Source of the DNA: Candidatus Kapaibacterium sp.
GTDB taxonomy: Bacteria > Bacteroidota > Ignavibacteria > Kapaibacteriales > UBA2268
Assembly: GCA_026418625.1 (NCBI GenBank)
Contig: JAOABA010000018.1
Location: 1 to 34,005 of the forward strand
Direction: 5' to 3'
DNA: 34,005 nucleotides
The notes under the pieces are model-generated. The model worked only from the letters and a program-made list of their open reading frames with translations. It had not been told where the DNA came from and ran no database searches. The first letter of the stretch is position 1. The number at the start of each line of letters is the position of its first letter. Shown in pieces: positions 1 to 34,005 of the stretch. A program made the translations under genes and the position numbers.

Positions 1-1419
1 ACAAAACCAAAGATTGCTCCTTCTTCAGGAACAATTATAACTTCAACAAGCACCACAAATAGTGAAATAGACGGTTTTGAATTTATCATTCCAACCGGAA
101 CAAATGATCTTTTGGGCTTTATTAGCACTACAAATACAAATCCTTACTATACAGGCGATGTTATTTTGAAAAACAATCGCTACTATAGAAATTCTAAACG
201 TTTGTTCTGCAAAAATGAACTCAACCCATATATCTCAGATGCTAACGATCTTAGCATCAATGATTACAATATTGGTGAGTTTATTATCGAAGGAATTTGC
301 CCTACTGATGATACGGAATTATGGCTGGACGCTGCAAATATTGATCAACAAAATGGAACCGCTGTTGCAAATTGGGATGACCGTTCAGATAATGATTTTG
401 ATGCAACTCAATCTGAATCAAGGAGACAACCCACCTACTATAGTAGCGGTGGTATAAATAATGCACCTTATGTTACGTCCACAGATTGTAATAATGGAGT
501 TAATGCAGACTTTATGTCAATTAGCTCTAGCGCTCAAAGTAAATTAAATGAGAATACTTCCAAGATGATTTTTGTTGGATTTAGAAACACAGTTCAAGAT
601 TCACGACGTCAAGTATTATTTGAAACAGGAGACCAAAATAACGGATACAATATTATGATACATGGTAGCAATATATATTTTGGTATTTGGAGGAATTCCA
701 GTGGCACAAATCAACGAACATTTTTATCAAGATCATTAAGTACCAATACAAACTATTTAGCTGCAATGTATTATAATAAAGATGCTACATCTAACAATTT
801 TGGTTATTTTTTAAATGGATTATCAGGAACCGGAACTTTTGAAGGTTGGACAACTTCTGATTTGGTTCCAAGCACTAATTATTTTTCAGGTAATGCTGGA
901 GTTTTAGGATCTGATACTTACAATGGCACACGTTCTTACGATAATACTTTAAATAACAATGAATACTGGCCAATGTGTGGTTATATTACTGAGTTATTAG
1001 TCTATAATAAATATGATCAAAACATAATTAATTACATAATTGAATATTTCAATGAAAAATATGGAACATCATTTAGCTCAACTTCTACAAGCTCAGGTGG
1101 CAAAAAGAAGAAAGAGCAAAATGAGATGGATGATGATTTTGTAACTATTAACTTTGCAGGTCAATTGAGCTATCCTTATCCAAATCCATTTACTAATAGC
1201 ACAAACTTTAGTGTTATGCTCAATAGATCTCAAAATGTAACGATTGATCTTTATGATGCATTGGGTAACAAGGTTCAGAGCTTCTATAAAGGTGCTCTCG
1301 AAGCCAACCAAATTTATAATTACACCATTGACGGTTCGAATCTTCCTCCGGGATTATATATTTACAGATTATCCGGCGAAGACTTCACCGAATCCGGCAA
1401 GGTTGTTCTCGTTAAGTAA
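1..1419 (+). CDS. T9SS-exported LamG-like surface/secreted protein (5' truncated)
   Basis: The frame is open from base 1, so the gene starts outside the window and the first usable TTG at 112 is not its true start. The C-terminal ~80 residues are a typical type IX secretion type A sorting domain: a PYPNPF motif, a 'LYDALGNKV' strand, 'LPPGLYIYRL' and a final 'GKVVLVK'. This signal sends proteins through the outer membrane to the surface or medium. Before it lies a concanavalin/LamG-like fold beginning 'ELWLDAANI' and ending 'YITELLVYNKYDQ', a pattern common in Bacteroidota surface proteins. A lysine-rich linker (GGKKKKEQ) separates the two. The binding target is unknown. A strong terminator follows directly, so this is the last gene of its transcript. 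Confidence 0.85.
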   Translation, partial: TKPKIAPSSGTIITSTSTTNSEIDGFEFIIPTGTNDLLGFISTTNTNPYYTGDVILKNNRYYRNSKRLFCKNELNPYISDANDLSINDYNIGEFIIEGICPTDDTELWLDAANIDQQNGTAVANWDDRSDNDFDATQSESRRQPTYYSSGGINNAPYVTSTDCNNGVNADFMSISSSAQSKLNENTSKMIFVGFRNTVQDSRRQVLFETGDQNNGYNIMIHGSNIYFGIWRNSSGTNQRTFLSRSLSTNTNYLAAMYYNKDATSNNFGYFLNGLSGTGTFEGWTTSDLVPSTNYFSGNAGVLGSDTYNGTRSYDNTLNNNEYWPMCGYITELLVYNKYDQNIINYIIEYFNEKYGTSFSSTSTSSGGKKKKEQNEMDDDFVTINFAGQLSYPYPNPFTNSTNFSVMLNRSQNVTIDLYDALGNKVQSFYKGALEANQIYNYTIDGSNLPPGLYIYRLSGEDFTESGKVVLVK

Positions 1420-1439
1420 TTGAAATAATGATTTCTTTC

Positions 1440-1478
1440 AAAGGGGTTTTTCCGATTCAGGGAAACCCCTTTTTTTTT
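1440..1478 (+). terminator. Rho-independent terminator
   Basis: A 10-bp perfect stem (AAAGGGGTTT at 1440-1449 with AAACCCCTTT at 1463-1472) closes a 13-nt loop, and the T run at 1470-1478 follows. It sits 20 bp after the stop codon of the T9SS-exported protein and ends that transcript. The opposite strand lacks a comparable U tract, so it works in the plus direction. Confidence 0.9.
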
Positions 1479-1530
1479 CGACTTCATTATTTCATATTCT
1501 AATTCAGATTAATTAGCCTTCGGGAAAAGC

Positions 1531-1869
1531 AGTCATTTTGAGCCGAAGTCTAAGAATCTATCTTGCATAAGACCTTGAGATATAATGGACTTTTCGTTTA
1601 GTTCAATCCAGATTATGCATTTGAGAAATAATAAACATTTTAATGTTATGCTGAACGAAGTGAAGCATCTATTTATGATTTACTGGATTCTTCCTCAATT
1701 CGTTCACCAGAATGACAGCTACCATAAGTATCGAGAATAATTATTAAATTCCTATAGCATTTTCTGAGTTCTAAATAACTTATTCTAATTTTTTTTTAGC
1801 CTTTAAAGCAATTAGGAAGAATCTAATATGATTTGAAATCGATGCTTTACCTTCGGTTCAGGAATCTAT
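1531..1869. repeat. Cluster of degenerate REP-like repeats
   Basis: Four related copies of a short motif resembling the dispersed Bacteroidota sequence 'gtcattctgaacgaagtgaagaatct' occur in the gap between the T9SS gene and hpnE. They lie at 1531-1560 and 1644-1670 (plus orientation) and at 1686-1717 and 1841-1869 (inverted). The 1644 and 1686 copies face each other and can fold into a long imperfect hairpin. The rest of 1479-1921 holds no gene that I can see. A further degenerate copy lies at about 7123-7149. Confidence 0.55.
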
Positions 1870-1921
1870 TTTTTCATATTTTATTAATACAATTGAATAA
1901 TTGAGGGCTTTTACAAAAAAA

Positions 1922-3271
1922 TTACGGAAAGTAACTCTTAATATCTCTGATTGCATTTCTTCCACTCAAAGCCGCTCCTTCAATTGTTGCAGGTAAATTA
2001 GTATCAATCCAATCCCCAGCCAAGAAAAAGTTCTTTAAATGTGTTTCTGCTTTGGGTCTGAATTTTAGGTTTTTTTGTGTTAATCTTACGGTGGCAAATT
2101 TATCTTTAATTACTTTTTTATGAAGGATTTTAGCTCCTTTAAGCTCAGGAAAGCAATTTTTAACTTCATCAAAGCAGAAATCGGCGAGTTTTTCGCTATC
2201 TTCTTTGCTTAAATCATCTCCAGAAGATATTGTAAGAGCTATATGACCTTTAAAATTTTTATTGGTATTTGAAAATTCATTTAATATTTCTCTTCTATTG
2301 AAAAGCCATTGAGTTTTTGTGCCAATCATAGCCGAAAAATCAATTCCTTTTAACTCTCTATCAAGCCAAAGATAAATTGAAATAATAGTTGAGAAATCAA
2401 AATTCTTTAAATAATTAAACTTGGCAGTGTCAGTTTCGGAATTGGAAATTATTTTTAATAAAGAATTCGGTTGGACTGTTGAAATAAAATAATCAGCATA
2501 ATAAATATCACCGCTCTTGGTTTCAATCGCCTCGACTTTATCATCTTTTATCATTAATTTCTTAATAGACTGTCCAAAATGAATCTTGCCGCCCTTTTCG
2601 GAAAACCAATGAGTAAAAGGTGCCAGTAGAGAACTCAAACCAACATTTGGAAATATCAAAGTTGATGCTTCCTTATCTGCAAAAAAAGCTTTGTTCAAAA
2701 CCTCAATAAGCAACTCTGCCGGTGCGCTGTCTATTGAAGAATTTAGAGTTGCAAGAGCCAAAGGCTCCCAAAACCTTTGAATTGCCTCTCCTGTTTGATG
2801 ATTCATTATCAGCAGTTCCCTGACAGTTTTATCATCATATTCAAGTTTATTAAATAGCAGTTTCGAAAAGAAAGTAGTGATATGATATTTTGATTTTAAT
2901 GATATTTTTTTCAACTTTAAAAGGCCAGCCAATAAACCTATTTTTCCTTTGAAAGGTGAACCATCAAGGATATCTTTTTCCCCATTAGAATAAGAAAAAA
3001 CAACTCTTAAGTTTTGCTGTCTCTTTACTAAATTATCAGTGCCTAATACTTTTAAAATTTCAAAAAAATGAAAATAAGCCCCTGATAGAAGGTGCTGGCC
3101 GTTATCGTGCTCTTCATTGGCTATTCCATCAAATACTGAGTAAACTCTTCCACCGGGAAAATTCTTTGATTCGAATATTTCAACATCGAATCCAGCTTGA
3201 ATTAGTTCAATAGCTGCTGATATTCCTGCAACACCGCAACCAATGATGATAACTTTTTTCTTCTCAGGCAT
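1922..3271 (-). CDS. hpnE: HpnE-like FAD-dependent hydroxysqualene dehydroxylase / amine oxidase family
   Basis: This 449-aa flavoprotein opens with a Rossmann FAD motif (GCGVAG, residues 11-16) followed by 'ESKNFPGGR'. It then carries 'DNGQHLLSGAY' (56-66), the hallmark of squalene-associated FAD-dependent desaturases. The C-terminal 'FFLAGDWIDTNLPATIEGA' is the second FAD-contact region. HpnE reduces hydroxysqualene to squalene, the precursor of hopanoids and other triterpenoids. Length and motifs fit HpnE, but a related carotenoid desaturase or isomerase cannot be excluded. Its usual partners HpnC and HpnD are not next to it. The ATG overlaps the 3' end of tyrS by 8 bp, so it is probably cotranscribed with smpB-tyrS and translationally coupled. 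Confidence 0.72.
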   Translation of the reverse strand: MPEKKKVIIIGCGVAGISAAIELIQAGFDVEIFESKNFPGGRVYSVFDGIANEEHDNGQHLLSGAYFHFFEILKVLGTDNLVKRQQNLRVVFSYSNGEKDILDGSPFKGKIGLLAGLLKLKKISLKSKYHITTFFSKLLFNKLEYDDKTVRELLIMNHQTGEAIQRFWEPLALATLNSSIDSAPAELLIEVLNKAFFADKEASTLIFPNVGLSSLLAPFTHWFSEKGGKIHFGQSIKKLMIKDDKVEAIETKSGDIYYADYFISTVQPNSLLKIISNSETDTAKFNYLKNFDFSTIISIYLWLDRELKGIDFSAMIGTKTQWLFNRREILNEFSNTNKNFKGHIALTISSGDDLSKEDSEKLADFCFDEVKNCFPELKGAKILHKKVIKDKFATVRLTQKNLKFRPKAETHLKNFFLAGDWIDTNLPATIEGAALSGRNAIRDIKSYFP

Positions 3272-4484
3272 TATTCTTTAAGTAAAGAAATGTCTTCTTG
3301 CCAACCTTGAAAAGTTTCTTTGTTGACAAATCAACCTTAATGAAAGGATCGGACGCCCTCTCGCCATCAATATAAACGCCACCTTCTTCAATCTTTCTTT
3401 TAGCTTCTTTCTTTGAGGGCATTAAACCCGATGAAACAAGAACATCCATTAAGGGTTGAACGGGTTCATCAAATGATAGAATTTTTTCATCAATCTCGTT
3501 TGGGATATCCTTATTGACAAAAATCTTTTGGAATTCTTCTTCGGCTTTGTCAGCCTCTTCCTTATTGTAGTAAAGTTCAATGATTCTTTTGGCTGTTTGA
3601 ACTTTTGCATTTCTTGGATGGATTTCCCCTGATTTCAGTCCTTTTTCTAATTCAATAACTTCCTTTTCGTTTGCTCTTGCCGCATACCTAAAATATCTAA
3701 CAATTAAATCATCAGGAATAGACATAGTTTTGCCAAACATTTCTTTTGGTGGGTCTGTCAGTGCGATATAATTGTTTAGTGATTTGCTCATCTTCTCGAC
3801 CCCATCAGTTCCCTCTAAAATGGGCATTGTAAGGATACATTGAGGTTCTTTGTTATAAGCTTTTTGGATTTCTCTACCAACAATCAGGTTAAATTTTTGA
3901 TCGGTTCCGCCAAGCTCAACATCAGAGTCAATAACCACAGAGTCCATAGCTTGAGCCAGAGGATAGAGAAGCTCGTGCAGGCTAATTGGTTGCCCTGAAC
4001 CGTATCTTTTCGAAAAATCGTCTCTTTCGAGCATTTGAGCGACAGTATATTTGGCTGCAAGCCCGATTACATCATTAAAATTCATTTTATTGAGCCATTC
4101 TGAATTATATCTGACCTCAAGATTGTCTTCTCTAAGAATCTTTGTGGCTTGTTCAAGATAGGTCTGACCATTAATTCGAGTTTCGTCCAATGTAAGAGGT
4201 GGCCTTGTTTTATTTTTCCCTGAAGGATCACCAATCATAGCAGTAAAATCACCAATAATTAGTATAGCCTTATGTCCCAAATCCTGAAATTGTCGCAACT
4301 TTCCTAAAACTACAGCATGTCCGATATGCAAATCCGGTTTACTCGGGTCACAACCTAATTTAATAATTAACTGTTTATTTGTTTTGATTGATTTTTCCAA
4401 TTTTTTAATTAGTTCTTCCTCAGGAATAATTTCGATTGCTCCCGAACGAATAACATCAAGTTGCTCATTTATAGATGGAAACAT
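3264..4484 (-). CDS. tyrS: Tyrosyl-tRNA synthetase
   Basis: This 406-aa class I aminoacyl-tRNA synthetase charges tRNA-Tyr with tyrosine in the cytoplasm. The HIGH signature is exact (residues 53-56, within 'DLHIGHAVVLGKL') and the second ATP-binding motif is KMSKS (231-235). The KMSKS form, rather than KFGKT, places it in the TyrZ-like bacterial subgroup. 'GGTDQKFNL' (about 192-200) is also typical. The last ~65 residues form an S4 RNA-binding domain ('MPSKKEAKRKIEEGGVYIDG') that contacts the tRNA. Length is normal. It lies 3 bp after the smpB stop codon and overlaps hpnE by 8 bp, which points to one operon. Confidence 0.97.
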   Translation of the reverse strand: MFPSINEQLDVIRSGAIEIIPEEELIKKLEKSIKTNKQLIIKLGCDPSKPDLHIGHAVVLGKLRQFQDLGHKAILIIGDFTAMIGDPSGKNKTRPPLTLDETRINGQTYLEQATKILREDNLEVRYNSEWLNKMNFNDVIGLAAKYTVAQMLERDDFSKRYGSGQPISLHELLYPLAQAMDSVVIDSDVELGGTDQKFNLIVGREIQKAYNKEPQCILTMPILEGTDGVEKMSKSLNNYIALTDPPKEMFGKTMSIPDDLIVRYFRYAARANEKEVIELEKGLKSGEIHPRNAKVQTAKRIIELYYNKEEADKAEEEFQKIFVNKDIPNEIDEKILSFDEPVQPLMDVLVSSGLMPSKKEAKRKIEEGGVYIDGERASDPFIKVDLSTKKLFKVGKKTFLYLKNNA

Positions 4485-4487
4485 AAT

Positions 4488-4976
4488 TTAAACCCTAAAT
4501 TTCTTATTAATTTCTCTGGTTGCTTCTCTCTTTTTCAAATCCTCACGTTTATCATATTTTTTCTTAGCTCTCACTAAAGCAATTTCTACTTTAACAAAAG
4601 GACCTGAAAAATATAATGAAAGAGGAATAATGGTTAAACCTTTTTCCTGAACCGCTAAAAAAAGTTTTTCAGCTTCTCTTTGCTTAATTAGCAATTTACG
4701 AGGTCTTTTTGGCTCGTGGTTATTTCGGTTGCCCTGTTCGTAGGGACTAATATGAAAATTATAAAGATAGAGTTCATAAGAATTCTTATCCGGAAATGTA
4801 GCATAAGCGTCCTGAAAACTGCATTTCCCAGCTCGTAAAGATTTTACCTCGGTGCCTTGAAGAACAATACCAGCCTCTATTGATTGAAGAATTTCAAAAT
4901 CGTGCCTTGCCTTTCTGTTCGAGGCAATAATCTTTTTTTTCCTATCTTTTAATTCGATTGTATTCAAGGTTAACAA
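4488..4976 (-). CDS. smpB: SsrA-binding protein SmpB
   Basis: This is SmpB, the partner of tmRNA in trans-translation, which rescues stalled ribosomes and tags the unfinished protein. Family signatures are 'IIASNRKARHDFEI' near the N-terminus, 'GIVLQGTEVKSLRAGKCSF', 'NNHEPKRPRKLL' and a basic tail ending 'KKREATREINKKFRV' that enters the mRNA channel. The start is uncertain: no ATG is in frame before the conserved region. I use the TTG at 4976, and the TTG at 4967 would remove three residues. It is the first gene of the smpB-tyrS-hpnE group. No tmRNA gene is visible in the window. Confidence 0.95.
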   Translation of the reverse strand: MLTLNTIELKDRKKKIIASNRKARHDFEILQSIEAGIVLQGTEVKSLRAGKCSFQDAYATFPDKNSYELYLYNFHISPYEQGNRNNHEPKRPRKLLIKQREAEKLFLAVQEKGLTIIPLSLYFSGPFVKVEIALVRAKKKYDKREDLKKREATREINKKFRV

Positions 4977-5105
4977 AAAATAAATATTAATTGAAAATAC
5001 TGTAACGAATTTTATTATGAAGTATTGATTTACTAATACATATAGTATTAATTCTAATAAAAAACACTAAGATTATTTACTCTATATTTTGAAATATTTC
5101 ATTAT

Positions 5106-5113
5106 TATATTTG
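5106..5113 (+). promoter_or_regulatory. Candidate Bacteroidota-type -7 element (TAnnTTTG)
   Basis: TATATTTG matches the TAnnTTTG -7 consensus of Bacteroidota housekeeping promoters and lies about 80 bp before the start of the surface protein at 5193. A TTTG at 5088-5091 is the only -33 candidate, and its 14-bp spacing is shorter than the usual ~19. In DNA this AT-rich the match may be chance. Confidence 0.3.
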
Positions 5114-5182
5114 TCTTAATTTAATAATAGATAATACTAAATAATTATTTAAGAATAATAAAAATATTTATAATCAAAAATT

Positions 5183-5187
5183 GGGAG
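5183..5187 (+). promoter_or_regulatory. Shine-Dalgarno sequence deciding the start at 5193
   Basis: GGGAG lies 5 nt before the ATG at 5193. An in-frame TTG at 5181 overlaps this site and has no ribosome-binding sequence of its own. The ATG also gives a clean signal peptide, so 5193 is the better start. Confidence 0.75.
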
Positions 5188-5192
5188 TAAAT

Positions 5193-7043
5193 ATGATTAA
5201 GACATTTCTTTTTTTAATATTGAGCTTTACTGCTTTAATAATACCAAGATTAGCAATAAGCGAACAACCTCGGACATTAAACTATCAAGGTAAAATTAAA
5301 GATAATTTAGGGAGATCAATTGATGATGGGGTATACAATATAACTGTCAGACTTTATGATACACCAACAGGGGGAAATGCTATTTACACTGAGCGAATAA
5401 GTCAAGTTCAATTTAAAGATGGAATTTTTAACTTAATCATAGGCAAAACCTCTCAACTCACTTTACCATTCGATAAACCATTTTGGATGAGCATTCAAAT
5501 TGAAAATAATCCAGAAATTGATATTAGAACAGAATTTACTGCTGTTCCTTATGCTTTTAAGGCAAAACTATCTGATAAGGCAACTATAGCTGATGGTTTA
5601 TCCCCCACAGCAACAGGTTTTGTAAAATCAATAAATGGAACAGAAGGAAATGTAATAATAGAGGGAACTGGAGGAACTACAATTAACAGGAACGGTCAAA
5701 TTATTACCATAAGTTCAACTGGTGGTGATAGCAAGGGTATTCAAGGTATTCAAAATACCGATAATAATTTGGAAATTAGAAACCCGAATGGACCAGTAGC
5801 TACAATCAATATATCAAGTTCTTTTAGTTCTCCACCAATAGGCAAGGCAGGTGGAGATCTATCAGGATCATATCCTGAACCTACTATTGCAGATGGAAAA
5901 GTAACAAACTCAAAGATTGCTGATGATGCTATTACAGACTCTAAAATAAAAGAAGTTTCTTGGGATAAAATATCAAATGTTCCAAGAGGATTTCCTCCAA
6001 CTGGTTCAGCTGGAGGTGACTTATCTGGAACTTATCCGAATCCTCTAATAGGGCAAAATAAAATATTCAATGAACATTTAAGAGATACTACCATAACTGA
6101 TGAAAAGATTAAAAATCTTGATTGGAGAAAATTATTGAATGTCCCTTCACTGGGGGCTAAATCCATTAGTGAATTAACTGATGGAAAAACCGATACAACA
6201 TCAATCTTTCTGGGATTAAATTCAGGTAATAATGATGATGGAAACAATAATAACACTGGGATAGGTATAAGAGCTTTGCATTCAAATATTAGTGGAACTT
6301 TTAATACTTCATTAGGATTCGAAGCTTTAAGAAATAACACAACTGGAAATAATAATATCGCTATTGGATATCGTGCAGGTATTAATCAAAATATTGGTTC
6401 GGGAAATATATATATTGGTAATCAAGGGATTGCCGGCGAGTCTAATAATATAAGGATTGGAAATAATACTACAACTACTTTTTTTGAGAGAACTGTTAAT
6501 ATTTCAACTAATGCTAGCAATATTTCGGGCTTAGTAGTTTCAGGTCCTACTTCTGGTGTTGACAATAGTAATAGTTTAATATCCTCAAAAAAATCAGCTG
6601 GAACTGGTTCAGCAATTTCTGCTTTAGGAGATGGCTCCGGATCTTTATTATTTGTAATGAAATCTGCTAGTCCAACTCTGCCCTCAACAAGCAATTATGC
6701 AGCTGAAATAAGATCTAACAGTTCAAATAACGCAGCAATGTTTATTAGCAATACCACATCAGGTTCATCAACCGCTTTACAGATTGGGGTCGGAAAAACA
6801 ATCTTATCGTATAATGCTATGAATGCTGATAATGTCTCTTCGAATGGAGCATATACCATAATAAATCTAACAGGTGATGGCACAGGAGCTAACAATTTAC
6901 CACCCAGCACAAATGGTCAAATACTTTATTTATACAATTCAACTCCATCAAATATATCATTTAATGCTGGGACCTTTACTATTCCTGTTGGTGGAATTGT
7001 AGCTTTTGTTGGTATCAATGGAGGCTGGGTTCAATTGCCATAA
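5193..7043 (+). CDS. Exported modular surface protein with tail-fibre-like and YadA-head-like repeats
   Basis: This 616-aa protein starts with a signal peptide (about residues 1-23). It has no lipobox and no T9SS sorting domain. Residues ~26-130 form a module starting 'PRTLNYQGKI', followed by a beta-rich stretch that ends 'VPYAFKAKLSDKA'. This module is frequent at the head of Bacteroidota surface and tail-associated proteins. Two copies of a tail-fibre-like repeat follow: 'GGDLSGSYPEPTIADGK' (about 220-236) and 'GGDLSGTYPNPLIG' (about 275-288). Residues ~355-425 resemble the YadA/hemagglutinin left-handed beta-roll ('NTSLGFEALRNNTTGNNN', 'IAIGYRAG', 'IYIGNQG'). The C-terminal ~60 residues look like a short beta capping domain. 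It is probably a trimeric fibre or adhesin outside the inner membrane. How it is anchored is not evident, and its ligand is unknown. Confidence 0.75.
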   Translation: MIKTFLFLILSFTALIIPRLAISEQPRTLNYQGKIKDNLGRSIDDGVYNITVRLYDTPTGGNAIYTERISQVQFKDGIFNLIIGKTSQLTLPFDKPFWMSIQIENNPEIDIRTEFTAVPYAFKAKLSDKATIADGLSPTATGFVKSINGTEGNVIIEGTGGTTINRNGQIITISSTGGDSKGIQGIQNTDNNLEIRNPNGPVATINISSSFSSPPIGKAGGDLSGSYPEPTIADGKVTNSKIADDAITDSKIKEVSWDKISNVPRGFPPTGSAGGDLSGTYPNPLIGQNKIFNEHLRDTTITDEKIKNLDWRKLLNVPSLGAKSISELTDGKTDTTSIFLGLNSGNNDDGNNNNTGIGIRALHSNISGTFNTSLGFEALRNNTTGNNNIAIGYRAGINQNIGSGNIYIGNQGIAGESNNIRIGNNTTTTFFERTVNISTNASNISGLVVSGPTSGVDNSNSLISSKKSAGTGSAISALGDGSGSLLFVMKSASPTLPSTSNYAAEIRSNSSNNAAMFISNTTSGSSTALQIGVGKTILSYNAMNADNVSSNGAYTIINLTGDGTGANNLPPSTNGQILYLYNSTPSNISFNAGTFTIPVGGIVAFVGINGGWVQLP

Positions 7044-7497
7044 CAAAATTAAATTATTGAATTTTATTTTTCTTCTGCTTTTATTTATACCTTCATTAAA
7101 GATATTTTTATAAGAGCATCTAATTCTGACCTTGGAGCGAAGGATTCATTTAAAATAATGGATTTTTCAAATTTTTAGTCAGGATGTCTGTCAAAAGATA
7201 TTAATAATATAGTTTAAAATTCAATAATAATTCTTAAATTAATTTATGTCAAACTATCTTAATGAATATTATTTAATAAAGAAATAAATTTTGTGATTCT
7301 AAATCTTTATAAATCAATAAGATCAAATCTTGATATTTTGAAGAAATAAGAACAAAAAGAGAAATCTGGACATCCTAAAGCACTATTAAATTATTAATTA
7401 ATATCTTTCTCTTTCATTGTTTTCTGCTATATTATTTGTCATTAATTCGTTAAATTTTTAATTTTGCCTTTTGAATTTTTTTCACTTTGAAATTAGT
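7044..7497. other. Gene-free AT-rich spacer with an inverted repeat
   Basis: No convincing gene is visible. A degenerate REP-like motif lies at 7123-7149 ('ctgaccttggagcgaagg'). An 8-bp inverted pair AGGATGTC / GACATCCT, with further partial matches around it, bounds about 210 bp between ~7170 and ~7381. This could be a decayed miniature element or chance. The ferredoxin-NADP reductase promoter must lie in its right part, but I cannot point to a clear -7/-33 pair. Confidence 0.35.
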
Positions 7498-8298
7498 ATG
7501 AAAGAAACTCCATATAATTCTACTGTTACCGGCAAAATAATGTTAACTCCGGACCTTTTAATATTGCGTGTTAGGACTGATGATCCAAGGAATGAATTCA
7601 ATGCAGGCCAATTTACTACAATTGGTCTTCTTGCGAGTGAACCTCGCTCTGCAAATTCAGTTTTACCAATTGAAACCTTACCAGACAATGAATTAATAAA
7701 AAGACCATATTCTATTGCTTCTGCAAATCACCAGACTCAGAACTTTGAATTTTATATCAGTCAGGTAAAATCCGGGCAACTCACACCCAGAATTTTTAAT
7801 CTTTCCTTGGGAAGCCGTATGTGGGTTGATACAAGAATTTTAGGAGTTTTCACTCTCAATAAAACACCTAAGGGATGTAATATTGTAATGGTTGCAACCG
7901 GGACAGGTCTTGCTCCCTATATTAGCTTTCTAAGGTCACATATTCGAGATCATCAGGATATTAAACTTGCAGTTATTCATGGAGCAGCTTATCCTTGGGA
8001 TTTAGGATATTTGAGCGAACTCCAACTGCTTGAAAATACTTTTAGCAACTTCTTCTACTTCCCTACCCTACTCAAAGCCGACAGTAGTTGGACTGGTCTA
8101 AGAGGTTACATCGAAGAACATCTTAAAAGTGGCATAATTCAGGAAAAAACGGGTATTGAATTCCATCCGGACAAAACACATTTTTATTTGTGCGGAAATC
8201 CAAAGATGGTTGAATCTGTCTCAGATTTTCTCAAACAATATAATTATGTCAAACATTCTAAGAAAAAACGTGGTTCCCTACACGTTGAAGAATACTAA
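7498..8298 (+). CDS. fpr: Ferredoxin/flavodoxin-NADP+ reductase
   Basis: This 266-aa flavoenzyme moves electrons between NADP(H) and ferredoxin or flavodoxin. FAD binding is shown by 'RPYSIAS' (residues 69-75, the RxYS motif). The NADP-binding half has 'ATGTGLAP' (133-140), 'HGAAYPWDLGY' and 'FYLCGNPKMV'. The C-terminus ends 'HVEEY', the tail typical of bacterial Fpr enzymes. I chose the ATG at 7498 over a TTG at 7471, because the TTG would add nine non-conserved residues. A DUF1684 gene begins 7 bp after its stop, so the two are probably one transcript. In a possible anaerobe it could supply NADPH or low-potential electrons. The direction in vivo is not readable from sequence. Confidence 0.88.
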   Translation: MKETPYNSTVTGKIMLTPDLLILRVRTDDPRNEFNAGQFTTIGLLASEPRSANSVLPIETLPDNELIKRPYSIASANHQTQNFEFYISQVKSGQLTPRIFNLSLGSRMWVDTRILGVFTLNKTPKGCNIVMVATGTGLAPYISFLRSHIRDHQDIKLAVIHGAAYPWDLGYLSELQLLENTFSNFFYFPTLLKADSSWTGLRGYIEEHLKSGIIQEKTGIEFHPDKTHFYLCGNPKMVESVSDFLKQYNYVKHSKKKRGSLHVEEY

Positions 8299-8305
8299 GC
8301 TTATA

Positions 8306-8938
8306 ATGAAAAAAAAATCGTTAACAAAGTTTTATTTTTTTCTTTTACTGTTTATAATAATTTTTGTTACAATTTCTATTGCAGAGTCAAAAAAAGACAA
8401 AAACAATAAAGAATATTTTGAATTTGTTTATAAGGACAGAAAAGAAAAAGATGATTTTTTTAAAAATGATAAAGACTCTCCCTTACCTGATGATTTAAAA
8501 AGGAAATTCAAGGGTTTGAATTATTTTCCTCCAGATTTATCATTTAAATTTCAATCTAAGTTAATTCCTTATGAAAAAAAAGATACTATAAATATGCTGA
8601 CTACCAAAAGCGATATTAGAAAAATGATTCGGTTTGGAAAGCTTGAATTCAATTACAAAGGGAAAAAATATCAACTTACTGCATATATACCAATAAAAAA
8701 TAATGATTATTTTTTTGTTCCATTCGCTGATAAAACCAATAACAAACAAACTTATTCAGGTGGAAGATATCTCGACATTGAAAGAAAAAAAAATACTGAT
8801 GTATATGATTTAGATTTTAATTTTGCCTATAATCCTTATTGTGCTTATAATCAAAAATACAGCTGTCCAATTGTCCCAAAAGAAAATCATTTAAATATTT
8901 CAATTAAAGCTGGTGAAAAAATTTATAAATTGAAATGA
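8306..8938 (+). CDS. DUF1684 family exported protein
   Basis: This 210-aa protein has a basic N-terminus and a hydrophobic segment (residues ~8-26) ending 'SIAES', so it is exported. The mature part matches DUF1684: an acidic/basic stretch ending 'DSPLP', then 'FKGLNYFPPDLSF', 'IRFGKLEFNYKGKKYQL', 'FVPFADKTN', 'TYSGGRYLDIE', 'DLDFNFAYNPYCAYN', 'CPIVPKENHL' and 'IKAGEK'. The family has no established function. An ATG at 8156 in the same frame lies inside the upstream reductase gene and would add 50 unrelated residues. The ATG at 8306 gives the signal sequence, so I use it. It follows fpr by 7 bp. Confidence 0.82.
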   Translation: MKKKSLTKFYFFLLLFIIIFVTISIAESKKDKNNKEYFEFVYKDRKEKDDFFKNDKDSPLPDDLKRKFKGLNYFPPDLSFKFQSKLIPYEKKDTINMLTTKSDIRKMIRFGKLEFNYKGKKYQLTAYIPIKNNDYFFVPFADKTNNKQTYSGGRYLDIERKKNTDVYDLDFNFAYNPYCAYNQKYSCPIVPKENHLNISIKAGEKIYKLK

Positions 8939-8979
8939 ATTCCTTATATTTATAATTTAACATTATGTTGAAAAATTAA

Positions 8980-9606
8980 ATGCCTGTATCAAAAAAAATC
9001 CATATCATTTCTATATTCTTGATATTACTATCAGGTTGCATTATTGTTAAAAAAGATAATATTCAAGATGATACCGAAGTTGTTAATGTTCAATTAAGCC
9101 CAAAACCAACAATAGAAATGTCCGATGAATATATCAGGTCAAAAAAAGGTGATATGATAGCTTTCCTTCCAAAGGATTGGTTCTTGGTAGATGTAAGCGA
9201 GAAGTCGTCCCCCGAAATTTTTGCTGTTGCAGTAAATCCTGATTATAATCTTTCCCTTGTATTTTCAAATCTAAGAATTACCGAGGCTAAAAGCTCTGTG
9301 ATAAAAAAAGAAGGACTCCTTGGATTAGCTCGATTAAGTTTTGATAAGCGAGCTCAAAAAACTGGAGGCTCCGTCAAGCAAGTTGGAAAATATAATCTCA
9401 TTAGTATTGGTCCTCAACTATTTGCAGAATACGAATTCACAACCGCTGGCTCTACTAATGTTATAAAAACAGCTGTATTTGTATCTTCAATTGATGAATA
9501 TTATGAATTCTCAATTGTTCCAATGAATATCAGAAACAATCAGCGCCCAAGTTTTAAAAAAGTAGATGAAATTTTCAATTCAGTTTTAGCAACAATTCAA
9601 TATTAA
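8980..9606 (+). CDS. Predicted lipoprotein of unknown function
   Basis: This 208-aa protein has a lipoprotein signal: basic residues 5-6, a hydrophobic core and the lipobox LSGC with Cys20. It should be lipid-anchored in the periplasm or on the outer membrane. The mature part has an Asp-rich linker and then a mixed alpha/beta region ('MIAFLPKDWFLVDVSE', 'YEFTTAGSTNVIKTAVFV') reminiscent of PsbP/Mog1-like folds. That resemblance is weak and I do not assign a family. The next gene follows 4 bp after its stop, so the two are likely coexpressed. Confidence 0.7.
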   Translation: MPVSKKIHIISIFLILLSGCIIVKKDNIQDDTEVVNVQLSPKPTIEMSDEYIRSKKGDMIAFLPKDWFLVDVSEKSSPEIFAVAVNPDYNLSLVFSNLRITEAKSSVIKKEGLLGLARLSFDKRAQKTGGSVKQVGKYNLISIGPQLFAEYEFTTAGSTNVIKTAVFVSSIDEYYEFSIVPMNIRNNQRPSFKKVDEIFNSVLATIQY

Positions 9607-9610
9607 GAAA

Positions 9611-10039
9611 ATGGAAATTTCAAATGACACAGAAAAAGTTCTTGAGTTCTTAGATTATTACAGTGGTAATACATTAAGGAAACGTTCTGATTTGGCTGTT
9701 CTGCTCGAGCTTTCCGCTTCTTATGATTTAGCTAATGAAATTAATGATTTAATTTTTGAGGGCACATTTTTCAAAAATTTAAATCAGACTATTAGAAAAG
9801 CAGCAACAGACCCATCTGCAATTGATAAAATGGAAAAAGAAATAAAAATTTCTTTCGAGAAAATGAAATCACAAATTTTTTCAATTATTCAAAATTTAGA
9901 GGATTCCGATTTAACAAAAAGATTTCAGGATTTGTATTTCTCTAACACTCAAGGTTCTTTCAGAAATATGTATGACCTTGCCTCAGATTTGGCTTTGCTC
10001 AAAGAAATTCAAAATACATTAAAGAGCAGTAAGAAATAA
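9611..10039 (+). CDS. Helical hypothetical protein
   Basis: This 142-aa cytoplasmic protein is not recognised. It is mostly helical and charged, with no signal peptide, membrane segment or metal-binding motif. The only notable stretch is a Lys/Glu-rich helix around residues 75-95 that could form a short coiled coil. It lies 4 bp after the lipoprotein gene and converges on murE, ending 4 bp before that gene's stop. Tight spacing with the lipoprotein suggests a shared transcript, though not necessarily a shared function. Confidence 0.65.
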   Translation: MEISNDTEKVLEFLDYYSGNTLRKRSDLAVLLELSASYDLANEINDLIFEGTFFKNLNQTIRKAATDPSAIDKMEKEIKISFEKMKSQIFSIIQNLEDSDLTKRFQDLYFSNTQGSFRNMYDLASDLALLKEIQNTLKSSKK

Positions 10040-10043
10040 TTTA

Positions 10044-11549
10044 TTACGCAAATTTTTCTAACACTTCAACATCATCGAAATGGATTTTCTCGGTTCCGAT
10101 TATTTGATACTTTTCATGCCCTTTCCCCGCAACTAAAATAATATCACCCTCTTTTGAAAAATTAACTGCCGCCTCAATAGCTTCCTGACGAACCGAAATC
10201 ATCCTGACTGACTTCTTGCCTTCGGGGCTAATTCCTGAATAGATTTGTTTAACAATTCTGTCGGGGTCTTCGGTTCTTGGATTATCACTTGTAATAAAAG
10301 TATAATCAGCCAATTCAGAGGAAATTTTACCCATAATAGGTCTTTTAGTTTTATCCCTGTCACCTCCACAACCAAAGACTGATAATAACCTTCCTTCACT
10401 ACCCTGATTATTAGAATGTAATATTTCCCTACAAGCTTTCAAGGCTTTTTCGAGTGCATCAGGAGTGTGAGCATAATCAACAATAGCGGTTGCTCCATTT
10501 CTTAAATTAATTGTTTGCATCCTACCGGGAGCACCACCAGCTGTTAGCAAGGAAGCAGATGCCAATTCTTCGTCAATACCCAAACAAATCGCCGTAATAA
10601 AACTCAAAGCTGTATTTTCAATATTAAATTTGCCAAGCAAAGAAGTTTTAATTTTTCTTGTTTTTTCTTTTAACAGATTAAGGTTTTTTATTTCTATGAG
10701 TTCATATTCAGAATGACTAATATCAATTTTTTCATTTAAGATTTTAATATTATCATTGTCATTTCTGCCTACAACAATGATTTTTTTTGACTTACAATCT
10801 GATAATATAAAATCAAGATATTCTGAATTATTAAATGCTATAGCTATAGAATTTTCATCAAGCATATCAAATAGCTTTTTCTTAGCTTTGGCGTATTCGT
10901 CCATTGTTAAGTGATAGTCAAGATGATCAAGAGTTAGATTAGTAAATATTCCGGCTTTGAAGCTTATTCCATCCACTCTGTGTTGATCAAGTGAATGGGA
11001 GGAAACCTCCATAAAAACATAATCTACTTTTTCGTCACGCATTCGTGAAAGAAGAGCGTTTAATTCCAATGATTCTGGCGTAGTGTGGGTTGCTGGAATT
11101 AATTCATCATTAATCAAAATTCCGGTAGTTCCTATCAAGCCAGTTTTAAATCCAGCTTTGGAAAAAATTGACTTTAAAAGATAAGTTATAGTAGTTTTTC
11201 CGTTTGTTCCAGTTACTCCAACAATATTAAGGTCTTTTCCCGGATTGTCGAACCAATTCTTCGAGAGAATTGCTAAAGCTTTTCTTGTATTTGGAACTTT
11301 GAGAATTGTCAGATTTTTTAAATTTTCAGGGACGGAATAATTTTCATCAACAATAGCAGCTATAGCACCTTTTGAAAAAGCACTTTCAAGAAATTGATGT
11401 CCGTCAAATTTTTCGCCTTTATTTGCAACAAAAAGATTTCCTTTTTCTATCTTTCTTGAGTCATACTGCAAACCGGTTATTTGTAAATCTAAATCAGCCT
11501 TATAATCATTAATATTAATATCTTTAAGAAGCTCAAGTAAATTCTTCAT
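10044..11549 (-). CDS. murE: UDP-MurNAc-L-Ala-D-Glu:meso-DAP ligase MurE
   Basis: This 501-aa Mur ligase adds the third amino acid to the peptidoglycan stem peptide in the cytoplasm, using ATP. The P-loop GVTGTNGKTT is at residues 111-120. 'HTTPESLELNALL' and 'MEVSSHSLDQHRVDG' are substrate-site regions. 'DNPR' at 422-425 is the motif that selects meso-diaminopimelate over lysine, so the cell wall should be DAP-type, as in Gram-negative bacteria. The three Mur ligase domains (substrate, central ATPase, C-terminal) are all present and length is normal. It stands alone here, outside the usual division and cell-wall (dcw) cluster. Confidence 0.96.
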   Translation of the reverse strand: MKNLLELLKDININDYKADLDLQITGLQYDSRKIEKGNLFVANKGEKFDGHQFLESAFSKGAIAAIVDENYSVPENLKNLTILKVPNTRKALAILSKNWFDNPGKDLNIVGVTGTNGKTTITYLLKSIFSKAGFKTGLIGTTGILINDELIPATHTTPESLELNALLSRMRDEKVDYVFMEVSSHSLDQHRVDGISFKAGIFTNLTLDHLDYHLTMDEYAKAKKKLFDMLDENSIAIAFNNSEYLDFILSDCKSKKIIVVGRNDNDNIKILNEKIDISHSEYELIEIKNLNLLKEKTRKIKTSLLGKFNIENTALSFITAICLGIDEELASASLLTAGGAPGRMQTINLRNGATAIVDYAHTPDALEKALKACREILHSNNQGSEGRLLSVFGCGGDRDKTKRPIMGKISSELADYTFITSDNPRTEDPDRIVKQIYSGISPEGKKSVRMISVRQEAIEAAVNFSKEGDIILVAGKGHEKYQIIGTEKIHFDDVEVLEKFA

Positions 11550-11624
11550 TTTAATAAAAATTTTGCTATTAAAATTTGCAAATTAAATAAATGTTTTGAT
11601 TGAAATGATAGTAAATTAGCCGCA

Positions 11625-13016
11625 TTAAAAATAAAGGTCTCTTTCGCCTTCCTCAATTTTTTTTAGATATTCGATGGTTTTATTTTTAATATGCTCATTA
11701 GGTATGGTTTCAAGTTCTTTTTTTATCAACTCATCACCTAACTTTTTGGTTTCTTCATCAGCATAATCAATCAAATATTCTTTGAGAGTTGTTAGAGCAT
11801 TTGGTTGACAGAATATTTTAATCAAACCGGGTTTGGCTTGATCCATAAAATCCTCACCAACCCTTCCTAATCTGTAACACGCTGTGCAGAATGATGGAAT
11901 ATAGCCTTGTTTTATAACATCTTGAATGACTTCGCCAGAGGTGCGGCAATCATTCAGGCTAAACTGACCAATTTCAGAAAAACCGCCTAAAGCTTGTTTA
12001 TAGCCACCAATATTTGTTTTTGAACCTGCACTAATCTGAGAAATTCCATAGTTGAAAAGCTCAGAGCGAAGTTCTTTTGGCTCTCTTGTTGAAAGAATCA
12101 TCCCTGTATAAGGAACAGCACAGCGAATAACGGCAACAAGTTTTTTGAAGTCATTGTCAGAAACTTGATGTGGAATATTTTGTGAAGCCGGGGCATTAAT
12201 TGCCGGCTTGATTCTTGGTATTGAAATAGTATGAGGACCAATTCCGAATTTTTCATCTAAATACTTTGAATGCTGTATTAGAGCCAATACTTCAAATTTA
12301 TAATCATATAATCCAAAAAGAGCACCAATGCCAACATCAGCCATACCATTCGATAATGCCCTATCCATTGTGAAAAGTCTCCATTCATAATCAGACTTTT
12401 TTCCCGATGGATGCATTTGATTATAAGTCTCATAATGATAAGTTTCCTGAAAAACTGTGTATGTTCCAATCTTGACATCTCTTAAAACTTTAAATTCATT
12501 ATCAGTTAAAGGAGCAATTTCAATATTTATTCGTCTGATGGAACTTCCTTTTGAATCTTTGACACTATAAACAGAATCAATTGCAGAAATTAAATAATCT
12601 AAACCAGTTTGTTTGTGGTTTTCACCCATCAGCATCAAAATTCTTTTATGACCCTGTTCAAGAATTGCTTTGGTTTCTTCTTTAATCTCTTCTAAAGATA
12701 GGGTTCTTCGCTCTATTGCTTTATTATCAGCTCTGAAACCACAATAAAGGCAGTTATTGGAACAATAATTGGATATATATAATGGAGCAAAAAGGACTAA
12801 TCGATTACCGTAGATTTCTTCTTTTATGAAAAGAGCAGTTGAAAATAATTTATTCAGATTTTCACTATCATCAATATTTAATAGAACTGCAACTTCCTCG
12901 AGTTCCAGACCTTTGAGTTCTCGTGCTTTTGACAGAACATCATCAACCCTTTTGCTATCGACTTTTTCTTTCTTGTCAATAAGTTGATGTAAGTAATTTT
13001 CATCAATAAAGAACAT
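11625..13016 (-). CDS. hydG: [FeFe]-hydrogenase maturase HydG (radical SAM tyrosine lyase)
   Basis: This 463-aa radical SAM enzyme belongs to the HydG/ThiH group. The SAM-binding [4Fe-4S] motif CX3CX2C is at Cys85-Cys89-Cys92. The C-terminal motif CX2CX22C is exact at Cys377, Cys380 and Cys403. It binds the second, auxiliary cluster that marks HydG and is absent from ThiH. HydG cleaves tyrosine to make the CO and cyanide ligands of the hydrogenase H-cluster, delivered as an Fe(CO)2CN synthon. No hydE, hydF or hydrogenase gene lies in the window, so it is separated from its partners. It is transcribed divergently from the OmpA-like gene. Confidence 0.92.
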   Translation of the reverse strand: MFFIDENYLHQLIDKKEKVDSKRVDDVLSKARELKGLELEEVAVLLNIDDSENLNKLFSTALFIKEEIYGNRLVLFAPLYISNYCSNNCLYCGFRADNKAIERRTLSLEEIKEETKAILEQGHKRILMLMGENHKQTGLDYLISAIDSVYSVKDSKGSSIRRINIEIAPLTDNEFKVLRDVKIGTYTVFQETYHYETYNQMHPSGKKSDYEWRLFTMDRALSNGMADVGIGALFGLYDYKFEVLALIQHSKYLDEKFGIGPHTISIPRIKPAINAPASQNIPHQVSDNDFKKLVAVIRCAVPYTGMILSTREPKELRSELFNYGISQISAGSKTNIGGYKQALGGFSEIGQFSLNDCRTSGEVIQDVIKQGYIPSFCTACYRLGRVGEDFMDQAKPGLIKIFCQPNALTTLKEYLIDYADEETKKLGDELIKKELETIPNEHIKNKTIEYLKKIEEGERDLYF

Positions 13017-13091
13017 ATCAAACCAATTCTAAAATTCGATTTCTATGACGCTAATTATCTATTTTTATTAGCAAAATAGTTTTCTTTACAC

Positions 13092-13099
13092 TATATTTG
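13092..13099 (+). promoter_or_regulatory. Candidate -7 element (TAnnTTTG) for the OmpA-like gene
   Basis: TATATTTG matches the Bacteroidota -7 consensus and lies 27 bp before the AAAAGGAAAT ribosome-binding region of the next gene. No good -33 TTTG is seen at the usual distance. The position in a 120-bp divergent spacer makes it more credible than its AT content alone would. Confidence 0.35.
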
Positions 13100-13125
13100 T
13101 AGCTTATTGTTTTTTATTTATTTTC

Positions 13126-13135
13126 AAAAGGAAAT
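13126..13135 (+). promoter_or_regulatory. Shine-Dalgarno sequence in front of an ATT start
   Basis: AAAAGGAAAT holds AGGA at 13129-13132, followed by two adjacent in-frame ATT codons at 13139 and 13142. Right after them comes a basic, then hydrophobic signal sequence. No ATG, GTG or TTG in this frame lies between the upstream stop codon (13100) and residue ~130. The site therefore decides the start. Confidence 0.55.
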
Positions 13136-13141
13136 AATATT

Positions 13142-15262
13142 ATTTTAAAAAAACATAAAATAGCTAATAGTTTTTTTATAACTTTTTTTCTTTTTACATC
13201 ATTATTATATTCTCAGGAGGATTCTTTATCTGATAGACAGGTTCTGGGAATTTTCTATAATTACAATCTAAACAGCCATAAAGTTGATTTTAGAAGTCTT
13301 CCCGAAGTTCCTAATTGTTGTCCTCAGTTTAATGAAGGAAGTGGAACAGGCTATGCCATTGGTTTATTATATGAATTACCACTACCATTTTCTACCGGTA
13401 TTGGTCTTCGTGTTTCTTATTCATTAATTGGTGGGAAATTATCATCCACCGAAAATACACTTATTAAAGTTGATACAACTATAATTCAAGGAGTTTTTGA
13501 GCATACTATTGATGCAAAAATAAATGTTTTGAATATTAATCCTTATTTAGTATTTAAACCTTTCAATTTTATTAACTTAATGTTTGGTGGTTACGCTGGT
13601 TATTTAATTCAAAAGGATTATGAGCAGAAAGAAACGATAATCGAACCAATGGATAGAGGGGTATTTGTTGATACAGATAGAAGAACCCGAAATGAATCTT
13701 CAGGTGAAATAAAACAAACTAATAGTGTCAATGCCGGAATTAACTTCGGTGCTAATCTAAATCTCCCTTTAAATAAACAAAAAAGCCTGATAATTTCTCC
13801 TGAAATATTTTACTATATGGGTCTTTCGGAACTTGTCAAAGATAGAATCTGGAAAATCAATAATTTGAGCTTTGGTCTTGCTCTGAAATACTCACCGTTA
13901 CCAAGCAAACCAAAACCACCAGAAGATATTTTCAGAAGAATCAAAAAATCTATTTTCGACACAGTAATAGTAATAAAAGAAGATATTGACAATTCATTTA
14001 TTAAAATCGGAAAAGAAATCATTACCGAATCGAAGGAAAGAACTGATAAAAATCTTGTTACAATTACAGAAATTACAAATCGAACTGATACATTATTTAA
14101 AAAATCGAAACCGATAGCAAATATTGAATTAAACACTCCCCTGATTTACGCCGGGACAAGGTTTGTTACTCAGGCTTTTCCATTACTTCCAATTGTCTTT
14201 TTCAAGGAAAATTCAGACGAAATTGAATCTTACTACAATCTATCAAGCAATCCGCAAAATTTTTCAGAACAAAACCTTGAAATTTCTTCCTTGAATTTTC
14301 ATTGGAACATAATAAATATTATCGGTTCAAGGATGAAAGATAATCCATTTGCAACTATTAGAATTTCAGGTTTTGCAGACTCGACCACTGAAAAAGCAGA
14401 TTGCAATTTGGCAAGAAAAAGAGCCGAAAAGATAAAAAACATATTGACAGACATTTGGAAAATTGAGGACAGAAGGATAAATATCAACGTAAAAGATTTA
14501 AATTGTTCACCAAATGAACCCACGCAATCCAGAAATGACAGCGGTTTTGCCGAAAATCGAAGAGTAGAAATCAGCTCTGATGATAACAGTATTTTAGCAC
14601 CTATAACACGAAAAAGGTATTTGGAAAAAACTGACCTTGAACCAAAAGCCTTAGAATTCAATACAAGTAAATCAACCAATGTTGGCATAAAATCTTGGCA
14701 ATTGATTGCAAAGCAGAATGAAAAGATTATTTTCACCAAATCCGGCAATGGTTCTCCCCCATTTATAATCAGTGAAAATACCAACAATCTTTTAAACAAA
14801 GGCTTGATTTCAAATTATCCTCTTAATATTGAATTTTCGCTGACAGATAATGATAATCAAACAGAGACTTTTGCAACCAGACTCCCCGTTCGTATTGATA
14901 CATCAGATATTGAGATTCAACGACTATCGCTCATTTTATTTGGGATAGCAAGCGATAGAGTCCCTGAACATTCAAGAAAAAATCTGACTGAATTCATTAA
15001 AGAAAATTACAAAAGCGGTGAGGTTAAAATATTTGGTTTTACCGATATTCTTGGAAATCCAATTTCAAATAAAACCCTTGCAGAATCACGTTCCGAAAAC
15101 GTTGCAAGAGTTATAAGAGAAATAGCTCCGAGTCTGAAAATTTCCGAAAAAGTTGGATTTGCCTCAGATAAATTTCCTCCGGGAGTCTCCTCTTATTCAA
15201 CTCCACCAGAAAGATTTTTATCAAGGACAGTCTATATAGAATTTTTCAAGAAATGGAAATAG
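13142..15262 (+). CDS. Outer-membrane protein with beta-barrel region and OmpA-like domains, probable ATT start
   Basis: The frame is open from the stop at 13100. From 13142 it encodes a signal peptide (KKHK, then a hydrophobic run, 'FTSLLYSQ') and about 706 residues. Residues ~20-260 look like an outer-membrane beta-barrel, with alternating strands such as 'GTGYAIGLLYELPL' and 'STGIGLRVSYSLIGG'. Residues ~355-480 form an OmpA-like peptidoglycan-binding domain ('ATIRISGFADSTTEKADCN', 'ARKRAEKIKN', 'ENRRVEI'). Residues ~590-700 are a second, more diverged OmpA-like domain ('VKIFGFTDILGN', 'AESRSENVARVI'). It probably links outer membrane to peptidoglycan. Starting at the first conventional codon (TTG, 13529) would delete the signal peptide and much of the barrel. 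ATT at 13139 is the alternative start. Confidence 0.75.
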   Translation: MLKKHKIANSFFITFFLFTSLLYSQEDSLSDRQVLGIFYNYNLNSHKVDFRSLPEVPNCCPQFNEGSGTGYAIGLLYELPLPFSTGIGLRVSYSLIGGKLSSTENTLIKVDTTIIQGVFEHTIDAKINVLNINPYLVFKPFNFINLMFGGYAGYLIQKDYEQKETIIEPMDRGVFVDTDRRTRNESSGEIKQTNSVNAGINFGANLNLPLNKQKSLIISPEIFYYMGLSELVKDRIWKINNLSFGLALKYSPLPSKPKPPEDIFRRIKKSIFDTVIVIKEDIDNSFIKIGKEIITESKERTDKNLVTITEITNRTDTLFKKSKPIANIELNTPLIYAGTRFVTQAFPLLPIVFFKENSDEIESYYNLSSNPQNFSEQNLEISSLNFHWNIINIIGSRMKDNPFATIRISGFADSTTEKADCNLARKRAEKIKNILTDIWKIEDRRININVKDLNCSPNEPTQSRNDSGFAENRRVEISSDDNSILAPITRKRYLEKTDLEPKALEFNTSKSTNVGIKSWQLIAKQNEKIIFTKSGNGSPPFIISENTNNLLNKGLISNYPLNIEFSLTDNDNQTETFATRLPVRIDTSDIEIQRLSLILFGIASDRVPEHSRKNLTEFIKENYKSGEVKIFGFTDILGNPISNKTLAESRSENVARVIREIAPSLKISEKVGFASDKFPPGVSSYSTPPERFLSRTVYIEFFKKWK

Positions 15263-15530
15263 TGCATAATTAAGATAAAATTAAAAGAAAATACACTCTT
15301 ATTTACTTTTAACTATCTAATCGAATAAATCTTTCTGATCCAAAAAGTATTATAAGAGAAACTATAAATTTTATACCTTTAGCCTTTTCATTGATTACCG
15401 ATTAATATAATTTGAAAACATTTTAATACAAAAGTAAATCTTGTTTAAATAAATTGAGTTATTATAGGATGTGATAATTTGTAATTGATTAATTTTATAA
15501 GTCTATTTTAAAAAATGAAAGGTAATTCAT

Positions 15531-17945
15531 ATGAGCTTGATGTCAAAGTTGTCATTATTTACATTTATTTTAATTATTTCAATCAATTTTTATAGCTGTT
15601 CTCTAAAGGATTTATTAGGTCCAGACAAAGATAATAAGTTTGAAATGGGAGAGCCAGTTCAACTTACATCTCAAACTATAACGAAATCCGGGGGTAAAAT
15701 TACGATTACAGACACTGTATCTAAGTTGCAAGGAATGGAAATTAATATCCAACAAAATTCTTATCCTGTGTCAAAAACATTCAATGTGTCATACGCAGAA
15801 ATAAAAAATCATAACTTTGGTAACGATTTCAACCCAATAACTCCTGTGATTATAATTGATAACGGTGGAGGATATTCAGACGAAATTATGACAGTTAAAA
15901 TACCTATACAAAAAGCATCGAATGAATTTGCAATGGCATTTTACTATAATGATGCAAACGGAACGCTCGAAGGTATTCCTATTATTGCAGATGCAAATGA
16001 TTACATAATTGTCGGAACCAGACATTTTTCAAATAATGTAATAAAAAATAATGTCAAGTCAATAACCGAAAAGAAATCTTCACCGCAAGGACTGGATGAT
16101 GCATCAAAAATTATAGTTACAAAGATAATTAAAGATGAACTGCTCGGGGATTTTAATTCTGGTTTTGAACCCGGGAAAAATGATTGGGAGGTACCCAATT
16201 ACGGTAGTTATATTGCTCCGGGAGGTTTCTGCACTGGTGCCTCATTGACTTCTATGTGGTATTATTATATGTTTCCAAATGAAAAGCTATATGGAAAATA
16301 TGAATCAATTCCGGGTAGTGTTTGGGAGGATAATAAAGTGGGTTTAAGGTTCTCTTCGGAAGTATGGTGCGACTTAAACTGGACACAAAGAGGAAAATTC
16401 TTTGATTTTATGAAAAACTTAGCTACGACATTAGGAGTAAAGAATGACAGTCTTCAATATTTCTCTTTTGCTTATTCTATGAAATTAAGCAAGCAACCAC
16501 AACTAATTGAAATTTTTCGTCCGGGTGGCGGACATGCAATGGTAATTTATAGATGTAATAATGGTGAACTTTTTGTAGCTGACCCAAATTATCCGGCTAA
16601 TACAGATGGACAAGGAGGTAAACTAATCAGAAAAATCAAGCTGTCAAACCCAAAGTTCAATCCTTACGAAAGCAAGCAGAGTGCTGACGATATTCCCACT
16701 CTATATCCGGATATTTTCTATACAGCAAAAACCTCATTGATTGAATGGGAAAAGCTGCAAACTCGCTGGAACGAAGCATATAATAATAAACAGCCATCAA
16801 AATTTCCAGATTTTAAACTCTTTTTCGTTGAAGGAAATGAAAAAATTGAAATAACTGACCGGTTAAATACTGACGCTGACTCCATTTTACTCTATACTGA
16901 ATGCAAAGATTGCCAATCAAATGGATTAACTGGTTTGATTATTTATGATGAGAACGGAAAAAGTGTAGATCTTAAAAATTATTGGGTGAAACTAAATCCA
17001 GGTCGTAATAGGTTAGGTTTTGCTATTTATGGGAAACCTACCAGTAATTGCAATAATCAACCTTACAATACTGGAAAATGGAAATGGTTAGATTTCAGAT
17101 GGATAGAAATATATAAGCAAACTATTGAAATCAAAACAGATGACAAAGATGGTGCCCCGATTTTCAAAATGGGTGAGGCAAATAAGGAATATAAATTTAT
17201 AGCTGACGGAAAAGGTAGTTTTCCAAAAAATGTAAAATTTGTATGGTTCTTTGGTGAAACAGATGATAGCGTTACAGTTGTTAATGACAGCACCATAAAA
17301 TATTCTTATAAGAAAACTGGCAGTTTTGTTGTTACTTGCAAAGTGTATGATAACAACAATAATAAGCAGGTAGCTGAAGCCCGTGTTCCAGTTTCAATAG
17401 GTGGTTTCACGAGATTAACTATTGGAATAGCAGACTGGACCATCGGTAGCGGCGATCCGGGTGGACCTATGGTTCTTAAAAGTGGAACAAGAACAAACTA
17501 TCTCTATTTTATGAATGCTATTAGTGCTATTTCTCCTGTTTGCGAAGGTTTACGATGGGATAAAAATAAATTTTCTGCTACTATCAATTGTTCCGATAAT
17601 TATTCATATTATACTCTTTATAACGTTGGTTCGGTTCAAGGAGAATTGTCTGCTGATGGAAAAACATTGCTGACTGCTACCTTTCAAATAACTGTTAAAA
17701 TAAAACTGGAAGGAAGCAATGAGGAAATTATTTCCCAGATAAAAAGCATAACAGTAAAAAATGTTCCCCTCGCTGTCAATTATGACCATGCAATTCTTGG
17801 AACATTCGGAAATTGTATTATAGGAAAAAATGCAGCGAAATATGTAACCAGTGTTTCAGTAACAACTCCTTCAAGTGAGTCAAGCAATCTTGATTATATT
17901 GATTGGGAAACAGGACAACCAGAGTTGATGATCTTATTTAAATAA
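15531..17945 (+). CDS. Large lipoprotein with papain-like Cys/His region and PKD-like domain
   Basis: This 804-aa protein has a lipobox (FYSC, Cys23) after a hydrophobic signal, so it is membrane-anchored outside the cytoplasm. AAAGG at 15518-15522 is a fair ribosome-binding site for the ATG. Residues ~225-360 resemble a papain-like/C39-type cysteine peptidase: 'GGFCTGASLTSMWYYY' carries the candidate nucleophile Cys234, 'PGGGHAMVIYR' the candidate His335, and 'FVADPNYP' the Asp351 position. Residues ~540-630 are PKD-like ('VKFVWFFGE', 'YSYKKTGSFVVTCKVYD'). The N-terminal ~200 and C-terminal ~170 residues are beta-rich and unassigned. It may cleave or bind proteins on the cell surface. Activity is inferred from three motifs only. 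It is the last clear gene before the tRNA fragment. Confidence 0.72.
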   Translation: MSLMSKLSLFTFILIISINFYSCSLKDLLGPDKDNKFEMGEPVQLTSQTITKSGGKITITDTVSKLQGMEINIQQNSYPVSKTFNVSYAEIKNHNFGNDFNPITPVIIIDNGGGYSDEIMTVKIPIQKASNEFAMAFYYNDANGTLEGIPIIADANDYIIVGTRHFSNNVIKNNVKSITEKKSSPQGLDDASKIIVTKIIKDELLGDFNSGFEPGKNDWEVPNYGSYIAPGGFCTGASLTSMWYYYMFPNEKLYGKYESIPGSVWEDNKVGLRFSSEVWCDLNWTQRGKFFDFMKNLATTLGVKNDSLQYFSFAYSMKLSKQPQLIEIFRPGGGHAMVIYRCNNGELFVADPNYPANTDGQGGKLIRKIKLSNPKFNPYESKQSADDIPTLYPDIFYTAKTSLIEWEKLQTRWNEAYNNKQPSKFPDFKLFFVEGNEKIEITDRLNTDADSILLYTECKDCQSNGLTGLIIYDENGKSVDLKNYWVKLNPGRNRLGFAIYGKPTSNCNNQPYNTGKWKWLDFRWIEIYKQTIEIKTDDKDGAPIFKMGEANKEYKFIADGKGSFPKNVKFVWFFGETDDSVTVVNDSTIKYSYKKTGSFVVTCKVYDNNNNKQVAEARVPVSIGGFTRLTIGIADWTIGSGDPGGPMVLKSGTRTNYLYFMNAISAISPVCEGLRWDKNKFSATINCSDNYSYYTLYNVGSVQGELSADGKTLLTATFQITVKIKLEGSNEEIISQIKSITVKNVPLAVNYDHAILGTFGNCIIGKNAAKYVTSVSVTTPSSESSNLDYIDWETGQPELMILFK

Positions 17946-18347
17946 AGTAAGGATTTTATGATTTTATATAAGGATAATTATTATGTTTTAATATGATAAT
18001 TATTCGTGTTTCTAATAAGCTTTTTTATAGAATCCTACAATAGTTATGTTATTTTAGTGTGTTTTTTTATCAATGTTTTAAGGCGAAAATTAAATTAGGA
18101 TAAGTTGACTGAAAAATACATTTATATTTGAAAAACTGCGGTGAGGGTGGGATTCGAACCCAGAATTTCATATTAGATTTTTTCCGATAAAAACATATCT
18201 AAACAAAAATAAAAAAATATAAAAATATCTATATAATTCAAGTATTTATATTTTTTTCATTTTGACAAGAAAAATTTTTTTCTTAGTTTTGTTTTGATTT
18301 TTTTGTTGATTTTTTGATAATTTTCGTCCCTTAAACGTCCCCCGAAA
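17946..18347. other. Junction spacer between chromosome and putative element
   Basis: No protein gene is visible. The spacer holds a direct repeat 'gataattatt' at 17973-17982 and 17995-18004, the tRNA 3' fragment at 18137-18162, and an extremely AT-rich stretch (about 18165-18300) leading to the recombinase. No clear terminator follows the lipoprotein gene. Confidence 0.5.
18137..18162 (-). other. 3' fragment of a tRNA-Ser gene, probable attachment site
   Basis: On the minus strand this reads as a tRNA T-arm and acceptor 3' half: TGGG-TTCGAAT-CCCA followed by C, then CCTCACC, a G discriminator and CA. A CCTCACC/G acceptor end is typical of tRNA-Ser (partner GGTGAGG). The D-arm, anticodon arm and long variable arm that should lie at higher coordinates are absent and replaced by AT-rich DNA. 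Such orphan 3' ends are the displaced copies left when a tyrosine-recombinase element inserts in a tRNA gene. The recombinase gene begins about 190 bp away. The intact tRNA should then lie at the far end of the element, beyond the window. Confidence 0.72.
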
Positions 18348-18349
18348 AT
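18320..18349 (+). promoter_or_regulatory. Inverted repeat overlapping the recombinase start codon
   Basis: ATTTTCG (18320-18326) and CGAAAAT (18343-18349) form a 7-bp inverted repeat around the duplicated word CGTCCC, and the right arm covers the first bases of the ATG. In RNA it would hide the start codon. As DNA it could be a recombinase or repressor site. Function is inference. Confidence 0.3.
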
Positions 18350-19463
18350 GAAAAAAAAGAAAAATTCGACTGAAAAAAAAGATACTACTACTTTATCTAA
18401 AATTCAAAAAGTAGTGCTTAGAAAGAAAAAAATTTCGTCCGGATATAGTCTTTACCTTGATATACATAAAAATGGAAAGCGGATAAAAGAATATCTCCAA
18501 CTTTATATTTCTGATAGCAACAAACCAACTGAATCTGATAAAGAAACTTTGAGATTAGCTGAAAAGATACAAACTATTCGAGCTTTAGAACTACAAGCTG
18601 ATTTTCATAATGAACCAGACTTTTCACCAAAGAAAAAAAGTTTTAAGTCTTTCTTAGCTGATAATATAAATAATAGCACACATTTAAAAACAAATACAAT
18701 CAAAAAAAAGATTGCTTTACAAAGGATAATAAATGTATATCATCCTGAACAGCTGCTTTTTAGAGATATAAATCAAGGATGGCTCGAAAATTTTAGGAAC
18801 TATTTATTAAGCAGGTATAAACGGAATACCGCTGACCGTTACTTTTCTGAATTAAAAACAAATCTTACGATTGCTGTTAAGCAAGGAATAATAAAAAGTA
18901 ATCCAATGTTTATGGTTGAAAATATCGGTAGGGATAAATCTTTACCAAAATATTTAACACAAGAGGAAATGAAAATGCTTAAAGCAACGAAGTTAAAGAA
19001 CAGCACTTTAAAAAGAGCTTTTTTCTTCGCTTGTTATTCTGGTTTGAGGCTTGGTGATATAAAATCTTTGAAATGGGAAAACATATTTGAAAGTAATGGT
19101 GATTTTTTTATCAGGATTACTCAAGAAAAAAGCAAATCTGAGATAATCAATCCTCTTTCGCCCGAAGCAGTTAAGTATTTAGTAGAGAGAGGTAACAATA
19201 ATGATTACGTTTTCCAACTACCCAAAGAAGCAGTAATAGATAAAAGCTTAAAACGATGGGCAAAAAGAGCTGGACTAAGCAAGAATTTAAATTTCCATAT
19301 GTCAAGACATACCTTTGGGACTCTTTGCATCAGCTCTGATATTGACTTATATATAACATCAGCTCTTATGGGTCATTCTGATACTCGAGTAACACAGGTA
19401 TATGCTAAAATTACTGATAAACGAAAAAAAGATGCTGTGATGAAACTTCCGAGTATAGAGTAA
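18348..19463 (+). CDS. Tyrosine recombinase / integrase
   Basis: This 371-aa site-specific recombinase has a lysine-rich N-terminus with an arm-type DNA-binding region (~18-55, 'SGYSLYLDIHKNGKRIKEYL'). A SAM-like core-binding domain follows (~98-190), then the catalytic domain. The catalytic set is complete: Arg234 in 'SGLRLGDI', a lysine near 258-263, His317-x-x-Arg320 in 'FHMSRHTFG', His343 in 'LMGHSDTRVT' and Tyr352 as nucleophile. It resembles integrases of Bacteroidota conjugative and mobilisable elements. It points away from the adjacent tRNA 3' fragment, its likely target site. No excisionase, relaxase or mobilisation gene is visible in the window. Confidence 0.92.
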   Translation: MKKKKNSTEKKDTTTLSKIQKVVLRKKKISSGYSLYLDIHKNGKRIKEYLQLYISDSNKPTESDKETLRLAEKIQTIRALELQADFHNEPDFSPKKKSFKSFLADNINNSTHLKTNTIKKKIALQRIINVYHPEQLLFRDINQGWLENFRNYLLSRYKRNTADRYFSELKTNLTIAVKQGIIKSNPMFMVENIGRDKSLPKYLTQEEMKMLKATKLKNSTLKRAFFFACYSGLRLGDIKSLKWENIFESNGDFFIRITQEKSKSEIINPLSPEAVKYLVERGNNNDYVFQLPKEAVIDKSLKRWAKRAGLSKNLNFHMSRHTFGTLCISSDIDLYITSALMGHSDTRVTQVYAKITDKRKKDAVMKLPSIE

Positions 19464-19677
19464 TTAAATCTATGATTTGTAACTTAAGCAACACTATCCA
19501 GCTAACATTTTTGCATAAAATTAATCAGATTTTCCACTGGAATACTTCAGATCCTTTCAACAACTTTTTTTCAAGTTAAAGTTAGAACTATAAGCATCGC
19601 AGGCTATGAAAGAACTAAAACTGCTTAATTTACTGCCTAAATTATCACTCACGAGATTTAGATATAAAGCTTTTATC

Positions 19678-19929
19678 TCAGAAAAGAGCTGGGAAAAGAA
19701 ATACAGCTGCTGGGAAAGAACGCAGCCCTTCGATAAGTTCCTTGTCTCGCATTGCGGGATTCGAGTAAGCGAGTTTCCTTAGCATTTCTATCTGCTCGGG
19801 TTTGAGATTAAAAATTTGGTCTTCGTAATCAGCAAGAAGTTGCTCAAGGTAATCAGGACGTTCGGCAACATCTTCCCAAGCAACTTCTTCGAGCAGGTCT
19901 TGAAAGAAATCAATTACAAATGTTTTCAT
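19678..19929 (-). CDS. Small acidic hypothetical protein
   Basis: This 83-aa protein is not recognised. It is acidic and helical over residues 1-70 ('DFFQDLLEEVAWEDVAE', 'LKPEQIEMLRKLAY') and ends in a hydrophobic tail ('AAVFLFPALF'). Its ATG has an AAAAGG sequence about 9 nt upstream, and its codon use and base composition look more protein-like than the surrounding spacer. It lies 45 bp after a 46-aa gene on the same strand and downstream of the signalling operon. The short hydrophobic end could be a membrane or partner contact, or a sign that the gene has been cut short. Confidence 0.5.
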   Translation of the reverse strand: MKTFVIDFFQDLLEEVAWEDVAERPDYLEQLLADYEDQIFNLKPEQIEMLRKLAYSNPAMRDKELIEGLRSFPAAVFLFPALF

Positions 19930-19974
19930 AGTAGAACCTTTTTGATTTTTTAATAATGTTATTTTAAGAGCTGT

Positions 19975-20115
19975 TCATCCCCCCCGTGCAATGCATTCTT
20001 CATATAACTTTTGCAGTTGTTTCTCTGAATACTTCTCACCAAGAGAAACTCTGATAAATATATTCAACGTCCTTCTGATTAACTCAGGATTGGATAATTT
20101 GCTGAAATTCTTCAT
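19975..20115 (-). CDS. Small basic 46-aa hypothetical protein
   Basis: An ATG at 20115 opens a 46-codon frame starting 'MKNFSKLSNPELIRRTLNIF' and ending 'YEECIARGG'. It is basic and would fold as two amphipathic helices. It sits 22 bp after the stop of the REC/degenerate HD-GYP gene and 45 bp before the acidic 83-aa gene, all on one strand. A small basic protein followed by a small acidic one resembles toxin-antitoxin layouts, but no known toxin or antitoxin family is recognisable. Low codon number makes a chance frame possible, though the composition is protein-like. Confidence 0.45.
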   Translation of the reverse strand: MKNFSKLSNPELIRRTLNIFIRVSLGEKYSEKQLQKLYEECIARGG

Positions 20116-20137
20116 TAATTAAATCAATTTAAGTCGT

Positions 20138-21277
20138 TTATGGTTTAATAACTCTTATGGGTTGAATTATCTTTCTTGATCTTGCCATATTTCTAAGTCT
20201 CATAATAATCATATCAGATAGTTCTTTCCCTTTAGCATATAATATCATTCCAAGATTATCAACAACATCATCGACAAGTATCATATCTTCTTTCAAATCG
20301 TCAATCATTACACTCTGGACTTTGGCATTTTTAATTATATCGGCAGCATTAAATTCATAATCCAAAAGTGTGATTATATGGGGAGAAAATGCTTTTTTTC
20401 TTTTTAGGAAATTAATTGCATCGGTATGTTCCAATCCTGCGTTTGTTATTTTGTCATAGATTTTTGCTATAGATATTAATTGTGATAGTAATAATGGTTT
20501 ATTAATTTCAAGCTCATCTTCAGAGAAATCATTATAATTAGAAATTGCTAAATATTCAATGGCTTTAGATATGTTCTCTAATCTTGGTATATTTCCCAAC
20601 AATTCGGCACCTATTTTAGGATGATTTTCATATAATTTTAGCTCTTCTGGTGACAAAGGTAATTTTTTTTCTTTTTTTTCTATTATTTCGGAGGGAACAC
20701 CAACCAATCCTATTTCCGATAACATAACTGCAATTTCCGCTTCCCAAAGAGGTTCATAATTAAGAACTTGAGCTAATTTTCTTACGATATTTTTTACTCT
20801 ACTTACCCTTGTAAATGATTTTGGATTAGTAACTGATACTAAATCCATTAGCAATTTGATACTTCCTTTTAATGTCTTTTCAAGTAGCTCCTTTTCAGCT
20901 GTAATCAGATTATATTGGTTTACGCCGTCATCTATGTTATTTATAAGATGATCTATCTGAATTGGTTTTGTTAAATATTTAAAAATATTACCAGAATTAA
21001 TAGCATCGATAATAGCATTAAAATCAGAAAATCCAGTCAAGAGAATTCTGGTTGTGTTTTTATTAACTTTCATTATTTCTCTTAATAAATCTACACCATT
21101 CATCACAGGCATCCTATAATCAGAGACCACAACCGAAAATGGACCTATTGTATTAACTTTTGTCAGTGCATCTAAGGGATTATCTGATGTATAGATATCG
21201 TATTTCGTTTGTAAAATTGGCTGAAACGATGATAATACTTCGGGTTCATCATCAACTAATAAAACCTTGCTTTTCAT
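20138..21277 (-). CDS. Response regulator: REC domain plus degenerate HD-GYP-type domain
   Basis: This 379-aa protein has a full receiver domain (residues 1-120: acidic pocket Asp9/Asp10, phospho-acceptor Asp53 in 'VVSDYRMP', Thr81 and Lys104). It then has an RpfG-like HD domain (~140-330). The HD metal site is lost: where active enzymes have 'LHDIGKIGIP' it reads 'LSEIGLVGVP' (Ser187-Glu188). 'NHPKIGAELL' (218-227) is kept, while the GYP motif and the surrounding His residues are missing. The protein is probably no c-di-GMP phosphodiesterase but a phosphorylation-controlled binding or scaffold domain. Its ATG overlaps the stop of the HDOD regulator by 4 bp, so translation is coupled to the same operon as the histidine kinase. 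Confidence 0.85.
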   Translation of the reverse strand: MKSKVLLVDDEPEVLSSFQPILQTKYDIYTSDNPLDALTKVNTIGPFSVVVSDYRMPVMNGVDLLREIMKVNKNTTRILLTGFSDFNAIIDAINSGNIFKYLTKPIQIDHLINNIDDGVNQYNLITAEKELLEKTLKGSIKLLMDLVSVTNPKSFTRVSRVKNIVRKLAQVLNYEPLWEAEIAVMLSEIGLVGVPSEIIEKKEKKLPLSPEELKLYENHPKIGAELLGNIPRLENISKAIEYLAISNYNDFSEDELEINKPLLLSQLISIAKIYDKITNAGLEHTDAINFLKRKKAFSPHIITLLDYEFNAADIIKNAKVQSVMIDDLKEDMILVDDVVDNLGMILYAKGKELSDMIIMRLRNMARSRKIIQPIRVIKP

Positions 21278-22431
21278 TTCTCCATTTCATTAAATTTGTT
21301 AATAAAATCATCATCTATTTTTATATTTTTTATTTTTTCAGGATCATCATCGATATTACAAGCAGTAATGTCAGCTATTCTCAATATCGATTGTTGGGTT
21401 AAATTGTTCCAGTCAATAGAAACATTGTTATGATGATTAAGGATAGTCTTTACTGTAGTATTATCCAATCCCCAAACTCCGAGAATATAAGCTCCAATAA
21501 AAGAATGGGATGTCTGGAAATAATCAATCTCCTTCTGATTAAATGAGTCAAGATCTATATTATCAAATTGTAACATTTTAGCAGAATAATCTTTGTTTGT
21601 TAACATAGATAATTTACCTATATCATGAAGTAAACCTATTAAATAAGCTTCATCTGCTATTGCTTTACTTAGTTTTGAATTTTTTGCTAATGAAGAAGAA
21701 ATTTGTGCAACTTTTAAACTATGTTTCCATACTTTTTCTAAAAAATTCATTTCTTCGTTTGTCAATCCAGAATAATCAAAAAAAGAGGAAGCTAATACGA
21801 GGGATTTAATTACATTTATTCCAAGAAAATTAACCGCTGTTCTTAAATCCTTAACATCTATCGGTATGCTGAAAAAAGCAGAATTAACAATTTGCAGTAT
21901 TTTCGCGGTTAATACTATATCCTTTGTTATGATATCAGCGATATTATTTAATGATACATCATCTTTTTTTAATTCAACTTCAATTTTTCGATAGATGTCT
22001 GGGACAATAGGAAGTTTATCTATTTGATTTAGAAATTTTATAACATTTTTATCAGTCAGTAAATCAGAAATTTCTTGCAAACTATTTATTTTTAATATTA
22101 GATCTTCAGCAGAGCAAGGTTTTGAAATAAATTGATGAACAACATTGGTTGAGGTTATTGCTTTTTCATAATCAGAAAAACCGCTTAAAACAATTCTAAT
22201 AATATGAGGATATAATGATTTTACTTTTAATAAAAAAGTTAATCCATCTATTTCAGGCATTACCATATCAGAGATAACAATGTTGATATCTTCCTTTGTT
22301 AATATATCTAAACCTTCTTTAGCGCTATTGGCAAAAAAAGTTTCCCAATTTAGTTTGAATGGGATAAACATAGTTCGGAAACTATCAAGGATTTCTTCCT
22401 CGTCATCAACGAACAAAATTTTTAAATTCAT
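21274..22431 (-). CDS. Response regulator: REC domain plus HDOD domain
   Basis: This 385-aa protein has a receiver domain (residues 1-120, phospho-acceptor Asp55 in 'VISDMVMP', Lys104) joined to an HDOD domain (~130-330). The HD residues are intact in 'LLHDIGKL' (His269-Asp270). The region 'LNNIADIITKDIVLTAKILQ' is the usual start of HDOD modules. HDOD proteins act as output or scaffold domains in signalling and motility control. Enzymatic activity is generally not shown for them. The gene overlaps the kinase stop upstream and the next regulator downstream by 4 bp each (ATGA), indicating a tightly coupled three-gene phosphorelay. Confidence 0.9.
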   Translation of the reverse strand: MNLKILFVDDEEEILDSFRTMFIPFKLNWETFFANSAKEGLDILTKEDINIVISDMVMPEIDGLTFLLKVKSLYPHIIRIVLSGFSDYEKAITSTNVVHQFISKPCSAEDLILKINSLQEISDLLTDKNVIKFLNQIDKLPIVPDIYRKIEVELKKDDVSLNNIADIITKDIVLTAKILQIVNSAFFSIPIDVKDLRTAVNFLGINVIKSLVLASSFFDYSGLTNEEMNFLEKVWKHSLKVAQISSSLAKNSKLSKAIADEAYLIGLLHDIGKLSMLTNKDYSAKMLQFDNIDLDSFNQKEIDYFQTSHSFIGAYILGVWGLDNTTVKTILNHHNNVSIDWNNLTQQSILRIADITACNIDDDPEKIKNIKIDDDFINKFNEMEK

Positions 22432-25400
22432 TTTTTTTCCTCTTTTGGATTAATTGGTAAAATTATTTTAAATTCAGCACCCTCACCTTCCTTTGAGTTT
22501 ACCTGTATGAAACCATTATGTTTATTAACTATGATATCATAAGCAATTGCCAATCCTTGACCTGTTCCTTTGCCAACTTCTTTAGTAGTGAAAAATAAAT
22601 CAAATAATTTTGGTTTATGCTTATCAGGTATTCCTATTCCATTGTCTTTGATGGTGATTTCAACAAAATCTTCTTTTTGTTTTGATTCAATAAAAATTTT
22701 TCCAATTTCTATGTTCCTACCCCACCTGCTTTCAATAGCATGGACTGAATTAATAATCATATTTAAAACCACTTGATTTATTTCGTCCAGACAACAATAT
22801 ACTAATGGTAAATTATTGTCTAAATTTGTTTCAATCTTTGCAACATATTTCCACTCATTATGAGAAATAACTATTGTGTCGTTGATACCGTCATTTATAT
22901 TTGAATAGTTCTTAATTCCTTTTGATGGATGAGCAAAATTTTTCAATGCTTTCACAATTCTGCTGACATTTTCAACACCTTTAGTTGTTCTATCAATTGA
23001 TTTTGTTGCTTCATCTAATAAAACTTTTAAATTTAATTTCTCATTGGAATTTTTCGAAAATGTATTGTCGTCTAATTTATTATAATTATCAAAATAATTT
23101 TTAAAACTGTTTATCGCGTATTTCATAAAAAAGTTTCCATTGCTAATATATTGCAAAGGGGTATTAATTTCATGAGCGATCCCTGCAGCCAGTTGGCCAA
23201 TTGATTCCATCTTGGAGGCATGGTTTAATTGGTTTTTCATTTCTTCGTAATCCGTTATATCTCTTGCTGTCGACAAAAAGCCCAATATTTCTTTGTTTTT
23301 ATCTTTAATCACTCTACTCCAAATAGCCAAAAGTTTTATAGATCCATCATTTGCCTTAACCCGGCTTTCAATATATATCTTTTTCGTGTTTGAATTTAAT
23401 AAACATTGGTGCTTGTTATAAAATTCTTCAGAGTTTTCAAAACGGGTAATCAATGATTGCCCAACTATATCATCACCAAAAAAGTCCAGCCCTGCTCTGT
23501 TTATCCATTGCACATAAAGGTTTGTATCTAGTTCTATAATTATATCAGGAACGGACTCTAATATTGCTTGATATCGAGCAGTTAGTTCTTTTAATTCATT
23601 TTGAATTTTAATCTTTTCTGTAACATCTCTTACTATTCCAACCGCATGCCATTTATTCCATATTTTAACGGCAGATAAGGATAGTTCAACTGTTACTATC
23701 GAACCATCCTTCTTTAAACCATTTAGGACAATGGTTTTGCCAACAGCATTTCCTGTACCACTAGTCTTGAAAATTGCAAGATGTTGTTTTGCGGTTTCTC
23801 TTAATTCTTCTGGAACAATTAGGTTATGTAATGTATGATTTATAGCCTCTTTTCTGGTAAAACCAAAGATTCTGGTTGCAGCTTTATTCCATTGTAAAAT
23901 TCTATCTTCGTGATTGATTAATATGACAGCATCACTAGCAGCCGACGTGATTGTCCTGAACATTTTTTCATTATTCTTTATGTATTCCTCCTGATATTTC
24001 TTATCTGTAATATCAACTTTAATCGCTAAAAATTGTATTACATCTCCATTTCTATCCTTTATGGGACAAATCGAGGCTTGTTCCCAATATAATTCACCAT
24101 TTTTCTTTTTATTACAGAATTCACCTCTCCAAATGTTGCCCGAAAGAATAGTGTTCCATAAATTTTCATAAAACTCTCTTCCTTGAAGTCCCGATTTTAA
24201 TATTCTTGGATTTTTTCCAATTACATCTTCTTTAGTATATCCAGTAAGTTGAGAAAATTTTGGATTGACATATTTGATATTTCCCTTTAAGTCAGTAATA
24301 ACTATAGAATTCGGGCTTTGTTCAATCATCTGCTTATATTCTAATAATTTCAGTTCTTTTATCTTTCTCTCCGTTATATCCCGCCAAGTAACATACAGGT
24401 ATTCTATTCCTTTCAAAGTTATGGGCATTAATGTTACTTCTAAGTCTATTAGTGTATTATCACTTTTTAAGCATCTCCAGTCAAATCTATGATAGCCCTT
24501 TTTGAATGTCAGTGAAATGTGACGAGCTGCTAATTCATCAGATCTAAAACCATTCGGTTGATGGGTTGGCGATATATCTTTAACTTCAGCACCTATAATC
24601 TTACTTTTATCATCAAAACCAAGCAATTTAATTGTAGCATCATTACAATTTATAAATTTGTTGTCTTTCATCAGTAATATTGGATCGTAGGAGTCTTCAT
24701 ACAGTTTTCTAAAAAATTCTGAACTTTCTTCTATTTCTTTTTTTGCATTTATCAACTCTTGCTGATATTCGTGCAATTTAGTGATATCCATTACAGTGGA
24801 CACCATTGTGTTTTGTTCGAAAAGAGGAATATTAACAGCATTAACAACTCTTTTAGAGCCATCTTTTCTTGTAACTACTACATTTTCCCAATGCATTTTA
24901 TTTGGATCACCTGAACGAATATCGTTCATCACTCGTTCATAAATTTCTTTTCTATAATTCTCGTCTGGAAAAATTTTCTCAAAAAATGAATCAATAGAAT
25001 AAATGTCTTCTTCACCCCAGCCATAAATCTCCTCGAATTTTTTATTATAATAAATAGCTTGCTCTGTATTAGTATCATTTAATGCAATACCTATTGGAAG
25101 ATTATCAAGGATTTTTTGGATAAATTCATTTTGGCGTGATAATTTATTATACATCTCTTGTAATTTATGTTCTTGTTCTTCTGCTTTTTCTTTTTGAGCT
25201 ATAAGTTCATTTTCATATTCTAATCGTTGTGTTATATCCAATGAAAAAGCAATTACATATAACGGTATGCCATCTTTATCTCTTATTAATGCAATATTAT
25301 TATCAGTAATATATTTTGTTCCATCCGGTCGATTTATTTTTAATAAGAGATTATTTATTCGGTTCTCATTCATAAGTTTAGAGCGAAGATTTATTAATTG

Positions 25401-26003
25401 GTCTTTATTTTCAATAATTTCAGGGTCAAAAATATTCTTTCCTTCAATGCTCCCCTTTCCTGATTCTCCAGAAAACCATTTCCGGGCAGTATCATTTGCA
25501 AATATAGTAGTTCCATCAAGATTAGTTATAGTGATAGAAATTGGTGCATTATGAACAAGTGTTCTAAATTTTTCTTGGCTTTCGAAAAGTTCCTGTTCTA
25601 TTTTTTTTCGTTTAGTAATATCCGTTATAACACCTAATATGCCAATAATTTCTCCTTTGTCGTTCTTTAATAAAGTTTTATTGAAGATGACATACTTGGG
25701 TATATCAGAACTTTTAAAAAGGGAAATATATTCAAAAGTTTGAGTCTCAACAGTGTAATTTATTAATTCTTGGTCTTTTGCAGTAAAATATTCGGCATCC
25801 TTTTGTGAATAAAAGTCAAATGCAGTTTTGCCTACAATTTCTTCACATGAAAAGCCAGTAAACTCTTCAAATGCTTTGTTACAATCAACATAACGACCTT
25901 CACGATCCTTGATAAATATTGGATTAGGGATTAAATTCAAGATTGTTTTTATTAATCCTGAAGATTTAGGGTCAACCAAGGATGAAAATAACAACTTTTC
26001 CAT
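22428..26003 (-). CDS. Soluble multi-PAS hybrid-free sensor histidine kinase
   Basis: This 1191-aa kinase has no transmembrane segment, so it senses a cytoplasmic cue. Seven PAS-like repeats in a row fill residues ~17-925, most with a PAC tail ('GILGVITDITKRKK', 'YLYVTWRDITERK', 'FLAIKVDITDKK', 'HAVGIVRDVTEK', 'GFLSTARDITDYE'). The H-box is 'GIAHEINTPL' (His944). The ATPase part has an N-box ('NMIINSVHAI', ~1081-1090), a G1 box DNGIGIP (1120-1126) and a G2 box GTGQGLA (1146-1152). It carries no receiver or HPt domain of its own. Its targets are presumably the two regulators encoded just after it. The PAS repeats could bind haem, flavin or small ligands, but no cofactor residue can be assigned by eye. 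Confidence 0.92.
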   Translation of the reverse strand: MEKLLFSSLVDPKSSGLIKTILNLIPNPIFIKDREGRYVDCNKAFEEFTGFSCEEIVGKTAFDFYSQKDAEYFTAKDQELINYTVETQTFEYISLFKSSDIPKYVIFNKTLLKNDKGEIIGILGVITDITKRKKIEQELFESQEKFRTLVHNAPISITITNLDGTTIFANDTARKWFSGESGKGSIEGKNIFDPEIIENKDQLINLRSKLMNENRINNLLLKINRPDGTKYITDNNIALIRDKDGIPLYVIAFSLDITQRLEYENELIAQKEKAEEQEHKLQEMYNKLSRQNEFIQKILDNLPIGIALNDTNTEQAIYYNKKFEEIYGWGEEDIYSIDSFFEKIFPDENYRKEIYERVMNDIRSGDPNKMHWENVVVTRKDGSKRVVNAVNIPLFEQNTMVSTVMDITKLHEYQQELINAKKEIEESSEFFRKLYEDSYDPILLMKDNKFINCNDATIKLLGFDDKSKIIGAEVKDISPTHQPNGFRSDELAARHISLTFKKGYHRFDWRCLKSDNTLIDLEVTLMPITLKGIEYLYVTWRDITERKIKELKLLEYKQMIEQSPNSIVITDLKGNIKYVNPKFSQLTGYTKEDVIGKNPRILKSGLQGREFYENLWNTILSGNIWRGEFCNKKKNGELYWEQASICPIKDRNGDVIQFLAIKVDITDKKYQEEYIKNNEKMFRTITSAASDAVILINHEDRILQWNKAATRIFGFTRKEAINHTLHNLIVPEELRETAKQHLAIFKTSGTGNAVGKTIVLNGLKKDGSIVTVELSLSAVKIWNKWHAVGIVRDVTEKIKIQNELKELTARYQAILESVPDIIIELDTNLYVQWINRAGLDFFGDDIVGQSLITRFENSEEFYNKHQCLLNSNTKKIYIESRVKANDGSIKLLAIWSRVIKDKNKEILGFLSTARDITDYEEMKNQLNHASKMESIGQLAAGIAHEINTPLQYISNGNFFMKYAINSFKNYFDNYNKLDDNTFSKNSNEKLNLKVLLDEATKSIDRTTKGVENVSRIVKALKNFAHPSKGIKNYSNINDGINDTIVISHNEWKYVAKIETNLDNNLPLVYCCLDEINQVVLNMIINSVHAIESRWGRNIEIGKIFIESKQKEDFVEITIKDNGIGIPDKHKPKLFDLFFTTKEVGKGTGQGLAIAYDIIVNKHNGFIQVNSKEGEGAEFKIILPINPKEEKK

Positions 26004-26153
26004 TTTTTCATTCTTAATAAAAAAATAACTATAGAAATTAATCGGAAATTAATTATAAAACATTAATAATCAAGACTTTATTTCTCGATGTTATTTCTTA
26101 AAAATTCCAAATGTCTCATTCCTTTTTGAGTAATTCTAACTCCTCATCTGATT

Positions 26154-26876
26154 TTACTTCTGGAAGAAGGTCGGAGAAGTTCTTAGTTTTTTTAGTAATT
26201 CATCAGTAGGATGAAACCACCAATCACCTTTTTGGGGATCATCCCAAACATAACTAAATGGCAACATTTTATGTTCACGTTCAAAACAGTCAATAATAGA
26301 ATAATTAATTACGATTTGATACAAGAAAGGCTGAGCTGATTCATTAATGGGAAATTCAAAGTGACCGCAAACAATAGTAGAGGGGTTTAAATTCCATCTA
26401 ATTTCTCCTAAATATAATTTATGAATATTATTTTCAACTGGCTGACCATTCAAAAAAGGCTCAACTTTTAAAATCAAACGAATTGGAATGTCTTTACTAT
26501 GTGATTGAACTGTGCAGGAAACGTCTCCTAAAGGGCGTTTTAATTCCATTCCTTCTACCATATTTGATATTTTGATTGAAACATCTCGAATATATTTTAA
26601 TGTGTGTAAATCGTAGATTTGTTCTCTTCTTGATTTGATTTCCTCAGTTCGATAATTATTTCCTTTGGGATGACTGCTATTGTATCTTTCAATTTCTGAA
26701 TGGCAATCAAAACATAATGGTATTAAGTTGTCTATATCATTATTGTTATGATTTTTGTCTATGTGATGAATTTCAATATTAGTAGAGCATTGTTTACCAC
26801 ACAAACAACAATGTCTTGAACACCATAATAATATTTTGGTTCGTATCTTTTTAGGTATTTGTTTTCTTTTCGGCAT
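26154..26876 (-). CDS. HNH endonuclease family protein at the end of the type I RM operon
   Basis: This 240-aa protein begins with a complete HNH nuclease motif: zinc cysteines Cys23/Cys26 and Cys55/Cys58, 'EIHHID' (catalytic His37/His38), Asn50 in 'DIDNLIPLC' and His59. The N-terminus is very basic (MPKRKQIPKKIR), fitting DNA contact. Residues ~95-240 form a beta-rich domain ('IPIRLILKVEPFLNG', 'IVCGHFEFPIN') that I do not recognise. It might recognise a DNA feature or a partner. The gene starts 16 bp after hsdM, so it is probably the last gene of the restriction operon. HNH proteins act as nucleases, often against invading DNA, but its target here is unknown. Confidence 0.8.
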   Translation of the reverse strand: MPKRKQIPKKIRTKILLWCSRHCCLCGKQCSTNIEIHHIDKNHNNNDIDNLIPLCFDCHSEIERYNSSHPKGNNYRTEEIKSRREQIYDLHTLKYIRDVSIKISNMVEGMELKRPLGDVSCTVQSHSKDIPIRLILKVEPFLNGQPVENNIHKLYLGEIRWNLNPSTIVCGHFEFPINESAQPFLYQIVINYSIIDCFEREHKMLPFSYVWDDPQKGDWWFHPTDELLKKLRTSPTFFQK

Positions 26877-26892
26877 TTCTTTTTGTTTCTCC

Positions 26893-28503
26893 TTATATAG
26901 GTGGCAATCCTAATTCTCTCAAAAATTCGTTATGCTTGTCTCTACTCATTTTAATTTTCTCATTTATTTCTTTCAGTTTAGCATTTACTTCGTTTAAGTC
27001 AATTTCTTTATCTTCAATCGCTGTGCTTACATATCTTGATATATTAAGATTGAATTCATTTTTCTCGATTTCTTCCATTGAAACTCTGCGGGAATAACGT
27101 GTTTCTTCTTTTCGCTCTTGGTATGTTTCAACTATTTTTCTAATATGTTCGGGAAAAAGGTTGTTTTGTCGTTTTCCCTTTTCATAGTGTTCAGCCGCAT
27201 TGATGAAGAGAACGTCGTCAAATTTTTTGCACTTCTTCAATACTAAAATGCAAACGGGAATTCCTGTTGAGAAAAACAGATTTGCCGGTAGCCCTATCAC
27301 TGTGTCGATATTTCCGTCTTTCAGCAATTTGGTTCTTATTCGCTCTTCAGAGCCACCTCTGAACAAAACCCCGTGCGGTAAAATAATCGCCATTGTTCCT
27401 TCTTTGCTAAGATAATGAAAGCCGTGTAATAGAAAGGCAAAGTCGGCTGCCGATTTAGGGGCTATTCCATAACCTTTGAAACGAAAATCATCTTTTAGTG
27501 TTTCCTTCGGTTCCCAGCGGTAACTGAATGGAGGGTTAGCTACAACTGCATCAAACTCCATTTTTTTTGCTGGATTTGTCTCATTTAAAATATTCCATTC
27601 ATTTAGCAGGGTATCACCGTGATATATTTCGAACTCGGTATCTTTGACCCCGTGCAAGAGCATATTCATTCGCGCAAGGTTGTAAGTTGTTATATTTTTT
27701 TCCTGTCCGTAAATTTTGCCAATTGTTCCTCCTGATTCAATCATTTTTTTTCGGACATTTAGCAATAAAGAACCTGAGCCACAAGCAAAATCAAGCACTC
27801 GTTCTATTTTATTCCTTTTGCCTTTCTCTGGGTCTTGGCTGTCGAGCGTTACAATCTCTGAAAGAATGTCCGAAATACGCTGCGGTGTGTAAAACTCACC
27901 TGCTTTTTTGCCTGAGCCTGCTGCGAATTGTCCTATCAGGTATTCGTAAGCATCACCCAAAATGTCTATGTCAGTTGTAAATTTATTAATACCTTCGGAA
28001 ATTTTCTGAATTATTATGCAAAGCTTCTTGTTACGTTCATCGTAGTTTTTTCCGAGCTTATCAGAATCCAGATTGATTTCCGAAAATAATCCCTTAAAAG
28101 TGCGGTCGAAAGATTCTTCTTCGATGTATTTAAAACCCTTCTGTAAAGTTTTGAGTAATTCTGTGCTTTGAGTTCTGGCAAGGTTAGAAATACTGTTCCA
28201 TAAGAACTCCGGCTTAATAATATAGTGTATTTTTTTACGCATCTGGTCTTCGAATACATCAACATCTGCTTGATTTTGTTCATACCACAATGATAAAGCC
28301 GAACGCCCTCCATTGCCCTGAAAATCGGGATAATCCCTGCCCAATAGCCTTTTTGCTGCTGCCTCGTAATTATCCGAAAGATATTTCAGGAACAAAAAAG
28401 ATAGCATATAATCGCGAAAATCATCAGCATTCATTGAGCCTCTTAACACATCTGCCAGATTCCAAAGCGTTTTTCCAAGTTCGTTATGGTTATTTCCTGT
28501 CAT
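26893..28503 (-). CDS. hsdM: Type I restriction-modification DNA methyltransferase subunit HsdM
   Basis: This 536-aa N6-adenine methyltransferase is the modification subunit of the type I complex. The N-terminal helical HsdM domain ('TLWNLADVLRGSMNADDFRD') is followed by 'GEFYTPQRI' (202-210) and the SAM-binding 'DFACGSGSLLLN' (238-249). The catalytic motif is NPPF (323-326). The C-terminal coiled region ('LNEVNAKLKEINEKIKMSR') contacts HsdS. Length fits the family. With two HsdM and one HsdS it methylates host sites, and adding HsdR gives restriction. It lies 9 bp after the PrrC-like gene and 16 bp before the HNH gene in one minus-strand operon. Confidence 0.96.
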   Translation of the reverse strand: MTGNNHNELGKTLWNLADVLRGSMNADDFRDYMLSFLFLKYLSDNYEAAAKRLLGRDYPDFQGNGGRSALSLWYEQNQADVDVFEDQMRKKIHYIIKPEFLWNSISNLARTQSTELLKTLQKGFKYIEEESFDRTFKGLFSEINLDSDKLGKNYDERNKKLCIIIQKISEGINKFTTDIDILGDAYEYLIGQFAAGSGKKAGEFYTPQRISDILSEIVTLDSQDPEKGKRNKIERVLDFACGSGSLLLNVRKKMIESGGTIGKIYGQEKNITTYNLARMNMLLHGVKDTEFEIYHGDTLLNEWNILNETNPAKKMEFDAVVANPPFSYRWEPKETLKDDFRFKGYGIAPKSAADFAFLLHGFHYLSKEGTMAIILPHGVLFRGGSEERIRTKLLKDGNIDTVIGLPANLFFSTGIPVCILVLKKCKKFDDVLFINAAEHYEKGKRQNNLFPEHIRKIVETYQERKEETRYSRRVSMEEIEKNEFNLNISRYVSTAIEDKEIDLNEVNAKLKEINEKIKMSRDKHNEFLRELGLPPI

Positions 28504-28512
28504 AATAATTTT

Positions 28513-29574
28513 TTAATATTTAAAATTGTACTTTTCTTTAATTTTATTGAAAACATCTTTGAAGATAGCTTCTTGCTCAGGTGCCATTTTATTAAATTGA
28601 AATCGATAAGAATTTTGGTGCGAAAGTGAATTAATCATTTCTAAAACTTTATTTGGTTTATCAACTTTTATTTCTGACAAAATAAAACCGAGCTTTCCAG
28701 AACCAATAAATGAAGAAATATTTTCAATCAGTTGTCTCAATAATACAAAATGATAAAGAAAGAGTTCATTCTGTATAGCATCATTTAAAATTTGCATTAG
28801 ATGAAGATGAAATAAAAATACATCTTTATTGTGTTCTTTTAATTCAAATTCCTCCCCAATTTTGGAAAGAATAAAAGTTTTTGTGTTATTTTTGAATTTG
28901 TCGCATTTATCACCTCTTTTTAACTTATCAAAAAGGATAGCATAGAGGCCAATATGGTGAGTTGCTATTATTATTTTTCCATTGAGATAATTTCTTTTGA
29001 TTATATCAAAAATTGAATCTGCAGTAATGAAAATATTTTGTTCATCTAAACTTGAAACTGGGTCATCTATAAAAAAATAATCATTTTGATTACTTGTCCA
29101 TTCATCTACTTCAATAAGTGCAAGGAAAAAGCACCATACGAAAATTTTTTCCTCTCCTCTTGAAATCTTTATGGATCGTCCATCTGTTTTTAATGAAAAA
29201 GTTATTGATTCAATACCCTCCTCTGGATTAATGTGTGGATTTAATTCAAAAGAGTATATCGGTTTATAGCATTCTAATTTTTCATTAAGTTTATCTGGGT
29301 TTTCTATTAAGAAGCTATGATATTTATTTAAGCGGCTGGGAATAATTCTTAATTTTATGTTTGCATTATTATTTTCTTCATCATTATCCCAAACAAAAAG
29401 GTCTTCGCTATAAGCATTGTAATATACACCGTTATGTATGCCATCCTCAGTTTTTATAATGTTCTTATACTCAACAGATAGTCTTGTTTTACCCATAGAA
29501 TTAAAAGCGAAAATCAGAATAATTGGTTCGTTAAGCGACTTTAATTGTTGTGCTATGTTAATTAGACTACTCAT
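28513..29574 (-). CDS. prrC: PrrC-type anticodon nuclease
   Basis: This 353-aa protein combines an ABC-type ATPase with a C-terminal tRNase domain. The P-loop is FNSMGKT (24-30, within 'FAFNSMGKTRLS'). It is followed by 'YYNAYSEDLFVWDND' (51-65), which I recognise from PrrC proteins. The ABC signature is ISRGEE (137-142) and the Walker B is 'FFIDDPVSSLD' (167-177). 'ATHH' (204-207) is the switch histidine. The C-terminal domain carries Arg280, Glu284 and His319, spaced like the Arg-Glu-His catalytic triad of E. coli PrrC. PrrC cuts tRNA-Lys in the anticodon loop when a phage inhibits the associated type I enzyme. Position between hsdS and hsdM supports that role. Length is slightly below E. 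coli PrrC (396 aa). The tRNA target here is unproven. Confidence 0.85.
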   Translation of the reverse strand: MSSLINIAQQLKSLNEPIILIFAFNSMGKTRLSVEYKNIIKTEDGIHNGVYYNAYSEDLFVWDNDEENNNANIKLRIIPSRLNKYHSFLIENPDKLNEKLECYKPIYSFELNPHINPEEGIESITFSLKTDGRSIKISRGEEKIFVWCFFLALIEVDEWTSNQNDYFFIDDPVSSLDEQNIFITADSIFDIIKRNYLNGKIIIATHHIGLYAILFDKLKRGDKCDKFKNNTKTFILSKIGEEFELKEHNKDVFLFHLHLMQILNDAIQNELFLYHFVLLRQLIENISSFIGSGKLGFILSEIKVDKPNKVLEMINSLSHQNSYRFQFNKMAPEQEAIFKDVFNKIKEKYNFKY

Positions 29575-29586
29575 TTTCGTTCATAC

Positions 29587-30996
29587 TTATATTGGAAACA
29601 AGCCCTGAAGCAAACCTTTCTTGTGTTGTTTCAATAATTCTATTTTTTGCTTTTGAGCATTTATTAAATCATCTAATGAAGATAAACAATCGGCGATTTT
29701 TTGCTGCTCAGGAAGAGAGGGGAGGGGAATATGAATTGTCTTTATTTCATTTTTGCCAACTTCAATAAAAGTGGAACCGGACGCTTTTTTAATAAATATA
29801 TTTTTATTGATAATTATCCAGTAATAAACAAAAATGTTGAAATTTTCATCATTAACAATAAAAGACTGAAAACCCTGATTAGTACAACATTCATTAGCAG
29901 CTATTGCCGCATCACCAATTGTTGCGCGTGTTGTAACAAGAATAGCCCCCTTAGGTAATAGTTTAGCTGATGAATTTTTTAATCCTTTTTCCGTAATTTT
30001 TCTTTTACTTTCTAAAACATATCTTTCCTTAACTTCTGTTGGGGTAAACCAGTTTATATTACCATCCCAATAACTGGGATTTTTTGTGTCTGGTGTACCA
30101 CCTCCTATAATCTCAGCTATTTCCCCCAATTTTTTCACTACCCATTCCCCGCTATTTTTAAACTCTGGGAATCGGAGTCGGGGGATGTTTTTGTCGCCGG
30201 TTTCAGAAGCTTCAGAAGGCGAGGAATCACCTGAAACCATTGAGCCAGTCGAAGGGGACGAAGGGTGCGGAAAGAGATTTTGCAGCAAGCCCATTTTGTG
30301 TTGTATGTATAGCTCCAGTTTTTGCTCTTCGCCTTCAATTACTTCATCTAAAGTAGAAAGACAGTCAGCGATTTTTTGCTGCTCAATAGTTGATGATGGT
30401 AAAGGAACTTTTAGATTTAAAAATGCTCCTTTTGTAATATTGAATCTAGTGATTCCCTGAGCCAATATTTCGATAGATTTACGATAAATTGGGCTATGAA
30501 ATAAGTACTGAGAGAATTCAGGTTTTAACCTTTCAAGTGAAAAGGGCCTGAAAGAAAAACAAAAACTATTTAAGTAAGTTGGCTCATCTGGTTCTGTTAA
30601 AACTACTGAGGCGTATCCAACCTCATTTGGAGTTTCAGAGGATGTTGTAATAAGAATATCGCCTTTGTGAATTGAATTTTGATTTTCATCATCTGCAATT
30701 TCAACAAGTGAACATTTTGTTAAGTCAACTTTTGAATTATCAAATACTTGCTTATAAGTAATAAAAGGCTTCCCTTTACCAAAATCTTTAGCGGATTTGC
30801 CATTTAAGCCGTTTATTGTTTGACCTAATTGGCTTAGTTTCTTATATTTCCATTGTTTATCTTTAAACTTCGGGAATCTGAGCCGGGGGATGTTTTTGTC
30901 GCCGGTTTCGAGAGCCTCAACAGGAATATTTTTTCCCGAAAACACTTTGGTGGTTTTCGGATTTATAGAACTCTTATTTTCGGTATCATTATTCAT
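29587..30996 (-). CDS. hsdS: Type I restriction-modification specificity subunit HsdS
   Basis: This 469-aa protein has two target-recognition domains (~45-215 and ~275-430), each followed by a conserved helix: 'IEQQKIADCLSTLDEVIEG' and 'PEQQKIADCLSSLDDLINA'. The two domains each read one half of a bipartite DNA site, and the helices set the gap between the halves. Each domain is preceded by the same segment ('ETGDKNIPRLRFP'), a duplication also visible in the DNA. The link between the halves is long and Ser/Pro-rich ('HPSSPSTGSMVSGDSSPSEA'). The ATG overlaps the stop of the GIY-YIG gene by 4 bp, and the PrrC-like gene begins 12 bp downstream. Confidence 0.94.
   Translation of the reverse strand: MNNDTENKSSINPKTTKVFSGKNIPVEALETGDKNIPRLRFPKFKDKQWKYKKLSQLGQTINGLNGKSAKDFGKGKPFITYKQVFDNSKVDLTKCSLVEIADDENQNSIHKGDILITTSSETPNEVGYASVVLTEPDEPTYLNSFCFSFRPFSLERLKPEFSQYLFHSPIYRKSIEILAQGITRFNITKGAFLNLKVPLPSSTIEQQKIADCLSTLDEVIEGEEQKLELYIQHKMGLLQNLFPHPSSPSTGSMVSGDSSPSEASETGDKNIPRLRFPEFKNSGEWVVKKLGEIAEIIGGGTPDTKNPSYWDGNINWFTPTEVKERYVLESKRKITEKGLKNSSAKLLPKGAILVTTRATIGDAAIAANECCTNQGFQSFIVNDENFNIFVYYWIIINKNIFIKKASGSTFIEVGKNEIKTIHIPLPSLPEQQKIADCLSSLDDLINAQKQKIELLKQHKKGLLQGLFPI
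30157..30204 (-). repeat. hsdS internal direct repeat, copy 1 (between the two recognition domains)
   Basis: This 48-bp segment matches 30862-30909 at 44 of 48 positions by my count. It encodes 'ETGDKNIPRLRFPEFK' in front of the second recognition domain. Weaker protein similarity continues for about another 12 residues towards the N-terminal side ('VSGDSSPSEAS'). Confidence 0.8.
30862..30909 (-). repeat. hsdS internal direct repeat, copy 2 (before the first recognition domain)
   Basis: This is the partner of 30157-30204, in the same orientation and about 700 bp away. It encodes 'ETGDKNIPRLRFPKFK' in front of the first recognition domain. The flanking DNA also holds an 8-bp inverted repeat (CCGAAAAC at 30936-30943 with GTTTTCGG at 30953-30960). 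Confidence 0.8.
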
Positions 30997-31310
30997 TTGT
31001 TTTCTGTTTTTTGATTGACTTTTTGTTTTATTTTGTCGTTGTCTTTGGCATCATTAGACTCAGGAAGCGTTTTGGGAGTATCTTTGGCTTTGATTTCGAG
31101 TTCCTCAACTACTGTTGGAGTTTTTAAATCCTCGCCATCAATTCGTTCATATTCTTCAAAATATACCAACTTAACAGGCAAATGCTTTTTAGTGTGGTTA
31201 GCTACTTCGACGGCTTGATGTTGAGCCAATCGAAATTCTAAATTTTTTGTTCTACCGGTATAATAAATGCCAAAGGCACACTTCAATATATGCATCCACC
31301 CTTTACTCAT
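30993..31310 (-). CDS. GIY-YIG-fold protein, probably catalytically impaired
   Basis: This 105-aa protein has the first half of a small GIY-YIG nuclease: 'HILKCAFGIYYTGRTKNL' (residues 7-24), 'FRLAQH' with the conserved Arg27, and 'HTKKHLPVKLVYFEEY' (39-54). In homologues this is followed by a helix with the catalytic Glu (pattern REKQI..W). Here the sequence turns after 'ERIDGE' into a charged tail rich in Lys, Asp and Pro. The first conserved Tyr also appears replaced by His7. Both changes suggest loss of DNA cleavage, with a possible structural or regulatory role left. It overlaps hsdR by 8 bp and hsdS by 4 bp, so it is translated as part of the restriction operon. Confidence 0.78.
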   Translation of the reverse strand: MSKGWMHILKCAFGIYYTGRTKNLEFRLAQHQAVEVANHTKKHLPVKLVYFEEYERIDGEDLKTPTVVEELEIKAKDTPKTLPESNDAKDNDKIKQKVNQKTENK

Positions 31311-34005
31311 AGGCTTTCAGTCCGCTTATTTCTTTACCTTCTGCCATTTTTTTGAGCAATGGAATAAGTTCTCTCATCATATCAAGTTCCCGTTTGGTTC
31401 GTTCTTTCCATCCAAGATCAAACGGAGCAAAGAGCTCGCTTAATTTTTCAGCATCAAAAACCATACGGCTAACGATAGCTTCGGAGAATTGTTTCAATGC
31501 TGAAAACTCCAAACCGTTTTTCTGTGCGATTCGGGTTAATTCTTTTGCAATTTTTTCAGCTTTAAATTTTTGGTAGCCATCCCGAATTTGTTGTTCGCTA
31601 AGTGGCTTTCCAACTTCCAGAGTTTTTATATATTCTTCTAAGTCATCTTTTTCGTCCATAAGGTTAGCACTACTACTCATAACGCCAATCAACTGGTCGC
31701 GTGTTAATTCTTTCTTTTTTGGCTGCTGTTGTGTGTATTTAGAAATCAGATTCATAATATAATCGTAATCAATCAAAGCCGAAGCAAAAAGAACAAATTC
31801 AAAATCGAGTTGCTGAATGTCTTCAGGGGCGTTTTCGCCTTCTTTTTGCTGTATTTCTTTTAATTGCTTTGCTATTTCCAGATATGAACTGCGGAAAGAT
31901 TGCAATTGTTCTTCTGGCAACAATTCCTCAATTCTGTTTTTTTGTTTTTCAGTCAAATCAGTGTATTGGTCAAGTTGTGTTCTGAGCCGTTGCACTTCCT
32001 TAAAGCGATTAATAAACTCCACACGTGCCATATCGCCTTTGATATTGTAAACTTCCTGCGGCTCAGCGACAAGGTTTTTATCCGACATCCATTTTTCCAT
32101 AGCCTTAACAGCTGCTTCATATTTCTCAATAACCTTTTGAGCTGGTTCAACCAACCAGATTTCTTTGGCTTGGCTGATATCTTCACCGCTGAACAAAGCA
32201 ATAGCTTTGTCCACTTCCTCTTGTTGCTGACGAAAATCGAAAATATTACCATAAGGTTTAGTATCATTCAGAATGCGGTTTGTTCGGCTGAATGCCTGAA
32301 TTAACCCGTGATATTTAAGGTTTTTGTCCACATACAAAGTGTTCAGATATTTTGAATCAAAACCAGTAAGCAACATATCCACGACAATTGTAATGTCGAT
32401 TTTATTTTTGTGTGGAAAGTCTGAGTTGCTGAATTTCTGGAACTTAATACGTTGCTGAACATCCTGATAATAGGGATCAAAATCATATATACTATAATTT
32501 GTGCCATATTTGAAGTTGTAATCATCAATTATTTTTTGCAGAGCTTTCTTCTTTTTTTCAGGTTCAACTTTGTTATCCTCTTTTTCCTGCTGTAAATCTT
32601 CCTGCAACTGTATAACATCCTTGTTCCCTTCGGCAGGTGGCGAAAAGACACAGGCGATGTTTAAAGGTGAAAAATTTTCATCTTCCTTCTGTTGATTTTG
32701 CTGAATGGTTTTAAACAGTTCGTAGTATTCAATAGCATCATTAATGGAAGCTGTTGCGAATAAAGCATTAAAACGTCTTTTATTTGTGGCTGCATAGTGT
32801 TTTTTCAGAATGGTTTTAATAACAGCCTGTTTGTGTTCAGTAGTGTTGAATTCAACTTTCTTTTCAGGTTTGAAATAGTCAATATGAAAACGCAAAACGT
32901 TCTTATCTTCAATTGCATTAGTTATAGTGTAAGAATGAAGCTGCTTCTGAAAAATATATTGAGTTGTAGCATAGAAGCCTTCAGTTCCATTAATAAGTTT
33001 ATAAGTAGCGTTTTCATCAAAAATGGGTGTTCCAGTAAAACCGAATAATTGAGAATTTGGGAAGAATTCTTTAATGGCTTTGTGATTTTCGCCAAACTGC
33101 GAACGATGGCACTCATCAAATATAAAAACGATTCGTTTATTGCGAAGTGGTTCGAGCCGTTTTCTGAAATCTTTATTATTAGGTTCAAGAGCCAGACCTA
33201 ATTTTTGAATAGTGGTAACAATAACTTTGTTTGCATAATCTTCTGAGAGCATTCGCCTTACTAAAGTTTCGGTATTAGTGTTTTCCTCGACGCAACCTTC
33301 CTGAAATTTGTTGAATTCCTCACGTATTTGGCGGTCGAGGTCTTTGCGATCGACAACAAATAAACACTTTTCAATGTCAGGATTGTCTTTAAGTAATGTA
33401 GATGCCTTGAAAGAGGTTAAAGTCTTACCGCTACCAGTAGTATGCCAGATATAGCCGTTACCTCTGTTTTGGTGAATGCAATCCACAATAGCTTTAACTG
33501 CATAAATCTGATAGGGTCTCATTATCATTAGTTTTTGTTCACTTGCTACCAAAACCATATATCTACTAATCATTTCGGCAAGTTTGCATTTACTTAAAAA
33601 TTTTTCAGCGAAATCGTCTAAGTGTGTGATTTTTTTATTTTCCTCATTTGTCAGTTGATAGATTGGCAAATAATGTTCATCAGCATTAAAGCTGAAATGT
33701 GAATTGTTATTATTAGCAAAGTAATAAGTGTTAGCACGATTGCTAACAATGAAAAGCTGTATAAAGCAAAGTAAAGAGTTGGTGTAACCGTTTCCCGGAT
33801 CGCTCTTGTAATCAACAATTTGCTGCATAGCTCTACGTGGGCTAATTGCCAAGCTTTTAAGCTCAATTTGAACTAAAGGTAAACCGTTAATGAGCAAAAT
33901 TACATCATAGCGTTGATAGCTATTTTGAGTGTTTATCCTAAGTTGATTAATAACTTCAAAATCATTTTTACACCAATCTTTGATATTTACCAAAGTGTAA
34001 TACAA
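31303..34005 (-). CDS. hsdR: Type I restriction endonuclease subunit HsdR (N-terminus beyond window)
   Basis: The frame runs off the right edge, so about the first 100-150 residues are missing and the TTG at 34005 is not the start. The remaining 900 residues hold the end of the PD-(D/E)xK nuclease (Asp34, Glu48 and Lys50 in 'VQIELKS'). Next come the helicase-like motor ('WHTTGSGKT' Walker A, 'IFDECHRSQFGE' DEAD-like motif, 'FGFTGTPIF' motif III, and 'LLTGFDSKYLNTLYVDK' and 'QAFSRTNR' in the second RecA lobe). The helical C-terminus binds the HsdM-HsdS core. HsdR pulls DNA through the complex using ATP and cuts unmethylated foreign DNA. It is the first visible gene of the operon hsdR-giy-hsdS-prrC-hsdM-hnh. 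Confidence 0.96.
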   Translation of the reverse strand: MYYTLVNIKDWCKNDFEVINQLRINTQNSYQRYDVILLINGLPLVQIELKSLAISPRRAMQQIVDYKSDPGNGYTNSLLCFIQLFIVSNRANTYYFANNNNSHFSFNADEHYLPIYQLTNEENKKITHLDDFAEKFLSKCKLAEMISRYMVLVASEQKLMIMRPYQIYAVKAIVDCIHQNRGNGYIWHTTGSGKTLTSFKASTLLKDNPDIEKCLFVVDRKDLDRQIREEFNKFQEGCVEENTNTETLVRRMLSEDYANKVIVTTIQKLGLALEPNNKDFRKRLEPLRNKRIVFIFDECHRSQFGENHKAIKEFFPNSQLFGFTGTPIFDENATYKLINGTEGFYATTQYIFQKQLHSYTITNAIEDKNVLRFHIDYFKPEKKVEFNTTEHKQAVIKTILKKHYAATNKRRFNALFATASINDAIEYYELFKTIQQNQQKEDENFSPLNIACVFSPPAEGNKDVIQLQEDLQQEKEDNKVEPEKKKKALQKIIDDYNFKYGTNYSIYDFDPYYQDVQQRIKFQKFSNSDFPHKNKIDITIVVDMLLTGFDSKYLNTLYVDKNLKYHGLIQAFSRTNRILNDTKPYGNIFDFRQQQEEVDKAIALFSGEDISQAKEIWLVEPAQKVIEKYEAAVKAMEKWMSDKNLVAEPQEVYNIKGDMARVEFINRFKEVQRLRTQLDQYTDLTEKQKNRIEELLPEEQLQSFRSSYLEIAKQLKEIQQKEGENAPEDIQQLDFEFVLFASALIDYDYIMNLISKYTQQQPKKKELTRDQLIGVMSSSANLMDEKDDLEEYIKTLEVGKPLSEQQIRDGYQKFKAEKIAKELTRIAQKNGLEFSALKQFSEAIVSRMVFDAEKLSELFAPFDLGWKERTKRELDMMRELIPLLKKMAEGKEISGLKAYE

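Follow-up and report, generated by a model that had tools for sequence, protein, structure and literature searches.

The window, that is, the whole stretch of DNA analysed here and an entire contig of 34,005 bases, carries at positions 26154–34005 six ORFs, all on the minus strand like every feature described below, in the order hsdR, GIY-YIG, hsdS, prrC, hsdM and hnh. The gene order and coordinates proposed by the first-pass annotation were reproduced by our ORF calls, with domains confirmed, and the packing it reported (overlaps or gaps of at most 16 bp) corresponds to successive junctions of −8, −4, +12, +9 and +16 bp. The hsdR gene (31303..34005; 900 aa) encodes a type I restriction subunit of the EcoR124 type (EcoR124_C HsdR domain, 2e-63); because the window is the entire contig, its 5′ end is lost, and the PADLOC HsdR model match begins at model position 89 of 976. 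The truncated GIY-YIG ORF (30993..31310; 105 aa; domain match 9e-8) shares 8 bp with hsdR and 4 bp with hsdS. It is followed by the genes for a specificity subunit with two Methylase_S stretches (hsdS, 29587..30996; 469 aa), a PrrC-like ABC-ATPase/anticodon nuclease (prrC, 28513..29574; 353 aa), a type I N6-adenine methyltransferase (hsdM, 26893..28503; 536 aa; TIGR00497, 1e-116) and a protein with an N-terminal HNH motif (26154..26876; 240 aa). HsdR with EcoR124_C, HsdM, and HsdS with two recognition domains place the system in type IC (EcoR124), the HsdR N-terminus lying beyond the contig. None of the five terminator-like sites on the minus strand falls at an operon junction, and a promoter scan yielded 33 predictions versus 31 expected. 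Overall, the locus is an antivirus operon of a known kind, a type I system with a tRNA-cutting backup, to which two extra nuclease-type genes are added.

The PrrC-like protein is shorter than E. coli PrrC and shares ~32% identity with proteins annotated as anticodon nucleases on E. coli plasmids. It matches the PADLOC PrrC model over residues 2–352 (7.6e-96) and Pfam AAA_13 (1e-13), and a sequence search among solved structures returned no match. The anticodon nuclease triad R280, E284 and H319 (R-X3-E-...-H), located by alignment at 28618..28737 and compared with excerpts of PMC2610378, is conserved at each position in 24/24 aligned sequences, and in the window a serine precedes the triad histidine. 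A type I locus hosts the PrrC homolog in all 22 of the other sampled genomes of the same phylum (E ≤ 1e-8), so that PrrC within a type I operon is ordinary; the linkage had been described as established knowledge, and the literature, as excerpted from PMC3874165, PMC2610378 and PMC3710099, agrees, a PrrC-like tRNase behind a type I core being a known second line. The closest parallel is EcoprrI of E. coli, likewise type IC-like in its hsdR/M/S genes, with an anticodon nuclease gene inside the operon and a PrrC that combines an ABC-ATPase with the R-E-H triad (excerpts of PMC3874165 and PMC2610378); unlike in EcoprrI, the order in the window is R-S-prrC-M, with a GIY-YIG ORF and a terminal HNH gene.

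Similarity of the GIY-YIG ORF to its family ends at residue 58. The C-terminal half with the conserved glutamate is missing, and its place is occupied by a charged-residue-rich tail (residues 59–105; 30993..31136) that resembles none of the compared relatives. Within the GIY motif, the first tyrosine is replaced by histidine, whereas the second is retained. Since the GIY/YIG tyrosines and the glutamate are the catalytic residues of GIY-YIG nucleases and two of these positions are lost, the protein is, judging by its sequence, probably devoid of nuclease activity. Of 59 distinct sequences in the family, only that of the window has histidine at the first motif tyrosine, and the glutamate is missing in four, including the window, the other three (L121, L129, L145) representing different breaks rather than one shared truncated form; 24 of the 25 same-order matches extend to query residue 81 or beyond, whereas that of the window ends at 61. 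Over residues 1–58 the protein is 76% identical to that of locus L038, which places it within a repeat-linked family considered below. Members of this family are mostly solitary. Speaking against a mere passenger, relatives are over-represented at restriction/modification genes, which they neighbour in 7 of the 16 best-scoring non-window places (among 42 listed matches) and in 4 of 40 loci chosen from 62 places across the phylum with weight given to contig room, as compared with none of 20 hand-chosen control stretches, shifted along contigs from 16 of the same genomes. The GIY-YIG searches matched five plasmid records (44–55%) and no viral contig. The first-pass annotation considered the coupling of GIY-YIG and HNH proteins to a type I operon unusual, which does not hold for GIY-YIG: such a gene adjoins hsdS on a Lactococcus plasmid (excerpts of PMC4420470), and on two further plasmids an annotated GIY-YIG gene of the DUF4357 type lies 3′ of hsdM in a type I operon that also encodes a PrrC-like ATPase. 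The latter proteins form a separate family (250–275 aa as annotated, the GIY-YIG domain being recognised by Pfam in the Parabacteroides protein only) at another position, unlike the truncated 105-aa product in the window.

Comparison with related loci indicates where such genes are accommodated. Of 30 other genomes considered, 26 had a readable R-to-S order; two (G417, G460) were left out, one (G237) offered hsdR only, and one (G262, locus L145) was decayed. The space between hsdR and hsdS (slot 1) holds no ORF of at least 60 aa in 14 of 27 related loci and a single ORF in the remaining 13, namely PDDEXK_3 (three), YhcG (three, plus one fragment), RhuM (two), IVP (one), GIY-YIG (two) and one unscanned gene. 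The order hsdR-GIY-hsdS-prrC-hsdM recurs, with a complete GIY-YIG gene, in two other genomes (L038, L268), so that the combination is no one-off and the gene might be useful there; a decayed hsdR-GIY-hsdM remnant with a broken insert persists in a third (L145). The lack of association with type I loci, which the first-pass annotation named as refuting its reading, is thus only half borne out for GIY-YIG. The insertion site is visible from the comparison of L180, in which the junction hsdR-ATGAGTAA-hsdS is empty, with L038, in which GIY-YIG fills the same junction and the hsdR end is duplicated after it (38/42 bp); this duplication occurs in one of three scanned junctions, being absent from L268 and the window.

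The HNH gene differs in its associations. An HNH motif comprises two CxxC pairs, HH, N and H, all of which are present (C23/C26, H37-H38, N50, C55-C58-H59), and the Pfam HNH match (2e-4, 21.8 bits) lies just above the cut-off of 21.4, so the gene looks intact at the sequence level. The C-terminal domain is predicted, with low confidence, to be mostly beta; with a model of mean pLDDT 62, the fold search gave no match at E ≤ 0.001, the best Foldseek hits, to which we give no weight as proof, being PDE6-delta-type sandwiches (4e-3), followed by Cap5 (0.02–0.03). Similarity to ZorE or other known HNH defence effectors does not extend past the HNH domain, the PADLOC matches being confined to residues 5–109. 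Linkage of this gene to type I loci was not observed, which, within this small sample, is the outcome that the first-pass annotation named as refuting its reading: the three full-length relatives found (54–57%) have no hsdRSM in the flanks covered, and none of 38 related loci carries the gene. A search of 149 relatives, including the genome itself, matched five other genomes in the HNH domain only, the best (38% over residues 3–94; L002/L054) lying away from hsd genes; matches of the C-terminal half in six other genomes at E 0.001–0.01 were judged from their ORFs to be due to chance. Three plasmid records matched in the HNH domain only, and viral contigs gave no match.

In our view, this is likely an EcoR124-type operon arranged as hsdR-[slot 1]-hsdS-[slot 2]-hsdM, with a PrrC-like nuclease in slot 2, a decayed GIY-YIG passenger in slot 1, and an HNH gene acquired separately. 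Given its homology and conserved residues, the PrrC-like protein very probably acts as in EcoprrI: the restriction complex would keep it silent until a phage knocks out restriction, whereupon it would be freed to cut tRNA. In an ancestor, a GIY-YIG gene would have inserted where hsdR and hsdS overlap (ATGAGTAA) and has since lost its nuclease; its frame has presumably stayed open because translational coupling between hsdR and hsdS passes through it. The HNH gene seems to have joined the 3′ end of the operon on its own and, with its intact motif, probably serves as an independent defence gene whose product cuts DNA, expressed from a presumed common transcript.

The origin of the GIY-YIG passenger may be more specific. 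The family behaves as mobile and sits among hairpin repeats: with one GIY-YIG match counted per locus, 118 repeat cores occur in 80 kb around 56 GIY-YIG genes, compared with 37 in 592 kb elsewhere in the same loci, none in 244 kb of control loci and none in the 46 kb that surround 30 Y1-transposase genes (30 of 43 matches examined; 0/30 loci with a core within 600 bp). Merging of identical flank pairs reduced the counts from 72 to 51 (strict) and from 155 to 114 (loose), and the shuffles ignore kinship of copies. These hairpins, which surround a nuclease-type gene and in part form inverted pairs, recall REPIN-RAYT systems and CGTC REPs, but unlike in REPIN-RAYT the gene flanked is a GIY-YIG rather than a Y1 transposase. 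CGTC REPs, of which TGTC is a variant tag, occur in Bacteroidetes among others, apparently without a dedicated transposase (excerpts of PMC3733652). The window gene might accordingly be a relic of an undescribed mobile element whose nuclease, in a RAYT-like role, cuts and spreads TTCGAC-NN-GCTCA hairpins (REP/REPIN-like, some TGACA-tailed) and favours restriction genes as landing sites, a tentative reading that we regard as somewhat unlikely. In 22 of the 56 family loci no core lies within 600 bp, and the same is true of the window, where the nearest exact core (CTTCGACTGGCTCA, 30241..30254) lies ~740 bp off, in the hsdS linker; across the 3.3 Mb genome, CTTCGACNNGCTCA is matched exactly at this site and at just one other, which falls inside an ORF. 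One control stretch (L172) contains a GIY-YIG gene by local profile, yet no core. Among slot-type genes the repeat is found near PDDEXK_3 in 0/7, YhcG in 0/10, IVP in 1/3, RhuM in 2/8 and GIY-YIG in 35/57 cases; that any small passenger attracts it was rejected, both RhuM positives (L049, L050) being loci with GIY-YIG inserts, in a comparison of few, non-randomly chosen loci. Nor is GIY-YIG presence more than weakly borne out as the explanation of genome-wide repeat abundance: in 24 same-order genomes, 12 each, the median core count is 24.5 where a close GIY-YIG gene is present and 10 where none is matched at E ≤ 1e-12, but 242 copies occur in G007, which lacks such a gene, and G263, not among the GIY-positive genomes though perhaps outside that sample, has 76. 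Many small counts are near background, because a backward-pattern control exceeds one third of the core count in twelve genomes (G001, G006, G019, G022, G023, G025, G026, G034, G036, G061, G062, G063) and reaches about one third in G020 and G068. A DNA search with one GIY/repeat unit matched no plasmid, and a literature search, with most subscription papers outside its reach, found neither a tie between GIY-YIG and repetitive extragenic palindromic elements nor the repeat core in any of six letter forms. The repeat-tied family is nonetheless an unexpected lead, which, if the sampled phylum is Bacteroidota, as seems likely, bears on Bacteroidetes REPs lacking a dedicated transposase in the excerpted account of PMC3733652; if the reading is true, a GIY-YIG nuclease could be the enzyme for such palindromic repeats.

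Alternatively, the GIY-YIG ORF could be no relic but a selected non-catalytic small protein, such as a DNA-binding regulator or type I assembly factor. The frame remains open despite two lost motif positions, both overlaps are retained, and the hsdR/GIY overlap ATGAGTAA is identical in L038 and L268; the unmatched tail, the different breaks in the other glutamate-less sequences and the same insert lying broken in L145 nevertheless render this improbable. About as improbable, in our view, is that the HNH gene occupies a recurrent third slot for accessory restriction nucleases working with the methylation of the operon. Other nuclease genes found after hsdM elsewhere could point to a functional slot there: the DUF4357-type genes follow hsdM by 30 bp in the Parabacteroides plasmid and by 3 bp (longest ORF) or 126 bp (annotated start) in the Prosthecochloris plasmid, GmrSD does so by 141 bp in L237, and in L064 a single small ORF separates an HNH relative from a lone N6-methyltransferase gene upstream of it. 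However, 13 of 27 hsdM-last loci have no co-directional ORF of at least 60 aa within 150 bp downstream, only L237 has one of more than 200 aa, no nuclease is listed at this position (in an incomplete gene table) for two of the four plasmid loci considered, and the covered flanks of the L065 and L066 HNH genes contain no methyltransferase match. Least likely is a single co-evolved multi-layer unit with GIY-YIG and HNH as further effectors alongside the type I complex and PrrC, since the tight, overlapping packing, the five-gene core shared with L038 and L268, the nuclease-type folds of 8 of 13 slot-1 genes (PDDEXK_3, YhcG and GIY-YIG) and the intact HNH motif are set against a GIY-YIG protein without its C-terminal half and first motif tyrosine, an HNH gene whose three full-length relatives have no hsdRSM beside them and which is absent from the 38 related loci, and a slot 1 that is empty in more than half of the loci.

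The layered defence suggested by the first-pass annotation therefore stands for the type I core with its PrrC-like second line and is doubtful for the GIY-YIG and HNH genes: a third or fourth nuclease layer is unsupported because two motif positions are lost in the GIY-YIG gene, whose family is mostly solitary and flanked by repeats, and because no type I linkage of the HNH gene was seen in its three full-length relatives or in 38 related loci. This corrects a tempting reading, as nuclease genes packed into a restriction operon need not be defence layers when one of them is a damaged passenger. The slots seen in related loci match the rlo genes of Campylobacter jejuni, unrelated passengers inside type I loci such as RloF (GmrS domain) between hsdS and hsdR (excerpts of PMC4619093 and PMC2610378), but the passengers here are GIY-YIG and, 3′ of hsdM, HNH; the R-slot-S-slot-M layout with its exchangeable cargo can be mined for defence genes.

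Reading of the ORFs confirmed the six-gene order that the first-pass annotation had proposed for the minus strand: hsdR (31303-34005), a GIY-YIG gene (30993-31310), hsdS (29587-30996), prrC (28513-29574), hsdM (26893-28503) and hnh (26154-26876), with junctions of -8, -4, +12, +9 and +16 bp. In domain scans, hsdR gave an EcoR124-type HsdR, hsdS an HsdS with two domains, prrC a PrrC-like protein and hsdM an HsdM, and the other two genes gave a GIY-YIG and an HNH domain. Since the window is the entire contig (34005 bases), hsdR lacks its 5′ end. This combination, presumably transcribed as a single unit, represents a variation on an operon type that is already known. The same annotation read the operon as layered defence, a view which stands for PrrC and is doubtful for the GIY-YIG and HNH proteins. 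A phage-type integrase gene (18348-19463) lies ~6.7 kb from the 3′ end of the operon.

The PrrC-like protein matches the PADLOC PrrC model over residues 2-352 (7.6e-96). Searching 395 genomes of the same phylum (its own included) recovered PrrC-like proteins at E ≤ 1e-8 in 22 other genomes, and all 22 genes, read in context, lie inside type I loci; one further protein, from locus L038, was added via the GIY-YIG search. The Walker A G-K-T and Walker B I-D-D motifs, the switch histidine H206 and each residue of the triad R280-E284-H319 are present in 24/24 aligned PrrC-like proteins, as are the signature residues S138 and E141, with G140 found in 22/24. The corresponding triad of Escherichia coli PrrC is described as Arg320, Glu324 and His356 (PMC2610378), and it is established that a type IC operon can harbour a latent anticodon nuclease (PMC3874165, PMC3710099). 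The PrrC part of the window is a new member of this known system. At 27% G+C, versus 35-38% in the adjoining hsd genes, prrC is markedly poorer in G+C, as if derived from another source.

Layouts were compared across 27 loci ordered hsdR then hsdS, window excluded (26 of the 30 other genomes from the HsdR search, plus L038), with genes typed using local profiles made from the window and its relatives. The hsdR-hsdS gap lacks an ORF of ≥ 60 aa in 14 loci and holds one ORF in 13: PDDEXK_3 (n = 3), YhcG (n = 3, plus one fragment), RhuM (n = 2), GIY-YIG (n = 2), a 23S-IVP-like protein (n = 1) and one unscanned gene. The hsdS-hsdM gap carries PrrC in 14/27 loci; scanned loci without PrrC carry YhcG (L233), SIR2/HerA with RhuM (L240), an OLD-like ATPase with a helicase (L243), a zeta-toxin-like protein (L247) or, in L234 (5853-6506) and L251 (6937-7581), a protein without Pfam match. 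Because varied genes are found in both gaps, we recognize two cargo slots, with which the restriction-linked ORFs of Campylobacter, as presented in PMC4619093 and PMC2610378, are in line. Across the phylum's type I loci (L232-L266), cargo is exchangeable in both slots. Four examined plasmids resemble these loci in layout, an ATPase gene standing where PrrC would. In the Parabacteroides plasmid this ATPase was itself a search match to PrrC; in that of Prosthecochloris (where hsdM is unlisted and was found as two ORFs) it shows the same motifs by eye; in those of Comamonas and Methylomonas it was assigned from position and name, the latter plasmid having YhcG in the hsdR-hsdS slot and an IS3 element ahead of hsdM.

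At the unoccupied junction of L180, a locus with HsdR ~80% identical, ATGAGTAA is common to hsdR and hsdS, and the GIY-YIG ORF begins at this overlap point in L038, L268 and the window. The end of hsdR is repeated after the GIY-YIG gene in L038 (38/42 bp; next best match 19), and no such duplication is visible in L268 or the window (best second matches 22/42 and 24/42). The same insert, decayed, lies between hsdR and hsdM remnants in L145 (DNA read by eye). Two more genomes, with loci L049 (7237-10182) and L050 (1023-4054), each carry a GIY-YIG unit that includes tandem repeats, placed in both at the same loop of an EcoEI-type HsdR, immediately before the DECH motif; the unit is in frame in L049 and splits the gene in L050. 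Elsewhere, family members are mostly solitary genes. Restriction or modification genes are near (adjoining, within a gene or two, or hosting the insert) in 7 of the 16 best-scoring loci (14 from the same order and two from the same class, window excluded) and in 4 of 40 phylum loci (L145 recognized by eye only), versus 0 of 20 control stretches.

The motif Tyr and conserved Glu of GIY-YIG proteins are catalytic residues. Among 59 distinct family sequences, the window alone has His in place of the first motif Tyr (one other has Phe, and one a gap), and it lacks the conserved Glu together with three others. Since both residues are lost, the window protein is probably dead as a nuclease. Where its relatives read ...RIDEAFYREKQVQGWSRKKKEALI, it reads ...RIDGEDLKTPTVV...; 24 of 25 matches in an order-wide search extend to query residue 81 or beyond, and that of the window ends at 61. 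The reading frame is uninterrupted and overlaps the genes on either side. The same genome encodes a second, complete and more distant (40%) family member (C1:86375-86644).

The HNH motif of the window protein is intact. A scan of one genome per species (84,980 species), which finds close relatives only, yielded three full-length relatives (54-57% identity), in an ANME-1 archaeon, a Desulfobacca and a Pirellulales genome; no hsdRSM genes occur in their fetched flanks. A solitary N6-methyltransferase precedes one of them, a second adjoins a small toxin-antitoxin-like pair, and the third, which has an in-frame stop, neighbours a REP-associated transposase gene, a thymidylate-synthase-like gene lying at a greater distance. 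Five of 148 relatives of the window's genome have matches, all confined to the HNH domain. Nothing credible matches the C-terminal half across 394 other genomes of the phylum, and HNH proteins of this family are absent from 38 related loci. The structure model (pLDDT 62) hints at a C-terminal domain built mainly of beta structure, for which no fold match is confident. The most plausible reading is of an HNH gene that stands singly, is rare and widely scattered, and here came to lie 3′ of hsdM. Elsewhere, nuclease genes from other families follow hsdM: GIY-DUF4357 in two of the four plasmids, and GmrSD in L237, a single locus among the 27 that end in hsdM.

Drawing on the observed gene content, conservation, insertion site and loss of motif residues, we propose as most likely that type I restriction is the first line. 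PrrC would be held silent by the restriction complex and released once restriction is blocked. The GIY-YIG gene would act as an inactive bridge passing translation from hsdR on to hsdS, and HNH would be a separate, putatively DNA-cutting gene profiting from operon transcription.

Hairpin repeats with the core TTCGAC-NN-GCTCA and a varying complementary stem cluster around the GIY-YIG genes of loci L118-L157 and L038-L053 (e.g., L153 5815-6256, L121 5244-6663). Copies of the core TTCGRC-N1-4-GCTCA number 118 in the 80.5 kb lying no more than 600 bp from 56 GIY-YIG genes (34 with and 22 without a copy at that distance), 37 in 592 kb elsewhere in these loci and 0 in 243.6 kb of control sequence, versus 1, 0 and 0, respectively, for the backward pattern. 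The core is absent from 45.7 kb of Y1-transposase loci (30 examined of 43 found in 11 genomes); fetched GIY-YIG loci from ten of those 11 genomes carry it in 9 of 13 cases, on both sides in 8. This repeat-linked GIY-YIG family is an unexpected lead from the locus. Flanking positions 1, 2 and 3 pair in 100, 94 and 92% of 51 distinct strict copies, versus 59, 32 and 33% for shuffled flanks, kinship of copies being ignored, and several pair types occur at each position. In one genome (G238), 12 of 32 copies form six inverted pairs spaced 40-43 bp apart (counted by eye). Another (G007) holds 242 copies, versus 11 for the control, and lacks a close GIY-YIG gene. Genome-wide, the median count is 24.5 in genomes with such a gene (n = 12) versus 10 in those without (n = 12), several genomes being near the backward control. 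Repeat numbers track GIY-YIG presence only loosely, which counts against a simple model in which the GIY-YIG protein drives the repeats. In the window's genome the 14-base form CTTCGACNNGCTCA is matched twice, inside another ORF and in the hsdS linker (30241-30254), the latter copy fitting the possibility that hsdS was brought in from a genome rich in the repeat.
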